From: Streptomyces sp. ICBB 8177
Lineage (GTDB): Bacteria; Actinomycetota; Actinomycetes; Streptomycetales; Streptomycetaceae
NCBI RefSeq assembly: GCF_003144095.1
Contig: NZ_NSKH01000018.1
Span: 2,261,541 to 2,325,540, forward strand
Direction: 5' to 3'
DNA length: 64,000 bases
In this document: positions 1 to 64,000 of the stretch, piece after piece
Layout: each line of letters opens with the position of its first letter
Numbering within the stretch: the stretch's first letter is position 1
Made by a program: the position numbers and the translations under genes
Notes under the pieces: model-generated
The model's database searches: none
Seen by the model: only the letters and a program-made list of their open reading frames with translations
Told to the model about the DNA's origin: nothing

Positions 1-242
1 TCCTGGGCACCACGTTCCTCGAAGTCATCTGGGTCTTCAAGGCGTTCACCCAGGTCTACGCGCTCAACGCGGGCGGCCCCGAGGGGTCCACCGAGACGCT
101 TCCGGTGTACGCGTTCATCGAAGGCGTCGGCAACCAGCACTACGGGATGGGTGCGGCGATCTCCACGCTCACCATCGTGATCCTGCTGGCGCTGATGTCG
201 TACTACTTCCGCATCATGCTCAAGCAGGAGGACGACCTGTGA
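1..242 (+). CDS. dasB: ABC sugar permease, DasB-like (3' end only)
   Basis: The reading frame is open from base 3 and ends at TGA 240-242; only the last ~79 residues are in the window. It reads as the C-terminal part of a MalF/UgpA-type membrane permease: a segment with EVIWVFKAFTQVYALNAGGP, then a final hydrophobic helix and a short cytoplasmic tail ending KQEDDL. The stop overlaps the GTG of the next permease, the usual arrangement of paired sugar-importer permeases. With the adjacent DasC-like protein and hexosaminidase, uptake of N,N'-diacetylchitobiose is the likely role. The symbol rests on context and remembered similarity to the Streptomyces das operon. Confidence 0.8.
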   Translation, partial: LGTTFLEVIWVFKAFTQVYALNAGGPEGSTETLPVYAFIEGVGNQHYGMGAAISTLTIVILLALMSYYFRIMLKQEDDL

Positions 243-1066
243 GGCGCTCGCTGTTCGGACGCGTCTGGCCCAACGCCGTCGCCGTCGTCCTGTTCGTCTT
301 CTTCGTCTTCCCCGTCTACTGGATGGCGACGACGGCCTTCAAGCCGGACCTCGACATCATCAGCAAGACCCCGGTGTTCATACCGGTCCACGGCACGCTC
401 GCCCACTTCCGCGCGGCCGTCCACGCGGCCGGCTTCTGGACGCTGGTGCGCAACAGCTTCACCGTGACCGTCTCGGCCGTGCTGCTGTCCCTGGTGGTGG
501 CGCTGCTCGCGGCGTTCGCGGTGGCCCGGATGCGCTTTCGCGGACGCAAGGCCTTCATCCTGGTGATCATGATGGCGCAGATGGCGCCCTGGGAGGTCAT
601 GACGATCTCCGTGTACATGATCGTCCGCGACCAGAACCAGCTCGACAGCCTGCTGCCGCTGACCCTCTTCTACATGATGATGGTGCTGCCGTTCACCGTC
701 TGGACGCTGCGCGGTTTCGTCGCCGCGGTGCCCAGGGAACTGGAGGAGTCGGCGCTCGTCGACGGCTGCACCCGATTCCAGGCGTTCGTGCGGATCGTCT
801 TCCCGCTGCTGGCGCCGGGGTTGATGGCCACCTCGCTGTTCGGCTTCATCACCGCGTGGAACGAGTTCCCCCTCGTGCTGATCCTCAACAAGAACAGCGC
901 CCAGACCCTGCCGCTGTGGCTGACGCAGTTCCAGACCAACTTCGGTGACGACTGGGGTGCCACCATGGCCGCCTCCACCCTGTTCACCCTGCCGGTGATC
1001 ATCGTCTTCCTCTTCCTCCAGCGCCGGGCCGTCGGCGGCCTGACCGCGGGGGCGGTGAAGGGATGA
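239..1066 (+). CDS. dasC: ABC sugar permease, DasC-like
   Basis: This 275-residue protein is a MalG-type inner permease with about six hydrophobic segments. The EAA loop that contacts the ATPase lies near residues 167-185 (ELEESALVDGCTRFQAF). The C-terminus GGLTAGAVKG is very like Streptomyces DasC as I remember it. It starts at GTG, overlapping the upstream stop by 4 bases, and its own TGA overlaps the ATG of the hexosaminidase gene, so dasB, dasC and the glycosidase are translationally coupled. No ATPase gene is visible, which fits the das system, where the shared MsiK ATPase is encoded elsewhere (family knowledge). Confidence 0.88.
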   Translation: MRRSLFGRVWPNAVAVVLFVFFVFPVYWMATTAFKPDLDIISKTPVFIPVHGTLAHFRAAVHAAGFWTLVRNSFTVTVSAVLLSLVVALLAAFAVARMRFRGRKAFILVIMMAQMAPWEVMTISVYMIVRDQNQLDSLLPLTLFYMMMVLPFTVWTLRGFVAAVPRELEESALVDGCTRFQAFVRIVFPLLAPGLMATSLFGFITAWNEFPLVLILNKNSAQTLPLWLTQFQTNFGDDWGATMAASTLFTLPVIIVFLFLQRRAVGGLTAGAVKG

Positions 1067-2610
1067 CGGTGGCGGCGACCGACACGGTCACCCGGGACGC
1101 GCTCGCCGTCCTGCAACCGGGCTTCACCGGGACCACCGCGCCCGACTGGGTGCTGCGCAGGCTCGGCGAGGGACTGGGCTCGGTCGCCCTGTTCGCCCGC
1201 AACGTCGTCACCCCCGAGCAGGTCGCCGCCCTCACCGCGCGAATGCGCGCCGAATCCCCGGACGTGGTGGTCGCCGCCGACGAGGAGGGCGGCGACGTCA
1301 CCCGGCTGGAGGCGCGCACCGGCTCGTCCTTCCCCGGCAACCACGCGCTCGGCGCCGTCGACGACCCGGCTCTGACCCGCGAGGTCGCCCGGGAGCTGGG
1401 CCGCGTGCTGCGCTCCTGCGGCGTCACCCTCGACTGGGCGCCGTCCGCCGACGTCAACTCCGACCCCGGAAACCCGGTCATCGGGGTGCGCTCGTTCGGC
1501 GCCGACCCCGACCTGGTCGCCCGGCACACCGCCGCCTACGTCGAGGGACTCCAGTCCGCCGGGGTCGCCGCCTGCGTCAAGCACTTCCCCGGTCACGGCG
1601 ACACCGCCGTCGACTCCCACCACGCCCTGCCGCGGGTCGACGCCGACCTCGCCACGCTGCGCGCCCGCGAACTCGTGCCGTTCCGCGCCGCGCTGGCCGC
1701 CGGGACGCGGGCCGTGATGAGCGCCCACATCCTGCTGCCCGCGCTGGACGCCACGCTCCCGGCCACCCTCAGCCCCGCCGCGCTGACCGGCCTGCTGCGC
1801 GCACCGGAACGCGAGGGCGGCCTCGGCTACGACGGGCTGATCGTCACCGACGGCGTCGAGATGCGCGCCATCTCCGCGACCTACGGCATCGCTCGCGGCA
1901 CCGTGCTGGCGCTCGCCGCGGGCGCCGACGCGATCTGCGTGGGCGGCGGCCTCGCCGACGAGGAGACCGTGCTGCGGCTGCGCGACGCGCTGGTCGAGGC
2001 GGTGCGCGCCGGGGACCTCGCCGAGGAACGGCTCGCCGAGGCGGCCGGCCGGGTCCGCGCGCTCGGCGCCTGGGCCCGCGACCACGGCCCGGACGCGGCG
2101 GAGGGGGCCGCGTCCGGGCCGGTCGCGCCGGGCGACGTCGGACTGCGGGCGGCCCGCAGGGCGCTGCGCGTCACGAGCGAGCGCCCCTACGTCCCGCCGA
2201 CCGGACCGGTGTACGTCGCCGCGTTCACGCCGGTCGCCAACATCGCGGTCGGCGACGAGACGCCGTGGGGGCTCGGCGCGGAACTGGAGCGGCTGCTGCC
2301 CGGGACGGCCACCGGCACGTACCGCGAAGCCGAGGTGACCGAGCGTGGTCTGACCGCGTTGGTCGCAAATGTGCTGGGCAGTGCGTCGGACCGTAGGATC
2401 GTCATCGTGGTTCGCGACGTCCACCGCCACGCGTGGATGGCCGACGCCCTGCACGCCCTGCTCGCCGTCCGGCCCGACGCGGTCGTCGTCGAGATGGGCG
2501 TGCCGCAGGCCCCGCCGTGCGGCGCGCCGCACATCGCGACCCATGGCGCGGCCCGCGTCTGCGGGCGGGCAGCCGCGGAGGTCATCGCCGGCAACGACGC
2601 CGGGCGCTGA
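1063..2610 (+). CDS. dasD: GH3 beta-N-acetylhexosaminidase (DasD/NagZ-like)
   Basis: A 515-residue glycoside hydrolase family 3 protein. The NagZ signature KHFPGHGDTAVDSHHALP begins at residue 173 and carries the His/Asp acid-base pair of this subfamily. The probable nucleophile is D263 in VTDGVEM. The N-terminal half is the (beta/alpha)8 domain; residues after about 370 form a second alpha/beta domain. No signal peptide is seen, so it should act in the cytoplasm, cleaving GlcNAc from imported chitobiose. The ATG overlaps the dasC stop. The gene order matches the das operon; substrate is inferred from family and context. Confidence 0.88.
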   Translation: MTVAATDTVTRDALAVLQPGFTGTTAPDWVLRRLGEGLGSVALFARNVVTPEQVAALTARMRAESPDVVVAADEEGGDVTRLEARTGSSFPGNHALGAVDDPALTREVARELGRVLRSCGVTLDWAPSADVNSDPGNPVIGVRSFGADPDLVARHTAAYVEGLQSAGVAACVKHFPGHGDTAVDSHHALPRVDADLATLRARELVPFRAALAAGTRAVMSAHILLPALDATLPATLSPAALTGLLRAPEREGGLGYDGLIVTDGVEMRAISATYGIARGTVLALAAGADAICVGGGLADEETVLRLRDALVEAVRAGDLAEERLAEAAGRVRALGAWARDHGPDAAEGAASGPVAPGDVGLRAARRALRVTSERPYVPPTGPVYVAAFTPVANIAVGDETPWGLGAELERLLPGTATGTYREAEVTERGLTALVANVLGSASDRRIVIVVRDVHRHAWMADALHALLAVRPDAVVVEMGVPQAPPCGAPHIATHGAARVCGRAAAEVIAGNDAGR

Positions 2611-2649
2611 GCGACGCGGACGAGAACGACACAGCTGGAGGCTCAACGC

Positions 2650-3720
2650 ATGACCGCCCCGAATCCGACCCAGCTCGACAGCCAGCCGGGCCGGATCATG
2701 TCCGGCGAAATGGCCCAGCAGCCCGAGGTGCTGCGCCGCATCCTCGAGGAGGGCGCGCCGCGCATCCGGGCCATCGCCGAGCAGGTCGCCGCGCGCAACC
2801 CGCGCTTCGTCCTGCTGACCGCGCGCGGCACCTCCGACAACGCGGCGCTGTACGCGAAGTACCTGATCGAGGTGCTGCTCGGCAAGCCGGCCGGTCTGAC
2901 CTCCATGTCCACCACGACCGCCTACGGCGCCGAGCCCGACCTGCGCGACACCCTGGTCATCACCGTCAGCCAGTCCGGCGGCTCGCCCGACCTGGTGGCG
3001 TCCACCGAGGCGGCGCGCAAGGCGGGGGCGATCACGCTGGCGGTCACCAACAACGCCGACTCCCCGCTCGCCGAGGTCTCCGAGTTCCACATCGACGTGC
3101 TGGCCGGGCCGGAGAAGGCGCTGCCCGCGACCAAGACGTACACCGCCGAACTCCTCGCCCTCTACCTGTTCGTGGAGGGCCTGCGCGGCGGCGACGGCTC
3201 GGCGGCCCAGGTGCTGCCGGAGCTGGCCGAGCGCATCCTCGCCCGGCAGGGGGAGGTCAAGGAGCTGGCGTCGCGCTACCGCTTCGCCGAGCGGCTGGTG
3301 CTCACCTCGCGCGGTTACGGCTACCCGACCGCCAAGGAGGCCGCGCTGAAGCTGATGGAGACCAGCTACATCCCCGCCCTGTCCTTCTCCGGCGCCGACC
3401 TGCTGCACGGCCCGCTGGCCATGGTCGACAACGTCTCGCCGGTGATCGCCATCGTCACCGAGGGCAAGGGCGGCCAGGCGCTGCAGCCGGTACTCGACCG
3501 GCTGCGCGGCCGGGGCGCCGACCTCGTCGTCATCGGCAGCGAGAAGCAGGTCGCCCAGGCGTCCGCGGGCTTCGTGCTGCCGACCTCCGGAGTCGCGGAG
3601 GAGGTCCAGCCGATCCTGGAGATCATCCCGCTCCAGATGCTGGCCTACGAGATCACCATCGCCCGCGGCCAGGACCCGGACGCGCCGCGCGCGCTGGCGA
3701 AGGTCACCGAGACCCGCTGA
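2650..3720 (+). CDS. SIS-domain sugar-phosphate isomerase/deaminase
   Basis: A 356-residue protein with two SIS domains, like the isomerase half of GlmS without the glutaminase domain. The first sugar-phosphate loop is SQSGG from S107. The second domain carries SRGYGYPTAKEAALKLMET and SFSGADLLHGPLAMV. Size and domain order fit NagB-II-type glucosamine-6-phosphate deaminases and also the Streptomyces NagS-type SIS enzymes acting on GlcNAc-6-phosphate. It lies 39 bases after dasD on the same strand, so it probably processes the imported amino sugar. From memory, S. coelicolor has the unrelated NagB type next to das. ATG start; AGCTGGAGG lies upstream. Confidence 0.82.
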   Translation: MTAPNPTQLDSQPGRIMSGEMAQQPEVLRRILEEGAPRIRAIAEQVAARNPRFVLLTARGTSDNAALYAKYLIEVLLGKPAGLTSMSTTTAYGAEPDLRDTLVITVSQSGGSPDLVASTEAARKAGAITLAVTNNADSPLAEVSEFHIDVLAGPEKALPATKTYTAELLALYLFVEGLRGGDGSAAQVLPELAERILARQGEVKELASRYRFAERLVLTSRGYGYPTAKEAALKLMETSYIPALSFSGADLLHGPLAMVDNVSPVIAIVTEGKGGQALQPVLDRLRGRGADLVVIGSEKQVAQASAGFVLPTSGVAEEVQPILEIIPLQMLAYEITIARGQDPDAPRALAKVTETR

Positions 3721-3722
3721 CC

Positions 3723-3777
3723 GCGGCCGGTCGGCCGGGCCCGATCCGGCGGGCCGGGCCCGCCCCGGCCGGGCCGC
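3723..3777. terminator. GC-rich inverted-repeat cluster between convergent genes
   Basis: The 60-base gap between the stops of the SIS gene and the CoA-transferase gene is almost wholly self-complementary: GCGGCC at 3723 pairs with GGCCGC at 3772, with nested GGCCGGGCCCG/CGGGCCC segments. It is probably a bidirectional rho-independent-like terminator without a U-run; the exact fold is ambiguous. Confidence 0.4.
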
Positions 3778-3780
3778 GCG

Positions 3781-5193
3781 TCACGTCCAGCGCGGCAGGT
3801 CCCGGCCCCATCGCCCCGGCGGCCGCGCCCAGTCGCGGGGCGCGCCGTCGTAGCCGACCGGGGGCAGGGCGTACCGCAGGACCCCGCAGGGGGAAGGGGT
3901 CTCGGTGAGCCAGGCCCCCGGTTCGTACGGCTCACCGCCGCGCGGGCCGGGCCGGATGCCGTGCACGAGCCATCCCGCCGTCCCGGCCAGCGACAGCCGC
4001 ACATGGCGCCCGGCCCCGGTCTCCCGGCGCAGCGACAACGCGCGCAGCACGGCCGCCGCCAGCAGGTATCCGGTGCCGTGGTCCAGCGCCTGCGCGGGCA
4101 GCACCCCCGGGCGGCCGTCCGCGCCGGCCTCCACGGCGGCGATGCCGGTGGCCGCCTGGACGAGGCTGTCGAAACCGCGCCGCCGCGCCCACGGCCCGCT
4201 CCAGCCCCACGCGTCGATCCCCGCGACGACCAGCCCCGGATGCCGGGCGAGCAGGTCGGCGGGCTCCAGGCCGAACGCGTCGAGCGCGCCGGGACGGTAA
4301 CCGCTCACCACGACGTCGGCCGAGGCCAGCAAGTCCTCGAAGACCTCGCGGTCGCCGGGGTCGGCCAGGTCCAGCAGGGCCGAGCGCTTGCCCTGGCCGG
4401 TGTCGGCGTGCGCGTCCTCGTCCTCCGGCAGCCGGGGAGAGTCGATCCGCAGGACGTCGGCGCCGAGCAGCGCGAGGGTGCGGGTGGCGACCGGCCCGGC
4501 GATGACCCGCGACAGGTCCAGCACCCGCACCCCTTCGGCGGGCAGCGCGGCGGGGCCCAGCTCCCGTACCGCGCCGCCCCGGCCCAGGAGCGGGGTCTCG
4601 ACCAGCGGCAGGCCCTCAGTGCGCGGCGCCCGCGCGGAAGCGGAAGCCGGTCGCGGACCGCCGTGCGGCGCGGGCGCGGGAGCGACCTCGACGGCGAGGC
4701 CTCCGGCCGCGTAGGCGGTCTCCTGGATCGCGTGAGCGGGGCGGTCCGCCAGCTCGCGGGCGAGGACGCCGGTCAGCGCCTCGTCGTCCCCGGTGTCGGG
4801 GATGCCCAGGGCGGACAGCAGACGGGCGCGGTGGTGCGGGTAGTTGGCGTGAGTGCGCACCCAGCCGTCGGCGGCGCGCCAGAAGCCGGACAGCGGGGCG
4901 AAGGTCCGCCCGGCCCGGCCGTCGATCCGCAGGTGCCGTTCGCTGACGAACGCGGTGGCCACCGCCGCCTCCCGCACGGTGACGGCGGGCGGGCTCCCGC
5001 CACCGCGCAGCGCGAGCAGTTCCGCGGCGGCCAGCGAGCAGGCGGCGACGGTCGCCCTGGCCAGTTCCCGCACCGGCAGCCGGGCCGGCAGGCAGCCGCC
5101 GGCGGTCTCGTGGGCCACCGCGCGGGCCGCGCCGGCGTCGCCGCCCAGCGCGGTCCAGGCCTGCACGGTCGTGGGGTCGTCCCGGAAGATCAT
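3781..5193 (-). CDS. CaiB/BaiF family (class III) CoA-transferase
   Basis: About 470 residues from the ATG at 5193 (MIFRDDPTTVQAW). A longer in-frame start at 5268 exists, but it adds a proline/arginine-rich leader unlike the family. The class III CoA-transferase core is in the C-terminal half: VRVLDLSRVIAGPVATRTLA for CoA binding, ADVLRIDSP, then GQGKRSALLDL, where family members carry the active-site region. The N-terminal ~190 residues resemble a second, divergent lobe, as in long actinobacterial members. The substrate acid cannot be read from sequence. It is convergent with the SIS gene and its promoter side faces pdtaS. Confidence 0.8.
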   Translation of the reverse strand: MIFRDDPTTVQAWTALGGDAGAARAVAHETAGGCLPARLPVRELARATVAACSLAAAELLALRGGGSPPAVTVREAAVATAFVSERHLRIDGRAGRTFAPLSGFWRAADGWVRTHANYPHHRARLLSALGIPDTGDDEALTGVLARELADRPAHAIQETAYAAGGLAVEVAPAPAPHGGPRPASASARAPRTEGLPLVETPLLGRGGAVRELGPAALPAEGVRVLDLSRVIAGPVATRTLALLGADVLRIDSPRLPEDEDAHADTGQGKRSALLDLADPGDREVFEDLLASADVVVSGYRPGALDAFGLEPADLLARHPGLVVAGIDAWGWSGPWARRRGFDSLVQAATGIAAVEAGADGRPGVLPAQALDHGTGYLLAAAVLRALSLRRETGAGRHVRLSLAGTAGWLVHGIRPGPRGGEPYEPGAWLTETPSPCGVLRYALPPVGYDGAPRDWARPPGRWGRDLPRWT

Positions 5194-5274
5194 CGGACCA
5201 GTGTGCCGCGGTGGGCCGCCCAGCGCGAAGGGGCCCCGAGGGAGCCGAGGATCCGCGTGGGGCCGCAAGACGCC

Positions 5275-5339
5275 GCGGGCGGGAAACGCCGGGCATCGGG
5301 CCGGAAAACGCCGCAGGGCGTCGGGCCGGAAAACGCCGC
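5275..5339. repeat. Two perfect 19-bp direct repeats plus a degenerate copy
   Basis: TCGGGCCGGAAAACGCCGC occurs at 5296-5314 and again at 5321-5339, a 25-base period. A looser copy (GCGGGCGGGAAACGCCG) starts at 5275. The array lies just upstream of the CoA-transferase start, in the 457-base gap between that gene and pdtaS. It could be an operator array or slippage product; no coding frame is convincing here. Confidence 0.75.
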
Positions 5340-5543
5340 GGGCCGCGGCGCCGGCAAGGGACCCTCAGCCCTCGCGGCACCGCAGCCCTCAGCTGCCGTC
5401 GGCGCCGGTGGCGCGGGGTGTGCGGTCCCCGCGGCCGGGATGCCGACCGGGTGGGAGGCCGCGACGCAGTCAGGGCAGAGAGCGCCGGTGGCCTCGATCC
5501 GCCCTCCTGTGCGGGGAGGACGGAGGCTTGCCGATGTCAATTG

Positions 5544-5555
5544 TGGACTAGACCA
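5544..5555. promoter_or_regulatory. DasR-responsive element-like palindrome
   Basis: TGGACTAGACCA differs at one base from the palindromic core TGGTCTAGACCA of the DasR-responsive element (dre). In the 16-base frame TGTGGACTAGACCATT it matches 12 positions of the consensus I remember. It lies about 95-105 bases before pdtaS and about 350 bases from the CoA-transferase start, so pdtaS is the nearer target. A das operon lies in the same window. DasR binding is inferred only. Confidence 0.45.
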
Positions 5556-5650
5556 TTAGCGTCTGTCCATACGTCAGGAAAGACGTTCCGGCGACGCTCC
5601 GATGAACATCTGGCCACGGATGCCGCCGCCCGCAAGGGTACGCTCCCCAC

Positions 5651-7120
5651 GTGCCCTCCATGAACGACCTCGTACGCCAGCACACCGACCTCGGTACCCC
5701 CGACCTCGAATGGCTCCACCTGCTGGTCTCCGAGTGGCAACTGCTGTCCGACCTCTCCTTCGCCGACCTGGTGCTGTGGGTGCCGACCAGGGACGGCGCC
5801 CGCTACGTGTCGGTCGCGCAGATGCGGCCCAACACCGGGCCGACCTCCTACCAGGACGACATGGTCGGCCACCTGGTGCCGCGTGGCCGCCGCCCCATGC
5901 TGGACGCCGCGCTGGACGAGGGCCGCATCGTGCGCGAGGGCGACCCGGAGTGGCGCGAGGAGGTCCCGGTCCGCGTCGAGTCGATCCCGGTGCGCCGCGA
6001 GGGCCGGGTGCTCGGGGTGATCGCCCGCAACACCAACCTGCTCACCGTGCGCACCCCGAGCCGGCTGGAGCTGACGTATCTGCAGAGCGCCTCGGACCTG
6101 GCCCAGATGATCGCCGCCGGATCGTTCCCGTTCCCCGCCGAGCAGGTCGACATGGACGCCTCGCCGCGCGCGGGCGACGGGCTGATCCGGCTCGACGCCG
6201 ACGGCATCGTGCAGTACGCGAGCCCCAACGCGCTGTCCGCGTACCACCGCCTGGGGCTCGCCACCGACCTGGTCGGGCTGCACCTCGGGCAGACCACCGC
6301 CGACCTGGCGCCGTCGCGCGGGCCGGTGGACGAGGCGCTGGTCAAGCTCGCCAGCGGGTGGGCGCCGCGGGAGACCGAGGTGGAGGGCGGCGACGGCGTC
6401 ATCCAGCTGCGGGCGATCCCGCTCAAGCCCAAGGGCACCCGCATCGGTTCGCTGGTGCTGCTGCGCGACGTGACGGAACTGCGCCGCCGAGAGCGCGAGT
6501 TGATCACCAAGGACGCGACGATCCGGGAGATCCACCACCGGGTCAAGAACAACCTCCAGACGGTGGCCGCGCTGTTGCGCCTCCAGGCTCGCCGCATGGA
6601 CTCCGACAAGGCGCGCGGCGCGCTGGAGGAGGCGGTGCGCCGGGTCGGGTCGATCGCCATCGTGCACGAGACGCTGTCGCAGAACCTGGACGAGCGCGTG
6701 CAGTTCGACGACATCGCGGACCGGGTGATCGCGATGGTCGCCGAACTGTCACCGGGACGGGTGGCCGCCGCGCGCCGGGGCCGGTTCGGCATCCTCACCG
6801 CGGAGACCGCGACCCCGCTGTCGATGGTGCTGACCGAGCTCGTGCAGAACGCGCTCGAACACGGCTTCGGCCCCGGCCAGCGCGGCGAACTCGCGGTCAC
6901 CGCGGAACGGGTGGGGGAGCGGCTGCTGGTCACCGTCGAGGACGACGGCCGCGGACTGCCCGAGGGCTTCGACCCGCAGCGCGCGGGCAACCTCGGCCTG
7001 CAGATCGTGCGCACGCTGGTGGTGGGCGAGTTGGGCGGCACGTTCGACATGCGCTCCGGCGAGACGTCCGGCACCCGCGTCCTGCTGGACATCCCCGCCC
7101 CGGCCACCACGAAGCAGTAA
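5651..7120 (+). CDS. pdtaS: PdtaS-type sensor histidine kinase
   Basis: A 489-residue soluble kinase. Residues ~1-160 form the GAF-type sensor of actinobacterial PdtaS (SDLSFADLVLWVPTRDG, ASDLAQMIAAGSFPF), followed by a PAS domain (~175-280). The HisKA_2 dimerisation box is EIHHRVKNNLQTVAALLRLQ with phosphoacceptor H295, and an HATPase_c domain follows (LTELVQNALEHGF). No membrane segment is present. In mycobacteria PdtaS signals to the RNA-binding ANTAR regulator PdtaR; no such gene is adjacent here. GTG at 5651 was chosen, but the ATG at 5660 is equally possible because neither has a clear ribosome site. Confidence 0.88.
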   Translation: MPSMNDLVRQHTDLGTPDLEWLHLLVSEWQLLSDLSFADLVLWVPTRDGARYVSVAQMRPNTGPTSYQDDMVGHLVPRGRRPMLDAALDEGRIVREGDPEWREEVPVRVESIPVRREGRVLGVIARNTNLLTVRTPSRLELTYLQSASDLAQMIAAGSFPFPAEQVDMDASPRAGDGLIRLDADGIVQYASPNALSAYHRLGLATDLVGLHLGQTTADLAPSRGPVDEALVKLASGWAPRETEVEGGDGVIQLRAIPLKPKGTRIGSLVLLRDVTELRRRERELITKDATIREIHHRVKNNLQTVAALLRLQARRMDSDKARGALEEAVRRVGSIAIVHETLSQNLDERVQFDDIADRVIAMVAELSPGRVAAARRGRFGILTAETATPLSMVLTELVQNALEHGFGPGQRGELAVTAERVGERLLVTVEDDGRGLPEGFDPQRAGNLGLQIVRTLVVGELGGTFDMRSGETSGTRVLLDIPAPATTKQ

Positions 7121-7315
7121 CCGCCCCCTGGCGGGGGCGCGACCCGGGGGAGGAGGCCCACCCGCCCGGGCGGTCGGCGCGTTGCGGCGAACGGCTGTCC
7201 TGGCCGGGACGCCTGCTGCCTCCGCGCGGGGCCGCCCGGGCGCACAGCGCCCTGCCCGGCCAACGCCCCTGCCGCGATCATGAGTTGGACCCCGAAGAGG
7301 TCCCGGACAGCATCG

Positions 7316-7346
7316 AGCCCCGGTCGACACGTGATCGACCGGGGCT
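7316..7346. terminator. Bidirectional hairpin terminator, pdtaS / wblE
   Basis: A perfect 12-bp stem (AGCCCCGGTCGA at 7316-7327, TCGACCGGGGCT at 7335-7346) encloses a 7-base loop, between the convergent stops of pdtaS and wblE. The rest of the 7121-7480 gap shows no supported gene. Confidence 0.8.
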
Positions 7347-7480
7347 GTTGCCTACTGCCTTGTGCTACGTCTGTCTGCTGCGCGTTCGGTGTGCTGCGCG
7401 CTGCGGATCGAGAGCGGGGACGCGTTCCGCGCGTGTGCTGCGCGGCGGCGCGTCACCCGAGCACGTCGGGGCGGTGGGCG

Positions 7481-7738
7481 TCAGGCGCTGACGTTGCGCG
7501 CCCGGTTGCGAGCGGCGCGGCGCTTCATCGCGCGGCGCTCGTCCTCGCTGAGGCCACCCCAGACGCCGGCGTCCTGACCGGACTCCAGCGCCCACTGCAG
7601 GCACTGCTCCATGACGGGGCAGCGACGGCAGACGGCCTTGGCTTCCTCGATCTGCAGCAGGGCAGGACCGGTGTTGCCGATCGGGAAGAAGAGCTCGGGG
7701 TCTTCCTCGCGGCAAATGGCGCGATGACGCCAGTCCAT
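7481..7738 (-). CDS. wblE: WhiB-family iron-sulfur protein WblE
   Basis: An 85-residue WhiB-like protein starting MDWRHRAICREEDPELFF. It has the four cluster cysteines C9, C37, C40 and C46 (the last three as C-x2-C-x5-C), the GVWGG turn at 58-62 and a basic C-terminus for DNA contact (RRAMKRRAARNRARNVSA). Such proteins bind a [4Fe-4S] cluster and usually pair with the principal sigma factor (family knowledge). The ATG at 7738 follows an AGGAG-like site; an in-frame upstream extension to 8062 is rejected because its residues are unlike the family. Position next to pdtaS matches wblE of S. coelicolor as remembered. Confidence 0.93.
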   Translation of the reverse strand: MDWRHRAICREEDPELFFPIGNTGPALLQIEEAKAVCRRCPVMEQCLQWALESGQDAGVWGGLSEDERRAMKRRAARNRARNVSA

Positions 7739-7783
7739 GTCTGCTCCAACTCCTGGTGTGTTGCTGGCACGTTGCTTGTGAAT

Positions 7784-7797
7784 GTGAACGCTTTCAC
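7784..7797. promoter_or_regulatory. Dyad symmetry in the wblE leader
   Basis: GTGAACGCTTTCAC is an imperfect operator-like dyad (GTGAA-N4-TTCAC), 46-59 bases upstream of the wblE start. It stands out in the 320-base region 7739-8058, which has unusually low GC and an A/T run at 7956-7967. It may be a repressor site or a start-proximal hairpin. The -10/-35 elements could not be assigned with confidence. Confidence 0.35.
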
Positions 7798-8058
7798 GAA
7801 TCCCCCCGTGGCAACAGGTCGGCAGCCAGGTTCTCTGGCGCGGACCACATTGGGTGAGGAAGGAGATTCGGGCTCTCAAGGGGGCCCGGTGGAGGGCCGT
7901 CCCGATCGCCAAGAAGAGCCTCGCAAACCTGGGCCGCCGATACAACCCCTTCCGGAAAGTTTTTTTTGATTCCTCGGTGTCGCCTCGGTCACAGCCGTAC
8001 TTCCATGGGGTGCAAGCCAGGGTAAACGTTCGAGTGGAAGGAGTTTTGGCCCTGCCAC

Positions 8059-9024
8059 TCACACAATCACACGCAGTGCACGGCGTACGCCTGTGAAGGT
8101 CGCGCTCGTACGCAGCCCCAGATGGTCGCCGTCCACCTGAAACGGCAGCGGCGCCTGGGATTGCAAGGTGAAGTCCGTCAGGTCGTGCAACGCGGTCACG
8201 TGCTTGCCGCGCGGTCCGCGTTCGGGTGTGGAACGCAGCAGCTGCGTCGCGTGCCGGGCCACCGCGGCGGGCGAGAGCCGGGAGAGGGCGAGCAGGTCGA
8301 GGCCGGTGTCGAAGGACGCCTCGGGGGAGGCGTAGACCGGCTTGTTGCCGAAGAAGGTCCAGGGTGAGGTGTTGCAGACTATGGCGAGCACCAGCTCGCT
8401 CATCGGTTCGCCGCCCGGTTCGCTCAGCGTGATCGTGCCGTGCCGCCGGTTCCGTTCCCCCACGAACTGCCGCATCATCTGCCGGACGTAGAGCCCGTGC
8501 GTCGAGCGCTTGCCGCGCACCCGCTGCTGTTCGACCCGGCCGACCACGCCCGCGTCGAAGCCCAGGCCCGCGCAGAAGGTGAACCAGCGGGCCGGCACCC
8601 CCTCGTCCTCGGTGCCCGGCGTCCCGCTGACCAGACCCAGGCCAACGGCGCGCTCGCGGCCCTCGCGCAGCGCGTCCAGCAGAACGCCGGTCGCCTCCAC
8701 CGCGTCGTTGGGCAGGCCCAGGGCCCTGGCGAAGACGTTGGTGCTGCCGCCGGGCACGACCGCGAGTCTGGGCAGCCCGTCGGCGGGGCCGTCGTGCAGC
8801 AGTCCGTTGACCACCTCGTTGACGGTGCCGTCGCCGCCCAGCGCCACCACCAGCTCGACCTCGCCGCCGTCCGCCGCGCGGCGCGCCGCGTCCCGCGCGT
8901 GGCCGCGGTACTCGGTGTTGACGACCTCCAGCTTGAGGTCGCTCGCCAGGGCGTGGATCAGGACGTCACGGGTCCGCGCACCGGTGGTGGTGGCCTTCGG
9001 GTTGACCACGAGAAGCGCGCGCAT
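8059..9024 (-). CDS. Diacylglycerol/sphingosine kinase-like lipid kinase
   Basis: A 321-residue protein of the DAGK catalytic-domain family. It begins MRALLVVNPKATTTG and carries the ATP-binding GGDGT motif at residues 63-67, followed by the conserved PGGSTNVFARALG segment. The C-terminal beta-sandwich half ends with VDGDHLG, as in bacterial DgkB/YegS-type enzymes. It probably phosphorylates a membrane lipid alcohol such as diacylglycerol; the true substrate is unknown. ATG start. It reads away from the divergent small membrane protein at 9099. Confidence 0.88.
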   Translation of the reverse strand: MRALLVVNPKATTTGARTRDVLIHALASDLKLEVVNTEYRGHARDAARRAADGGEVELVVALGGDGTVNEVVNGLLHDGPADGLPRLAVVPGGSTNVFARALGLPNDAVEATGVLLDALREGRERAVGLGLVSGTPGTEDEGVPARWFTFCAGLGFDAGVVGRVEQQRVRGKRSTHGLYVRQMMRQFVGERNRRHGTITLSEPGGEPMSELVLAIVCNTSPWTFFGNKPVYASPEASFDTGLDLLALSRLSPAAVARHATQLLRSTPERGPRGKHVTALHDLTDFTLQSQAPLPFQVDGDHLGLRTSATFTGVRRALRVIV

Positions 9025-9098
9025 GAGAGGAAGGGTACCTACGGCCCGGTATCGGCCCGTGCGGGAGGCTCGCGGGGCGGCGGGGCTACGCTGCTGGG

Positions 9099-9527
9099 GT
9101 GAGCGTCACCGAGAACCCCACCCCGTCCACTCCCGCCGCCCGCTCGGTCCGGCTGACCGCGGCGGCGGTACTGGCCGCCGTCGAGGGACTGGCGATCGCC
9201 GCCGCGGGCCTGTACATGATCGGGCTCGTGCTCTTCGGCCACCCGGCCAGCGTCCAGGAGGCGCTGATGGGGGGCGCCACCGTGCTCGCACTGGCCGCGC
9301 TGCCGCTGAGCGCCGCGTACGGGCTGCTGCGTGCCCGGCGCTGGAGCCGCGGACCCGCCCTGATCATCCAGCTGATGGCGCTGCCCTGCGCCTGGACCAT
9401 GGCGCACTACGGCACCGGCCTGCTGGCGGGCGGCGTGGTGCTGGGCGCGGTCGCCCTCGCCGAGCTGGCCCTGCTGGTCCACCCGGCGGCCACCGAGGCC
9501 CTGGGCATCCGTCGCACGGCGGCGTAG
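9099..9527 (+). CDS. Small four-helix membrane protein, unknown function
   Basis: A 142-residue protein with about four hydrophobic segments (near 20-45, 55-75, 83-105 and 110-130) separated by short polar loops. I recognise no catalytic motif. The GTG start at 9099 is preceded by TACGCT six bases upstream, which resembles a -10 box at the spacing expected for leaderless transcription, and there is no ribosome site. It is divergent from the lipid kinase and convergent with sigH. Conserved hypothetical proteins of this kind sit here in Streptomyces as far as I recall. Confidence 0.75.
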   Translation: MSVTENPTPSTPAARSVRLTAAAVLAAVEGLAIAAAGLYMIGLVLFGHPASVQEALMGGATVLALAALPLSAAYGLLRARRWSRGPALIIQLMALPCAWTMAHYGTGLLAGGVVLGAVALAELALLVHPAATEALGIRRTAA

Positions 9528-9601
9528 GCCCGCCCGCCGCGCGACGGCCCGCCCCGTGCCGGACCGCTGGTCCCTGCGCCGGACCGGCTGCCCTGGGCGG
9601 A

Positions 9602-10666
9602 CTACTCCTCGACCAGCAGCCGGTCGCGCAGCTGCGCCAGCGTGCGGGCCAGCAGACGGGAGACGTGCATCTGCGAGATGCCGACCTCCTGCGCGATCTG
9701 CGACTGCGTCATGTTGCCGAAGAACCGCAGCAGCAGGATCTTCTTCTCCCTCGGCGGCAGCTGCTCCAGCAGCGGCTTGAGCGACTCGCGGTACTCCACG
9801 CCCTCCAGCGCGTCGTCCTCCGCGCCGAGGGTGTCGGCGACGGCCGGGGACTCGTCGTCGGTGTCGGGGACGTCCAGGGAGAGCGTGCTGTAGGCGTTGG
9901 CCGATTCCAGGCCCTCCAGCACCTCCTCCTCGGAGATCTTCAGGTGCTCCGCCAGCTCGTGCACCGTGGGCGCCCGGCCGTGCTGCTGGGACAGCTCGCC
10001 GGTGGCCGTGGTCAGCGCCAGCCGCAGCTCCTGAAGGCGGCGCGGCACCCGGACCGCCCACCCCTTGTCGCGGAAGTGCCGCTTGATCTCGCCGACGACC
10101 GTGGGCGTGGCGTACGTGGAGAACTCCACGCCGCGCTCCGGATCGAAACGGTTCACCGACTTGATCAGGCCGATCGTGGCGACCTGGGTCAGGTCGTCCA
10201 GCGGCTCGCCGCGGTTGCGGAACCGCCGGGCCAGGTGCTCGACCAGCGGCAGGTGCATCTGCACCAGCTGGTTGCGCAGCTCGGCGCGCTCCGGGGAGCC
10301 GTCCGGGAGCCTGCTCAGCTTGACGAAGAGGGCGCGGGCCCCCGCGCGGTCCTGCGGATCGGGCAGTTCCCGCAGGTCGTGCGCGTCGTGCCCGGGGCGC
10401 TCCGGGTGCGCGGCGGGCGCGCCCTGCCCGGTGCCGGGGTCGTGCCGCTCGTCCTGGTCCATGGGCTCCGTCTGCTCCGCCGCGTCCGATCCGTCGTCGT
10501 GCGGCACGGGGTGGTGCCGCGCCTGGTTGCGCCGGGCCGGGGCGGGCTGCGCCGGCACGGCGGGCAGGCCGCCGAACCGTCCGGGGCCGGCGGCCCGGCC
10601 CGCGCCCTCCGCCGTCGTGGCGGCGGGGCGCTCCGGGACCAGCTCCCGGGGAGTCTCAGTGCTCAC
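9602..10666 (-). CDS. sigH: Stress-response sigma factor SigH (SigB/F/G family)
   Basis: A 354-residue sigma factor. The first ~100 residues are a polar, low-complexity extension. Region 2 follows with LVQMHLPLVEHLARRFRNRG and DDLTQVATIGLIKSVNRFDP, then FSTYATPTVVGEIKRHFRDK. Region 3 comes next, and region 4 ends with the helix-turn-helix MTQSQIAQEVGISQMHVSRL. This is the Streptomyces SigH/SigB group, active in osmotic and developmental stress. The GTG at 10666 follows GGGGGGAGC; an internal ATG at 10462 (MDQDERHDPG) could give the shorter forms known for SigH. The anti-sigma gene ushX lies upstream on the same strand. Confidence 0.92.
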   Translation of the reverse strand: MSTETPRELVPERPAATTAEGAGRAAGPGRFGGLPAVPAQPAPARRNQARHHPVPHDDGSDAAEQTEPMDQDERHDPGTGQGAPAAHPERPGHDAHDLRELPDPQDRAGARALFVKLSRLPDGSPERAELRNQLVQMHLPLVEHLARRFRNRGEPLDDLTQVATIGLIKSVNRFDPERGVEFSTYATPTVVGEIKRHFRDKGWAVRVPRRLQELRLALTTATGELSQQHGRAPTVHELAEHLKISEEEVLEGLESANAYSTLSLDVPDTDDESPAVADTLGAEDDALEGVEYRESLKPLLEQLPPREKKILLLRFFGNMTQSQIAQEVGISQMHVSRLLARTLAQLRDRLLVEE

Positions 10667-10751
10667 GGTGCTCCCCCCTTCCGTACCCGGTGGTGCGGTG
10701 CGTGCCGTGCGTTCCGCGCGTGGGACGCGTGCGGTGCGTGAGTCGGGTGCC

Positions 10752-10771
10752 GCGCGCGCCGGGGCGCGCGC
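10752..10771 (-). promoter_or_regulatory. Strong GC hairpin in the ushX-sigH intergenic RNA
   Basis: GCGCGCGCC (10752-10760) and GGCGCGCGC (10763-10771) form an almost loopless stem in the 235-base spacer between ushX and sigH. The surrounding 10681-10800 DNA is a low-complexity run of GTGCGT/GTGCCG units. It could attenuate or process the ushX-sigH transcript; no coding frame is convincing. Confidence 0.45.
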
Positions 10772-10901
10772 CGTGAGTGCCGTACGTGTCGCGTGTGCCG
10801 CTACCGTCCCGCGCCGGACACCCCGGGTATGCGGCTCGCACCGCGCACTCCGGGCACCTCCGGCCCTTGCGGAACCTCAGGATTTCGGGCATCTGGGGAC
10901 C

Positions 10902-11315
10902 TCACGACTGTCCAGGGCCGGCGCCGCGCTTCTTGTGCAGGCTGATGCTGACCGTGTTGTCGTCGGCCACGGTGGAGTCGACCTCGCCGGCCAGCGCGGA
11001 CAGCACCGTCCAGGCGAAGGTGTCGCGCTCCGGGGCGCGGCCGTCGGTGGTGGGCGCCGAGACGGTCACCCACAGGGCGTCTTCGACCAACCGGAAGACG
11101 CATGACAGGACGCTGCCGGGAACGGCCTGCTGGAGCAGGATGGCGCACGCCTCGTCCACGGCGATGCGTAGGTCTTCGATCTCGTCGAGGGTGAAGTCCA
11201 AGCGGGCTGCGAGCCCGGCGGTCGCCGTCCGCAGTACCGAGAGGTAGGCACCCGCCGCGGGCAGCCGGACCTCCACGAAGTCCTTCGACCCGGGCTCGCC
11301 TGCGATCTGGGACAC
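10902..11315 (-). CDS. ushX: Anti-sigma factor UshX/PrsH (SigH antagonist)
   Basis: A 137-residue GHKL-type ATP-binding protein of the SpoIIAB/RsbW anti-sigma class. The N-box-like DEIEDLRIAVDEACAILL carries the conserved E/D and A residues that coordinate ATP-Mg. GTG at 11315 is preferred because TTGGAGG lies six bases upstream and the product then begins VSQIAGEPGSKDFVEVRL, as in S. coelicolor by memory; a TTG at 11327 is also in frame. It should bind and silence SigH until released. It is upstream of sigH on the same strand, probably in one transcript. Confidence 0.9.
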   Translation of the reverse strand: MSQIAGEPGSKDFVEVRLPAAGAYLSVLRTATAGLAARLDFTLDEIEDLRIAVDEACAILLQQAVPGSVLSCVFRLVEDALWVTVSAPTTDGRAPERDTFAWTVLSALAGEVDSTVADDNTVSISLHKKRGAGPGQS

Positions 11316-11549
11316 CCACACCTCCAAGGTGGCGCACAGTGGTTGAGCTGGATGACGGCCGGTTCACCGTGGGTGACGGTGGTCCCGGCCCCGGCGCACG
11401 GTTGGCGTGCACTCGACGCGCTCCGGGTGAACCGCGCCCGACCCGCGTCGTCCAGGGACGGTATCGCGATCCGTGCCCCGGTGTCGCCCGGACCAAGCAC
11501 GGTTGTCCCCACGGAGGAGCCGGTATCGGCACCCCTGTTCCTGTCACTA

Positions 11550-11555
11550 ATTGTA
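11550..11555 (-). promoter_or_regulatory. Candidate -10 box upstream of ushX-sigH
   Basis: On the minus strand, TACAAT lies inside an A/T-rich island (11545-11575) that stands out in the 312-base ushX/GNAT gap. No good -35 is visible at 16-18 bases. The nearby AGTGAC is half of a BldD-like site, and BldD is known to repress sigH in S. coelicolor. Nothing else supported is seen in 11316-11627. Confidence 0.3.
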
Positions 11556-11627
11556 AGCCTATGAGTACGCACAGTGGCTAGGGGTCCGGGGGTCTCAATT
11601 CGACAGCGATGACGCCCCGTTGACGCT

Positions 11628-12215
11628 TCAGCCCGCCCCGCCGGTTCCCGCCGCCGCTCCGCCGGTTCCCGCCGCCGCGGCGTCGCCGGTTCCCGCGCCG
11701 TGGGCGCCCGCCCTCTCGCCGCGGCCGTCCGCCGGACGCGCCCGCTCCGCCAGGGTACGCAACGGCTCGCCGGTCAGGCGGTGCACCGTCCACTCGTCCA
11801 TCGGGACCGCGCCGAGCGACTTGTAGAAGCCGATGGACGGCTCGTTCCAGTCCAGGACCGACCACTCGAAGCGCTGGTAGCCGCGCTCCACGCAGATCCT
11901 GGCCAGCTCGGCCAGCAGCGCCCTGCCGTGGCCCGCGCCCCGCGCCTCGGGCCGCACGTACAGGTCTTCCAGGTATATCCCGTGCGTCCCGGTCCAGGTC
12001 GAGAAGTTGCGGAACCACAGGGCGAAGCCCACCGGCTCGCCGACCGAGTCGTCCTGCGCGATCAGCGCGAAGACCGCGGGGTCGGCGCCGAACAGCGCCT
12101 CGCGCAACTGCGCCGGCGTGGCCCGCGCGGCGTCGAGCGCCCGCTCGTACTCCGCGAGTTCGCGGATCATGGCGTGGATCGCCGGAACGTCGGCGGGCGT
12201 TGCGGGTCGAATCAT
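11628..12215 (-). CDS. GNAT-family N-acetyltransferase with low-complexity tail
   Basis: A 195-residue protein whose first ~155 residues are a GNAT domain: MIRPATPADVPAIHAMI, the central EDLYVRPEARG strand, and the acetyl-CoA pyrophosphate loop RGAGHGRALL. The sequence WSVLDWNEPSIGFYKSLGA resembles the spermidine/diamine acetyltransferase group. The last ~40 residues are an Ala/Gly/Thr-rich tail built from three copies of an 18-base DNA unit (11640, 11661, 11685), so the tail is probably a recent repeat expansion. The substrate is unknown; polyamines or amino acids are plausible. Confidence 0.85.
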   Translation of the reverse strand: MIRPATPADVPAIHAMIRELAEYERALDAARATPAQLREALFGADPAVFALIAQDDSVGEPVGFALWFRNFSTWTGTHGIYLEDLYVRPEARGAGHGRALLAELARICVERGYQRFEWSVLDWNEPSIGFYKSLGAVPMDEWTVHRLTGEPLRTLAERARPADGRGERAGAHGAGTGDAAAAGTGGAAAGTGGAG

Positions 12216-12346
12216 GCCCCCAGGCTAACCGCGCGCACCGACAACGCGGAGGGCCGGAACGGAACGGGTGCGCGCACGAGCGAACGAGGCCACCGGCGGT
12301 TCGGCGGCCACCGGCGGTCCCTGCCCGTGTCCTGCGCCGCGACCGC

Positions 12347-12607
12347 TCAGGTCAGCTGCTGGTCCACGTAGCACCAGCGCCAGGCCTCGCCCGGCTCGAA
12401 GGTGCGCATCACCGGGTGGCCGGTCTCCTCGTAGTGCTGAGTGGCGTGCCGCAGCGGCGAGGAGTCGCAGCAGGCCACGTGGCCGCACTCCAGGCACAGC
12501 CGCAGCTGTACGGGATGGGTGCCGGCCGCCACGCACTCCAGGCAGGTGTCCGACCCGGGCGGCGGTTCGGGGCGCGGCAGCGCGGAAACGTGCTCGCACG
12601 GCTTCAT
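12347..12607 (-). CDS. UBP-type zinc finger domain protein
   Basis: An 86-residue protein starting MKPCEHVSALPRPEPPPGSD. It carries the zinc-ligand pattern of UBP fingers: C4-x-H6, TCLEC, LCLECGHVACCDSS and a late HATQHYEETGHPV pair of histidines. Bacterial stand-alone UBP fingers are common in Streptomyces with no assigned role; the eukaryotic domain binds the ubiquitin C-terminus. The ATG at 12607 was chosen because the longer in-frame start overlaps the antiporter gene and adds a Ser/Pro-rich leader. It is divergent from the antiporter. Confidence 0.83.
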   Translation of the reverse strand: MKPCEHVSALPRPEPPPGSDTCLECVAAGTHPVQLRLCLECGHVACCDSSPLRHATQHYEETGHPVMRTFEPGEAWRWCYVDQQLT

Positions 12608-12737
12608 GATTTCCAGGTTAGGCAGTCCGGCGCCCGGACGGCGGCCCGGGACGGCGGGCGGGGCCGCCTGCCGGGGACGGCGGCCGGACGCGGCAGAGCA
12701 CGACGAGAGCGACGAGGACGACGAGGGCGGTGCGGGC

Positions 12738-14354
12738 ATGGCGGGCATGGCGGGAGCGTCGGGCGGGGCCGGGCTGCTGGTCCTGGTGGCCGGGAGCGCC
12801 GCGGTGGCGGGCGTGGCCCGCAGGGTCGCGGTGTCGGCGCCGCTGCTGCTGGTCGTCATCGGGCTGGCCGTCTCCTACGTACCGGGCGTGCCCGCGTACA
12901 CCCTGGACCCGCACCTGGTACTGCCGTTCGTCCTGCCGCCGCTGCTGCACACCGCCGCGCTGGAGAGCTCCTACCTGGGGCTGCGCGCCAACCTGCGCCC
13001 GGTCGCGCTGCTGTCGGTGGGCCACGTGCTCTTCGCGACCGCGGTCGTCGGCGCCGTGGCGCACGCCCTCGTGCCCGGTCTGCCGCTGGCCGCCGCGCTC
13101 GTGCTGGGCGCCGTGGTCGCGCCCCCGGACGCCGTCGCGGCCACCTCCATCGCCCGCAGGGTGGGGCTGCCCGCGCGGATGGTGACGATCCTGGAGGGCG
13201 AGTCGCTGTTCAACGACGCGACCGCGATCACCGCCTACCGGGTCGCGCTGGCCGCCGCGGTGGGCGAGGGCATCAGCTGGCCGCGCGGCATCGGGGACTT
13301 CCTGCTCGCCGCGATCGGGGGCGTCGGCGTGGGCCTGGTCCTGATGGTCCCGCTGCACTGGCTGCGCACCCGGCTGACCGAACCGCTGCTGCAGAACACG
13401 CTGTCGCTGCTGATCCCGTTCGTCGCCTACGCCGCCGCCGAACGGGTGGACGCCTCCGGGGTGCTCGCCGTGGTGGTCGTCGCGCTGCACCTGGGCCACC
13501 GCTCCTACGAGGTGGACTTCGCCACCCGGCTCCAGGAGGCGGCGGTGTGGAAGATGGTGGCCTTCCTGCTGGAGTCGGCGGTCTTCGCGCTGATCGGGCT
13601 GCAACTGCGGCTCGTGGTGCGCGGGCTCGGCCCGCACGGCGTCTGGCAGGCGATCGGGTACGCGGCCGTGCTGCTCGTCGTGCTGATCGCGGCACGCTTC
13701 GTGTGGGTGTTTCCCGCGACGTATCTGCCGCGCAGGCTGATCCCGTCGATCGGGCGGCGTGATCCGGCGCCGCCCCGGTCGACGCCGCTGGTGATCTCGT
13801 GGGCCGGGATGCGCGGGGTGGTCTCGCTCGCGGTGGCCTTCTCGATCCCGCTGACCACGCACGACGGGACGCCGTTCCCCTCCCGCGACCTGCTGCTCTT
13901 CCTGGCCTTCGGGTGCGTGATCGGGACGCTGGTGGTGCAGGGCTTCACGCTGCCCGCGGTGGTGCGTGCGCTGCGGCTGCCGGGGCCCGACGCGCAACGG
14001 ATCACGCTGATCGAGGCGCAGGCGCAGAGCGAGGCGTCCACGGCCGCCGAGGACCGCCTGGAGCGGATGCTGGCGCAGCCGGAGAACGCGTTGCCCGCGC
14101 CGCTGGAGGAACGGCTGCGGCGCGTCCTGGAGCGCCGCCGCAACGCGGTCTGGGAGCGGCTGGGCCAGGTCAACGAGGTCACCGGCGAGTCGGCCGACGC
14201 GACGTACCGCAGGCTGAGCCGCGAGGTGATCGCCGCCGAGCGCGACGTCTTCGTGGGACTGCGGGACGCGCGCCGCATCGACGACGAGATGCTGCGGACG
14301 CTGCTGCGCAGGCTCGACCTGGAGGAGGCGGCGGCGGAACGGCTGGAGGACTGA
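12738..14354 (+). CDS. Na+/H+ antiporter, CPA1 family
   Basis: A 538-residue membrane protein with 10-12 hydrophobic segments followed by a ~130-residue cytoplasmic tail. CPA1 signatures include VAPPDAVAATSI, LEGESLFNDATA and SWAGMRGVVSLAVAFSIP. The polar APPDAVA/GESLFND helices hold the acidic transport residues. The charged C-terminal tail (about 405-538) is helical and may be regulatory. It should exchange Na+ or another monovalent cation for protons. The ATG at 12738 is favoured; another at 12747 is in frame. It is divergent from the UBP-finger gene and its stop is 11 bases from the convergent deaminase gene. Confidence 0.88.
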   Translation: MAGMAGASGGAGLLVLVAGSAAVAGVARRVAVSAPLLLVVIGLAVSYVPGVPAYTLDPHLVLPFVLPPLLHTAALESSYLGLRANLRPVALLSVGHVLFATAVVGAVAHALVPGLPLAAALVLGAVVAPPDAVAATSIARRVGLPARMVTILEGESLFNDATAITAYRVALAAAVGEGISWPRGIGDFLLAAIGGVGVGLVLMVPLHWLRTRLTEPLLQNTLSLLIPFVAYAAAERVDASGVLAVVVVALHLGHRSYEVDFATRLQEAAVWKMVAFLLESAVFALIGLQLRLVVRGLGPHGVWQAIGYAAVLLVVLIAARFVWVFPATYLPRRLIPSIGRRDPAPPRSTPLVISWAGMRGVVSLAVAFSIPLTTHDGTPFPSRDLLLFLAFGCVIGTLVVQGFTLPAVVRALRLPGPDAQRITLIEAQAQSEASTAAEDRLERMLAQPENALPAPLEERLRRVLERRRNAVWERLGQVNEVTGESADATYRRLSREVIAAERDVFVGLRDARRIDDEMLRTLLRRLDLEEAAAERLED

Positions 14355-14365
14355 GGCGGCGGGCG

Positions 14366-15265
14366 TCAGCCGGTGATCACGGCGGCGACGCGGGTGCCCG
14401 GGGCGAACGCGCCCTCCTCGGCGAGCGTGCGCACCCCCAGCAGCATCTTCGCCACGTAGGTGAGGTCGGGGGTGAGGCCGTGCAACCGCCCGAACTCCTC
14501 GGCGAACGCGCGCAGTCGGGGCGTCACACGGGCGTAGCCGCCGCAGTGGAAGCGGGTGTCCAGGCTCCAGTCGCCGCGCGGGCCGCCGAAGGCCTCGGCC
14601 TGTAGGCGCGCGATGTCGTCGGCGAGGAAGCCGCCGCCCTTGAGCACGGGGAAGCCGATGGCGCGCCGGCCGTCGTCCAGCCCCGCCGCCAGCCCGGCCA
14701 GGGTGCCGCCGGTGCCGCAGGCGACGGCGACCACGTCGGCGTGGCCGCGCAGCTCCCGCCCGAGGTCGACGCAGCCGAGGACGGCGAGCGCGTTGCTGCC
14801 GCCCTCGGGCACGAGATGGAAGGCGCCGAACCGTTCCTCCAGACCGGCCAGGAAGTCGGGGTCGGTCTTGCGGCGGTAGGCGGCCCGGGTGACGAAGTGC
14901 AGCCGCATGCCGTCGGCGGCGGCCCGCGCGAGCGAGGGGTTGAGCGGCCGCCCGGCCAGCTCGTCCCCGCGCACGACTCCGACCGTGGCCAGCCCCAGCA
15001 TCCGCCCGGCGGCGGCCGTCGCCCGAAGGTGGTTGGAGTACGCCCCGCCGAACGTCAGCAGAGCCTGGCCGCCGGACTCCACGGCGGCGGCGAGATTCAG
15101 CCGCAGCTTGCGCCACTTGTTCCCCGGCAGATCGGGGTGAACGAGATCGTCCCGCTTGAGCACCAGCCGCACCCCGACCCGAGCGAGCGCTTCGTCATGG
15201 ATCTCCTGGAGGGGGGAGGGCGGTCTCTCCTCGAGGGCGGCGGGGAGGTCGGCGGTCGGTCTCAC
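14366..15265 (-). CDS. PLP-dependent ACC deaminase/D-cysteine desulfhydrase family protein
   Basis: A 299-residue fold-type II PLP enzyme. The Schiff-base lysine lies in GNKWRKL (K50 or K53). It carries the TFGGAYSNHLRATAAAG segment typical of the D-cysteine desulfhydrase/ACC deaminase family and the phosphate-binding glycine loop CGTGGTLAGL. The reaction is deamination of either D-cysteine or 1-aminocyclopropane-1-carboxylate; the two cannot be separated here. GTG start at 15265. Its 5' end overlaps a candidate small gene on the same strand. Confidence 0.83.
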   Translation of the reverse strand: MRPTADLPAALEERPPSPLQEIHDEALARVGVRLVLKRDDLVHPDLPGNKWRKLRLNLAAAVESGGQALLTFGGAYSNHLRATAAAGRMLGLATVGVVRGDELAGRPLNPSLARAAADGMRLHFVTRAAYRRKTDPDFLAGLEERFGAFHLVPEGGSNALAVLGCVDLGRELRGHADVVAVACGTGGTLAGLAAGLDDGRRAIGFPVLKGGGFLADDIARLQAEAFGGPRGDWSLDTRFHCGGYARVTPRLRAFAEEFGRLHGLTPDLTYVAKMLLGVRTLAEEGAFAPGTRVAAVITG

Positions 15266-15437
15266 CCGTCCATTCTGACCGGCTCGTCGCCTGCGCGTCC
15301 CGCGGGCCGGTGCGTAACGCGCAGCGTCGACAGCGGCAGGGCGGCCATGCGGAGGTGACCAGCGGGACGAGCGGATCGTCCGCGCGGATCACCATTTCCG
15401 GCCCCCACGTCCGACCGCCGTCCCGAGACACCCTCAT
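15195..15437 (-). CDS. Candidate small Asp-box protein
   Basis: An 80-residue frame beginning MRVSRDGGRTWGPE, with another ATG two codons earlier. The first 12 residues fit the Asp-box pattern S-x-D-x-G-x-T-W seen in BNR repeats. It is followed by DDPLVPLVTSAWPPCRCRRC, a Trp-Pro-Pro-Cys segment I recall from small Streptomyces proteins near XRE regulators. The C-terminal 35 residues are Arg/Pro-rich and overlap the deaminase start by 71 bases, so the true stop-side boundary may reflect decay. It is divergent from the XRE gene. The rest of 15266-15644 shows no other gene. Confidence 0.4.
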   Translation of the reverse strand: MRVSRDGGRTWGPEMVIRADDPLVPLVTSAWPPCRCRRCALRTGPRDAQATSRSEWTGETDRRPPRRPRGETALPPPGDP

Positions 15438-15644
15438 GCGCATCAGCCGACGGCTTCGCGCTCCCTGCTCCCTCGGTCCGCTTCCCCTCATGACCGCCCC
15501 TCGACTCGTCACCCGTGGACTCGTTGCGGTGATCGTCTCGTCACTCCCCGTGCCATCGCGGCGGTGCGGGCGGTGTCGGCCGGGCGTCGGGCGAGGGGCG
15601 TCAAATGGGTGTCACTGGGCGGAACTTGGCGCTAGCGTGATGCC

Positions 15645-16424
15645 ATGACGACCATCGGGGACGCGCCCAACGACGTGTTGCGGGCCGTACGGATCGGGCT
15701 GCGGATGAGCCAGGACGACCTCGCCAGGGCGTTGCGGCGGGCGGGCGTGGAGCTGGGGGAGCCGAACGAGGCGAGCAAGCGGCTCGTGCAGCGCTGGGAG
15801 GCCGGGACCAGCCGCTCGCCGCGCCCGGTGTACGCGCGTGCGCTGGAACGGGTCACCGGCGTCCCGCTCGAAGCCCTGGGCTTCGTCCCGCAGGTGCCGA
15901 TGGCCAGGGTGCGCGACGACGGATCAGGGGGCCACGACCTGTCCCCGGCGCCGGACGGCGTGGCCGCCGCATCGCCCGGGCGGCGCGCGGTGCCGCGTCC
16001 CGCCACTGAGACGTACGGCGGCGTCTGGCTGTCGCGGTACGAGTTCTACTCATCGGGCCGCGACGCCACGTTCGAGGGCAGACACCACGTGGTGCTGGTC
16101 CAGCACGGCAACCGGCTGACGGGGCGGTCGCTGCCGGAGGCGTCCTCCAACCCGGCCTCCCCGCTCGCCCTCGACCTGACGATCGACCGCAGTGTGGTCA
16201 CCGGGACGTGGACGGAACGGACCGCGCGCGACGGTTACTACCAGGGCGCCACGTACCACGGCGCCGTCCAGTTGCTCGTCGGGCCCACCGGGCGCCGGAT
16301 GGCGGGCAAGTGGGTCGGATTCGGAAAGGACTTCGACGTCAACACCGGTCCGTGGGAACTGCGTCTGCTCGACATGTCGGTGTCCAAGGCGACGCTGGAC
16401 CGCTACAGCGTCCCGCCGGAGTGA
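15645..16424 (+). CDS. XRE-type DNA-binding regulator
   Basis: A 259-residue protein. Residues ~10-75 form a lambda-repressor-like helix-turn-helix: AVRIGLRMSQDDLARALRRA, then SKRLVQRWEAGTSRSPRPVYA. The remaining ~150 residues are a separate beta-rich domain (YGGVWLSRYEFYSSGRDATF, HHVVLVQHGNRLTGRSLP) ending with GKWVGFGKDFDVNTGPWEL. I recognise this combination from Streptomyces but know no ligand. ATG start; the sequence GCTAGCGTGATGCC lies just upstream. It is divergent from the small Asp-box frame and convergent with the serine hydrolase. Confidence 0.8.
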   Translation: MTTIGDAPNDVLRAVRIGLRMSQDDLARALRRAGVELGEPNEASKRLVQRWEAGTSRSPRPVYARALERVTGVPLEALGFVPQVPMARVRDDGSGGHDLSPAPDGVAAASPGRRAVPRPATETYGGVWLSRYEFYSSGRDATFEGRHHVVLVQHGNRLTGRSLPEASSNPASPLALDLTIDRSVVTGTWTERTARDGYYQGATYHGAVQLLVGPTGRRMAGKWVGFGKDFDVNTGPWELRLLDMSVSKATLDRYSVPPE

Positions 16425-16448
16425 GCCGTTGCCGCCCCTCCCACGGGA

Positions 16449-17723
16449 TCAGTCCGCGATCGACTGGTACGCCGCCACCCAGAAGTCCCGGTGGACGTCG
16501 CTGAAGAACGGGAACTCCGCTCGCTGGGTCATCATGATGGACACCATCCGCTCGGCCGGGTCCGAGGACCAGTTGGTGCCCAGGCCGCCGTCCCAGCCGT
16601 AGCGGCCGGGGGTGGCGGCGATGCCGTCGCGGCCGGTGACCACCGAGACGCCGAAGCCCCATCCCGCGTTCGCCCAGGTGCCGGGGGCCATTTCCGAGAT
16701 GCGCTTCTGATGGTCCGTAAGGTGGTCTGTCGTCATCAGGGTCACCGACGGCCGCGAGAGCACGCGTTCGCCCGCCAACTCCCCGCCGTTCAGCATCATC
16801 TGACCGAACGCCAGGTAGTCGTCCACCGTCGAGACCAGTCCCGCCGCGCCGTCCGGGAAAGCGGGCTCGGCCGCCCACTGGCTGTCGGTCACGCCGTCGT
16901 ACACCTCCATGCGGCCACCTTCGCGGTGGTTGGCCATGTACGAGGTCGCCAGCCGGTCCAGGCGGTCGGCGGGGACGTGGAAACCGGTGTCCCGCATGCC
17001 CAGCGGCTCGAAGATCCGCTCCCGCAGGAAGTCGCCCAGCGCCTGCCCGCTCGCCCGCGCGATCAGCACGCCCAGCACCTGCGAACCGGTGTTGTACAGC
17101 CACCGCTCGCCCGGCTGGGCCATCAGCGGCAGTTCGCCCAGCCGCCGCATCCACTCGTCCGGATCCGGCGGCTCGGCCGGATTCGGCACCCCCGCCGCCA
17201 CCCCGCGCTCCTGCGCCGCCTTCACGATGGGATGGTCGTCCGCCCCCAGCAGCAGCCCGAACCCCATCCGGAACGTCAGCAAGTCCCGTACGGTGATGGG
17301 CCGTTCGGCCGCCACCGTGTCGTCCAGCGGGGCGTCGGGCCGGGTGAGCACCCGCCGGTCCGCCAGCTCCGGCAGCAGCCGGTCGACCGGCTCGTCGAGC
17401 CGCAGCTGGCACTCCTCCAGCAGGATCATCGCGGCCACCGCGATCACCGGCTTGGTCATCGAGGAGATCCGGAAGATTGTGTCCCGCCGCATCGGCCGGG
17501 CGCCGGGCCCGAACTCCATGTCGCCGATCACGTCCACGTGCGTCTCGCCCCGCCTGCTGACGCACGTGATCAGCCCCGGCAGGTCGCCGCGTTCCACGTG
17601 CCGGGACATGATCGTGTGCATGCGCTCAAGACGCGCGGGGGACAGGCCGCCGGGGCTCGTGACGCGGGTGCCGCCGCTCTCGGCGTTCCAGGTGGTCATG
17701 CGGTGACGGGTGCCCTCGTTCAC
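16449..17723 (-). CDS. Serine hydrolase, beta-lactamase (class C/EstB) family
   Basis: A 424-residue protein. The catalytic tetrad motif S-x-x-K is S88-M-T-K91, followed by a Y-N-T segment (WLYNTGSQVLGVLI) in the place of YxN, and a C-terminal RYGWDGGLGT region near the KTG position. There is no signal peptide, so it is probably a cytoplasmic esterase or amide hydrolase, not a penicillin-resistance enzyme. The GTG start overlaps the stop of the ECF sigma gene by 4 bases, indicating translational coupling with sigma and the DGPF protein. Confidence 0.83.
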   Translation of the reverse strand: MNEGTRHRMTTWNAESGGTRVTSPGGLSPARLERMHTIMSRHVERGDLPGLITCVSRRGETHVDVIGDMEFGPGARPMRRDTIFRISSMTKPVIAVAAMILLEECQLRLDEPVDRLLPELADRRVLTRPDAPLDDTVAAERPITVRDLLTFRMGFGLLLGADDHPIVKAAQERGVAAGVPNPAEPPDPDEWMRRLGELPLMAQPGERWLYNTGSQVLGVLIARASGQALGDFLRERIFEPLGMRDTGFHVPADRLDRLATSYMANHREGGRMEVYDGVTDSQWAAEPAFPDGAAGLVSTVDDYLAFGQMMLNGGELAGERVLSRPSVTLMTTDHLTDHQKRISEMAPGTWANAGWGFGVSVVTGRDGIAATPGRYGWDGGLGTNWSSDPAERMVSIMMTQRAEFPFFSDVHRDFWVAAYQSIAD

Positions 17724-19096
17724 CTCCCGTCATGCGCGTCGCCGCCCGCGCCGCCCGCCGCCCCCGACACCGCGCCGCGCGGGTCGCCGGCCCGCGACAG
17801 CAGCAGCTCGCGCTCGCGGGTGTTGCGGGTCAGGGCGGCGGCGCGGGCGAACTCCGCGCGGGCCTCCTCGTACCGCCCCAGCCGCGCCAGCAGGTCGCCG
17901 CGCACGGTCGGCAGCAGGTGGTAGCCCTTGAGCGACGGCTCACCGGACAGCTCGTCGACCACCGCGAGCCCGGCCGCCGGGCCGTCCGCCATGGCGAGCG
18001 CCACCGCCCGGTTGAGCGCCACCACCGGCGACGGCGCGCGCAGCGCCAGCGCGTCGTAGAGCCGCACGATGCCCCGCCAGTCGGTCTCCCGCGCGGTGCG
18101 CGCCCGGGCGTGGCAGGCGGCGATCGCGGCCTGGAGCGTGTACGGGCCGGGGCCCGTGCCCGCCGCCGACCCGGCCGCCTCGGCGCGGGCCAGGGCCGTG
18201 AAGCCGCGCCGGATGAGCAACTGGTCCCAGCGCCCCCGGTCCTGGTCTGCCAGCAGCACCGGCTCGCCGGACGGCCCGGTGCGCGCCGCCGCGCGGGACG
18301 CCTGGATCTCCAGCAGCGCCGCGAGACCGTGCGCCTCCGCCTCGTCGGGCATCAGCGCGGCCACCAGCCTGGCCAGCCGCAACGCGTCCTCACACAGCGC
18401 GGGCCGCATCCAGTCGTCGCCCGCGGTCGCCGCGTACCCCTCGTTGAAGATCAGGTAGATGACGCCCAGCACCGACGCCAGCCGCTCGGCCCGCTCCGGC
18501 CCCCGGGGCACCTCGAACGGCACGTCCGCCTTCGCCAGCGTCTTCTTGGCCCGCACGATCCGCTGCGCGACGGTCGCCTCCGGAACGAGGAACGCCCGCG
18601 CGATCTCGTCCGTGCGCAGGCCGCCGAGCAGCCGCAACGTCAGGGCGACGCGGGCCTCGGTGGACAGCACCGGGTGGCAGGCGGTGAAGACCAGACGCAG
18701 GACGTCGTCCTCGATGGCGTCCTCGTCGAGCCGGGCGAGGTCGTCCGCGCCCGGCTCGCCCGCAGGCAGCTCACGGGCGAGGGCGGCCAGCTTGCGCGCG
18801 TAGGTGCGATCGCGGCGGAAGCGGTCCACGGCGCGGCGTCTGGCGGTGGTCGCCAGCCAGGCGCCGGGGCGGTCCGGCACGCCCGTACGCGGCCACTGTT
18901 CGAGGGCGGCGACCATCGCGTCCTGCGCCAGCTCCTCCGCGACGCCGACGTCGTGCGTGAAGCGGGCCAGACCGGCGATGAGGCGAGCGGCCTCGATGCG
19001 CCAGACCGCCTCGATCGCGGCGACGGTGGCGGAGGGCGCGCCCGGTGCTCCGGTGCGCGGGGCGGCGGCCCCGCCGGTGGTGTCGTCCGCGTCCAT
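17720..19096 (-). CDS. ECF sigma factor, ECF42-like, with C-terminal extension
   Basis: A 458-residue protein from ATG 19096 (GTG at 19207 is also in frame). Sigma region 2 contains ARFTHDVGVAEELAQDAMVAALEQWP and ATTARRRAVDRFRRDRTYAR; region 4 contains LRLLGGLRTDEIARAFLVPEATVAQRIVRAKKTL (the motif is split by no gap). A ~230-residue helical extension follows (VIYLIFNEGYAAT, then TPR-like LNRAVALAMADGP). This architecture is ECF42, a group with TPR-type tails and neighbouring DGPF genes instead of an anti-sigma factor. The DGPF gene lies just upstream on the same strand and the hydrolase is coupled downstream. Confidence 0.87.
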   Translation of the reverse strand: MDADDTTGGAAAPRTGAPGAPSATVAAIEAVWRIEAARLIAGLARFTHDVGVAEELAQDAMVAALEQWPRTGVPDRPGAWLATTARRRAVDRFRRDRTYARKLAALARELPAGEPGADDLARLDEDAIEDDVLRLVFTACHPVLSTEARVALTLRLLGGLRTDEIARAFLVPEATVAQRIVRAKKTLAKADVPFEVPRGPERAERLASVLGVIYLIFNEGYAATAGDDWMRPALCEDALRLARLVAALMPDEAEAHGLAALLEIQASRAAARTGPSGEPVLLADQDRGRWDQLLIRRGFTALARAEAAGSAAGTGPGPYTLQAAIAACHARARTARETDWRGIVRLYDALALRAPSPVVALNRAVALAMADGPAAGLAVVDELSGEPSLKGYHLLPTVRGDLLARLGRYEEARAEFARAAALTRNTRERELLLSRAGDPRGAVSGAAGGAGGDAHDGR

Positions 19097-19260
19097 CGCC
19101 TCATCAGACCAGGCGGGACGGGCCGGGGCAACGCCGGGCGCGCCCCCGCGCGGCGGCACGTCGGCCGCCACGGTGGCAGGTGCGCCCGGCGTCGCGGCAG
19201 CCGTCACGTGGGAACGCGCCCGCGCCGCCCTCCGGTGGGACCGCGCGGCCGCCGTCGCCC

Positions 19261-19623
19261 TCAGCCGGCCGGGGGCTCCTCCACCTGCCGGACCTCACAG
19301 GTGATGTCCCAGCCCTCGTCGTGCACCGCGAGGAACCGCTTGGTCCACTCGACGGCCTCCTCCTTGGACTTCGTCTGCATGATCGCGTAGCCGCCGATGA
19401 ACTCCTTGGACTCGGCGAACGGGCCATCGGTCACCGTCAGCCTCCCGTGCTCGGAACGCACCCGGACCGTCTCGGCCGGCGGACGCAGGCCCGCGGTGTC
19501 GAGCATGACCCCGGCCTTGGTGATCTCGTCCAGCAGCTTGCCCATCTCCTCCATCATCCGGGGGCTCGGCCCGCCCTCCGGGGCGCCGTTCCCGTTGATC
19601 CTGATCAGTGACATGAAACGCAT
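19261..19623 (-). CDS. YCII-related DGPF-domain protein
   Basis: A 120-residue protein beginning MRFMSLIRINGNGAPEGG and carrying the namesake motif D-G-P-F in VTDGPFAESKEFIGGYAIM (residues ~65-82). The fold is a small ferredoxin-like dimer of unknown chemistry. Genes of this type are the regular partners of ECF42 sigma factors. ATG at 19623 is preceded by GAGGAG nine bases upstream; the longer in-frame extension runs antisense through the synthetase region and is rejected. It probably leads the operon DGPF - sigma - hydrolase. Confidence 0.88.
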   Translation of the reverse strand: MRFMSLIRINGNGAPEGGPSPRMMEEMGKLLDEITKAGVMLDTAGLRPPAETVRVRSEHGRLTVTDGPFAESKEFIGGYAIMQTKSKEEAVEWTKRFLAVHDEGWDITCEVRQVEEPPAG

Positions 19624-19747
19624 GACGTCCAGCTCCTCGTGGTGTCGTCGCGGCGGGCGCGTCCCGCCTTCTGTGTACGCGTCGAACGACGGGGCGCGGG
19701 ATCGACACGGCGGAGGACGTTTTTGTCTTCCGGGGAGGGCGGGCGCG

Positions 19748-21070
19748 TCACCCGCCCGCTCGCGCGTCCCACAGCTGCCTCGACCTCGATGCCACGACCT
19801 GGACGATCCTGGCCACAGCCGGCGCCATCGGCTGCTCGAAGCGGCGGCCGTCGCGCAGGCGCAGGGCCACGGCGCCCGCCTCCGCCTCCCGCGCGCCGAC
19901 GACCGCCTGGTACGGGGCGAGCCGCGCCGCCCGCACCCGCGCCCCGAGGCTGCCCCGCTGCGGCCCGGCGACCTCGGCCCGCAGTCCCCGCTCCACACAC
20001 CGCCGTGCGAACTCCTGCGCCGCCGCGTACTGCGCGTCGGACACCGGCAGCACGACCACCTGCACCGGTGCCAGCCACGCGGGCCACGCCCCGCCGTACA
20101 CCTCGATCAGCCGGGCCACCGCCCGTTCCACGCTGCCGATCACACTGCGGTGCACCATCACCGGCCGCCGCCTGCTCCCGTCAGCGGCCACGTACTCCAG
20201 GCCGAACCGCTCCGGCTGGTGGAAGTCGACCTGCACGGTGGACAAGGTCGCCTCGCGCCCCGCGTCGTCCGCGATCTGCACGTCGATCTTCGGCCCGTAG
20301 AACGCGGCCTCGCCCTCCACCGCCTCGTACGCGATCCCGCACCCGTCCAGCACCTCGGCCAGCAGCGCCGCCGCCCGCCGCCACATCGCCGGACCGGCCA
20401 CGTACTTGCCGCCCTCGCCGGGCAACGACAGCCGGTAGCGGGCCGGTTCGACGCCCAGCACCCCGTACGCCCGCCGGATCAGCTCCAGCGCGGCGCGGGC
20501 CTCTTCGGCAGCCTGCGCGGGGGCGCAGAAGACGTGCGCGTCGTTGAGCTGGATCGCCCGCACCCGGGTCAGCCCGCCCAGCACGCCGGACCGCTCCGAA
20601 CGGAACATCGCGCCCAACTCGGCGATCCGCAGCGGCAGTTCGCGGTAACTGCGGGCACGTGATCGGTAGACCAGCGCGTGGTGCGGGCACAGGCTGGGAC
20701 GCAGCACCGCCTGCTCGCCGTCGCCCAGGTCCATCGCGGGGAACATGTCGTCCGCGTAGTGCGACCAGTGCCCGGAGACCTCGTACAGCTCCCGTTTGCC
20801 GAGCACGGGCGAGTACACGTGCCGGTAGCCCGCCCGCCGTTCCTCCTCGCGCACGAACTCCTCCAGCTCGTGGCGTACGACGGCGCCGTCCGGCAGCCAG
20901 TACGGCAGGCCGGCGCCCATCAGCGGATCGCTTCCGAACAGCCCCAGTTCCCGCCCGAGCCGGCGGTGGTCGCGCGCGGGCGGCGGCCCGTCCGCCCCAC
21001 GGCGGTCGTGGGATCCGGGCAGGTCGTCGTGGGATTCGGGTACGTCGTGGGATCGACGGGATCGGTCCAT
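19748..21070 (-). CDS. thrS2: Short threonyl-tRNA synthetase lacking TGS and editing domains
   Basis: A 440-residue class II synthetase. After a polar N-terminus, the catalytic core has motif 2 RELPLRIAELGAMFRSE and motif 3 HRSVIGSVERAVARLIEVYG, followed by an anticodon-binding domain from ~340. Zinc ligands match ThrRS: Cys in RPSLCPHH, His in NDAHVFC, His in VMVHRS. The ~240-residue N-terminal TGS and editing domains of housekeeping ThrRS are absent. AGGAG lies eight bases before ATG 21070. It is preceded by a leader peptide with two Thr codons and a terminator hairpin. A second, housekeeping thrS elsewhere is expected. The symbol is descriptive. Confidence 0.85.
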   Translation of the reverse strand: MDRSRRSHDVPESHDDLPGSHDRRGADGPPPARDHRRLGRELGLFGSDPLMGAGLPYWLPDGAVVRHELEEFVREEERRAGYRHVYSPVLGKRELYEVSGHWSHYADDMFPAMDLGDGEQAVLRPSLCPHHALVYRSRARSYRELPLRIAELGAMFRSERSGVLGGLTRVRAIQLNDAHVFCAPAQAAEEARAALELIRRAYGVLGVEPARYRLSLPGEGGKYVAGPAMWRRAAALLAEVLDGCGIAYEAVEGEAAFYGPKIDVQIADDAGREATLSTVQVDFHQPERFGLEYVAADGSRRRPVMVHRSVIGSVERAVARLIEVYGGAWPAWLAPVQVVVLPVSDAQYAAAQEFARRCVERGLRAEVAGPQRGSLGARVRAARLAPYQAVVGAREAEAGAVALRLRDGRRFEQPMAPAVARIVQVVASRSRQLWDARAGG

Positions 21071-21113
21071 CAGGTGGTCTCCTCGCCGGGTCGCGGAGCG
21101 GATGACCACACGG

Positions 21114-21145
21114 CGAAGCCCCGGGGCACCCGCCCCGGGGCTTCG
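21114..21145 (-). terminator. Attenuator hairpin before the short ThrRS gene
   Basis: A perfect 14-bp stem (CGAAGCCCCGGGGC / GCCCCGGGGCTTCG) with a four-base loop, ending 43 bases before the synthetase start. It lies between the leader peptide and its structural gene, so its likely job is conditional termination rather than separating genes. No U-run follows, as is usual in actinobacteria. Confidence 0.8.
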
Positions 21146-21160
21146 ACTTCACGTCATCGT

Positions 21161-21220
21161 TCAGCGCGCCGGGACACTCTCCGGCGTCGTCAGGCCCAGG
21201 CCCTCACCAGCGCGCTTCAT
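21161..21220 (-). CDS. Thr-codon leader peptide (attenuator)
   Basis: A 19-codon frame reading MKRAGEGLGLTTPESVPAR and stopping 15 bases before the attenuator hairpin. Codons 11 and 12 are consecutive Thr codons (ACG ACG), the regulatory amino acid expected for a threonyl-tRNA synthetase. A small hairpin, CGCCGG at 21167-21172 with CCGGCG at 21181-21186, forms right after the Thr codons and could be the pause or antiterminator partner. No ribosome site precedes the ATG; it probably sits at the transcript 5' end. Confidence 0.6.
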   Translation of the reverse strand: MKRAGEGLGLTTPESVPAR

Positions 21221-21226
21221 GCGACC

Positions 21227-21256
21227 ACGGTAGCCGCGCCTTCCCACGACCGCGAA
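21227..21256 (-). promoter_or_regulatory. Candidate leaderless promoter for the ThrRS leader
   Basis: On the minus strand, TTCGCG (21251-21256) and TACCGT (21227-21232) are 18 bases apart, and the -10 ends six bases before the leader ATG. That spacing places transcription start at or next to the ATG. The -35 is weak; this is inference. Confidence 0.4.
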
Positions 21257-21296
21257 CGGTTTTCCCACGCCGGCGGTCCGCCAGGCCCTGCGCCGC

Positions 21297-22196
21297 TCAC
21301 TTCAGCGGGTTGTCCGCCACGAACCGCCGCAGCTCGGCCGCCAGCGCCGTGGGGTTGTCCAGCTGGACGAGCGTGCGGGCGTCCGGGATCTCCACGTACC
21401 GCCCGCGCGGCAGCAGTTCCGCGAGGCGCCTGCCGGTCGCGGGCGGCATCATCACGTCCCGCGCGCCCCACGCGACCAGCGCGGGACGGTCGAACCCGGG
21501 CAGGCGCCCGGCCGCCTCACGGTAGGTGTCCTTGCGCGTCGAGCGCAGGAACCGCGTCAGATCGCGGCGGATCGCCGCGTTCGTCAGCAGCGGCCCGTAC
21601 CACTCGCGCACCAGCTCGTACGGGATCGGCCGGTGCGCCATCCCGCCGAGCGAGAACGGCATTCCCACCAGGAAAGGGACGCGGAACGTCTGGAGCATCA
21701 GGAGCAGCCCGCCCGGCACCGAGCAGGCCAGCTCCAGCGCCTTGCCCTGCATGCCCGGCGGGTAGTTGTCCAGCGCCTCGCACGAGGTCAGCACCAGGCG
21801 GCCGACGCGCTCGTCCCGTACGCCGACCAGGAGTTGGGCGGTGCCCGCGTCGTTCTGCACGAGGGTGACGTCGCGCAGGTCGAGGCGTTCGAGGAACTCC
21901 GCGAGCAGTCCGGCCACCCCCTGCGCCGACAGGTCGGTACCGGGCCGCACCGGCCTGCGGTGCGCGCCGATCGGCAGCACGGGCACCACGATCCGGAACT
22001 CGCCGCGCAACTCCCGTACCAGCGGGTCCCACACGGAGGCGCCGAACCCCAGCCCCGGCACGAGCACGAGGGTCTCGCGCGCGCCGCCGTCATGCTGCCC
22101 GGTGCCGGTGCCGGTGCCGGTGCCGGTGCCGGTGCCTCCCGGCTCTCCGGTGTCCGTGTAGTCGATGACGCCTGCGCTGAGTTCGATCTCGGGCAT
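21297..22196 (-). CDS. Alpha/beta hydrolase, dehalogenase-like nucleophile
   Basis: A 299-residue alpha/beta hydrolase. The oxyanion segment is LVPGLGFGASVWDPLV. At the nucleophile elbow the usual GxSxG is replaced by VQNDAGTAQL, which puts an Asp where haloalkane-dehalogenase-type members have theirs. The C-terminal acid/His region includes WGARDVMMPP and the late VQLDNPTALA; an expected final His is not obvious, so activity is uncertain. Start ATG 22196 (MPEIELSAGVIDYTDTG) was preferred over 22229. Residues ~20-32 are a Gly-Thr run encoded by a hexanucleotide repeat. Confidence 0.75.
   Translation of the reverse strand: MPEIELSAGVIDYTDTGEPGGTGTGTGTGTGTGQHDGGARETLVLVPGLGFGASVWDPLVRELRGEFRIVVPVLPIGAHRRPVRPGTDLSAQGVAGLLAEFLERLDLRDVTLVQNDAGTAQLLVGVRDERVGRLVLTSCEALDNYPPGMQGKALELACSVPGGLLLMLQTFRVPFLVGMPFSLGGMAHRPIPYELVREWYGPLLTNAAIRRDLTRFLRSTRKDTYREAAGRLPGFDRPALVAWGARDVMMPPATGRRLAELLPRGRYVEIPDARTLVQLDNPTALAAELRRFVADNPLK
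22101..22136. repeat. Hexanucleotide microsatellite (GGTGCC)x6
   Basis: Six perfect tandem copies of GGTGCC encode Gly-Thr repeats (read on the minus strand) near the N-terminus of the hydrolase. Unit changes keep the frame, so copy-number drift only changes linker length. Confidence 0.95.
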
Positions 22197-22328
22197 CGGA
22201 CGCTGCCGCCTTCCCGCTGCAACGGACATCTCACGTGACGGATCGGTTCGTTCGCATCGTTCAGTCCGCAGCCTAGCCCCGCGGTTGTCCACCCGGTGGG
22301 ATCGCCCGCCGACACCGCGAACGACCTC

Positions 22329-22372
22329 GCCCGGCCCCCGCAGTGCCCATCAGGGCGCTTCAGGGGCCGGGC
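22329..22372 (-). terminator. Hairpin terminator after the alcohol dehydrogenase
   Basis: GCCCGGCCCC (22329-22338) and GGGGCCGGGC (22363-22372) pair perfectly, with an inner GCCC-ATCA-GGGC stem in the loop. It lies just downstream of the dehydrogenase stop on the minus strand. Confidence 0.7.
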
Positions 22373-22398
22373 GGCCGGCCTCACAGCGGGGGTGGGTG

Positions 22399-23439
22399 TC
22401 AGATGGTCGCCGCGTCGATCACGAAGCGGTAGCGGACGTCGCTGGACAGCACCCGCTCGTACGCCTCGTTGACCTGCTCCGCGCGGATCAGCTCGATCTC
22501 GGCGCCGATGCCGTGCTCCGCGCAGAAGTCCAGCATCTCCTGGGTCTCGGCGATGCCGCCGATCGCCGACCCCGCGAGAGTCTTGCGGCCGAGCATCAGC
22601 GAGAACAGGTTGAAGGCGACCGGCTCCTCGGGCGCGCCCACGTTGACCAGCGCGCCGTCCACCTTCAGCAGCGACAGCAGGGCGCCGAAGTCCATCGGTG
22701 CCGACACGGTCGAGACGATCAGGTCGAGGGTTCCGGCCAGTTCCTCGAAGGTCTTCGGGTCGCTGGTGGCGTAGTAGTGGTCGGCGCCGAGCTTCAGCCC
22801 GTCGTCCTTCTTGCGCAGGGACTGCGACAGCACGGTGACCTCCGCGCCCATGGCGTGCGCGATCTTGACGGCCATGTGCCCGAGCCCGCCCATGCCGACC
22901 ACGGCGACCTTCTTGCCGGGGCCCGCGTTCCAGTGGCTGAGCGGGGAGTAGGTCGTGATACCGGCGCAGAGCAGTGGGGCGGCCACGTCCAGGGGCAGGG
23001 TGTCGGGGACGCGCACGACGAAGTTCTCGTCGACGACGACCTTCTCGGAGTAGCCGCCGTAGGTGGGCTCGCCGTCCCTGCCGACGGCGTTGTACGTGCC
23101 GACCATGCCCTTGAGGCAGTACTGCTCCAGGCCCTTGCGGCAGTTCTCGCACTCGCGGCAGGAGTCGACCATGCAGCCGACGCCCACCCGGTCGCCGACG
23201 GCGAACCTCGTCACACCGGTGCCGACCTGCGAGACCACGCCCGCGATCTCGTGGCCGGGCACCATCGGGAAGATGGCCTCGCCCCAGCCCTCGCGGACCT
23301 GGTGGATGTCGGAGTGGCAGATACCGGCGAACTTGATGTCGATCAGGACGTCGAACTCGCCGACGGCGCGCCGCTCGATGGTGGTCCGCTCCAGCGGAGC
23401 CTTGGCGGCGGGCGCGGCGTACGCAGCAACAGTGGTCAT
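22399..23439 (-). CDS. Zinc-dependent NAD(P) alcohol dehydrogenase
   Basis: A 346-residue medium-chain dehydrogenase of the YahK/Adh group. The catalytic zinc site is formed by GICHSDIH and PGHEIAG. The structural zinc lobe has four cysteines in [20 protein letters not shown]. The nucleotide loop is [18 protein letters not shown]. It should reduce aldehydes with NADPH or NADH. ATG start with AGGAGAA upstream. It is divergent from an MmyB-type regulator, and such regulators often sit beside the dehydrogenase they control (family knowledge). Confidence 0.92.
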
Positions 23440-23465
23440 GCCGAGGGTTCTCCTAGCAGGTCTTT

Positions 23466-23492
23466 GTACCCGGTTTCCTGTCCATCGGGTAC
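23466..23492. promoter_or_regulatory. Inverted repeat in the dehydrogenase promoter region
   Basis: GTACCCG (23466-23472) and CGGGTAC (23486-23492) are perfect 7-base inverted arms around 13 bases, starting 26 bases upstream of the dehydrogenase. It is a candidate operator for the divergent MmyB-type regulator. Confidence 0.45.
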
Positions 23493-23591
23493 GGCCCCAG
23501 CCTGCCGAAAGCCGCGTGCCGTACCCAGACCACGCCTTCGCGTACGACCGCTGTGCGTACCACTGGCGGTATCAGGCTGCCGGGCGTACGA

Positions 23592-23604
23592 CCAGTGATA
23601 CTGG
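23592..23604. promoter_or_regulatory. Palindrome directly before the MmyB-type gene
   Basis: CCAGTGATACTGG is a perfect 5+3+5 palindrome ending four bases before the regulator start. A related GCGGTATCA lies ~20 bases upstream, and CGTACGACC occurs twice in the same stretch. Autoregulation is plausible. Confidence 0.45.
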
Positions 23605-23608
23605 ACGC

Positions 23609-24643
23609 ATGGAACGCAGTGACCTCAGGGCCCCGGGCGGCGCGCAGGACGTACCGCCGCTGGCCGGACCCGCCGCCGGGGAGGCGGGGGCCGGCACGGG
23701 ACAGCCGCAGGCCGGGGCCGACACCGGGGAGGCCGGGAACGCCGCGGGCCAGCCGCTGGACCGGCGGGCCGAGCTGAGCGAGTTCCTGCGCAGTCGGCGG
23801 GCCCGGCTGAAGCCGCAGGACGTCGGCCTGCCCGACTTCGGCCGCCGCCGCCGGGTGCCGGGGCTGCGCCGGGAGGAGCTGGCGCAGCTGGCCGGGGTGT
23901 CGGTGGCCTACTACACGCGGCTGGAGCAGGGCAACGGCCGCAACGTCTCGGCGGAGGTCCTGGACTCCATCGCCCGCGCCCTGAGGCTGACCGACGCCGA
24001 GCACGCGCACCTGACGCACCTGGCGAAACCGAAGACGCACAAGAAGAAGCCGGCGGGGCGGCAGCAGCAGGTCAGGCCAGCGCTGCGGGAGCTGCTCGAC
24101 TCCATGGACGGCGTCCCCGCGTACGTCGTCGGGCGCCGTTCGCAGATCCTCGCCTGGAACCGGATGGCGGCGGCGGTCTTCGGCGACTGGGGACAACTGC
24201 CGCCCGCCGAACGCAACTGGGCCCGGCTGGTCTTCCTCCATCCCGCCTACCGCGACCTCTTCGTGGACTGGGAGCAGAAGGCGATCGACATCGTCTGCGC
24301 GCTGCGCATGGACGCGGGCCGCCATCCGGACGACCCGCGGCTGTCCGCCCTGGTCGGCGAACTGTCCGTCAAGAGCGAGGAGTTCAGGCGGCTGTGGGCG
24401 ACCCATGACGTCAAGGAGAAGAGCCACGGCGTCAAGCACCTGCACCACGCGCTGGTGGGCCCGCTGTCCCTGCACTTCGAGTCGTTCCGCCTGACGGACG
24501 GCACGGACCAGTCCCTGCTCACCTATCACGCCGAGCCCGGCTCTCCCTCTGCCGACTCCCTCCGCCTGCTGGCCAGTTGGGGCAGCGACGTACCGGACGC
24601 CGATCCGGCGGGCTCTGCTTCGTCAGCACGCCACCTGCCCTAA
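23609..24643 (+). CDS. XRE regulator with MmyB ligand-binding domain
   Basis: A 344-residue protein. After a ~50-residue Gly/Ala-rich extension the helix-turn-helix covers about residues 55-125 (LSEFLRSRRARLKPQDVGLP, RREELAQLAGVSVAYYTRLEQG, NVSAEVLDSIARALRLT). The C-terminal MmyB-like domain contains VPAYVVGRRSQILAWNRMA and HPAYRDLFVDWEQKA, the PAS-like fold reported to bind a fatty acid in this family. ATG at 23609. Divergent from the alcohol dehydrogenase, its probable target. Confidence 0.9.
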   Translation: MERSDLRAPGGAQDVPPLAGPAAGEAGAGTGQPQAGADTGEAGNAAGQPLDRRAELSEFLRSRRARLKPQDVGLPDFGRRRRVPGLRREELAQLAGVSVAYYTRLEQGNGRNVSAEVLDSIARALRLTDAEHAHLTHLAKPKTHKKKPAGRQQQVRPALRELLDSMDGVPAYVVGRRSQILAWNRMAAAVFGDWGQLPPAERNWARLVFLHPAYRDLFVDWEQKAIDIVCALRMDAGRHPDDPRLSALVGELSVKSEEFRRLWATHDVKEKSHGVKHLHHALVGPLSLHFESFRLTDGTDQSLLTYHAEPGSPSADSLRLLASWGSDVPDADPAGSASSARHLP

Positions 24644-24649
24644 CGGCCG

Positions 24650-25879
24650 TCAGGCGTGCGGGCGTTCGGCCGGGAGGCCGTTCGCCGCCACCTCGCCCAT
24701 CCGTTCGACGGCCCGTGTGAGCACCGCCGTCGACGTGGCGAAGTTCAGGCGCACATGGCCCGCGCCGCCGGTGCCGAAGGCGGCGCCCGCGCTGACGGCG
24801 ACCCGGCCGTGTTCCAGGAAGGCGGCGGCCGGGCCGGTGGACGCCGCGACGTCGCCGCGCGCGGCGCTGTCGTCCGCGCCGGGGGCGTCGCGGCCGAGCG
24901 CGGTGCAGTCCAGCCAGGCCAGGAAGGTCGCCTCGGAGCGGATCCAGCCGACCGCGGGCAGGTGGGCGGCCAGCAGGTCGCCCAGCAGGCGGCGGTTGGC
25001 GTCGAGCCCGGCGAGCACCGCGTCCAGCCAGTCGTCGCCCTCCCGGAGCGCCGCGGTGTGCGCCAGCGCGCCCAGGTGGCTGGGGCCGTGCCCCACCTCC
25101 TCCGGCATCCGCGCGAGGTCGTCCGCCGCCTCGGCACCGGCGATCGCCACGGCGCATTTGAGGCCGGGCAGGTTGAACGCCTTGGACGCCGACATCAGCG
25201 AGAAGCCCGCCTCGCCCCCGGGCACGTCGAGGTACGGGGTGAAGCGCGCCCCCGGCAGCACCAGCGGCGCGTGGATCTCGTCGGCGACGACCCGCACCCC
25301 GTACCGCCCGGCGAGCGCGGCGACGGCCGTCAGCTCCTCGCGGGTGTGCGCCACGCCGGTGGGGTTGTGCGGGTTGCACAGCAGGTACGCGGCCGGCCCG
25401 CCGCGCGTCGCGGAGGCGAACGCGGTCTCCAGCGCGCCCAGGTCGAGCCGTCCGGCGCGGTCCAGCGGCGCCTCCACGACGCGCCGGTCCATGTGCTCGA
25501 CGAACGCGTAGAACGGCGGGTAGACGGGGCAGTTGACGACCACCGCCCCGCCCGGCCGGGTGACCAGCCGTAGCACCTCCACCGCGCCCAGCATCACGTC
25601 GGGCACCAGCCGGGTGCGTTCCACCGCGATCCCGTGCCAGCCCCAGCGGCGCACCGCGAAGTCCCGCAGCGCCTCGGCGTACCCGGTGCCGGCCGGATAG
25701 CCGGTGTCGCCGCGCGCGACCGCGTCGCAGACCGCCGTCACGACCGGCGGGGCCGGTGCCACGTCCATCTCCGCCACCCACAACGGCAGTACGTCGGCGG
25801 GGTGCGTGCGCCACTTCATGCTGGTGCGGCGGCGCAGCTCGTCAAGGGTGAGCTGGTCGAACGGGTTGGCGTTCGCCAT
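24650..25879 (-). CDS. PLP aminotransferase class I/II, PatB/MalY-like
   Basis: A 409-residue fold-type I enzyme starting [23 protein letters not shown] contacts include [16 protein letters not shown] and [11 protein letters not shown]; the Schiff-base lysine is K233 in [22 protein letters not shown] near the N-terminus is characteristic of the PatB/MalY cystathionine beta-lyase-like group, so C-S lysis rather than transamination is likely. ATG at 25879. It ends seven bases from the MmyB-type stop and is divergent from the ribbon-helix-helix operon. Confidence 0.88.
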
Positions 25880-25976
25880 GGGGCTCCTCAGGCTCGCGGG
25901 CGGTGACCTCGATCGTCACTCGCGAGCCGGCTGGTGGCCACCCCCTGGGCTGTGCCTTCCCGCTCGCGCCAGGTCG

Positions 25977-26022
25977 TGGCACCTGTGGCACCACATGGCA
26001 CCACGTGGCACCGAGTGGCGCC
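25977..26022. repeat. Five TGGCACC direct repeats at ~10-bp spacing
   Basis: TGGCACC starts at 25977, 25986, 25996 and 26006, with TGGCGCC at 26016, so the intervals are 9, 10, 10 and 10 bases. The copies therefore fall on one helix face. A sixth, inverted copy (TGGTGCCA) lies at 26175-26182. The array is in the 313-base gap between the aminotransferase and the ribbon-helix-helix gene, and no gene fits this gap. It looks like a multi-site operator. Confidence 0.75.
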
Positions 26023-26162
26023 ACGCGGTGACATTGGGGCGTCCCGCAGGCGGATGGGTGTGCAGGGTGCCGCTCTGGCTCCAGTGGGTGCCTCGCCGTT
26101 TTCGCAGCTCAGGACGGTCGTCCGCAGGATGGCATCGCATGGAACGCCATTCGGGCTTGCGG

Positions 26163-26194
26163 ATGGCGTCATAGTGGTGCCATGATGACGCCAT
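26163..26194. promoter_or_regulatory. 10-bp palindrome overlapping the RHH start codon
   Basis: ATGGCGTCAT (26163-26172) and ATGACGCCAT (26185-26194) are perfect inverted arms around a 12-base spacer containing TGGTGCCA. The right arm includes the first two bases of the RHH gene's ATG, so a bound protein would block transcription or translation start. Autoregulation is inferred. Confidence 0.6.
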
Positions 26195-26714
26195 GGACCT
26201 CACCCCGTATGTCGACGCCCTCCGCCGCGAACTCGCGGTGGCCGCAGAAGCCGGCGGCGAGGACGCCCGCGAGCTGGCCGAACGGCTCACCGCTCCGCTG
26301 GAGTCGGCGACCCGGCTGACCATGCTCAACGTGCTGTCCGCCGCGATGGACGAGATCACCCGCGAACTGGCTCCCGGCTCGGTCGACGTACGGCTGCGCG
26401 GACTGGACCCGGACTTCGTGGTGACGCCGCCGCCGGCTTCGGACGCCCCCGGGGAGGCGCCCACCGCGTCCGCCGAACCGCCGCGGCTCCAGCCGCCCGG
26501 CGAGGACGACGAGGGCGGCACCGCTCGCGTCAACCTGCGCCTGCCGGCCCACCTCAAGGCGCGCGCCGAGGAGGCCGCGAACCGCGAGGGCCTGTCGGTC
26601 AACGCGTGGCTGGTGCGGGCGGTGTCGGCAGCGGTCGACGGCGGCGGCACGCGTGCGCGCACGCCGGAGACGGCCCGCGCCGTCGGACAGAGCTTCACCG
26701 GCTGGGTGCGCTAG
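26193..26714 (+). CDS. Ribbon-helix-helix (HicB/Arc-like) DNA-binding protein
   Basis: A 173-residue protein starting MDLTPYVDALRRELAVAAE. Residues ~1-75 are a helical oligomerisation-type region. The RHH motif lies near residues 108-145: ARVNLRLPAHLKARAEEAAN followed by EGLSVNAWLVRAVSAA. It resembles HicB-antitoxin-annotated proteins of Streptomyces, but no HicA toxin is beside it. The ATG has no ribosome site and overlaps a palindrome. The following DUF4097 and ABC genes are the likely operon, so it probably controls the exporter. Confidence 0.82.
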   Translation: MDLTPYVDALRRELAVAAEAGGEDARELAERLTAPLESATRLTMLNVLSAAMDEITRELAPGSVDVRLRGLDPDFVVTPPPASDAPGEAPTASAEPPRLQPPGEDDEGGTARVNLRLPAHLKARAEEAANREGLSVNAWLVRAVSAAVDGGGTRARTPETARAVGQSFTGWVR

Positions 26715-26825
26715 CCGCGCCCGCGCCACCCGGACCCCAAAACCCCGAAAGCTTCAGCCAAAGAACACTTCACACCGCGTCCCACCAGCGGGGACGCCTT
26801 CAGGACTCACGAGGACGGTACAGCC

Positions 26826-27668
26826 ATGCCTGCTTTCGACACTCCCGACCCGATCGCCGTCACCGCCCACGTGGGCGCCGGTTCCCTCCAGTTCACCGCC
26901 ACCGACCGCACCGACACCGTCGTCGAGGTGCGGCCCCGCGATCCGAAGCGGGACAAGGACGTGCGGGCCGCCGAGCAGACCGAGGTCACGTTCGCGAGCG
27001 GCGCCCTGGTCATCAGGACGAGGGAGCGCTACCTCATCGGGCCCACCGGCTCCGTCGACGTGACGGTCGACCTGCCCGAGGGCTCTCGCGTCGACATGAC
27101 CGGCTCGTGGACCCAGGTGCTCGGCGAGGGCCGGCTGGGCGAGGTCCGGGTGAAGACCTCGGGCGGGGACGTCCGCCTCGACGCGACCGGGCCGCTCCAC
27201 CTGACCGCCTCGCACGGCTCCATCTCCGTCGACCGGGTCCAGGGCACGGCCGAGATCACCACCAGCTCCGGCAGCCTGCGCGTCGGCACCGTCGACGGCC
27301 CCGCCGTCCTGAAGAACTCGCACGGCACGACCACCGTCGCCGCCGCCCTCGGGGACCTGCGGGTGAGCGGCGCCCACGGCGACATCGACATCACCCGGGC
27401 CGAGGGCTCGGTCGTCGCCACCGCCGCCAACGGCACCCTGCGCGTCGGTGAAGTCTCGCGCGGCACCGTCCAGTTGGAGACCTCCTACGGCGCCATCGAG
27501 GTGGGTGTCCGCGAGGGCACCGCCGCCTGGCTCGACGTCACCTCCGGCCACGGGCAGGTGCGCAACACGCTCACCGCCTCCGGGGCCCCGCAGGAGTCCG
27601 AGGACACCGTCGAGGTCCGCGCCCGTACCCGCTACGGCAACATCGACGTGCGCCGCGCCCGAGCCTGA
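26826..27668 (+). CDS. DUF4097 beta-repeat protein
   Basis: A 280-residue protein of the DUF4097/adhesin-like family. It is made of short strand-turn repeats with the pattern G-x-[IV]-x-[VI] (for example TSGGDVRLDATGP, SHGSISVDRVQG, SSGSLRVGTVDG, AHGDIDITRAEG), as in a right-handed beta-helix or solenoid. There is no signal peptide or membrane segment. Such proteins commonly precede DrrA-type ABC genes or PadR operons in actinobacteria; the role is unknown. A GAGGACGG site lies 9-16 bases before the ATG. Confidence 0.82.
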   Translation: MPAFDTPDPIAVTAHVGAGSLQFTATDRTDTVVEVRPRDPKRDKDVRAAEQTEVTFASGALVIRTRERYLIGPTGSVDVTVDLPEGSRVDMTGSWTQVLGEGRLGEVRVKTSGGDVRLDATGPLHLTASHGSISVDRVQGTAEITTSSGSLRVGTVDGPAVLKNSHGTTTVAAALGDLRVSGAHGDIDITRAEGSVVATAANGTLRVGEVSRGTVQLETSYGAIEVGVREGTAAWLDVTSGHGQVRNTLTASGAPQESEDTVEVRARTRYGNIDVRRARA

Positions 27669-27773
27669 GCGGCCCGAACCGGCCCGAGCGGCCGTACCGG
27701 GCCTGAGAGCCGGGCCCGCCCCATCCCAGTCACCCAGCACCCAGTCATCCAAGCCTTCGAACGGGAGGACTCC

Positions 27774-28789
<1,016 letters not shown>

Positions 28790-28793
<4 letters not shown>

Positions 28794-29572
28794 GCACCCT
28801 CGGACTCGCCGCGCACGACTCGATGACGATGCTGCGGCGCACCCTCAAGCACGCGATCCGCTATCCCAGCGTCTCGCTCGGCAGCGCCATGACCCCGATC
28901 CTGATGATGCTGCTGTTCGTCTACGCCTTCGGGGACTCGATCGGCGCCGGGATGGGCGGCGGCCGGAGGGCGTACCTGGAGTACCTCACACCCGGTGTCA
29001 TCGTCATGGGGGTGGCGGCCGGGGCGATGTCGACCTCCATCGCGATCTGCGCCGACATGACCGACGGCATCATCAACCGCTTCCGCACGATGAACATCAC
29101 CCGCTCGTCGTTCATGACCGGCCACGTCGTCGGCAGCGTCATCCAGACGATGGTGAGCGTCGTCCTGGTCGTGGCGGTCGCGCTGGCACTCGGCTTCCGG
29201 TCGGCCGCGAGCCCGCTGCAGTGGCTCGCCGCCGCGGGCCTGCTGGCGGCCATCGCGTTCGCGGTGACCTGGTTTTCGGCGGCGCTCGGCCTGATCTCCA
29301 AGACCGTGGAGTCGGCAAGCAACAAGCCCCTGTTGATCCAGTTCCTGCCGTTCCTCGGCTCCGCGTTCGTGCCGGCCGGCTCCATGGCGCCGGGCCTGCG
29401 CTGGTTCGCCGAGTACCAGCCGTTCACACCGATGACCGAGGCGCTGCGCGGCCTGCTCTCCGGCTCCGCGATCGGCGACAACGGCTGGGTGTCGCTGGCC
29501 TGGTGCGCCGGGATCGCGGCGACCGGCTGCGTCTGGTCGCGCGCGCTGTTCAACCGCACGGCCAAGCGCTGA
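28790..29572 (+). CDS. ABC-2 transporter permease, DrrB-like
   Basis: A 260-residue membrane protein with six predicted helices and the ABC-2 signature region (SMTMLRRTLKHAIRYPSV, then a GVIVMGVAAGAMSTSIAI core and the FLGSAFVPAGSM loop). It pairs with the upstream DrrA-like ATPase to export a hydrophobic compound or lipid; substrate unknown. ATG at 28790 overlaps the ATPase stop (ATGA). The convergent sodN gene follows after a terminator. Confidence 0.9.
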
Positions 29573-29596
29573 GCCCCCTGGCCCCTGAAGCCCGAA

Positions 29597-29651
29597 CGCC
29601 CGCACCCGACCCCGAAGCGCCCAGAGGACGCCGTGGGACCGGGTGCGGGCG
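29597..29651. terminator. Bidirectional hairpin, permease / sodN
   Basis: CGCCCGCACCCG (29597-29608) and CGGGTGCGGGCG (29640-29651) are perfect 12-base arms around 31 bases with smaller inner stems, between convergent stops. Confidence 0.65.
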
Positions 29652-29668
29652 TGACGCGCGCGCCTGGA

Positions 29669-30064
29669 TCAGGCCTTCTTGGTCTCCCAGAAGATCTTGT
29701 CGATCTCGGCGATGAGGTCGAGGGCCTTCTGGCCGGTCTTCGGGTCGTTGGAACCCTTGGCGGCGCTCAGCGCCTTGAGGGTGTCGTTGACCAACTGGTG
29801 CAGCTGCGGGTACTTCTCGAAGTGCGGGGCCTTGAAGTAGTCGCTCCACAGGACCGAGACGTGGTGCTTGGCCAGCTCGGCGCGCTGCTCCTTGATCAGG
29901 ATCGCGCGGGTGCGGAAGTCGGCGTCCTCGTTGGCCTGGTACTTCTCCTGGACCGCCTTGACAGACTCGGCCTCGATACGGGCCTGGGCCGGGTCGTAGA
30001 CGCCACAGGGCAGGTCGCAGTGGGCGCTGACCTTCACCTTCGGCGCGAACAGGCGAGAGAACAT
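29669..30064 (-). CDS. sodN: Nickel superoxide dismutase precursor
   Basis: A 131-residue precursor. A 14-residue leader MFSRLFAPKVKVSA is followed by the nickel hook H15-C-D-L-P-C-G-V-Y. H15, C16 and C20 become the Ni ligands after cleavage; the mature protein is ~117 residues of four-helix bundle. It dismutates superoxide in the cytoplasm. The ATG at 30064 is chosen because the leader length matches SodN; the upstream in-frame start at 30103 is not needed. The processing peptidase gene sodX is divergent, as in other streptomycetes. Confidence 0.97.
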   Translation of the reverse strand: MFSRLFAPKVKVSAHCDLPCGVYDPAQARIEAESVKAVQEKYQANEDADFRTRAILIKEQRAELAKHHVSVLWSDYFKAPHFEKYPQLHQLVNDTLKALSAAKGSNDPKTGQKALDLIAEIDKIFWETKKA

Positions 30065-30203
30065 GGCTGTCCTTCCTCGTGATCGTCTTTGCAGATGGGA
30101 CATTACTCCCTGAGGAGGCCCATTTCTCGGGTGCCCCCTGGTGCTTAGGACAAAAGTCTGGTGTCACTCTGGACCCGGTGGAGGATCGGACAGGAGGCGC
30201 GGC

Positions 30204-30602
30204 ATGCGCGAGCAGGGGGCAAGGCTGCCGTTCGGGCTGGCGGAGGTCAACGGGCCTTCGATGGTGCCCACGCTGTACCACGGCGACCAGCTGCTGATCC
30301 GGTACGGGGGACAGGTGCGGGCCGGTGACGTGGTGGTGGTGCGCCACCCCCTGCAACAGGACCTGCTGATCGTCAAGCGCGCGGTGGAGCGGCGGGACGG
30401 CGGCTGGTGGGTGCTGGGGGACAACCCGTTCGCCGAGTCCGACAGCAGGATGTTCGGCGCGGTGCCGGACGAGCTCCTGGTGGCGCGGGTGCTGGGGCGG
30501 TTCCGGCCGCCGCGGGGGCTGCGGCGGTCGGTGACGGCGGCGGTGGGGTGGGCGGCGTCGGCGGTACGGCCGGTGCCGGCGCGCAGGGTCAAGGCGCGCT
30601 GA
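30204..30602 (+). CDS. sodX: SodX, S26-family peptidase for Ni-SOD maturation
   Basis: A 132-residue signal-peptidase-I-like protein without a membrane anchor. The Ser-Lys dyad is S19 in NGPSMVPTL and K58 in LLIVKRAV, with the WWVLGDNPFAESDSRMFG box that follows in S26 proteases. In Streptomyces SodX removes the SodN leader to allow nickel insertion. ATG at 30204 (MREQGARLPF) was selected; a longer frame from 30141 is rejected. It is divergent from sodN across 139 bases. Confidence 0.93.
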   Translation: MREQGARLPFGLAEVNGPSMVPTLYHGDQLLIRYGGQVRAGDVVVVRHPLQQDLLIVKRAVERRDGGWWVLGDNPFAESDSRMFGAVPDELLVARVLGRFRPPRGLRRSVTAAVGWAASAVRPVPARRVKAR

Positions 30603-30646
30603 GGCGGCTTGTGGTCACCTCGATCGCGTGACGGGCGCGAAGACGT

Positions 30647-31222
30647 CTACCGCTCCGCCTCGGCCTCCTGCCGCTTGCGGGCCCGGTACGCCGCCACGTT
30701 GGCGCGGGTGGCGCAGCGGTCGGAGCAGTAGCGGCGGGAGCGGTTGGTCGAGGTGTCGATGTACGCGTTGCGGCACGGCGTCGCCTGACAGATGCCCAGG
30801 CGGTCCACGCCCAGGTCGGTGAGCTGGAAGGCCAGCCCCATGCACGCCGTCGCCGCGTACGCGGCCGTCGCGTTGGTGGCGTGGTCGGCCAGGTGCATGT
30901 GCCACTGCGGGCGGTCGTGCTCGTCGAGGTGGCCGTGGCCCGAGATCTGCGGGCTGACCGGGTACTCCAGCAGCAGCGCGTTCAGCAGGTCCACCGCCCG
31001 TACCTCGTCGCCCTCCGCCGCCGCCTCGAAGACCGCGCGCAGCCGGGAGCGCACCCCGCGCAGCCTGGTCACGTCCGCGTCGGTGACCCGGCGCGCGGCC
31101 TGCCGACTCGCCCCGAACAGCGCGCGCACCGCCTCTACGGAGGTCAGTTCGTCCTTCCTGCGCGCAGGCTCCTCGCTGTTGACCAGCCGCACCGCGTAGT
31201 CCGAGTAATAGGCCAGTTCCAC
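30647..31222 (-). CDS. CGNR zinc-finger (ABATE-domain) regulator
   Basis: A 191-residue protein. Residues ~1-125 are an ABATE-type stress-sensing domain (YYSDYAVRLVNSEEPARRKD at the N-terminus). The C-terminal CGNR finger holds four cysteines in CQATPCRNAYIDTS and YCSDRCATRANVAAYRAR; here the eponymous C-G-N-R is C-R-N-A. It is probably a DNA-binding regulator. GTG start at 31222. It is divergent from a methyltransferase; the 94-base gap contains GTAAT/ATTAC arms (31269/31295) that might be its operator. Confidence 0.85.
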   Translation of the reverse strand: MELAYYSDYAVRLVNSEEPARRKDELTSVEAVRALFGASRQAARRVTDADVTRLRGVRSRLRAVFEAAAEGDEVRAVDLLNALLLEYPVSPQISGHGHLDEHDRPQWHMHLADHATNATAAYAATACMGLAFQLTDLGVDRLGICQATPCRNAYIDTSTNRSRRYCSDRCATRANVAAYRARKRQEAEAER

Positions 31223-31316
31223 TTGAGATCCTTACCGGCGCAGTCTAGGGTCGGGGCACGGGGAGTGCGTAATGGGCACTTCTGCTTCCAGGGTATTACA
31301 CGCGGAGGGGTTCACC

Positions 31317-32084
31317 ATGACGGCGACGACCACGGCACGCGACCCTTACTGGCAAGCATGGCAGGACAGCTGGGACCGCCAGCAGCAGTGGTACCTGCCG
31401 GACCGCGAGGAACGCTTCCGGGTGATGCTCGACCTCGTCGAGGCGGTCGCCGGGACCGCGCCGGTCGTGCTGGACCTCGCGTGCGGCACCGGCAGCATCA
31501 CCGACCGCGTGCTGCGGCGCTTCCCCGGCGCTCGCTGCACCGGCGTCGACCTCGACCCCGCCCTGCTCACCATCGCCCGCGGCCACTTCGCGGGGGACGC
31601 GCGGGCCACGTTCGTCACCGCCGACCTGACCGACCCCGGCTGGCTGGACGCCCTGCCGCACCGCTCGTTCGACGCCGTGCTGACCGCGACCGCCCTGCAC
31701 TGGCTGCGCGCCGAGCCGTTGCGGCAGCTGTACGGGCAGGTCGCGGGCGTGGTGCGGGAGGGCGGGGTGCTCATGAACGCCGACCACATGCCCGACGGGG
31801 GCACGCCCAGGCTCGACGAGGCGGAACGCGCGCTGCGCCACGCCCGCCAGGAGCGGGAACGCGCCGAGGGCGTCCTGGACTGGGAGGCGTGGTGGCAGGC
31901 GGCGGCCGGCGACGAACGGCTCGCGGAGGCGGTCGCCCGGCGCTTCGAGATCTACGGGAGCCACGCGGACGGGGAGGTCCAACCGCCCGAGTGGCACGTG
32001 CAGGCGCTGCGCGCGGCGGGGTTCGGGGAGGCCAGGACCGTGTGGCGGTCGGTGACCGACGCGGTGGTGCTGGGGCTGCGGTAA
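31317..32084 (+). CDS. Class I SAM-dependent methyltransferase
   Basis: A 255-residue Rossmann methyltransferase. Motif I is VLDLACGTGSITDRVL (~46-61), the acidic residue after strand 2 is in CTGVDLDP, and motif IV is FDAVLTATALHWL. The substrate is unknown. ATG at 31317 follows GCGGAGGGG; the frame upstream to 31272 is unlike the family. It is divergent from the CGNR regulator and convergent with malic enzyme. Confidence 0.9.
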   Translation: MTATTTARDPYWQAWQDSWDRQQQWYLPDREERFRVMLDLVEAVAGTAPVVLDLACGTGSITDRVLRRFPGARCTGVDLDPALLTIARGHFAGDARATFVTADLTDPGWLDALPHRSFDAVLTATALHWLRAEPLRQLYGQVAGVVREGGVLMNADHMPDGGTPRLDEAERALRHARQERERAEGVLDWEAWWQAAAGDERLAEAVARRFEIYGSHADGEVQPPEWHVQALRAAGFGEARTVWRSVTDAVVLGLR

Positions 32085-32093
32085 CGGCCCCGG

Positions 32094-32135
32094 ACGTGGC
32101 GAGGCGGGCGTGATCCCACGCCCGCCTCGCCACGT
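32094..32135. terminator. Perfect 19-bp hairpin, methyltransferase / malic enzyme
   Basis: Arms 32094-32112 and 32117-32135 (ACGTGGCGAGGCGGGCGTG and its complement) pair without mismatch around a 4-base loop, between convergent stops. Confidence 0.85.
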
Positions 32136-32170
32136 TCACCACGTCCGCCGCGGCCTGCCCGGCCGCAGGG

Positions 32171-33379
32171 CTACCTGCGCGCGACACCCTCCGCGCGGGC
32201 CGCCGCCGCGACCGCCTTCGTCACGGCGGGGGCGACCCGCTCGTCGAACGGGGACGGGATGACGCAGTCCGCCGCCAGCTCGTCGTGGACCACCGAGGCC
32301 AGCGCCTCCGCCGCGGCGATCTTCATGCCCTCGGTGATGCGCGAGGCGCGCACCTGGAGGGCACCGGCGAAGATGCCGGGGAACGCCAGCACATTGTTGA
32401 TCTGGTTCGGGTAGTCGCTGCGGCCGGTCGCCACGACCGCGGCGTACTTGTGGGCGACGTCCGGGTGGATCTCCGGGTCCGGGTTGGCCATCGCGAAGAT
32501 GAACGCGCCCTTCGCCATCGTCGCCACCGCCTCCTCGCGCACCGTGCCGCCGGAGACGCCGATGAAGACGTCCGCTCCGTCGAGCGCCTCCTCCAGGGTG
32601 CCGGTCAGTCCTGCCTTGTTGGTGAACGAGGCCAGCTGCCGCTTGACGTCCGTCAGGTCGGTCCGGCCCGCGTGCACCACACCCCTGCGGTCGGCCACCG
32701 CGACGTCGCCGATGCCCGCCTCGATCAGGATGCGGGCGATCGCCACGCCCGCCGCGCCCGCGCCGGAGATGACCGCGCGCAGCTCGCCCAGCGAACGTCC
32801 GGTCAGCCGGGTCGCGTTGCGCAGCGCGGCCAGCGTCACCACGGCGGTGCCGTGCTGGTCGTCGTGGAAGACCGGAATGTCGACCCGCTCCTGGAGCTTG
32901 CGCTCGATCTCGAAGCAGCGGGGCGCGGAGATGTCCTCCAGATTGACGCCGCCGAAGGAGGGCGCCAGCCGGGCCACCGTCTCCACGATCTCGTCCACAT
33001 CGGTGGTGGCCAGCGCGATCGGCACCGCGTCCACCCCGCCGAACTGCTTGAAGAGGATCGCCTTGCCCTCCATCACCGGCAACGACGCCTCGGGGCCGAT
33101 GTCGCCCAGACCCAGCACCGCCGTGCCGTCGGTGACCACCGCGACCACCTGGGAGCGCCAGGTGTACTCGTGCACCAGCTCCGGCTGCTCGGCGATGGCG
33201 GTGCAGACCTTGGCGACGCCCGGCGTGTAGGCGAGCGACAGGTCGTCGCGGTCACGCACCGGAACCGTCGCGGTGATCTCCATCTTGCCGCCCCGGTGCA
33301 GCGCGAACGCCGGATCGATGAAGTCCTGGTCTTCGTCCATGTCGCTGTCGCTCCGGGGATTGACGATCTCCGCTGCCAC
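32171..33379 (-). CDS. NAD(P)-dependent malic enzyme
   Basis: A 402-residue short-type malic enzyme. The N-terminal catalytic half has [32 protein letters not shown] and the metal-binding [17 protein letters not shown]. The NAD(P)-binding half has [15 protein letters not shown] and [14 protein letters not shown]. It decarboxylates malate to pyruvate, supplying reducing power. The GTG at 33379 follows AAAGGGGTC; an internal ATG at 33340 is also possible. Confidence 0.92.
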
Positions 33380-33782
33380 AATTGACCCCTTTGTCTAATT
33401 TCGTATGAGGGTACGGCCGTCGCCACCGGTCGCACACGGGTGACGGGGCCCTGGAAGAGGGGTGAAGGGTCCGTTCTACCGGAAGGAGGTTTCCGCTGAC
33501 GAGTCGGTATAGGTTCCCTGCCGTGTCTGGACCCCAGGTCGAGCTGCGGGGATGCCCCGGAACGAGGCGTGCTCGACGCCGACGACGGCGGGGTGACCTG
33601 GGTGAGGGACTCGGTCTGCGGTCGCCCATCGTGGTCCGGCCTGGTGTACCGGCCCGATGAGGCTTCGGGGATCGCCCGTTCGTCGATTTTGCCACACGCC
33701 GCCGTACGGTCACGGGGTGAGTTGCGTCGCTTCCCGGGGCGGGCCCTGGAAGCCCCGCCACGCCACGGCTACGTTCATGGTC
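33380..33782. other. 403-base divergent intergenic region
   Basis: This lies between malic enzyme and the quinone reductase. The first ~40 bases (minus strand) form the malic-enzyme leader with AT-rich ATACGAAATTAG. The rest has normal GC. Frames in it (for example 33476-33697 on the minus strand) show no domain and no ribosome site. I see no gene or RNA here. Confidence 0.5.
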
Positions 33783-34745
33783 ATGTTCGCCGCCTACGCC
33801 GCATCGATCGACCGCGACCAGCCGCTCAACGGCCTCGAACTGGGGGAACGCCCCGACCCCGAGGTCCGGCCCGGCTGGACCACCGTCACCGTGAAAGCCG
33901 CCTCCATCAACCACCACGACCTGTGGTCGCTGCGCGGGGTGGGGCTCGGCGAGGAGAGCCTGCCGATGATCCTCGGCTGCGACGCGGCCGGGCTCGACGA
34001 GGACGGCAACGAGGTCGTCGTCCACTCGGTCATCGGCCAGAGCGGCCACGGCGTCGGCCCCCGCGAGCCGCGCTCCATCCTGACCGAGCGCTACCAGGGC
34101 ACCTTCGCCGAACGCGTAGCGGTGCCCGCCTGGAACGTCCTGCCCAAGCCGAAGGAACTGTCCTTCGCCGAGGCCGCCTGCCTGCCCACCGCCTGGCTGA
34201 CCGCGTACCGCATGCTCTTCACGAACGCGAACGTGCGCCCCGGCGACTCGGTGCTGGTGCAGGGCGCGGGCGGCGGCGTGGCGACCGCGGCGATCGTGCT
34301 GGCCCGGGCGGCCGGCCTGCGGGTCTACGCGACCAGCCGCGACGAGGCCAAGCGGGCGCGCGCGGTGGAACTGGGCGCGCTGGAGGCGTACGAGCCGGGC
34401 GCGCGGCTGCCGCAGCGCGTCGACGCGGTCATCGAGACGGTGGGCGCGGCCACCTGGTCGCACTCGGTCAAGTCCCTGCGGCCCGGCGGCACCCTCGTCA
34501 TCTCCGGTGCCACCAGCGGCCCGAGCCCCAAGGCGGCCGAGCTGAACCGGATCTTCTTCCTGGAGCTGAAGGTGGTCGGCTCGACCATGGGCACCAAGGA
34601 CGAGCTGGAGGGCCTGCTCCACTTCTGCGCCACGACGGGCGTGCGGCCGGTGATCGACTCCGTGCTGCCGCTGGACCGGGCGCGCGAGGGCTTCGAGAGG
34701 ATGGACCGCGGCGACCTGTTCGGCAAGGTCGTCCTCACCGTCTGA
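33783..34745 (+). CDS. Zinc-type alcohol dehydrogenase/quinone oxidoreductase (MDR)
   Basis: A 320-residue medium-chain reductase beginning MFAAYAASIDRDQPLNGLE. It has the GroES-like half (VKAASINHHDLWSLRGVG, LGCDAAGLDEDG) and a Rossmann loop VLVQGAGGGVATAAIVLARA. The catalytic and structural zinc cysteines are missing, so it is the quinone-reductase-like branch, using NADPH. ATG at 33783; another ATG two codons upstream is in frame. Convergent with the PadR operon. Confidence 0.86.
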   Translation: MFAAYAASIDRDQPLNGLELGERPDPEVRPGWTTVTVKAASINHHDLWSLRGVGLGEESLPMILGCDAAGLDEDGNEVVVHSVIGQSGHGVGPREPRSILTERYQGTFAERVAVPAWNVLPKPKELSFAEAACLPTAWLTAYRMLFTNANVRPGDSVLVQGAGGGVATAAIVLARAAGLRVYATSRDEAKRARAVELGALEAYEPGARLPQRVDAVIETVGAATWSHSVKSLRPGGTLVISGATSGPSPKAAELNRIFFLELKVVGSTMGTKDELEGLLHFCATTGVRPVIDSVLPLDRAREGFERMDRGDLFGKVVLTV

Positions 34746-34747
34746 GA

Positions 34748-34798
34748 ACCGCGCGCGGCGCGGCCGACCCCCGTGCGGCCGCGCCCGACGCGCGCGGT
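34748..34798. terminator. Two-tier hairpin, quinone reductase / PadR
   Basis: An inner perfect 10-bp stem (34757-34766 with 34776-34785) is stacked on an outer 9-bp stem (34748-34756 with 34790-34798), separated by a 4-base bulge, between convergent stops. Confidence 0.75.
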
Positions 34799-34802
34799 GC
34801 CC

Positions 34803-35762
34803 TCAGCCCTTGTCGTGCAGCAGCCGGGCGATGTGCGCGGCGGCCGTGGACAGATGGCGGCGTGCCTCGCGCAACTGCTCGGCGGTGACGCCGTGGTCGC
34901 GGGCCGCGTCGCGCACGTCGTCGCGGAAGCGGTCGAGCAGCCGCTCCAGGTCCCGGCGCGGGTCGGCGGACGGCTCGCCGGTCTCGGCGGCCCACTCCGG
35001 CCGCGGCCCCGGCTCGTCGGCGCGCTCCACGGTGACCTCGGTCCCGGACTCCCCGGCGGTCCCGCCCGCGCCGGCGTCCTGCGGCGGGCGGCCGAAGCGG
35101 CTCATCTCCCGGGTGAACTCCGCCAGTCCCTCGCGCATGGCGCTCTGCAGGTCACCGCGGCGGGCGTGGTCGCGCACCTCGTCCTGCACCTTGCGCACGA
35201 TCCGCTGCATCTCCTCGACCGCCCGGGACTGCGCCTCCTTCGCCTGCTGCCGCGCGGTGCGGGCCTCCTCCTTGGCGCGGCGGCTCTCCTCCTTCGCGCG
35301 GCGCGCCTGGTCCTTCCACTCCTGCTTCCAGAAGCGGAACTCGTCGGGGCCCGCGTCCTCCACGCGGGTGCCGCCGCGCGCCTGCCGGGTCGCCTCGCGC
35401 AACTCCCGGCGCAGATCGCCCGCCACGCCCCGCGCGTCGTCGCGGATCTCGGCGGCCAGCTCCGAGACCGAGTCCCGGATCTCCTGCTCCAGGTCCACCA
35501 ACTCGCCCTGCCGGGACGCCAGTTCTGCGCGGCCGGCGTCCGTGAGGGAGTAGACCTTGCGGCCCCCCTCGGTGGCATGGGTGACCAGGCCCTCCTTCTC
35601 CAGCTTGGCCAGCCGCGGGTAGACGGTGCCGGCCGAGGGCGCGTACAGGCCCTGGAATCGCTCCTCCAGCAGCCGGATCACCTCGTAGCCGTGGCGCGGC
35701 GCCTCGTCCAGCAGCTTGAGCAGGTACAGGCGCAGGCGTCCGTGCGCGAAGACGGGGGCCAT
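34803..35762 (-). CDS. PadR-family regulator with long coiled coil
   Basis: A 319-residue protein. The winged helix covers residues ~8-95 (LRLYLLKLLDEAPRHGYEVI, PSAGTVYPRLAKLEKEGLVT, GGRKVYSLTDAGRAELA). From ~100 to 235 it is highly charged coiled coil with KEESRRAKEEARTARQQAKE-type heptads, far longer than the usual PadR C-terminal helix. Its start is one base past the DUF4097 stop, so the two are co-transcribed with DUF4097 first. It probably represses that operon. Confidence 0.9.
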   Translation of the reverse strand: MAPVFAHGRLRLYLLKLLDEAPRHGYEVIRLLEERFQGLYAPSAGTVYPRLAKLEKEGLVTHATEGGRKVYSLTDAGRAELASRQGELVDLEQEIRDSVSELAAEIRDDARGVAGDLRRELREATRQARGGTRVEDAGPDEFRFWKQEWKDQARRAKEESRRAKEEARTARQQAKEAQSRAVEEMQRIVRKVQDEVRDHARRGDLQSAMREGLAEFTREMSRFGRPPQDAGAGGTAGESGTEVTVERADEPGPRPEWAAETGEPSADPRRDLERLLDRFRDDVRDAARDHGVTAEQLREARRHLSTAAAHIARLLHDKG

Positions 35763-35763
35763 G

Positions 35764-36612
35764 TCAGACGTCCTTCCGCAACGAGAGGGGTTCCTCGGTC
35801 TCCCGTGGCGGCCTGCGCAGCAGCGCGATGGCGCCCGAGACGGTGGTCGCCTTCAACCGCGCGTCGCCCTTGCCCACCCGGCCGGAGATGCGCTTGGCCC
35901 CCCACTGCCCGGTGACCCGCAGCTCCTCGAACGCGCAGGTGACCGCGCCGCTGGCGGTGTTGGCGTCCACCCGCGCGTCGCCCGGGTCGGGCAGCCGGAT
36001 GGCGATCTCGCCGGAGACGGTGTTCAGGTGGACGTCGCCGCCGCCCGCCGGGTCCAGGTCGAGCGCCATGTCCCCGCTGACGGAGTCCGCCTTGATCCGC
36101 GCCCCCGTGCCCTCGACGACGGTGAGGCCGCCGGAGACGGTGCTGAACTTCAGGTCTCCGGAGAGCGCCTGGGCCTCCAGCGATCCGGAGACGGTGCTCG
36201 CGTCCACCGGGCCGCTCACTCCTACGAGGGTGGTGTCGCCGTTGACGCCGCGCACCGCCGTGCGGCCGCTGACGCCGGTGACCACGGCCTCGGCGGAGAC
36301 CACGCCGACCTCGACCCGCGTCGCGGACGGGACGGTCAGCGAGACCACGGCGTGCCGCTTCCAGCCCTTGCGGTCGAGCCAGCCCAGCAGGCCCTTCCAG
36401 GGCAGGTCCTCGTACGCGATGGTCAGCTCGGAACCGTCCCGGGTGACGATCAGCGGCGGCCCGTCGACCTCGGAGACCTCCAGGCACGCACCGGGCTCCT
36501 CGGTGCCGACGACGTTGACCGTGCCGCCGACGATCCGCACGTGGAGATCGGTGACCGGCCCGTCGAAGGGGATCTTCTGCCGTTCCGACACGGTCCAACT
36601 CTGCGCTGACAT
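35764..36612 (-). CDS. DUF4097 beta-repeat protein (PadR operon)
   Basis: A 282-residue protein, second DUF4097 member in the window. An N-terminal ~95 residues (MSAQSWTVSERQKIPFDGPV to KRHAVVSLTVPSATRV) lead into strand-turn repeats with V-S-G spacing (GVSGRTAV, GVSGPVDASTVSGSLEAQ, TVSGGLTV, SVSGDMALDL). No signal peptide. ATG at 36612 follows GGGAGGCC. It is directly upstream of padR; homologous pairs occur in many actinobacteria without known function. Confidence 0.86.
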   Translation of the reverse strand: MSAQSWTVSERQKIPFDGPVTDLHVRIVGGTVNVVGTEEPGACLEVSEVDGPPLIVTRDGSELTIAYEDLPWKGLLGWLDRKGWKRHAVVSLTVPSATRVEVGVVSAEAVVTGVSGRTAVRGVNGDTTLVGVSGPVDASTVSGSLEAQALSGDLKFSTVSGGLTVVEGTGARIKADSVSGDMALDLDPAGGGDVHLNTVSGEIAIRLPDPGDARVDANTASGAVTCAFEELRVTGQWGAKRISGRVGKGDARLKATTVSGAIALLRRPPRETEEPLSLRKDV

Positions 36613-36650
36613 CCAGGCCTCCCGCCGGCGACTGCTACAGCGACGCAACA

Positions 36651-36689
36651 TATCGCGTCGTCGCTCCTCACGATATATCGCGTATCGCG
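36651..36689 (-). promoter_or_regulatory. TATCGCG repeats and CGATATATCG palindrome upstream of DUF4097-padR
   Basis: TATCGCG occurs at 36651-36657, 36676-36682 and 36683-36689, the last two in direct tandem, and CGATATATCG (36671-36680) is a perfect palindrome. This A/T-rich cluster lies 39-77 bases before the operon start and fits the palindromic ATAT-containing sites of PadR regulators. Autoregulation is inferred. Confidence 0.55.
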
Positions 36690-36725
36690 CAAGTCAAGAC
36701 GTCGCGTCGGGGGTCGTGGCCGCTC

Positions 36726-36908
36726 CTATTCGTCGTCGTCCTCGTCGTCCAGCCGGGCCAGCCAGGTGGCCAGCCGCTCCACGGGGATCTCGAACTCGGG
36801 ATTGAGGTCGACGAACTCGCGCAGCCGCTCCGAAAGCCACTCGAACGTGACCTCCTCCTCGCCGCGCCGGCTCTCCAGCTCCTCGATGCCGCGATCGGTG
36901 AAGTACAA
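36726..36908 (-). CDS. Small acidic protein, DUF6104-like
   Basis: A 60-residue protein reading [M]YFTDRGIEELESRRGEEEV then FEWLSERLREFVDLNPEFEIP and ending RLDDEDDDE. TTG at 36908 is the likely start: GGAG lies six bases upstream and the family begins MYFTDRG; the longer ORF to 36992 has an unrelated Pro-rich leader. It resembles Streptomyces DUF6104 proteins of unknown function. Confidence 0.8.
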   Translation of the reverse strand: MYFTDRGIEELESRRGEEEVTFEWLSERLREFVDLNPEFEIPVERLATWLARLDDEDDDE

Positions 36909-37623
36909 GGGGTGCTCCGCAGGTGAAGGGGGATGTTGGGGCCAGGATAGGCTGGCGCGGAGGGCGTATGCGGGGGTGGCCTGCGGCTTCACGGGGGAGT
37001 GGGGAGCGGAGCACTTCGCGAGGGGCCACTCCTGCGCCGCTGCGCGGCTTGAGGGGGGTCTCGGCGCTGCGCGCCTCAGTGTGGCCGTTCGCTGTGCTGC
37101 GGGCGGGGGACCGCCATCGTCGCCATTCCAGTCGCAGGGCCACGTTTGCGCCGCTGGGCGGCTTGAGGGGGCGCAATGGGGAGGGACCCGTCGCCGCGCG
37201 CCGAGCGAGGGCGTCCGCTGCGCGAACGGTCGGGCCGTGCGGGGCAGCGAGGACCCAGGTCCCGGGGACGCTTGTCACCCCGTTGTCTGTGACAAGGGCT
37301 TCGTCAACTGGGCTTGCCCAAAGAGCTTGTCGACGGCAAGGGGGTGACCAGCGTTCTCCGGACCATGGGCGACTCCGGCTGGTCCGTGCCGGTCGCGCAG
37401 CGGACGGCCCCCTATGGGCGCGCAGCCCCAGGGCCCCTCCCGTTCCGCCCCGTCAAGCCGCGCAGCGGCGCAGACGTGGCCCTCGGCGAGGGGGTGCGCA
37501 GGACCCGCGGGTCGTCGGCGACCCGGCGTGAGGGGGAACCTCTCGCGCCCCCGGGCCGCCGCGGGCTAGCCTGATCTTGCGTCAACTTTGCTTACGGGGT
37601 CCGTGGGTTGGAGGGCGGTGCCG
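36909..37623. other. 715-base intergenic region without a gene
   Basis: This is the largest non-coding gap in the window, on the border between backbone genes and the VMAP/FxSxx island. It holds three copies of a ~33-base repeat (listed separately) and otherwise GC-rich sequence with no consistent codon bias. The start region of the TRYPCO1 gene has TTGGAGGG just before it. Confidence 0.5.
37024..37481. repeat. Three ~33-bp intergenic repeats, two direct and one inverted
   Basis: The consensus GGCCACgttTGCGCCGCTG continues CGCGGCTTGAgGGG. Copies lie at 37024-37056 (+), 37138-37170 (+) and 37448-37481 (-). Each can fold via GCCGC...GCGGC, and the second and third copies are inverted to each other, so a large stem-loop of ~340 bases is possible. 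I have seen similar units between Streptomyces genes, but I do not know their origin. Confidence 0.65.
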
Positions 37624-38064
37624 ATGGGGGAGCTCGCGCGGCTGATCGAATTGCCGGACGGCACGCAGGTGTGGGCCCGCATGTCGCCGGTTCCGCTGCC
37701 GGACGCCGACGGCGTGGAGGACGACTACGGCGACTACGAGGACGTCGGCGCGCTCGACGGCGCGATCGCCCGGGTACGCAACCTGCGCGCGCTGATCACC
37801 GGGGTCGCCGCCTCGGTGCGGGACGCGGCGGCGCAGGCCGCGCCCGACGAGGTCAGCGTGGAGTTCGGGGTGGAGTTCGCGGTCAAGTCCGGCGCGATCG
37901 TCAGCGTGCTGGCGGACGGCGAGGCGACCAGCGGCCTGAAGGTCACCCTGACCTGGAAGGACCGCTTCCGCGAGCCCGCCCCCGTACCGGCACAGCAGCA
38001 ACAACCGCAACCGCCGCCGCCCATGCCGACGGTGCCGCCCGCGCCCGGGGGCGGCGATGCCTGA
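37624..38064 (+). CDS. TRYPCO1-domain (CU044_2847 family) protein
   Basis: A 146-residue protein. Residues ~1-115 match the trypsin-co-occurring domain: MGELARLIELPDGTQVWARM, a long helix with ARVRNLRALITGVAASVRDA, and VSVEFGVEFAVKSGAIVSVL. The last ~30 residues are Pro/Gln-rich. In conflict-system surveys this domain sits next to trypsin-like proteases and is thought to be a regulatory or inhibitory partner. ATG at 37624 follows GGAGGGCGG. The trypsin-VMAP gene starts 12 bases after its stop. Confidence 0.83.
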   Translation: MGELARLIELPDGTQVWARMSPVPLPDADGVEDDYGDYEDVGALDGAIARVRNLRALITGVAASVRDAAAQAAPDEVSVEFGVEFAVKSGAIVSVLADGEATSGLKVTLTWKDRFREPAPVPAQQQQPQPPPPMPTVPPAPGGGDA

Positions 38065-38076
38065 CGGGGCCCGCGG

Positions 38077-40098
38077 GTGAGCCCGCCGTCCGAGGCCGAG
38101 AGCAGACTGCGCGAACTGGCCCGGGAGGTGTCCGTCGCCATCCAGGCCGCCCCGTACGACACCGCGCCGTTCTGGGGCAGCGGACTGCTCGTCGCGCCCG
38201 AGTGGGTGCTGACGTGCGCGCACGTGCTGGTGCGCAAGGACAGTCTGGGCCGCAAGCGCTGGGCGGGCGACCACGAGGTCGGGGTGCGGATCGGCGAGCG
38301 CACGGTCCCGGGCCGGGCGGTCTACGCGTTACCCGACCCGGACACGATGACGGCGGGACGGGAGTTCGGCGACGAGCGGGAGTACGAACTCGCCCCCGAC
38401 CTCGCCCTGATCAGGCTCACCCAGCCGGTCCGGCACGGCTGCGTGTGGCTGAGCGACCGCGCGGTGCCGCCGGTCAGCGCCCGGGTCGCGGCGCTCGGCT
38501 GGCGCAGGCCGGGCGGTGAGCTGGAGCCGTGGGACGGCACCTGCACCGTCCCCGGCAACGACTCGCTGCACGTCTTCCGGCTCGGCCCCGACTCCGAGAT
38601 CCCGGCCGGCGTCTCCGGGAGCCTGGTGGTCGACCTCGCGCACGGCAGGGTCGTCGGCGTGGTCAAGGCCCGCCGCCGCACCCGCGACGGCGGCAAGGCG
38701 GTGCTGCTGACGGCGCTGCGCGCGCTGACCGAGTCCCAACCGCTCGCCCCCGCCCTGGCGTTGGGCGCCGACCCGTACCAGGAGCTGGTGCGCGCCCACG
38801 ACCGCTGGCACTACGAACGCCAGCAGCCCCGTGCCTCGGCCCGCGCGACCTGGATCGACGTGCAGGGGCAGTTGTCCGACGTGATCGGCGAGTGGACGCC
38901 GTTCGACCGCGCCCGCGCCCTCGGGCTGCTGGCCGAACTGCCGCCGCCCAGCAGCGCCGGTGTCGTACAGCGCCTGGTGGAGCGGGTGCTGGGGCCCGGC
39001 ACCGTGCACGATCCGCTGCCGGTCGCCTGGCGGGACGGTCACGGGCTGCTGTACGAGCCGGACGACGGCAAGCAACTGCTGGCGTTCGTCACCTATCTGA
39101 TGCTGGTCGCCGACGAGGTGCGGTCGCAGGACGCCGAAGGCGCCGAGCGGGTGCGGGAGTTCGCGATGAGCCGGGCGATATCGCTGCCCGCGCCGGACCG
39201 CCAGCGGCTGGTGGAGCTGGAACGCGCCGATCCCGAGCGGGACGGCGGGGGACGGCCCGCCTCGGTGCTGGTGGCGCTGGCGCCGGTGGTGTGGGAGGAG
39301 AACCTGCCGGTGCGCTTCCGCTGGGAGATCCAGTTGGTGCGCTCGGCCGAGGACCGGCAGATCACCACGGTCTGCGACGAGCGCGACGGCGTGGAGTTCG
39401 ACGAGGCCGTCGCACAGGTCCAGGAACCGCTGGCGCTCGCCCTGGACCGTGCCGACCGCTCCGGCCACCCGGCCACCGTGGAGATCGCGCTGCCCGTGCA
39501 CCACTTCGACACCGCCGCCCATCTGTGGGTGCCCGGTGGCGGGCTGCGCGACCGCCCGCACCGCCCGGCCCGGCCGATGGGCGCCCGCCGGCCGGTGGTG
39601 ATGCGCGACGTGGAACGCGTCCCGCCCACCCCGGAGTGGCGCGAGCGGTGGGCGGGGCTCAGCAGGCGCGGCGGGCTGACCCCGTTGCCGCTCCAGGCGC
39701 TCGACCGCACGCCCGGATACGGCAAGTTGCGCAACGCGCCGCCGGAGTCGGTGCCCGTGCTGTGCGGGCCGGCCGGGCAGGGCGACGGCCTGAGCATCAT
39801 GATGGACGTGCTCGACGCGGGCCACGGCGTCGCGCTGTGGCGTGGCGCGCCGCACCCGCGCGCCGAGTGCGGCCCCGACTGCGTCGCCTTCCGGCACGTG
39901 GCCGACGCGCTGCTCGCCGGGGTCGCCGACGCGGCCGGACTCCCGGAGGCGGTACGGGCGTTGCGCGCCCAGGCGCACGATCTGCGCCAGGGCGCGCCGG
40001 ACGGGCGGCCGTCGTGCGCCGAGCAGTTGGTGCTGCTCTACGACGACGCCGACGCGCCGTTGCCCGATCTCGGCGTGGGGTACGGGGCTCACGCGTGA
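38077..40098 (+). CDS. Trypsin-like protease fused to VMAP domain
   Basis: A 673-residue protein. The N-terminal ~230 residues are a chymotrypsin-fold protease with triad H49 (WVLTCAHVLV), D108 (APDLALIRL) and S180 (AGVSGSLVV). After a linker, residues ~260-670 form an alpha/beta region including PVVWEENLPVRFRWEIQLV and HHFDTAAHLWVPGGG and a late CGPDCVAFRHVADALLAG, as in VMAP (vWA-MoxR-associated protein) C-terminal domains. No signal peptide, so the protease works inside the cell. GTG start. Followed by MoxR and vWA genes: the ternary VMAP system. Confidence 0.82.
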   Translation: MSPPSEAESRLRELAREVSVAIQAAPYDTAPFWGSGLLVAPEWVLTCAHVLVRKDSLGRKRWAGDHEVGVRIGERTVPGRAVYALPDPDTMTAGREFGDEREYELAPDLALIRLTQPVRHGCVWLSDRAVPPVSARVAALGWRRPGGELEPWDGTCTVPGNDSLHVFRLGPDSEIPAGVSGSLVVDLAHGRVVGVVKARRRTRDGGKAVLLTALRALTESQPLAPALALGADPYQELVRAHDRWHYERQQPRASARATWIDVQGQLSDVIGEWTPFDRARALGLLAELPPPSSAGVVQRLVERVLGPGTVHDPLPVAWRDGHGLLYEPDDGKQLLAFVTYLMLVADEVRSQDAEGAERVREFAMSRAISLPAPDRQRLVELERADPERDGGGRPASVLVALAPVVWEENLPVRFRWEIQLVRSAEDRQITTVCDERDGVEFDEAVAQVQEPLALALDRADRSGHPATVEIALPVHHFDTAAHLWVPGGGLRDRPHRPARPMGARRPVVMRDVERVPPTPEWRERWAGLSRRGGLTPLPLQALDRTPGYGKLRNAPPESVPVLCGPAGQGDGLSIMMDVLDAGHGVALWRGAPHPRAECGPDCVAFRHVADALLAGVADAAGLPEAVRALRAQAHDLRQGAPDGRPSCAEQLVLLYDDADAPLPDLGVGYGAHA

Positions 40099-40130
40099 GG
40101 CGCTCCCACCCGCGTCCGGAAACCACCGTT

Positions 40131-40156
40131 GGAACCGCCCTGGCTGGGTACTGTCA
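40131..40156 (+). promoter_or_regulatory. ECF/SigE-like promoter upstream of moxR
   Basis: GGAAC at 40131-40135, N16, then TGTCA at 40152-40156, about 145 bases before the MoxR gene. The Streptomyces SigE-type consensus is GGAAC with a GTC-containing -10 after ~16 bases. CGTTGGAACC (40127-40136) recurs upstream of the TIR-NB-ARC gene at 46619-46628. The 200-base gap otherwise holds only a G-run. Confidence 0.4.
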
Positions 40157-40298
40157 TAAGGGGGGGGTTCCGCGTGCGGTCTCCCCTTGTGTGCGTGACG
40201 GACACGTACGAGCGCGCGAGAGCGGGCGGCATGCGTGACCGCGGCGGCAGTGCCCTCGAAACCCGGGCCCCGGCCCGTCCCGCGACGAGGAGCGCGAT

Positions 40299-41336
40299 GT
40301 GAACGAATGGCTGATCTACCGAGGCACCGGCCAGCCCCACGAGGGGATAGACCGTCTGCCCGCCCCGCCGCCGTGGCGCAATTTCGACGGTCACCCGGTG
40401 GTGAGCGCGCCGGCGCCGATCGACACCGCGTCCACCCGCAGGCTCGGCCTCCAGCAGGACCTGGCCGAGCAGTACCGGCCGCGCCCGACCGAACTGGAGC
40501 TGGTGAACGCCGCGTTGTACCTGCGCAGACCGCTGCTGGTCACCGGGGAGCCGGGCTGCGGCAAGAGCACCCTCGCCCACGCCGTCGCGCACGAGCTGGG
40601 CCTGGGCCGGGTGCTGCGCTGGCCGATCGTCAGCCGCACCGTGCTGCGCGACGGCCTCTACCAGTACGACGCCCTGGCGCGCCTGCAGGACCTCCAGCTG
40701 GCCCGTACCGCGCAGCCGGAGCAGTGCATCGGCCCCGGCTCGCAGGAGACCTCGCCCGGCGACGGCATCGGCCGCTACATCCGGCTCGGCCCGCTGGGCA
40801 CCGCGCTGCTGCCCGCCGCCCGCCCCCGGGTCCTGCTCGTCGACGAACTCGACAAGAGCGACATCGACCTGCCCAACGACCTGCTCAACGCCCTGGAGGA
40901 GGGGGAGTTCGCCATACCGGAGCTGGAGCGCATCGCCGACCGCCACCCCGAGGTCGAGGTGCAGGACGACGACGGCGGCCGGGTCACCGTGCGCGGCGGG
41001 CGGATCCGCTGCCGGGCCTTCCCGTTCGTCGTGCTGACCAGCAACGGTGAACGCGACTTCCCGGCACCGCTGTTGAGGCGCTGCATCCACCTGCGGCTCG
41101 ACACCCCGGACGAGGACCGGCTCGCGGCGATGGTCCGCGCCCACTTCGGGCCCGAGGCCGCCGAGCGCAACCGCGCCATCATCCAGCAGTTCCTGGACCG
41201 CAGGCCCGGCGAGCAGCGCTCCGCCGACCAGTTGCTCAACGCCATCTACCTCACCCAGCAGGCCGGGGAGGAGGACGTCGGCACGCGTGAACGCCTGGCC
41301 GACGAACTCATGCAGCCCCTCAACCGGGTGAGGTGA
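40299..41336 (+). CDS. MoxR-type AAA+ ATPase of the VMAP system
   Basis: A 345-residue AAA+ ATPase. Walker A is G83-E-P-G-C-G-K89-S-T, Walker B VLLVDELDKSDIDLPNDLL (~178-196), sensor 1 FVVLTSNGERDFPAPLLRR, and the lid follows. GTG at 40299 with GAGGAG eight bases upstream. MoxR proteins act as chaperones that load or remodel vWA partners; the vWA gene begins six bases after its stop and the VMAP gene precedes it. This forms the MoxR-vWA core of the ternary system. Confidence 0.88.
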   Translation: MNEWLIYRGTGQPHEGIDRLPAPPPWRNFDGHPVVSAPAPIDTASTRRLGLQQDLAEQYRPRPTELELVNAALYLRRPLLVTGEPGCGKSTLAHAVAHELGLGRVLRWPIVSRTVLRDGLYQYDALARLQDLQLARTAQPEQCIGPGSQETSPGDGIGRYIRLGPLGTALLPAARPRVLLVDELDKSDIDLPNDLLNALEEGEFAIPELERIADRHPEVEVQDDDGGRVTVRGGRIRCRAFPFVVLTSNGERDFPAPLLRRCIHLRLDTPDEDRLAAMVRAHFGPEAAERNRAIIQQFLDRRPGEQRSADQLLNAIYLTQQAGEEDVGTRERLADELMQPLNRVR

Positions 41337-41342
41337 GCGGAG

Positions 41343-44300
41343 GTGACCCCCGGCTCGGACCTGTTCGCGCAGCTCGTGGCGAGGCTGCGCCGGGCGGGGA
41401 TCGCCACCGACGCCGAGGGGCTCGCGGACGCGCTGTGGTTGTCGGATCAGATGGCCTCGGGTGACCCCGGTGATGCCACGCAGGGACAGGATTCGGCCAC
41501 AATCGGTGACGAGTCGCCCGGTGAGGCGAGCGGTGCCGGGGCGGACGAGCCGGCGCCGCGCGGGCGTGAGGAGCCGGCGGACGGCGAGGGCGACGACGAC
41601 GGCGGTGCCGACGACGGCGAGACCGGGCCGACGGTGCCGATACACGCCGTGCGCGAGACCGAGCCGATCACGCTGGACGAGGCCCTGCAGATCCGGGTGC
41701 CGGTCGCCAACGCCTTCCCCCAACTCCTCCCGCTGGAGCGGGCGTTGCGGCCCCTGCAACGCTACCGGCCGCACGCCCGGGCACGGCGCGGCAGCGAGCT
41801 TGACGAGATGGCGACCGCGGAGACCAGCGCCAGGAGCGGCCACATACTGCCGGTCTTCCGCGAGGTCAGGCGGCGTGACGCACGGCTGCTGCTGGTCATG
41901 GACGACTCGCCGTCGATGGTGGTCTGGGACCAGATGCTGGAGGAACTGCGGCTGGTCTGCGAGCAGGTCGGCGCGTTCCGCGACGTCGCCGTGCACTACC
42001 TGCGCCCCCGCCCGGACGGCGAGCCGGGCGTGGCGGCGGGACGCGGCGGCGACGAGGCGCTGTCCCCGGCCGACCGGCTGCGCGACCCGACGGGGCGCAC
42101 CGTGACGCTGCTGCTCAGCGACTGCTCGGGGTTGCTGTGGGGGCGCGGCGCCGCGCAGCGGCTGCTGCACCGGTGGGCGCGTACCGGCCCGGTCGCGGTG
42201 CTCCAGCCGCTGCCCCAGCGGATGTGGCCTCGCACCCTGCTGCCCGCCGAGCCCGGCGTGCTGCGCGGGACGTCCGGCGCGGGCGGGCGCCTGGAGTTCC
42301 TGCCCCGCAGGCGCCGGACGCGGGAACGCGCGCCGGGAGCGCTCGCGGTGCCCGTGCTGTCACCGACCCGGGGCGCGCTGGGCGCCTGGGCGCACGCGGT
42401 CTCCGGCACCACCCGCTTCACCCTCGACGCCGCCGCGGCCTGGGTCCACGACCGGCACGCCGGAGCCGAACCGCCGCCGCGCCGCGAGCGCACCGCGGAA
42501 CAGCTCGTGCAGGACTTCCAGGCGGTCTCCTCGCCCGCCGCCCAGCACCTGTCGGTGTACCTGTCGGCGGCGCCGCTCGCGTACCCGGTGATGCAGTTGG
42601 TGCAGCGCGCGATGATGCCGCAGACCGGTCCCATCGAGATGGCCGAGGTGCTGCTCAGCGGGCTGCTGCTGCGGCAGGAGGACACCCCGGCGGAGACCCT
42701 GCGCCGCGAGGGCGGGCCGTGGTACGACTTCGCGCCGGGCGTCGAGGAGGTGCTGCTGCGCAGGCTGGGCCTGGGCGAGGCGACACTGGTGCTCAAGCAC
42801 TGCTCGCTGTACGTGGAGCGGGTGTTCGGCCGCCGGGCGCGCAACTTCCCCGCGATGGTGGTCGGTTACCTCTCCGGCGAGGGCGGGCCGCCCGACCCGG
42901 GGGAGAGCGGCGGAGTGCCGGTGCCCCGGCCGTTCGCCGAGGTGCCGCAGAAGGTGCTGCGCCGCTTCCAGCCCGGCGGCGTGGGACCGGCCGTGCTCGA
43001 CGCGTACGGGCAGGACCCGGCGGCGGTGGCGGTGCCGTCGGGCGGGGTGCCGTTCGGCCATCAGGGGCGGGTGGTGGAGACGGCCCGCGAGCGGCTGGCG
43101 AGGTTCCACGAGCGGCGCACCATCCGCGACCTGTGGGAGGCCATCCGCTTGCTGCGCACCGCTCCCGACGACGAACGGCAGCCCGCCAGGACCGTGCCGC
43201 TGCGCACGCTGCTGGCCGAGTGCCTGCTGAGCCTGTGGGAGGCGCGGCAGGGCGACGACGCGCCGGCCGAGGCGGAGCGCACCGCGCGCTCGGCCGCCGA
43301 ACTAGCGGACCGCGCCGCCGTGCCGGACGCCGTGGCGGGCCGGGCGCACCTGGTGCTGGGGCGGGTGCTGCGGGTCGTCGCGGGCCAGTCGCCGCCGCAC
43401 TCCGCGGGCGCCGCGCGTGCGCTCGCCGAGGCCGACGCGGCCCTGACCCGCGCGGAACACCTGCTGCTGGGCGCGCCGGACGACCTGCTCGCGGCGCGGA
43501 TGTGCCTGGTGGACGTGGCGAGGGAGCGCTACGCCCTCACCGGTGACCGCCATCTGCTGTACGGCGCCCAGGCGTTGCTTGACGTCGTCCTGGAGTCGTG
43601 GCCGCCGGACGGGCCGATGCCGCGCGGCCCGCTGTCGGTGCGCGGCGCGCTGCTGTCGGCGCTGGCCGAGGACGCGACGCAGCGGGACGCCACCGACGAG
43701 GCGCGGGCGTTCGCCCTCCAGTCGGTGGCGGACTTCGAGACCGTTGCGGACGCCGACGCGGCGAGCGGGCGACCCGGCGCCGGCGCCACGAGCGGTCAGC
43801 CGCCGGAGCGCGCCTCGCGGGTCGCCACGCTGCTCGACCTGGCCGCCGCCCGCGCCATGGCGGCCGCCGACCTGGGCGCCCCGGAGGTCGTGGAGGACCT
43901 GGAGCGGGCGTTGCGGTGCGCGGGCGACGACGCCGATCTGCGGCTGGAGTGCCTGCGCCGCCTCGGCCTCGCGCACGCCGCCCGCTACGCCCGCACCGCC
44001 CGGGTCACCGAACTCGCCGAGGCGGACGACGCGTTGGCCGCCGCCCAGCGCCTGGTGGCCACCGACGACCCGGCCCGCGCCGACCTGCTGGTGGACCGCG
44101 GCAGGGTGCTGGTGGAGTGGGCGGGCCGGGGCGGCGGCCTCGCGGTGGCCACCGACGCGGTACGGGTGCTGCGCGAGGCGCTGGCGCAGACGCCGGAGAG
44201 CCATCCGCTGCTGGCCGAGCGGCGGTTGCTGTTCGGCCGGGCGCTGCGCCGCCGGAACGAGGCGGGCGGCGCGCTGACCGACCTGCACGAGGCCGAGTGG

Positions 44301-44666
44301 ATACTGGCCCGCGCCGCGCGGGCCGCCGAGGACCCGGCCCGCGCCGATCCGGCGACCGCGGCCGAGGCGTGGCTGGAGCGCGGCGACGTGCTGCTCGGGC
44401 TCGCCTCCGACGCCCCGGAGCGGCTGGACGCCGCAGCCGAGTCGTACCACCGCGCGGCCGGGCGGGCGGCGTCGGCGGGCGACCAACTGCTCGGCGCGCG
44501 CGCCCACCACTGCCGGGGAACGGTCCTGGAGCGGACGGCGGGCCCGGCGCGCGCCCTGGAGTCGTACCGCGCGGCCTGGGCGCTGTGGCAGCACGCCGGG
44601 GCGGCCAGGGGACCGCAGGCCCGCTCCACGCTGGAGCGCATGCGGGCGCTGGGCGACACCGTGTGA
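41343..44666 (+). CDS. SAV_2336-type vWA and TPR protein of the VMAP system
   Basis: A 1107-residue protein. Residues ~1-60 and 100-150 are SAV_2336-type; the vWA region follows with a MIDAS loop D187-D-S-P-S-M (D-x-S-x-S), and VTLLLSDCSGLLWGRGAAQRL for the second metal loop. Residues ~280-560 are a helical effector-like region with EVLLSGLLLRQED; from ~610 to the end are TPR-like helices. The GTG at 41343 is six bases after the MoxR stop. It is the probable MoxR substrate and the scaffold that senses or presents the target. Confidence 0.83.
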   Translation: MTPGSDLFAQLVARLRRAGIATDAEGLADALWLSDQMASGDPGDATQGQDSATIGDESPGEASGAGADEPAPRGREEPADGEGDDDGGADDGETGPTVPIHAVRETEPITLDEALQIRVPVANAFPQLLPLERALRPLQRYRPHARARRGSELDEMATAETSARSGHILPVFREVRRRDARLLLVMDDSPSMVVWDQMLEELRLVCEQVGAFRDVAVHYLRPRPDGEPGVAAGRGGDEALSPADRLRDPTGRTVTLLLSDCSGLLWGRGAAQRLLHRWARTGPVAVLQPLPQRMWPRTLLPAEPGVLRGTSGAGGRLEFLPRRRRTRERAPGALAVPVLSPTRGALGAWAHAVSGTTRFTLDAAAAWVHDRHAGAEPPPRRERTAEQLVQDFQAVSSPAAQHLSVYLSAAPLAYPVMQLVQRAMMPQTGPIEMAEVLLSGLLLRQEDTPAETLRREGGPWYDFAPGVEEVLLRRLGLGEATLVLKHCSLYVERVFGRRARNFPAMVVGYLSGEGGPPDPGESGGVPVPRPFAEVPQKVLRRFQPGGVGPAVLDAYGQDPAAVAVPSGGVPFGHQGRVVETARERLARFHERRTIRDLWEAIRLLRTAPDDERQPARTVPLRTLLAECLLSLWEARQGDDAPAEAERTARSAAELADRAAVPDAVAGRAHLVLGRVLRVVAGQSPPHSAGAARALAEADAALTRAEHLLLGAPDDLLAARMCLVDVARERYALTGDRHLLYGAQALLDVVLESWPPDGPMPRGPLSVRGALLSALAEDATQRDATDEARAFALQSVADFETVADADAASGRPGAGATSGQPPERASRVATLLDLAAARAMAAADLGAPEVVEDLERALRCAGDDADLRLECLRRLGLAHAARYARTARVTELAEADDALAAAQRLVATDDPARADLLVDRGRVLVEWAGRGGGLAVATDAVRVLREALAQTPESHPLLAERRLLFGRALRRRNEAGGALTDLHEAEWILARAARAAEDPARADPATAAEAWLERGDVLLGLASDAPERLDAAAESYHRAAGRAASAGDQLLGARAHHCRGTVLERTAGPARALESYRAAWALWQHAGAARGPQARSTLERMRALGDTV

Positions 44667-44690
44667 CGAGGGCGACGTGGCGGCCGGACC

Positions 44691-44738
44691 GACGACCGGG
44701 TGACCGGACGACCGGGTGACGGGACGACCGGGGGGCGG
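44691..44738. repeat. 16-bp tandem repeat, three units
   Basis: GACGACCGGGTGACCG (44691-44706), GACGACCGGGTGACGG (44707-44722) and GACGACCGGGGGGCGG (44723-44738). It lies in the 189-base gap between the vWA gene and fxsA, where the fxsA promoter should be. Confidence 0.85.
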
Positions 44739-44855
44739 GGGACACTGTGACTGCGCGACACCGCGTGCGAGGTTTCCCGGCGGCCGCCACGGGGGTATCC
44801 CGGTCCGGTCGGCTCGGCGGGCAGTGCCTCGACGGGCAGTGAGGAGTACGGCGTG

Positions 44856-45107
44856 ATGAACCATGCGGTCGGCGCCGCGCCGGGCGGTGCCGGGGCGACG
44901 CTTCCCGAACCCGGCCCAGGGCTCGTGCCCGCCCCCGGTCGCGAGGCGCTCCCCGACTTCACCGGGGTCGACCTCGACGACCTGCTGCCGCGCGTCAGCC
45001 ATCCGGCGCTGGCCGCCGTGCTGCCCGGGCTCGCGGCCCGCGGCCGACGGCCGGGTGAGGCCGCCGCGTACCACGAGGACGCTCCGGACATGCGCGCGTT
45101 GGACTGA
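44856..45107 (+). CDS. fxsA: FxsA-like RiPP precursor peptide with atypical core
   Basis: An 83-residue peptide (GTG at 44853 adds one residue; GAGGAG lies six to nine bases upstream). The leader-like part ALPDFTGVDLDDLLPRVS then HPALAAVLPGLAARG fits the FxSxx-COOH precursor pattern of Asp/Leu-rich recognition sequence before the core. Usual members end in F-x-S-x-x. Here the tail is RPGEAAAYHEDAPDMRALD, with no Phe-x-Ser. The YHED stretch could be a three-residue cyclophane site. The maturase gene fxsB follows 226 bases later. Function: peptide product of unknown role. Confidence 0.65.
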   Translation: MNHAVGAAPGGAGATLPEPGPGLVPAPGREALPDFTGVDLDDLLPRVSHPALAAVLPGLAARGRRPGEAAAYHEDAPDMRALD

Positions 45108-45257
45108 ACGACCGTGCTGACGGCTGCGGCCCCGCGTTCCGCCAGGAGCCGGTCCAGCGCTGGCCGAATTCGGTAGGCTTTGAGTCAACGATCAGGCTGA
45201 ACTGGTCAGTTGTGGTCACGAAGCGTTTTTCCGCCGTGCCGCGCGGCGATGCCCGGC

Positions 45258-45306
45258 ATGGGACCACCCGCAGGGGCCCGCCCCCGAATGGGACCACCCG
45301 CAGGGG
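45258..45306. repeat. Two perfect 19-bp direct repeats before fxsB
   Basis: ATGGGACCACCCGCAGGGG occurs at 45258-45276 and 45288-45306, exactly 30 bases apart, ending 28 bases before the fxsB GTG. The repeat spacing is three helical turns, so a cooperative operator is plausible. A 26-codon frame (45249-45329) also runs through both copies, but it has no ribosome site. Confidence 0.8.
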
Positions 45307-45333
45307 GACGCCCGCCGGACAGGAGGTGACGCC

Positions 45334-46548
45334 GTGCCCGCAACCGTGCCCCTCGTTCCCTTCGCGCCCCGCGCGCCCTTCCGGCAGTTCGTGCTCAAGG
45401 TGCGGGGTCGCTGCAACCTCAGCTGCACCTACTGCTGCCTCTACCACGGCCGCGACACCGGCTGGCGGGACCGCCCGGCGCGGGTCAGCGAGGCCACCAT
45501 GGCGCGCACCGCGCAGCGCGTCGCCGAACACGCCCGCGCCCACGACCTGCGGGAGCTGCGCATCGACCTGCACGGCGGCGAACCCCTGATGGCCGGCCCC
45601 GGCGAGGTGCTCGACTACACCGCCGCGATACGGGAGGCGGTCGGCCGGGACCGGGTGGTGCACGCCGCCGTGCAGACCAACGGCACGCTGCTCACCCGCT
45701 CCGGCCTGGACCGGCTCACGCGGGCGGGCATCGGCGTCGGGCTCAGCCTGGACGGCGGCACCGCCGCCCTCAACCGCAACCGCGTCGACCACGCCGGACG
45801 CCCCTCCTGGCCCGCCGCCTCCCGCGCCGCCCGGCTGCTGGCCGACCACCCCGAGGCGTACGCGGGACTGCTGTGCGCGGTCGACGTGAGCGCCGACCCG
45901 GCCGAGGTCTACCGCTCACTGCTCGCGCTGCGCCCGCCGCGGCTCGACCTGCTGCTGCCGCACGCCAACTGGTCCAGCCCGCCGCCGCGCCCCGAGGGCC
46001 GCCCGCGCTCGGCCACCCCGTACGGCGACTGGCTCGCCGCCGTCTTCGACCTGTGGTGGAACCGCGGCGCCGACGAGCCGCCGCATCCGCGGGTGCGGCT
46101 GTTCACCGAGATCGTCGGCCTGCTGCTGGGGGTGCCGAGCGCCACCGAGTCGGTGGGTCTGTCCCCCACCGTCGCCGTGGTCGTGGAGACCGACGGCTCG
46201 ATCGCCCAGATCGACTCGCTCAAACTCGCCTACGACCGCGCCACCGTCACCGGGCTCGACGTCCACCACCACAGCTTCGACGAGGCGCTGGCGCACCCCG
46301 GCATCGCCGCCCGCCAGCGCGGCGCGGCCGCGCTCGCCGCCGTCTGCCGGGGCTGCCCGGTGGTGCGGGTGTGCGGCGGCGGCAACTACGCCCACCGCTA
46401 CCGCGAGGGCTCCGGATTCACCCACCCGTCCGTGTACTGCGCCGACCTCGAACGGCTGATCCGGCACATCGCCGCCGCCCTGGCGTCCGCGCTGCCCCGC
46501 GGCACCGCTCGCGCGACGGTGAACTCCGCGCACGGACAGGTCATCTGA
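45334..46548 (+). CDS. fxsB: FxsB radical-SAM/SPASM cyclophane maturase
   Basis: A 404-residue radical SAM protein. The [4Fe-4S]-SAM motif C-x3-C-x2-C is C27-N-L-S-C31-T-Y-C34, followed by LRELRIDLHGGEPL and IGVGLSLDGGTAALN. The C-terminal SPASM-type region binds more clusters: CRGCPVVRVCGGG and a later VYCADLERL. It belongs to the FxsB family, which forms carbon-carbon cyclophane crosslinks in FxSxx precursors. The GTG at 45334 is placed by AGGAGG seven bases upstream. It should modify the adjacent FxsA-like peptide. Confidence 0.88.
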   Translation: MPATVPLVPFAPRAPFRQFVLKVRGRCNLSCTYCCLYHGRDTGWRDRPARVSEATMARTAQRVAEHARAHDLRELRIDLHGGEPLMAGPGEVLDYTAAIREAVGRDRVVHAAVQTNGTLLTRSGLDRLTRAGIGVGLSLDGGTAALNRNRVDHAGRPSWPAASRAARLLADHPEAYAGLLCAVDVSADPAEVYRSLLALRPPRLDLLLPHANWSSPPPRPEGRPRSATPYGDWLAAVFDLWWNRGADEPPHPRVRLFTEIVGLLLGVPSATESVGLSPTVAVVVETDGSIAQIDSLKLAYDRATVTGLDVHHHSFDEALAHPGIAARQRGAAALAAVCRGCPVVRVCGGGNYAHRYREGSGFTHPSVYCADLERLIRHIAAALASALPRGTARATVNSAHGQVI

Positions 46549-46674
46549 CGTGGCGTCGGCCGATCGCCCGGCGCTTCGGCTATCGTGCGAGGACCACCTG
46601 TGAAAACCGTCGGAACCCCGTTGGAACCCGAGCGGCCCCCGGGCCCGCGGCCGGCGAGGTGAGGGGAGAGTCCC

Positions 46675-49662
46675 ATGGCTCAGCGGACGCCGGACGCGCA
46701 GGAAGCCGACCACTTCACCATCAGCCACGCCGGGTACAACCGGCCCTGGGCGACCTGGATCGCCCACCAGCTCGAACGCCTCGGCCACCAGACCTCGTTG
46801 CTGCGCTGGGACCCGCCGCTGAGCGTGCCGCTGACCGACGCTCTGCGCGACCTGCTCGCCGCCCCCGGACGCGTGCTGCTGGTGCTGGACGACTGGTACT
46901 TCTCCCTCGGCCCGCGCACCGACACCGAGTGGACCCAGGCCCTGGGCGACGTGGTGCCCGCCGAGGCCGAGCGGTTCGCCGCCGTCAGCGTCGCCACCCG
47001 CGCGCTGCCGCCCACCGCCGCCGCGCTGCGCCCGGTCGACCTGCGCGACCTCGACGAGCACGAGGCGCGCCGCCGGATACTGCGCAGGCTCGGCATCGAC
47101 CCGGCCACCGAGGCCGGCGAACCGGCCGGCGCCGCCGCCCCGCGCTTCCCCAACGACCCGCCCGCCGTGTGGAACGTGCCGCGCCGCAACGTGCGCTTCA
47201 CCGGCCGCGACGCCGTGCTGGAGGAGATCCACCGGCGCTTCGAGGAAGGCGGCAGGGAAGGCGCCCGGCTCGCGCTGCGCGGCATCTCCGGTGTCGGCAA
47301 GAGCCAGATCGCCATCGAGTACGCGCACCGCTTCGGCAACGACTACGACATCGTCTGGTGGGCCAACGCCGGCTACCGCGCCACCGCCCGCGAGCAGTTC
47401 GCCGACCTCGCCCCGCGCCTCGACCTGCCCGCGGGCCAGGAACTGGGTGAACGCATCCGCGCCGTGCACGAGGCGCTGCGCACCGGACGCCCGTACCGCC
47501 GCTGGCTGATCGTGCTGGACAGCGCCGACGACCTCGGCCAGGTCGAGGACCTCGTTCCCGAGGGCAACGGCCACGTGCTCATCACCACCCTCACCCAGGA
47601 CTGGGCCGCCGCCGGCAGCGTCACCGAGGTCCAGGTGGAGCCGTTCCGCCGTCCGGAGAGCGTCGCGTACGCCAGGCGCCGCGCGCAGCGGCTCACCGAG
47701 CGGGAGGCCGACCAGCTCGCCGAGGCCGTCCAGGACCTGCCGCTGCTGCTCAACCAGACCGCGGCCTGGCTCGCCGCCAACCCCATGCCCGCCAAGGACT
47801 ACATCGAGCTGATCCGGCGCGGCGAGGCCAACCAGATCGGCATCCGCATCTCGTCGGACTACCCGATGGGATTCCAGACCACCTGGTCGATAACGCTCAA
47901 CACCCTCCAGGACAAGCACCCCGAGACCGTCGAACTGCTGCACCTGCTCGGGCTGTTCTCCCCGGAGGCCATCCCGGTCCGGCTCATCGAGTCGGCCCGC
48001 CCGGACAGCCTGCCCGAGCACCTCGCCGCACTCGCCGCCGATCCCATCCGCTGGCACACCGCGCTGCGCAGGCTCTCGGAGTCCACGGCCGTGCGGATGG
48101 ACTACGTGGAGGCGCACGAGTCCGAGCCGTTCGTCGACCAGGTCGCCATGCACCGGCTCTACCACGGCTTCCTGCTCTCCACCCTCAGCGAGGACCGCCG
48201 CGAGGCGCTGGCCTCGGTCGCCGCCCGGGTGCTCGCCGACGCCGACCCCCGCAACCCCACCGACACCCGCTCCTGGGCCCGCTACGCCGAACTGCTGCCG
48301 CACCTGGAGACCGCGGGCGTGCTGTCCGGCGCCGAGCCCGGCAGCCGCGAACTGGTCCTCAACTGCGTGGAGTACCTGCGGGTGCGCGGCGAGGCCCGCA
48401 CCGGCCTGCGCCTGTGCGAGCAGGCGGTGGCCCGCTGGCGCCCCCGGCTCGCCCCGGACGATCCCGACCTGCTGGTCCTGGTCCACCAGCACGCCAACAT
48501 GCTGCGCCGCGCCGGGCGTTACCAGGAGGCGCAGGCGATGGGCCGGGCCGTCGTCGAGCAGCTGTCCGCCGAGCGCCCGCCCGACGACCCCGACCTGCTG
48601 CGCGCCAAGAACGGCCTGGGCGGCACGCTGGTCGCCCTCGGCGCCTACCAGGAGGCGCACGACATCTTCGCCGACTCGGTCCGCGCCTGGACCGAGATCC
48701 TCGGCCCGGAGTCGATGCGCACCATGCAGGACCGCAGCAACCTCGCCAACGTCCTGGCGCTGCTGGGCCGTTACGAGGAATCGCTCGCCGCGCACCGGGA
48801 GATCCTGCTGGTGCGCGAGCGGGCGCTGCGCCCGCGCCACCACCGCACCCTGCTGTCCGCGCAGCGCTACGCCTGGACGCTGCGGCTGCTCGGCCGCTAC
48901 ACCGAGGCCACCTCGCGCCAGGAACTCAACGTCCGCGTGCTGCGGCAGGTCATGGACCGCTACACCCCGCAGTCGCTGTTCGCCGAGCACAACCTCGCCC
49001 TGTGCCTGCGCCGGGGCGGGGACGTCGCGCAGGCGCACGCCCTGATGTCCGGCGTGGTCGACCGCTGCGTGCAGCGGCAGGGGCCCCGGCACCCGGACAC
49101 CCTGCTCGTGCAGGCCGACTACGCGACGTTCATCCGGCAGCACGGCGACCTCGACCGGGCCAGGGAGCTGGCCACCACGGTCGCCGAGCGCTACCGCGAA
49201 CTGACCGGCCCCACCCACCCGTTCACCGTCGGCACCGAGGGCAACGTCGGCCTGGTGCTGCGCGCGTACGGCGAACGGGACGAGGCGCTGGCCGTCGCGG
49301 AGCGCGCGCTGCACGGCATGACCGAGGCCGTCGGCCCCGCCCACCCGTGGACGCTGGGCTGCGCGCTCAACGCCTCCGGCGCCCGCAGCCTCGCCGGGGA
49401 CGAGGAGGGCGCCCTCCAGCTGAGCCGGGAGACCGTGGCGCTGGCCAAGACCTCGCTGGGCGACGCCCACCCGCTCACCCTGTCCTGCCGGGCAGCGCTC
49501 GCCGACGACCTGCGCGCGATGCGGCGCACCCAGGAGGCGTCCAAGGTGGAGACCGAGACCCTCCAGCAACTCGGCGAGACCCTCGGCCCGCAGCACCCGC
49601 ACACCCTGTCGGTGCGCCGCAGGAAGCGCCCGTACTGGGACTTCGAACCGCAGCCCGGCTAG
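46675..49662 (+). CDS. fxsT: FxSxx-system TIR-NB-ARC-TPR protein
   Basis: A 995-residue STAND protein. The N-terminal ~140 residues are TIR-like: HFTISHAGYNRPWATWIAHQ, LLVLDDWYFS, and E85 in TDTEWTQAL at the usual catalytic-glutamate position. The NB-ARC P-loop is G203-I-S-G-V-G-K-S with later LIVLDSADDLGQVEDL; winged-helix and from ~570 TPR repeats follow (for example NLANVLALLGRYEESLAAH). FxSxx systems carry such proteins. It may be a sensor that turns on TIR activity. ATG with GGGGAGA upstream. Confidence 0.87.
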   Translation: MAQRTPDAQEADHFTISHAGYNRPWATWIAHQLERLGHQTSLLRWDPPLSVPLTDALRDLLAAPGRVLLVLDDWYFSLGPRTDTEWTQALGDVVPAEAERFAAVSVATRALPPTAAALRPVDLRDLDEHEARRRILRRLGIDPATEAGEPAGAAAPRFPNDPPAVWNVPRRNVRFTGRDAVLEEIHRRFEEGGREGARLALRGISGVGKSQIAIEYAHRFGNDYDIVWWANAGYRATAREQFADLAPRLDLPAGQELGERIRAVHEALRTGRPYRRWLIVLDSADDLGQVEDLVPEGNGHVLITTLTQDWAAAGSVTEVQVEPFRRPESVAYARRRAQRLTEREADQLAEAVQDLPLLLNQTAAWLAANPMPAKDYIELIRRGEANQIGIRISSDYPMGFQTTWSITLNTLQDKHPETVELLHLLGLFSPEAIPVRLIESARPDSLPEHLAALAADPIRWHTALRRLSESTAVRMDYVEAHESEPFVDQVAMHRLYHGFLLSTLSEDRREALASVAARVLADADPRNPTDTRSWARYAELLPHLETAGVLSGAEPGSRELVLNCVEYLRVRGEARTGLRLCEQAVARWRPRLAPDDPDLLVLVHQHANMLRRAGRYQEAQAMGRAVVEQLSAERPPDDPDLLRAKNGLGGTLVALGAYQEAHDIFADSVRAWTEILGPESMRTMQDRSNLANVLALLGRYEESLAAHREILLVRERALRPRHHRTLLSAQRYAWTLRLLGRYTEATSRQELNVRVLRQVMDRYTPQSLFAEHNLALCLRRGGDVAQAHALMSGVVDRCVQRQGPRHPDTLLVQADYATFIRQHGDLDRARELATTVAERYRELTGPTHPFTVGTEGNVGLVLRAYGERDEALAVAERALHGMTEAVGPAHPWTLGCALNASGARSLAGDEEGALQLSRETVALAKTSLGDAHPLTLSCRAALADDLRAMRRTQEASKVETETLQQLGETLGPQHPHTLSVRRRKRPYWDFEPQPG

Positions 49663-49679
49663 GACGACGAAGGAACGAC

Positions 49680-49716
49680 GAGGGAGGGGCGGGGCCGTCG
49701 GCCCCGCCCCTCCCTC
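49680..49716. terminator. 17-bp perfect hairpin, fxsT / kgd
   Basis: Arms 49680-49696 (GAGGGAGGGGCGGGGCC) and 49700-49716 pair fully around a 3-base loop between the convergent stops of fxsT and kgd. It closes the VMAP/FxSxx island on the right. Confidence 0.85.
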
Positions 49717-49728
49717 ACCGACTGCCCG

Positions 49729-52700
49729 TCAGATCTCGAAGACCTCACGCACCAGCTGCTGCTGCTCCTGCTGGTGGCGCTTGGCCGAGCCCACCGCAGG
49801 CGAGGAGGAGGACGGACGCGAGACCCGGCGCAGCCGGTCCGCGTTGTCCGGCGCCGCGCCGAGCACCAGGTCGAGGTGGTCGATCAGGTTGAGCGCGATG
49901 AACGGCCACGCACCCTGGTTCGCCGGCTCCTCCTGGGCCCACACGAACTTCTGCGCCTTGGTGAACGGCGCCAGCGCGGCCTGGATCTCCGCGCCGGGCA
50001 GCGGGTAGAGCCGCTCGATGCGGATCAGCGCCACGTCGTCCGCCTTGCGGGCCTCCCGCTCCGCCTTCAGGTCGTAGTAGACCTTGCCGGAGCAGAACAC
50101 CACCTTGCGCACGTCGCCCGCGTTGACCGTGTCGTCGCCGATGACCGGGCGGAAGCCGCCGGAGGTGAACTCCTCCACCTTCGAGGTCGCCGCCTTCAGC
50201 CGCAGCATCGACTTCGGGGTGAAGACGATCAGCGGCTTGTGGTGCGGGTTGTGCACCTGCCAGCGCAGCAGGTGGAAGTAGTTCGACGGCAGCGTCGGCA
50301 TGGCGATCGTCATGTTGTTCTGCGCGCACAGTGTCAGGAAGCGCTCCGGGCGGGCCGAGGAGTGGTCCGGGCCCTGGCCTTCGTAGCCGTGCGGCAGCAG
50401 CAGCGTGACACCGGAGGTCTGGCCCCACTTCTGCTCGGACGCCGAGACGTACTCGTCGACGACGCTCTGCGCGCCGTTGACGAAGTCGCCGAACTGCGCC
50501 TCCCACAGCACCAGCGCCTCGGGCCGGGCCAGCGAGTAGCCGTACTCGAAGCCCATCGCCGCGTACTCGCTCAGCAGCGAGTCGTAGACGTTGAACCGGG
50601 CCTGGTCCTCCGACAGGTACAGCAGCGGGGTGTAGTCCTCGCCGGTGACCCGGTCGACCAGCACCGCGTGCCGCTGGCCGAAGGTGCCGCGGCGGGAGTC
50701 CTGGCCCGCCAGGCGCACCGGGGTGCCCTCCATCAGCAGCGAGCCGAACGCCAGCATCTCGCCGGTCGCCCAGTCGATCGTGCCGTCCTCGACGGAGGCG
50801 GCGCGGCGCTGCAGCTGCGGCAGCAGCCGGGGGTGGACGGTGACCCGCTCGGGCAGGTTGACCTGCGACTCGGCGATCCGCTTGACGACCTCCTGGGAGA
50901 TCGCGGTGTCCACGTGGACCGGGAAGTCCGGCAGCGTCTGCGGGTCGGGCGCCTCGGCCGGGGTGGCCTGGGTGGCCTCGCGTACCTCGGTGAAGACCTT
51001 CTCCAGCTGGCCCTGGTAGTCCTGAAGGGCCTGCTCGGCCTCCTCCAGGGTGATGTCGCCGCGGCCGATCAGCGACTCGGTGTAGAGCTTGCGCACCGAG
51101 CGCTTCTTGTCGATCAGGTCGTACATCAGCGGCTGGGTGAACGAGGGGTTGTCGGCCTCGTTGTGGCCCCGGCGCCGGTAGCAGACCAGGTCGATCACGA
51201 CGTCCTTGTTGAACGCCTGGCGGAACTCGAACGCCAGCCGCGCGACGCGGACCACGGCCTCCGGGTCGTCGCCGTTGACGTGGAAGATCGGCGCCTCGAT
51301 CATGCGGGCCACGTCGGTGCAGTACATCGACGAGCGGGAGGCCGCCGGGGCGGCGGTGAAGCCGACCTGGTTGTTGATGACGATGTGCACGGTGCCGCCG
51401 GTGCGGTAGCCGCGCAGCTGCGACATGTTGAGGGTCTCGGCCACCACGCCCTGGCCCGCGAAGGCCGCGTCGCCGTGCAGCTGGACCGGCAGCACGGTGA
51501 AGTCCGTGCCCGCCTTGCCGATGATGTCCTGCTTGGCCCGTGCGATGCCCTCGACGACCGGGTCGACGGTCTCCAGGTGCGAGGGGTTGGCGGCCAGCGA
51601 GACCTTGATCTGCTCGCCGTCCAGGCCGGTGAAGGTGCCGGAGGCGCCCAGGTGGTACTTCACGTCGCCGGAGCCGTGCATCGACTTCGGGTCGAGGTTG
51701 CCCTCGAACTCGCGGAAGATCTGCGCGTACGACTTGCCGACGATGTTGGCCAGCACGTTGAGGCGGCCGCGGTGCGCCATGCCGATGACGACCTCGTCCA
51801 GCCGCGACTCGGCCGCGGAGTCGATGACCGCGTCCAGCAGCGGGATGACGGACTCGCCGCCCTCGAGCGAGAAGCGCTTCTGGCCGACGTACTTGGTCTG
51901 CAGGAACGTCTCGAACGCCTCGGCGGCGTTCAGGCGGCGCAGGATGCGCAGCTGCTCGTCGCGCTCCGGCTTGGTGTGCGGGCGCTCGACGCGGTCCTGG
52001 ATCCACTTGCGCTGCTTGGGGTCCTGGATGTGCATGTACTCGATGCCGACGGTGCGGCAGTACGAGTCGCGCAGCACGCCGAGGATGTCGCGCAGCTTCA
52101 TCAGGGACTTGCCCGCGAAGCCGCCGACGGCGAACTCGCGCTCCAGGTCCCACAGGGTCAGGCCGTGCTCGGTGACGTCCAGGTCGGGGTGCTTGCGCTG
52201 GCGGTACTCCAGCGGGTCGGTGTCGGCCATGACGTGGCCGCGGACCCGGTAGGAGTGGATCAGCTCGAAGACCCGGGCGGCCTTGGTGACGTCGTCGTCG
52301 TGGCCGGCGTCGATGTCCTGGCGCCAGCGCACCGGCTCGTAGGGGATGCGCAGCGACTCGAAGACGTGGTCGTAGAAGTCGCCCTCGCCCAGCAGCAGCT
52401 GGTGCATGATGCGCAGGAACTCGCCGGAGGCGGCGCCCTGGATGACCCGGTGGTCGTAGGTGCTGGTGAGCGTCATCACCTTGGAGACGCCCAGCTTGTT
52501 CAGGGTGTCCTGGGAGGTGCCCTGGAACTCCGCCGGGTAGTCCATCGAGCCGACGCCGATGATCAGGCCCTGGCCCGGCATCAGCCGCGGCACGGAGTGG
52601 ACGGTGCCGATGCCGCCGGGGTTGGTCAGCGACGCGGTGACGCCGGTGAAGTCGTCCATCGTCAGCTTGCCGACGCGGGCGCGGCGCACGATGTCCTCGT

Positions 52701-53580
52701 AGGCCTGCCAGAACTCGAAGAAGTTCAGCGTCTCGGCCTTCTTGATCGCCGCGACGACCAGCTGGCGGTCGCCGTTCGGCTTGACCAGGTCGATGGCGAG
52801 ACCGAGGTTGACGTGGTCGGGCTTGACCAGGGTGGGCTTGCCGTCCTTCTCCGTGAAGGAGTAGTTCATCGACGGCATCGTCTTGAGCGCCTGCACCATC
52901 GCGTAGCCGATGAGGTGGGTGAAGGAGACCTTCCCGCCCCGGGCGCGCTTGAGGTGGTTGTTGATGACGATGCGGTTGTCGAACAGCAGCTTGACCGGGA
53001 TCGCCCGGACGCTGGTCGCGGTCGGCAGCTCAAGGCTGGCGTTCATGTTCTTGGCGACCGCGGCGGCCGGGCCGCGCAGCGTCACGTACTCCGGGCCGGA
53101 CTCCGCCTCACCGGTGGGCCGCTCGGCGGCGGGCTTCGCGGGCGCCGCGGGCTTGGCGGCGGCGGGCGCGGGAGCCGGCACGGCGGCGGGCTTGGCCGGG
53201 GCCGGCTGCGCGGGAGCGGTCTGCGCCGCGGCGGGCTTGGCCGGGGCGGCCGCGGCGGGGGCCGCGGGCCGCTGCGCCGTCTGCTGTGCGGGGGCAGACG
53301 GAGCCGGGGCGGTCGCGGACACCGGGGCCTTCGGCACGGCGGCCGGGGCGGCAGCCGCCTGCGCGGGCTGCGCGGCGGTCGCGGCGCTGTTGTCAGCCCC
53401 CGGCTTGTAGTCGGCGAAGAAGTCCCACCAGGCCCGGTCTACCGAGTTCGGATCCTGGAGGTACTGCTGGTAGATCTCATCGACGAGCCACTCGTTCGCT
53501 CCGAAACCGGCGACGGGGCTCGCGCCCTGTCCGTCGGGGTCGGTCGAGACACTCGAGGTGTTGGGGGACTGTGACGACAC
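49729..53580 (-). CDS. kgd: Multifunctional 2-oxoglutarate metabolism enzyme (E2-E1 fusion)
   Basis: A 1283-residue actinobacterial oxoglutarate dehydrogenase. After an N-terminal [16 protein letters not shown] element and an Ala/Pro linker (~60-150), the E2 catalytic domain (~150-410) has the active His in [13 protein letters not shown]. The E1 part follows with GMAHRGRLN and the thiamine-binding/transketolase regions. There is no lipoyl domain. It makes succinyl-CoA or succinate semialdehyde in the TCA cycle. GTG at 53580 ([10 protein letters not shown]) is chosen over 53607. It is convergent with fxsT. Confidence 0.96.
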
Positions 53581-53851
53581 GGCGGCAACCGCCCTCTTCC
53601 GCTTCACAAGGTGGTGGACAGCGGAAATAAAGGCTACGCCTACCGGGAGGGTCGGCGCAGGTTACGAGGGGCCGTCGTCGCGTACGTCACACTCTCGGGC
53701 GGGTTTGGCGGCGGTCTTTGGCGGGAAATCGGCATCCTTTTGGGCGCCTGCGCGCCGCCGCGGCGGTCACCCAGGCGTGGACGCGGCCTCTGCCTGCCGG
53801 ATCCCGGTTTCCGGTCGAATCTCCCGTTCGAAGACCTTTCGAGAGCTTACG
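53581..53851. other. kgd promoter region
   Basis: The 271 bases between kgd and the kinase stop. An A/T-rich patch (GGAAATAAAGG, ~53623-53633) just upstream of kgd may hold its promoter, but no matched -35/-10 pair is convincing. No terminator or gene could be supported. Confidence 0.4.
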
Positions 53852-54988
53852 TCAACTGACTGACGTGCTCTTTCCCGGAAGAGTGAGGTGGATGCGGCAG
53901 CCCCGGGTGGATTCGGCCACACGGATCCGGCCACCGTGCAGCTCGACCGCCCAGCGCGCGATGGCCAGGCCGAGGCCGGTGCCGCCGTCGCTGCCCGAGC
54001 CGTGCGGGGCCTTGACGCTGCCGCGGCTGAAGCGCTCGAAGACCTTCGACCAGTGCGCCTGCGGGATGCCCGGGCCCTCGTCCAGCACCTCCAGCTCCAG
54101 GCTCTGCGGACCGGCGCCCCTGCGCGCCTTCACCGTCACCCGGCCGCTGGGCGGGCTGTGCTTGACCGCGTTGTCGACCAGGTTGGAGACCACCTGGTGC
54201 AGCCGCTCGGCGTCCGCGTAGGCGGTCAGGTCCAGCGGGTGGACGTCAAGGTGCAGGTGGACGTCGCCGCGTGAGCGCGAGTGGGACGGCGAGCCCATCG
54301 CCACGCCCGGCTTGATGCTCGCCGCCTTCAGCACCCCCGACAGGAACGGCCAGACCTCGAAGCTGCGGGCGTCGAGCGGCACCACACCGCTGTCGAGGCG
54401 CGACAGGTCCAGCAGATCGGCGACGAGGCGGCCGAGCCGCTCGGTCTGCTTCAGCGCGGTGCGCATCGTCTCCGGGTCCGCCTCGCTGACGCCGTCCACC
54501 ACGTTCTCCAGCAGGGCGCGCAGGCCCGAGATGGGGGTGCGCAGCTCGTGCGAGACGTTGGCGACCAGCTCCTTGCGGTGGCGGTCGGCGCTCTCCAGGT
54601 CGGCGGCCATGCTGTTGAAGGTGACGGCCAGCTCGCCCAGCTCGTCACGGCGTCCGGTGCGCACCCGGCGGCTGTAGTCGCCCTGCGCCATCGCCCGGGC
54701 CACCGCCGTCATCTCGCGCAGCGGCGAGGTCAGCCCGGTGGAGACGAACTGCATCAGCAGCATCGAGGTGATGATCGAGAAGATGGTGATGACCCGCAGC
54801 TCGGTCTGCGACCGGATGGCCACCAGCACCAGCAGCGTGGTCAGGAAGACCGAGCTGATCACCAGCAGCCCGAGCGCCGCCTTGATCGACCGGAACGGGT
54901 CGATGGGACGCAGCCCTTCCCAGGTCCGCCTCCACAGCCCCGGCCGGTCCTCGTCGTCACGCGAGTCGTCGCGGGAAGTGCGCGCCAT
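53852..54988 (-). CDS. Membrane sensor histidine kinase
   Basis: A 378-residue kinase. Two adjacent hydrophobic helices (about 35-80) leave no periplasmic sensor domain; a HAMP domain follows (TGLTSPLREMTAVARAMAQG), then HisKA with ANVSHELRTPISGLRALLEN and HATPase with NLVDNAVKHSPPSG, GTGLGLAIAR. Signals are probably sensed in or near the membrane. ATG at 54988 was preferred over GTG 54997. The partner response regulator gene lies immediately upstream on the same strand. Confidence 0.9.
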   Translation of the reverse strand: MARTSRDDSRDDEDRPGLWRRTWEGLRPIDPFRSIKAALGLLVISSVFLTTLLVLVAIRSQTELRVITIFSIITSMLLMQFVSTGLTSPLREMTAVARAMAQGDYSRRVRTGRRDELGELAVTFNSMAADLESADRHRKELVANVSHELRTPISGLRALLENVVDGVSEADPETMRTALKQTERLGRLVADLLDLSRLDSGVVPLDARSFEVWPFLSGVLKAASIKPGVAMGSPSHSRSRGDVHLHLDVHPLDLTAYADAERLHQVVSNLVDNAVKHSPPSGRVTVKARRGAGPQSLELEVLDEGPGIPQAHWSKVFERFSRGSVKAPHGSGSDGGTGLGLAIARWAVELHGGRIRVAESTRGCRIHLTLPGKSTSVS

Positions 54989-55012
54989 CCGGCGCACCGC
55001 CTTTCGCCGCCC

Positions 55013-55759
55013 TTACGGGGCGGGGGTCTCCAGCGCGTACCCCACACCGTGCACGGTGCGGATGCGCTCGGCGCCGATCTTGCGGCGCAGGGCCTTGATG
55101 TGGCTGTCGACGGTACGGGTGCCGGAGGCGTCGGCCCAGTCCCACACCTCGGCCAGCAGCTGCTCGCGGGAGAGCACGGCGCGCGGGGTCTGCGCCAGGC
55201 AGGCCAGCAGGTCGAACTCGGTCGGCGTCAGGTGCACGTCGTCGCCGCGCACCCGCACCCGCCGCTGGGCGTGGTCGATGGACAGGTCGCCCAGCTGGAG
55301 GGTGCCGCCGCGCGGGCTGCGGGCCGCGACCGTGGCCCTCTCCACCCGTCTGAGCAGCACGTGCACCCGGGCCGCCAGCTCCCGCATGGAGAACGGCTTG
55401 GTCATGTAGTCGTCCGCGCCGACGCCGAGCCCGACCAGCATGTCGGTCTCGTCGTCCCGCGCGGTCAGCATCAGCACCGGCACCGGCCGCAGCGCCTGCA
55501 CCCGGCGGCAGACCTCCAGGCCGTCGTAGCCGGGCAGCATGATGTCGAGCACCAGCAGGTCGGGCTGCCAGGCGTGGGCGGTGTCCACGGCGGCCGGTCC
55601 GTCGCCCGCGGTGTGCACCGAGAAGCCCTCGGCGCGCAGGCGGGCCGCGATCGCGTCGGCGATCGTCGGGTCGTCCTCGACGACGAGGACACGCCGCTGG
55701 GTGGCCGGCGGTGGGGTGCCGGCTCCGGCGTTCGCGGTAGTCGTCTGTGTGTTGTCCAT
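55013..55759 (-). CDS. OmpR-family response regulator
   Basis: A 248-residue protein starting MDNTQTTTANAGAG. Receiver domain: acidic pocket VVEDDP, phosphoacceptor D72 in LLVLDIMLPGYDG, and K in DDYMTKPFSM. The C-terminal winged helix (~160-245) includes LTPTEFDLLACLAQTPRAVLS and RTVDSHIKALRRKIG. It regulates with the downstream kinase; the target genes are unknown. ATG at 55759; longer frames extend upstream over the neighbour. Confidence 0.92.
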   Translation of the reverse strand: MDNTQTTTANAGAGTPPPATQRRVLVVEDDPTIADAIAARLRAEGFSVHTAGDGPAAVDTAHAWQPDLLVLDIMLPGYDGLEVCRRVQALRPVPVLMLTARDDETDMLVGLGVGADDYMTKPFSMRELAARVHVLLRRVERATVAARSPRGGTLQLGDLSIDHAQRRVRVRGDDVHLTPTEFDLLACLAQTPRAVLSREQLLAEVWDWADASGTRTVDSHIKALRRKIGAERIRTVHGVGYALETPAP

Positions 55760-55823
55760 CGGGCCCGCCCCTACGTGGTCGCGCTGCTTGGCATGCAGCG
55801 TAAAGGGCGGGCGCGGCCTGCGG

Positions 55824-56537
55824 CTACGTCGGCCCTGGCGGGCGCCGGGCCAGATGCACCGCATCCGGGACACCCCGGGCAACCGGTACAGGGATGGTCT
55901 GGACCTGCGCGAATCCCGCGCCGCGCAACGCGTCCTCGAACCGTGCCGAGGGCCGGGCCGACCAGACCGCCAGCACGCCGCCCGGCGACAGCGCCCGCAG
56001 GCACCCGGCGAGGCCGCCCGGGGAGTACAGGGAGTCGTTGGAGGCGGTGACCGTCCAGTCCGGCCCGTTGTCGATGTCCAGGCACAGGGCGTCGTAGGCG
56101 CCGTCCGCGTCGCGCAGGTGGTCGAGCAGGTCGCGTTCCACGACGGTGACCCGGGGGTCCTCCAGCGCCCCGGCGGAGAACGGCGCGAGGTGCCCGGCCC
56201 GGTGCCAGTCGACGACGGCCCGCTCGCGCTCCACGACGGTGATCCGGCCCCAGCACGGCTCGGCCGCGGCCTCGGCCAGCGAGAAGCCGACCCCGAGGCC
56301 GCCGATCAGTACGGACGGACCGCCGCCGGACGGCATCGAACGGCCGCCGTCCCCTGTCAGCGCGCCGAGTGCGGCGCGGACCAGCAGGCGCTCGGAGCGT
56401 CCGTCGCGGGTGTCCATCAGGAAGCAGCCGTTGGCGATGATCTCGAAGTGCTCGCCGTGCCTGCGCAGCACCACCTCGCCGTACGTCCCCTCCCGCCGCT
56501 CGACGATCTCGGGCCCCGCATCGATCACGTCACGCAT
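55824..56537 (-). CDS. Spermidine synthase-like methyltransferase-fold protein
   Basis: A 237-residue protein. A short beta region (ERREGTYGEVVLRRHGEHFEII) precedes a Rossmann core with LIGGLGVGFSLAEA, VVERERAVVDWHR and YDALCLDIDNGPDWTV. It resembles spermidine synthases and related aminopropyl- or methyl-transferases, but key acidic polyamine residues are not clear, so substrate is open. ATG at 56537. It is upstream of the response regulator on the same strand and divergent from lon. Confidence 0.78.
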   Translation of the reverse strand: MRDVIDAGPEIVERREGTYGEVVLRRHGEHFEIIANGCFLMDTRDGRSERLLVRAALGALTGDGGRSMPSGGGPSVLIGGLGVGFSLAEAAAEPCWGRITVVERERAVVDWHRAGHLAPFSAGALEDPRVTVVERDLLDHLRDADGAYDALCLDIDNGPDWTVTASNDSLYSPGGLAGCLRALSPGGVLAVWSARPSARFEDALRGAGFAQVQTIPVPVARGVPDAVHLARRPPGPT

Positions 56538-56634
56538 GCGCCTCAGGCTAGTCCCGCGCCCCCGCAGAACCGGCCGCCACCGGCTGATCGCTCACAGCGA
56601 ACACCTCCCGGGGAACACCCTGGGCATCAGAAGC

Positions 56635-56655
56635 ATTGAGTCCATACAGCTCAAC
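56635..56655 (+). promoter_or_regulatory. HAIR-like heat-shock operator before lon
   Basis: ATTGAGT (56635-56641), N7, GCTCAAC (56649-56655) matches the HAIR consensus CTTGAGT-N7-ACTCAAG with three changes in 14 positions. It lies 21 bases before the lon start. In Streptomyces HspR represses dnaK, clpB and lon through HAIR elements. Confidence 0.7.
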
Positions 56656-56676
56656 TTCATTGCCTAGGGAGAGATC

Positions 56677-59160
56677 ATGGCTTCAGATGCGCAGGGAACC
56701 GGCGGCCCGGTCGCGGGCGAGGTGCTGACCCTTCCCGTACTGCCGCTCGACGACGCGGTCGTGCTGCCCGGCATGGTCGTGCCGCTCGACCTGACCGACG
56801 GCGAGGTGCGCGCCGCGGTCGAGGCCGCGCAGGCCGCCGAGAGCAACCGCGCCGAGGCGTCGCGTGTTCCCGGCATCCGCTCCGGCTCCGGCCCGTCCGC
56901 GCGCAAGCCCAGGGTGCTGCTGGTGCCCCGGGTCGACGGCCAGTACGCGGCCGTGGGCACCCTCGGCGCCGTCGAGCAGGTCGGCCGCCTCGCGGACGGC
57001 GACCCCGGCGCGGTCATCCGCGGCCTGGGCCGCGTCCGCATCGGCGCCGGCACCACCGGCCCCGGCGCGGCCCTGTGGGTGGAGGGCACCGAGCTGACGG
57101 AGCCGGAGCCCACCGAGGCGCCCGGCGCCGTCGCCGAACTCGTCAAGGAGTACAAGGCGCTGGCCACCGCCTGGCTGCGCAAGCGCGGCGCCTGGCAGGT
57201 CGTGGACCGCGTCCAGGCCATCGACGACGTCTCGCAGCTCGCCGACAACTCCGGCTATTCCCCGTTCCTCACCGGTGAGCAGCGGGTCCGGCTGCTGGAG
57301 ACCGTCGACCCGGTCGCCCGGCTGCGGCTGGCCATCGGCTGGCTGCGCGACCACCTCGCCGAGCAGGACGTCGCCGAGTCGATCCGCAAGGACGTCCAGG
57401 AGGGCATGGACAAGCAGCAGCGCGAGTTCCTGCTCCGCCAGCAGATGGAGGCCGTCCGCAAGGAACTGGCCGAGCTGAACGGCGACCCGGGCAACGAGTC
57501 CGAGGACTACCGCGCCCGCGTCGAGGCCGCCGACCTGCCCGAGAAGGTCCGCGAGGCCGCCTTGAAGGAGGTCGACAAGCTGGAGCGGTCCTCCGACGCC
57601 TCCCCCGAGGGCAGCTGGATCCGCACCTGGCTGGACACCGTCCTGGAACTGCCGTGGAACACCACGACCGAGGACGCCTACGACATCGCGGGCGCCCGCG
57701 CCGTGCTGGACGCCGACCACGCCGGGCTCGACGACGTCAAGGAGCGCATCGTCGAGTACCTGGCCGTCCGCAAGCGCCGCGCCGACAAGGGCCTGGGCGC
57801 CGTCCAGGGCCGTCGGGCCGGGGCGGTCCTCGCCCTCGTGGGCCCGCCCGGGGTCGGCAAGACCTCGCTGGGCGAGTCGGTGGCCCGCGCGATGGGCCGG
57901 CGGTTCGTGCGCGTCGCCCTCGGCGGGGTGCGCGACGAGGCGGAGATCCGCGGCCACCGCAGGACCTACGTGGGCGCGCTGCCCGGCCGCATCGTGCGCG
58001 CGATCAAGGAGGCCGGGTCGATGAACCCGGTGGTCCTGCTGGACGAGATCGACAAGGTGGGCTCCGACTACCGCGGCGACCCGGCCGCGGCCCTGCTCGA
58101 AGTCCTCGACCCCGCGCAGAACCACACCTTCCGCGACCACTACCTGGAGGTCGAACTCGACCTGTCCGACGTGGTGTTCCTCGCGACCGCCAACGTGCTG
58201 GAGACCATCCCGCAGCCGCTGCTCGACCGCATGGAGCTGGTCCAGCTCGACGGCTACACCGAGGACGAGAAGGTCGCCATCGCCCGCGACCACCTGCTGC
58301 CGCGCCAGCTGGAGCGCGCCGGCCTGGGCGCGGACGAGGTCGCGGTGGACGACGAGAGCCTGCGCAGGCTCGCCGGCGAGTACACCCGCGAGGCGGGCGT
58401 ACGGAACCTGGAGCGCGCGATCGCCCGCACCCTGCGCAAGATCGCGGCACGCCACGAGCTGGGCGAGGCCCAACTCCCGGTCACCGTCGGCCCGGACGAC
58501 CTGCGCGACCTGATCGGCAGGCCGCACCACGTTCCCGAGTCGGCGCAGGACCCGAAGGAGCGGCGCACCGCCGTGCCCGGGGTCGCGACCGGCCTTGCGG
58601 TGACCGGCGCGGGCGGCGACGTGCTGTTCGTCGAGGCGTCGCTCGCCGACCCGGAGACCGGCGGCACCGGCCTGACGCTGACCGGGCAGCTGGGCGACGT
58701 GATGAAGGAGTCGGCGCGGATCGCGCTGTCCTTCCTGCGCTCGCGCGGGGCCGAACTGGAGCTGCCGGTCGGCGACCTGAAGGACCGCGGGGTCCATCTG
58801 CACGTCCCCGCGGGCGCGGTGCCCAAGGACGGCCCGAGCGCGGGCATCACGATGACCACGGCGCTGGCGTCGCTGCTGTCGGGGCGCCGGGTGCGCGACG
58901 ACGTGGCGATGACCGGTGAGGTGTCCCTGACCGGCCGGGTGCTGCCCATCGGCGGCGTCAAGCAGAAGCTGCTGGCGGCGCACCGGGCCGGGGTCACCAC
59001 GGTGATCATCCCCAAGCGCAACGAGCCGGACCTGGACGACGTCCCGGCCGAGGTGCTCCAGACGCTGGAGGTGCACGCCGTCTCCGACGTGCGCGAGGTG
59101 CTGCGCCTGGCCCTGGAGCCGGCCCGCGAACACGATCGCCCGACGGTGGCCGCCGCCTGA
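56677..59160 (+). CDS. lon: ATP-dependent Lon protease
   Basis: An 827-residue Lon. N-terminal substrate domain (~1-300: VLPLDDAVVLPGMVVPLDLT), AAA+ with Walker A G389-P-P-G-V-G-K395-T, and the Ser-Lys protease with S721 in PKDGPSAGIT and K762 in GGVKQKLLAA. It degrades misfolded and regulatory proteins. ATG at 56677 with GGGAGAG upstream. A HAIR-like box precedes it, so heat-shock control by HspR is expected. Confidence 0.97.
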   Translation: MASDAQGTGGPVAGEVLTLPVLPLDDAVVLPGMVVPLDLTDGEVRAAVEAAQAAESNRAEASRVPGIRSGSGPSARKPRVLLVPRVDGQYAAVGTLGAVEQVGRLADGDPGAVIRGLGRVRIGAGTTGPGAALWVEGTELTEPEPTEAPGAVAELVKEYKALATAWLRKRGAWQVVDRVQAIDDVSQLADNSGYSPFLTGEQRVRLLETVDPVARLRLAIGWLRDHLAEQDVAESIRKDVQEGMDKQQREFLLRQQMEAVRKELAELNGDPGNESEDYRARVEAADLPEKVREAALKEVDKLERSSDASPEGSWIRTWLDTVLELPWNTTTEDAYDIAGARAVLDADHAGLDDVKERIVEYLAVRKRRADKGLGAVQGRRAGAVLALVGPPGVGKTSLGESVARAMGRRFVRVALGGVRDEAEIRGHRRTYVGALPGRIVRAIKEAGSMNPVVLLDEIDKVGSDYRGDPAAALLEVLDPAQNHTFRDHYLEVELDLSDVVFLATANVLETIPQPLLDRMELVQLDGYTEDEKVAIARDHLLPRQLERAGLGADEVAVDDESLRRLAGEYTREAGVRNLERAIARTLRKIAARHELGEAQLPVTVGPDDLRDLIGRPHHVPESAQDPKERRTAVPGVATGLAVTGAGGDVLFVEASLADPETGGTGLTLTGQLGDVMKESARIALSFLRSRGAELELPVGDLKDRGVHLHVPAGAVPKDGPSAGITMTTALASLLSGRRVRDDVAMTGEVSLTGRVLPIGGVKQKLLAAHRAGVTTVIIPKRNEPDLDDVPAEVLQTLEVHAVSDVREVLRLALEPAREHDRPTVAAA

Positions 59161-59180
59161 CGGCACACCGCGTCAGGCGA

Positions 59181-59224
59181 AGGGCGCCCGCCGCACCCCG
59201 GACGAAGGGTGCGGCGGACGCCCT
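59181..59224. terminator. Bidirectional hairpin, lon / marR
   Basis: Arms 59181-59198 (AGGGCGCCCGCCGCACCC) and 59207-59224 pair over 18 bases with one mismatch and an 8-base loop, between the convergent stops. Confidence 0.8.
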
Positions 59225-59246
59225 GGCCTCCAGCGGATTCCGGAAG

Positions 59247-59900
59247 CTACCCCTCTTCCTCCGCCACCCACTCGTTGAGCCGGGCCAGCAGGCGGGCCAG
59301 GTCCGTCACGTCGGTGCGGTCCCAGCGGCTGAGCCTGCTGCGGTAGCGCTCGCGGCGGGCGTCGCGGACCGCGGTGAAGCGGGCCAGCCCCTCGGGCGTC
59401 AGCCGGACCAGGAACGCCCTGCCGTCCGCCGGGTCGGGCTCGCGACTGATCAGGCCGAGTTCCTCCAGGGCGCGCAACTGGCGGCTCATCGTCGCCTTGC
59501 CGACCCGGAAGTACGCCGCCAGGTCCGTCGCCCGTTCCGCGCCGACCTCCTCCAGCCGCACCAGCAACCCGTAGGCGGCGGCCTCCAGTTCGGGGTGGAC
59601 CGCGCGGGCCATCTCGCCCGAGGAGGCGCGCGCCCTGCGGAAGAGCATGGTCAGTTCGCGCTCCAGCGCCTCCATCTCCCGCCCGGAGGGGGCGCCTTCC
59701 TCCGCCTCGCGGCGTCCGTCCGCCGGCCGCCCCGCGGGCGCGTCCTCCTCCGCCCCGGCAGGCGCGCCCCCATCACACCCGGACACCGTGTCCCCCTCGT
59801 GCCCGGCGGGGGCCCGCCCTCCGGGCTCGGCGGGAGCCTCGTGGTCCACACCACTTCGCCGTGCGCCCCGCCCGTCCTGCTCGTCTCCGGCCTTCCGCAC
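59247..59900 (-). CDS. MarR-family regulator with disordered N-terminus
   Basis: A 217-residue protein. Its first ~75 residues are polar and Gly/Ala/Asp-rich. A MarR winged helix follows (ELEAAAYGLLVRLEEVGAER, VGKATMSRQLRALEELGLIS, PADGRAFLVRLTPEG). GTG at 59900 is chosen because GGGAGAGGG lies seven bases upstream; a shorter start at ATG 59675 would encode only the family domain. Divergent from the GH25 gene, convergent with lon. Confidence 0.82.
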   Translation of the reverse strand: MRKAGDEQDGRGARRSGVDHEAPAEPGGRAPAGHEGDTVSGCDGGAPAGAEEDAPAGRPADGRREAEEGAPSGREMEALERELTMLFRRARASSGEMARAVHPELEAAAYGLLVRLEEVGAERATDLAAYFRVGKATMSRQLRALEELGLISREPDPADGRAFLVRLTPEGLARFTAVRDARRERYRSRLSRWDRTDVTDLARLLARLNEWVAEEEG

Positions 59901-60095
59901 GTCAGTGCCCTCTCCCGCTTCCCGCGGCTGAAATTTTCTTCCAGCGCCCGCCGTTGCCGCAGCTCTCCCAGTATTTCGCAGGATTAGACCATCGGCAGTG
60001 CCCGGATCCCCTTCCACCCCCGCGTTCTACGCGCGTACCTTCCGAAATGTCATGGCCACACCAAGGCACGACCCCCCTTGCCCTTGGAGGCACTC

Positions 60096-61004
60096 ATGAA
60101 CCACGCCGGACGCAGCCCCCGGCAGCCACACCCCCGCCGCAGACGCCCGAGCCCCCGGCGCGTCACCACGGTCACCGGCGCGCTGCTCTCCCTGTTCGCC
60201 CTGCTGCTCGCTCTCCCGGCCGCCGCGTCGGCCGCCACGAACGACTCCGGCTCCTCGCCGGCCTCGGTCACCACGAGCCACGACCACGTCACCCACCCGC
60301 AGCTCGACTGGGCCGGCTCGACGATCCCCTCGCACGAGGGCGGCGGCGCGCACGGCGGCACGGTCACCCCGGACGCCACGCTGACCTCCGGCATGGACGT
60401 CAGCGCCTACCAGGGCAGCGTGAACTGGACGACCGCCTGGAACAACGGCGGCCGGTTCGCCTACGTCAAGGCCACCGAGTCCACCACGTACACCAACCCG
60501 GACTTCACCCAGCAGTACGACGGCTCCTACGACGTCGGGATGATCCGCGGCGCCTACCACTTCGCGACGCCCGACACCTCCGGCGGCGCCGCGCAGGCCG
60601 ACTACTTCGTCAGCCACGGCGGCGGCTGGTCCGGCGACGGCAAGACGCTGCCGCCGATGCTGGACATCGAGTACAACCCGTACGGCGCCGAGTGCTACGG
60701 GCTGAGCCAGAGCGGCATGGTCAGCTGGATCTCGGCGTTCGTCAACGAGGTGCACGCCAGGACCTCGCGGTGGGCGACGATCTACACGACCACCGACTGG
60801 TGGACCACCTGCACGGGCAACAGCTCCGCGTTCGCCGGCAACGACCCGCTGTTCATCGCCCGTTACTCCTCCAGCCCGGGCACGCTGCCCGCCGGGTGGG
60901 GCTACTACACCTTCTGGCAGTACGCCGACTCCGGGACCTTCCCCGGCGACCAGGACTACTTCAACGGCGCCTACGACCGCCTCCAGGCGCTGGCCGACGG
61001 CTGA
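60096..61004 (+). CDS. Secreted GH25 muramidase (lysozyme)
   Basis: A 302-residue precursor. A long signal peptide (basic RRRRPSPRR then a hydrophobic ALLSLFALLLALPAAASA, cleavage near residue 47) leads to a GH25 barrel with D101 in GMDVSAYQG and the catalytic pair D190/E192 in PMLDIEYN. GYYTFWQYADSG closes the family core. It should cut peptidoglycan outside the cell. ATG at 60096 follows GGAGG five bases upstream; a TTG start upstream is rejected. Divergent from marR. Confidence 0.92.
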   Translation: MNHAGRSPRQPHPRRRRPSPRRVTTVTGALLSLFALLLALPAAASAATNDSGSSPASVTTSHDHVTHPQLDWAGSTIPSHEGGGAHGGTVTPDATLTSGMDVSAYQGSVNWTTAWNNGGRFAYVKATESTTYTNPDFTQQYDGSYDVGMIRGAYHFATPDTSGGAAQADYFVSHGGGWSGDGKTLPPMLDIEYNPYGAECYGLSQSGMVSWISAFVNEVHARTSRWATIYTTTDWWTTCTGNSSAFAGNDPLFIARYSSSPGTLPAGWGYYTFWQYADSGTFPGDQDYFNGAYDRLQALADG

Positions 61005-61020
61005 CCCGCCTCGCGCACGC

Positions 61021-61068
61021 GGGGGCGCCCGCCCGCACCCTTCCGTCCGGGGTGCGGCGGGCGCCCCC
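61021..61068. terminator. Hairpin terminator after the muramidase
   Basis: Left arm 61021-61040 and right arm 61050-61068 pair over 19 bases with a single bulged C; the sequence then runs CGCTTTCGGTCTT. A GGTTCCCCGCGCCCCTCGCG unit common between Streptomyces genes follows at about 61169. Confidence 0.75.
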
Positions 61069-61211
61069 GCTTTCGGTCTTCGGCCGCCGCTGCGGCTGGT
61101 AGGCGGGCTACTCGCCGTGGGGCCACGGTTGTTCTCCGAGTACTGGACGGCGGTGACCGAGCGCGCGGTTCCCCGCGCCCCTCGCGCAGGTACCGGTTCC
61201 CGCCCGGCTCC

Positions 61212-62057
61212 TCACAGCTCGACCAGTCCCGCCGTCGCGTCGTCCGAGCGCTTGCCGCGCGGGAAGCGGGTGCCGTCGGGGTCGGCCGCCTCCTCCCGCC
61301 GCACCCGCTCGATCAGTTCGCGGGGGCCCGCCTTGCGCAGCACGGACATCGCGCCGGGCCAGTCGGTGCGGGCGAAGACGTCCACCAGGCGGGTGGCGCC
61401 GTCGGTGAGGCCGGCCAGCGCCCGCACCGACGCGCGCGGCACGGTGCCGGTGACGGCGCGCTCCGCGACGGCCGGGTCCGCCGCCGCCGTGAAGAAGCCG
61501 CCCTCGGCGTTGCGCAGCGCCTCGACCGCCCGGCCCCACTCCGCCGCCGCGGCGGCCCGCTCCGCCGAGCCGCGCGGCAGCGCCCGTACCGCCTCGCGCA
61601 GCGTGCCCACCGGCTCGGGCAAGCGGTCGAGCCGGTCGTCCACGACCGCCGTGACCTGCCCGGTGACGTCCTCGACCAGCAGCACCGAGTCCGACAGCAC
61701 CAGGTGCTCCACGGTCTCGCCGTCCCATCGGGCGGCCACAACGGTTGCCTGCGGCGTGTACTTATGAGAAAGGTCACACCTTTCGGCGTGTCGTCGCGCG
61801 GTGCGTTCGATCGCCGCCGCCAGGCACTCACGCAGGGTCATGTTCCGTGCCGAAGCGGACAGTTCGAGCAGGGCGCCGCCCAGCCCGGCCACGTACCAGG
61901 GCACCCCGTGCGCGCACCCCGTGCCGTCCGGGTGCGGGGTCACGCCGTCCAGCACCACCATGACGCCGCCCAGTCCGGAGGCGGGCAGCGCGAACGACAC
62001 GAAGTCCTCGTTGGGGCGGCCGGTGGACCCGGGTTCTGTGGCGGCCTCGATGCGCAT
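61212..62057 (-). CDS. PP2C-like phosphatase domain protein
   Basis: A 281-residue protein that resembles PPM/PP2C phosphatases: STGRPNEDFVSFALP, then a metal-site D in VMVVLDGVTP, ATVVAARWDGETVEHLVLSD and a C-terminal RSDDATAGLVEL. Several metal-binding acids of the family are in place, but the core glycines differ, so activity is likely though not certain. ATG at 62057 (MRIEAATEPGST). Convergent with the GH25 gene; a longer in-frame extension upstream runs antisense to the NIT kinase and is rejected. Confidence 0.75.
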   Translation of the reverse strand: MRIEAATEPGSTGRPNEDFVSFALPASGLGGVMVVLDGVTPHPDGTGCAHGVPWYVAGLGGALLELSASARNMTLRECLAAAIERTARRHAERCDLSHKYTPQATVVAARWDGETVEHLVLSDSVLLVEDVTGQVTAVVDDRLDRLPEPVGTLREAVRALPRGSAERAAAAAEWGRAVEALRNAEGGFFTAAADPAVAERAVTGTVPRASVRALAGLTDGATRLVDVFARTDWPGAMSVLRKAGPRELIERVRREEAADPDGTRFPRGKRSDDATAGLVEL

Positions 62058-62597
62058 GGGGCCAGTCTGCCCGAGCCTTCGTTCGAACACCTGATCCCTG
62101 CCGATCCGTGGCCGGTTCGTGGAGATCCGGTGTGTGATGCCCGGGATCCGGATTCGGGTGGGGCATCCTTCCAGGAGCCCGGCCGCTTCGCCAAACCGCC
62201 CGCGAGACGGCGGAAGTGTGCGCGACCGCGCCGAGTTGAAGGTCAACTTCCGGTTGTTGTTCACTCCTTCGGGTATCGCGCTGGGGATGGCTGCCACCCC
62301 CTCCCGCGGGGCTGCGATGGTCGGAACCATGCCGGGGTGAGACCAGAAGCGGGCGTGCGGGACAGCCGCGAGACACGCGCGCACCACGACCCGTGCGCGG
62401 CAACATACGCGTAACCACTTACGCACCGGGGGGAAGTGCCGGGTGACATCGTGTCCTGCCCGGCGCGGTGCCCAACTTGAGGTGTCGTCATTTCGGCTGC
62501 ACGGAACGGCTGTACCGACGGACGAGACGGATTGCGAGAACCGGTGCGGACAACGCGGAGAGGGCGCGGTTCGGCGCGCACGCAGGCGCCGCCGGCC
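62058..62597. other. 540-base region between PP2C and NIT-kinase genes
   Basis: Contains a hairpin-rich patch near 62130-62166 (ATGCCCGGGATCC with GGGTGGGGCAT) and a candidate SigB/SigH-type promoter on the plus strand (listed separately). No frame here shows a recognisable domain. GTG at 62544 is an alternative in-frame start for the kinase. Confidence 0.45.
62252..62276 (+). promoter_or_regulatory. SigB/SigH-type stress promoter candidate
   Basis: GGTT (62252-62255), N15, GGGTAT (62271-62276) fits the Streptomyces stress-sigma pattern GNNT-N14-16-GGGTA[TC]. It points toward the NIT-domain kinase 322 bases downstream. A SigH gene is in the same window. Confidence 0.3.
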
Positions 62598-64000
62598 ATG
62601 AACGGGCCGGGCGTCGCGGAACACCCCGGGCCGGCCCCCGTGCCCGGCGCGGCGGAGGGGACGGCGGCCCAGGGCGGACCCACCGGCACGTCCCGCAGGG
62701 GGCGTTCGCGCCGCCGGGTGCGGACCCGGCTGATCGCGGCGCTGCTGGTCTCGCTCGTCGCCGTCCTCGCCGCGTCCGCCCCGGGGCTGGCCGCCGCCGC
62801 GAGTGACCTCACGCAGTCGCAACGGCTGCTGAGCCTCACCCGGTTGAACACCTCCGCCATGGCCCTCTCGCACGCCCTCGCCGACGAGCGCGACGACATG
62901 GCCGCCTACGTCGCCGCCGGGCGCACCACCGCCTCCGGCCACGGGGTCAGCGAGGACGAGCGGGCCGGGGTGGACCGCCAGGCCCAGGAGGTCGAACAGG
63001 CCGCCGCCGCCCTGGACACCGGGGGCTCGGCCGACCTGGCGCGGACCACCGCGACCGTGCGCCAGGAGCTGGCCACGCTGCCGAGCGTGCGCCGCAGCGG
63101 CCTGTCCGGCACCGGCTCCGCGCGCGACGCCTTCGACGCCTACACCCCGGTCATCTCCGCGCTGGACGCGGTCGGCGGCGCGCTCGCCCGCGCCCTGCCG
63201 TCCCGCGCCGCCGACCCCGACACCAGCGCCGAGCCCGCGCTCGGCACCGTCGTGCAGCAGGCCTCCGCCGAGCACGGCCTGCTGGTCGCCGCGCTCACCG
63301 CGGGGGGCGCCTCCTCCGCGCTGGTGGCCGAGGCGCAGCAGGCGCGGGTCGCCGAGCAGGCCGCGTACGCGCAGTTCGCCGCGACCGCCTCGCCGAACGC
63401 GCGCACCCAGTACACCCAGACCGTCACCGGCACCGACGTGACCACCGCCGAGGACTACCTGCGGCAGCTCACCGACGCGCCCTACCTGTCGGCCGCCGAC
63501 AACCGGCTGAAGACCTCCGACGTCGACGCCGCCCTGGCGGCCCGCATCGACCGGATGCGGGCCGTGCAGTCCTCGCTGGCCGCCGCCGACACCACCCGGC
63601 TCACCTCGCTGCACGCCGACGACATGACCGCGCTCGAACTGCGCGTCGCCCTCGTCGCGTTGTGCGGCCTGCTGGTGGTGGCCGCGGGCGTGCAGTCCTC
63701 GCGCTCGGTGGTACGGCCGCTCGCCCGGCTGCGCCGCTACGCCTCGGCCCCCGCCGGCCCGGCGCCGCTCGGCAGCCGCGACGAGTTCGCGGACGTCGCC
63801 CGCGACGTCGAACGGCTCGCGCAGGACGCCGCGTTGCTGCGTGAGCAGTCCGCCGAGCAGACCAGGGAACGCGACCGGCTGATCGGCGTACGGGCCCAGA
63901 CCGCCGCGGAACGCGAGGAGATGCGCCGCGAGCACGCCGCGCTCGCCGCCCAGCACGCCGAACTGCTCGCCGAACGCGACGAACTGCTGGCCGCGGCGCG
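62598..64000 (+). CDS. Nitrate/nitrite-sensing-domain histidine kinase (5' part)
   Basis: Open from ATG 62598 to the window end (>467 residues). A basic, polar N-terminus is followed by a transmembrane helix (LIAALLVSLVAVLAASAP), an NIT-type helical sensor (LTQSQRLLSLTRLNTSAMAL, ALADERDDMAAYVAAGR), a second helix (LRVALVALCGLLVVAAGVQS) with HAMP and a long coiled coil. This is the architecture of conservon CvnA kinases, which are followed by roadblock, DUF742 and GTPase genes outside this window. GTG 62544 would add 18 residues. Confidence 0.8.
   Translation, partial: MNGPGVAEHPGPAPVPGAAEGTAAQGGPTGTSRRGRSRRRVRTRLIAALLVSLVAVLAASAPGLAAAASDLTQSQRLLSLTRLNTSAMALSHALADERDDMAAYVAAGRTTASGHGVSEDERAGVDRQAQEVEQAAAALDTGGSADLARTTATVRQELATLPSVRRSGLSGTGSARDAFDAYTPVISALDAVGGALARALPSRAADPDTSAEPALGTVVQQASAEHGLLVAALTAGGASSALVAEAQQARVAEQAAYAQFAATASPNARTQYTQTVTGTDVTTAEDYLRQLTDAPYLSAADNRLKTSDVDAALAARIDRMRAVQSSLAAADTTRLTSLHADDMTALELRVALVALCGLLVVAAGVQSSRSVVRPLARLRRYASAPAGPAPLGSRDEFADVARDVERLAQDAALLREQSAEQTRERDRLIGVRAQTAAEREEMRREHAALAAQHAELLAERDELLAAA

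Follow-up and report, generated by a model that had tools for sequence, protein, structure and literature searches.

The window, the whole 64,000-nucleotide stretch of DNA that was analysed, carries on its minus strand a gene for a threonyl-tRNA synthetase (ThrRS) of 440 aa (21070–19748, ATG at 21070). Its Pfam matches comprise the class II core and the anticodon domain only, and its TIGR00418 match runs from model position 171 on, in agreement with an earlier note on this DNA that had described a ThrRS without TGS and editing domains; a full-length ThrRS is encoded elsewhere in the same genome, which bears out the accessory status assumed there. Upstream, likewise on the minus strand, a −10 element, TACCGT (21232–21227), is followed six bases further on by the ATG of a leader ORF of 19 codons plus TGA (MKRAGEGLGLTTPESVPAR, 21220–21161), and a leaderless transcript is expected. 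The Thr codons of this ORF, ACG ACG (21190–21185), are overlapped by a 6-bp hairpin, H1 (CGCCGG 21186–21181 with CCGGCG 21172–21167). H2 (GUCCCGG 21175–21169 with CCGGGGC 21138–21132) is an alternative to H3, a perfect 14-bp GC stem, CGAAGCCCCGGGGC/GCCCCGGGGCTTCG (21145–21132 with 21127–21114, loop GGGT). The peptide, its two Thr codons, the small hairpin and the perfect stem of the earlier note were all located at these positions. The top of H3 contains a masked candidate decoy, GGCGGGUG (21127–21134), complementary to an anti-Shine-Dalgarno (anti-SD) stretch, GUGGUCAUCCGCU (21109–21097), composed of GUGGUC (21109–21104) and CAUCCGCU (21104–21097). In the minimum free energy fold the anti-SD pairs with the SD region of thrS (GAGGAG 21084–21079, GACCAC 21079–21074), forming H4. 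Folding of 21235–21060 was more stable than that of dinucleotide shuffles (z −2.88; 1 of 200 shuffles as low). The regulatory element continues past the interval covered by the earlier note (21114–21256) to the thrS start at 21070, and its decisive half lies downstream of that interval.

The leader matched no Rfam family at gathering score, and neither a T-box nor the Rfam Thr operon leader was among the matches listed to E 10 for 21060–21300 (best 0.096, on the other strand). Between 19500 and 22500 a sigma-70 scan gave no promoter-like site; a terminator scan of the same interval gave no U-tract terminator-like site on the leader strand and one on the other strand. Across the window, one Rfam family alone exceeded its gathering score, the Streptomyces sRNA scr5239 (RF02605, 80.6 bits; 5348–5526, minus strand). 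GGTGCC hexamer repeats at 22101–22136 form a Gly-Thr tract near the start of a minus-strand alpha/beta hydrolase ORF.

Spread of the leader, its promoter and its threonine codons

Homologous loci were collected by keeping the best 80 of 264 relatives, which came from Streptomyces, Streptacidiphilus, Embleya, Yinghuangia, Actinacidiphila, Streptosporangium, Microbispora, Nonomuraea, Saccharopolyspora and others; the leader was present in 79 of the 80. The remaining locus (L066) keeps H3 and the SD hairpin, is preceded by DNA unlike that of the others and lies near a contig end; it represents either a natural loss of the leader or an assembly junction. A covariance model (R1) and an alignment (A1) were built from 63 of the 79 leaders. 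Searched against 394 genomes of the window's class, R1 gave 59 matches of at least 46 bits, of which 58 lie directly upstream of a short ThrRS; the other (L107) is at a contig edge. In the reverse survey a short ThrRS was found in 62 of the 394 genomes, with a patchy distribution (one of two genomes in the window's own genus); 58 of the 62 have an R1 match, two (G201 and G210, ThrRS 58 and 55% identical) have divergent Thr leaders (L165, L166) recognised by eye, and two (G153, G293) end at contig edges. Wherever the DNA upstream of the short ThrRS could be read, in 60 of 60 surveyed genomes, a Thr leader was therefore present, recognised by eye in two. Among 159 genomes drawn from the phylum, four gave an R1 match, one of them outside the class (G689:C154:13159–13295, 157.6 bits); this genome is listed with 5% contamination, and the match reflects either transfer or contamination. 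Eleven weak matches away from thrS (L153–L163, at most 37.4 bits, no ThrRS homologue nearby) were taken as chance hairpin matches; the remaining weak rows were four reverse-strand matches to the H3 hairpin and G390. The element is present across several actinobacterial families, and conservation on this scale appears to be new.

Leader counts refer to 137 leaders for codons and −10 elements, 136 for hairpins, 135 with the hairpin and 134 for SD, folding and promoter tests, near-duplicates included. L066, L107 (contig edge) and L120 (a second copy of the window) were left out of these counts; the core set omits L060 (no SD found by the script), the hairpin tables omit L152, and the SD tests omit L149, for which no start was found.

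A TANNNT element starting 12–13 nt before the start codon was found in 134 of 137 leaders, compared with 2 of 1896 background positions, as expected for the leaderless promoter that the earlier note had put forward; among the three leaders that missed the test, L113 did so because the script had chosen a start too far downstream. When leaders were aligned on the −10, GAAAWY, with its first base at −41 to −36, occurred exactly in 47 of 134 and with at most one mismatch in 92, leaving 42 with neither; shuffles gave 0.12 exact matches and 3.2 with at most one mismatch, and other windows 0 and 0–14, respectively. In the window itself, GAAAAC (21259–21264) is located 3 bp before a weak −35, TCGCGG (21255–21250), which is 17 bp before the −10. 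This is the spacing of the WblC/WhiB7 consensus, GAAAWY 3 bp before the −35 and 16–19 bp before TANNNT, as given in the available part of the WblC study (PMC7157823). Table 1 of that study lists thrS2, lysS, alaS2 and trpS of S. coelicolor as WblC-activated, and thrS2 would be the short ThrRS. Judged by the promoter motif, transcription of the short thrS is probably raised by WblC.

The Thr run comprises three in-frame codons in 136 of 137 leaders and two in one, the window, so that the pair of codons in the earlier note is the exception and three are the rule; lack of conservation of these codons had been named there as grounds for refutation. In their in-frame, conserved run of cognate codons the leaders agree with a classical ribosome-mediated transcription attenuator. 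The run consists of ACG in 405 of 410 codons, compared with 92 ACG among 1923 Thr codons of the short-ThrRS frames (counted stop to stop). Past the run the codons hardly vary in their nucleotides (CCG in 137, then GTC in 127, CCG in 133, GCG in 134 and CGC in 132 of 137), and the peptide ends on PESVPAR in 77 of 137 leaders and on PETVPAR in 20. In L080, L104, L148 and L152 the sequence or frame past the Thr codons differs (for example PEVSRRAD or PELRTRRAE before the stop) and CGCCGG...CCGGCG is retained nonetheless; L165 and L166 likewise combine altered ends with a retained nucleotide block (by eye). Leaders with altered ends still have their Thr codons in the reading frame of the start codon. 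This pattern argues for the RNA rather than the peptide being what the leader ends conserve.

L165 and L166 keep the Thr codons and the SD lock described below with other letters (GGGCUCC/GGAGCCC), and a further upstream GAGCCC copy could serve as their decoy (both by eye). In some members the ACG run could be paired by eye with a UCGUCGU past H3; this pairing was not conserved and was rejected. A GCGCGC near the leader start is present in 103 of 137 leaders; it may pair with the untranslated leader end and so contribute to an off state, which is compatible with the predicted fold of the window.

Competing hairpins around the Shine-Dalgarno sequence

H1 was exact in all leaders but L081 (135 of 136), confirming the small hairpin of the earlier note; being invariant in the alignment, it provides no covariation evidence. 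An H2 core of at least 5 bp is possible in 134 of 135 leaders, both 7-nt strands are present in 111 of 135, and H2 showed no double changes on the alignment of 63 leaders. A script detected the H3 hairpin in 135 of 136 leaders, and two of its pairs show double changes. By these counts mutually exclusive 1:2, 2:3 and 3:4 pairings are predicted to be possible in the leaders. Just past H3, the richest 8-nt window contains at most three T in 122 of 135 leaders, four in 12 and five in one. The H3 of the window, tested as a U-tract terminator, has no such tract, and the description of the 14-bp stem as a terminator in the earlier note was not supported in that form.

For H1, H3 and H4 together, the 63-leader alignment gave 8 pairs with double changes compared with 3.5 in shuffles (0 of 500 as high) and 28 double-change cells compared with 10.9 (0 of 500), and pair types numbered 17 compared with 15.0 (55 of 500 as high). 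H4 was also analysed free of alignment, using 128 unique pairs from 134 leaders: each anti-SD paired with its own SD at −17.68 kcal/mol, compared with −15.66 (sd 0.19) kcal/mol after permutation, with 0 of 5000 permutations as low; permutation leaves shared ancestry in place, so this zero and that of the decoy test below are not probabilities. Striking H4 variants are L028, L138, L142 and L150, and SD variants that rank low against foreign anti-SDs occur in L035, L063, L115, L136, L140, L141 and L144. The SD of thrS thus appears to be held in a conserved hairpin, as in a translational attenuator. Such a probable lock on the ribosome binding site of thrS appears to be new.

The anti-SD (CACUCGCC) has a second possible partner besides the SD, namely the complementary top of H3, typically GGCGAGUG. 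On the alignment, double-change cells numbered 14 in this decoy helix, compared with 3.5 in shuffles (0 of 500 as high), and the paired fraction of its cells was 95.4%, compared with 93.4 (0 of 500); two of the five measures were unremarkable, namely pairs with double changes (3 compared with 2.0; 131 of 500 shuffles as high) and pair types (128 of 500). In the permutation test (126 unique pairs from 135 leaders, 20 loop classes), decoys bound their own anti-SD at −13.25 kcal/mol, compared with −11.25 (sd 0.44) kcal/mol for permuted partners, with 0 of 5000 as low. Loop and anti-SD covary, for example, as AAGU/ACUU, GGGU/ACCC, GAGC/GCUC and GAAC/GUUC. Three of the 20 loop classes, GCGAGUCG (L014), GGCGAGUGGC and GGGUGAGCGCC, paired no better with their own partner than with foreign ones, and one pair of the helix is an A-C mismatch in 7 of 63 leaders. 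Taken together, the mostly absent U-tract and a covarying SD hairpin that shares its anti-SD with the H3 loop point to control of translation initiation; some transcript loss at H3 may add to this control.

Switching was analysed by imposing H2 on the folds. In full-length leaders, a gain in SD accessibility above 0.3 was seen in only 5 of 134 (medians 0.333 and 0.334, equilibrium), at a mean cost of approximately 12 kcal/mol (−44.4 compared with −56.1) which arises because H3 is lost. In nascent RNA ending before the SD, the decoy held the anti-SD in 118 of 134 leaders with H2 imposed and in 3 of 134 without; in full-length RNA with H2 imposed, the decoy stayed on the anti-SD in 41 of 134. 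Since equilibrium folding does not open the SD in most leaders, a switching model needs kinetics. The direction of switching proposed below is inferred, and equilibrium folding alone does not support it.

The short ThrRS enzyme

The protein data comprised 152 aligned short ThrRS rows, repeats included (L002, L009 and L120 are the window's own gene), with short and full-length enzymes separated by identity cuts of at least 54% and below 50%, so that rows in between would drop out. For the tree, 74 sequences were used (40 deduplicated short rows, 32 full-length actinobacterial ThrRSs, S. aureus and human). All 40 short ThrRSs group together (support 0.953), and their clade branches with the S. 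aureus ThrRS (0.994) rather than with the 32 full-length sequences; an origin outside the actinobacterial lineage is suggested by this, with a single Firmicutes sequence in the tree. C413, H464 and H590, which we take to be the Zn ligands of the ThrRS core, are kept in 152 of 152 short rows. In some short ThrRSs the stretch N-terminal to the conserved DHR motif is long and variable, with many His and Asp residues (21070–20975, minus strand, in the window; L093; L089); the window reads SHDVPESHDDLPGSHD, L093 has HD repeats, and the region is possibly metal-binding.

Positions contacting borrelidin were compared in human numbering (PMC4389257). The M411 position is S in 148 of 152 short enzymes and M in 32 of 32 full-length ones; Q460 is L in 152 of 152 short enzymes (full-length: Q 28, M 4); L567 is Q in 150 of 152 (full-length: L 21, Q 5, M 5, T 1); and A592 is S in 141 of 152 (full-length: A in 32 of 32). 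Mutations of E. coli ThrRS at the equivalents of L567 and H388 raised the borrelidin Ki 300- to 1,000-fold (PMC4389257). A simple reading as borrelidin tolerance is opposed by H388, which is unchanged in the short enzymes, by H391, which is W in 24 of 32 full-length enzymes and kept as H in 146 of 152 short ones, and by Q566, where both groups differ from human. Ser or Ala at E. coli Gly463, whose role in ObaO-type inhibitor resistance is described in the part of PMC11252418 available, was considered and is absent from the window protein, which reads FYGPK. Tolerance to ThrRS inhibitors is plausible, given the altered pocket residues and the listing of thrS2 among WblC-activated genes in the available part of PMC7157823.

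Proposed control of thrS and its alternatives

The reading that we hold to be somewhat better than evenly likely is a ribosome-mediated attenuator gated by Thr-tRNA and acting mainly on translation initiation of the accessory ThrRS; it rests on comparative sequence data. When charged tRNA-Thr is plentiful, the ribosome would complete the leader and H1 and H3 would form; the decoy would be masked in H3, the anti-SD would pair with the SD, and ThrRS would be off. When Thr-tRNA is short, the ribosome would stall on ACG, cover the 5' side of H1 and so block this hairpin. The freed H1 strand (strand 2) would then invade H3 by pairing with its 5' arm (H2), and the unmasked decoy would capture the anti-SD during transcription, before the SD is made, so that the SD would emerge open. 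WblC probably raises transcription under ribosome stress, which would result in two-key control, and the gated product would be a spare, perhaps inhibitor-tolerant synthetase. In its fullest form the proposal is tentative, and we put it at a little under even: H3 would be a cage for a decoy SD, opened co-transcriptionally by the ACG stall; the WblC promoter would be the second key, with ribosome stress and lack of Thr-tRNA (perhaps of the ACG-decoding tRNA) both needed; and the product would be a borrelidin-tolerant spare ThrRS from outside the actinobacterial thrS lineage.

Of the attenuation proposed in the earlier note, the leader ORF, the Thr codons and the competing hairpins stood; its classical transcriptional form fared less well, the U-tract being mostly absent and the downstream SD hairpin covarying. 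The idea of attenuation has thus survived the check on Thr-codon conservation, and the terminator reading is probably in part wrong. Classical transcription attenuation, with H3 as terminator, H2 as antiterminator and the SD hairpin secondary, is rather unlikely, even if it is the strongest competitor. The H1/H2/H3 topology resembles that of trp and pheM, GC-rich terminators without a U-run are often discussed for actinobacteria, the H2 core can form in nearly all leaders, and forced H2 leaves the SD closed at equilibrium, as would fit a role of H2 in termination. The scarcity of T past the stem in 122 of 135 leaders counts against it, covariation of the SD hairpin and of loop with anti-SD would go unexplained by pure termination, and the authors of the S. 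lividans RNA-seq study call termination at thrL unclear in the available part of their report (PMC8079986). Another account, that the leader senses ribosome-targeting antibiotics through any stall, aided by rare ACG, in the manner of the wblC uORF rather than through Thr-tRNA charging, is distinctly less probable. The WblC-like promoter motif and the rarity of ACG among the Thr codons of short-ThrRS genes speak for it, as does the description, in the part of PMC7157823 available, of the WblC regulon as translation-stress genes and of wblC itself as subject to uORF-mediated attenuation; it is opposed by the conserved codons, which are those for the amino acid of the downstream synthetase, three in a row in 136 of 137 leaders, and by the strong R1 matches, which all precede a short ThrRS except for the contig-edge case.

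Two further explanations are very improbable. Stalling by the nascent TTTPESVPAR chain as an arrest peptide would fit the strong conservation of the PESVPAR and PETVPAR ends, yet codons are conserved beyond synonyms and the C-terminus is altered or out of frame in L080, L104, L148, L152, L165 and L166 with the nucleotide block persisting; out-of-frame ends with intact RNA argue against an arrest peptide and for a ribosome sensed by its position. That ThrRS binds its own mRNA in a feedback loop, or that the element is a T-box, we give equally little weight: the element is a thrS leader, as either would require, and its conserved core is a translated ORF with Thr codons; the Rfam matches listed to E 10 include neither a T-box nor a Thr operon leader. 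In E. coli, moreover, ThrRS binds the thrS mRNA through N-terminal domains that the short enzyme lacks.

The attenuator preferred here, acting on translation initiation, shares cognate codons, competing hairpins and a downstream synthetase gene with known leader-peptide attenuators before synthetase genes, and differs from them in that the amino acid is Thr, the U-tract is mostly absent and the SD is sequestered, with a decoy in the loop. Translational attenuators of the ermC type, controlled by a leader, also hide and free the SD of a resistance gene; in contrast to erm, codons rather than a drug-bound peptide are conserved here. Translational T-boxes of actinobacterial ileS likewise hide and free the SD of a synthetase gene (PMC1262725, in the part available), the sensor there being a tRNA-binding RNA and here the translating ribosome; for threonine operons the same part of that study reports no conserved structure. 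In Anabaena, two ThrRSs (T1 and T2) resemble the present pair in combining a constitutive editing enzyme with an inducible one poor in editing; T2 is induced by low zinc and its editing is impaired, in contrast to the short enzyme here, in which TGS and editing domains are absent (PMC4787780, in the part available). Trans-editing by T1 and T1-T2 heterodimers were shown there (PMC4787780), and by analogy trans-editing by the full-length partner would compensate for the missing editing domain.

The thrL-thrS locus of S. lividans TK24 carries the same element, with the peptide MKRVRPFLETTPGFVPAR, leaderless on RNA-seq evidence and placed before thrS (PMC8079986, in the part available); translation by eye of L174, a leader upstream of a short ThrRS, gives this peptide. 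In that part of the report, the authors describe one hairpin without a uridine-rich stretch and leave termination open, and one species is covered; alternative structures, the SD hairpin, the decoy and the survey come from the present analysis. In the literature searched, which mostly excludes subscription journals, the leader itself was met only in PMC8079986, in the part available, and its spread, its nucleotide-level logic, the SD lock and the decoy were not met. What was already known is therefore the leader in one species, and what appears to be new is its wide conservation and the likely SD lock. Table 4 of the S. lividans report lists leaders upstream of alaS, trpS, leuS and thrS (PMC8079986); together with the WblC-activated synthetases, this suggests that the two-key plan may be general.

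Through these results the one-species annotation thrL becomes an RNA element of several actinobacterial families, and a concrete mechanism is put forward for how attenuation could work without a U-tract terminator. Because ACG, a rare codon, is used almost exclusively, sensing specific for a codon or an isoacceptor can be tested directly; the altered pocket makes the short ThrRS gene a candidate intrinsic tolerance gene against natural products that target ThrRS. For spare, stress-induced synthetases a plan is suggested in which WblC/WhiB7 would switch the gene on and an amino-acid-specific leader would decide whether it is translated.
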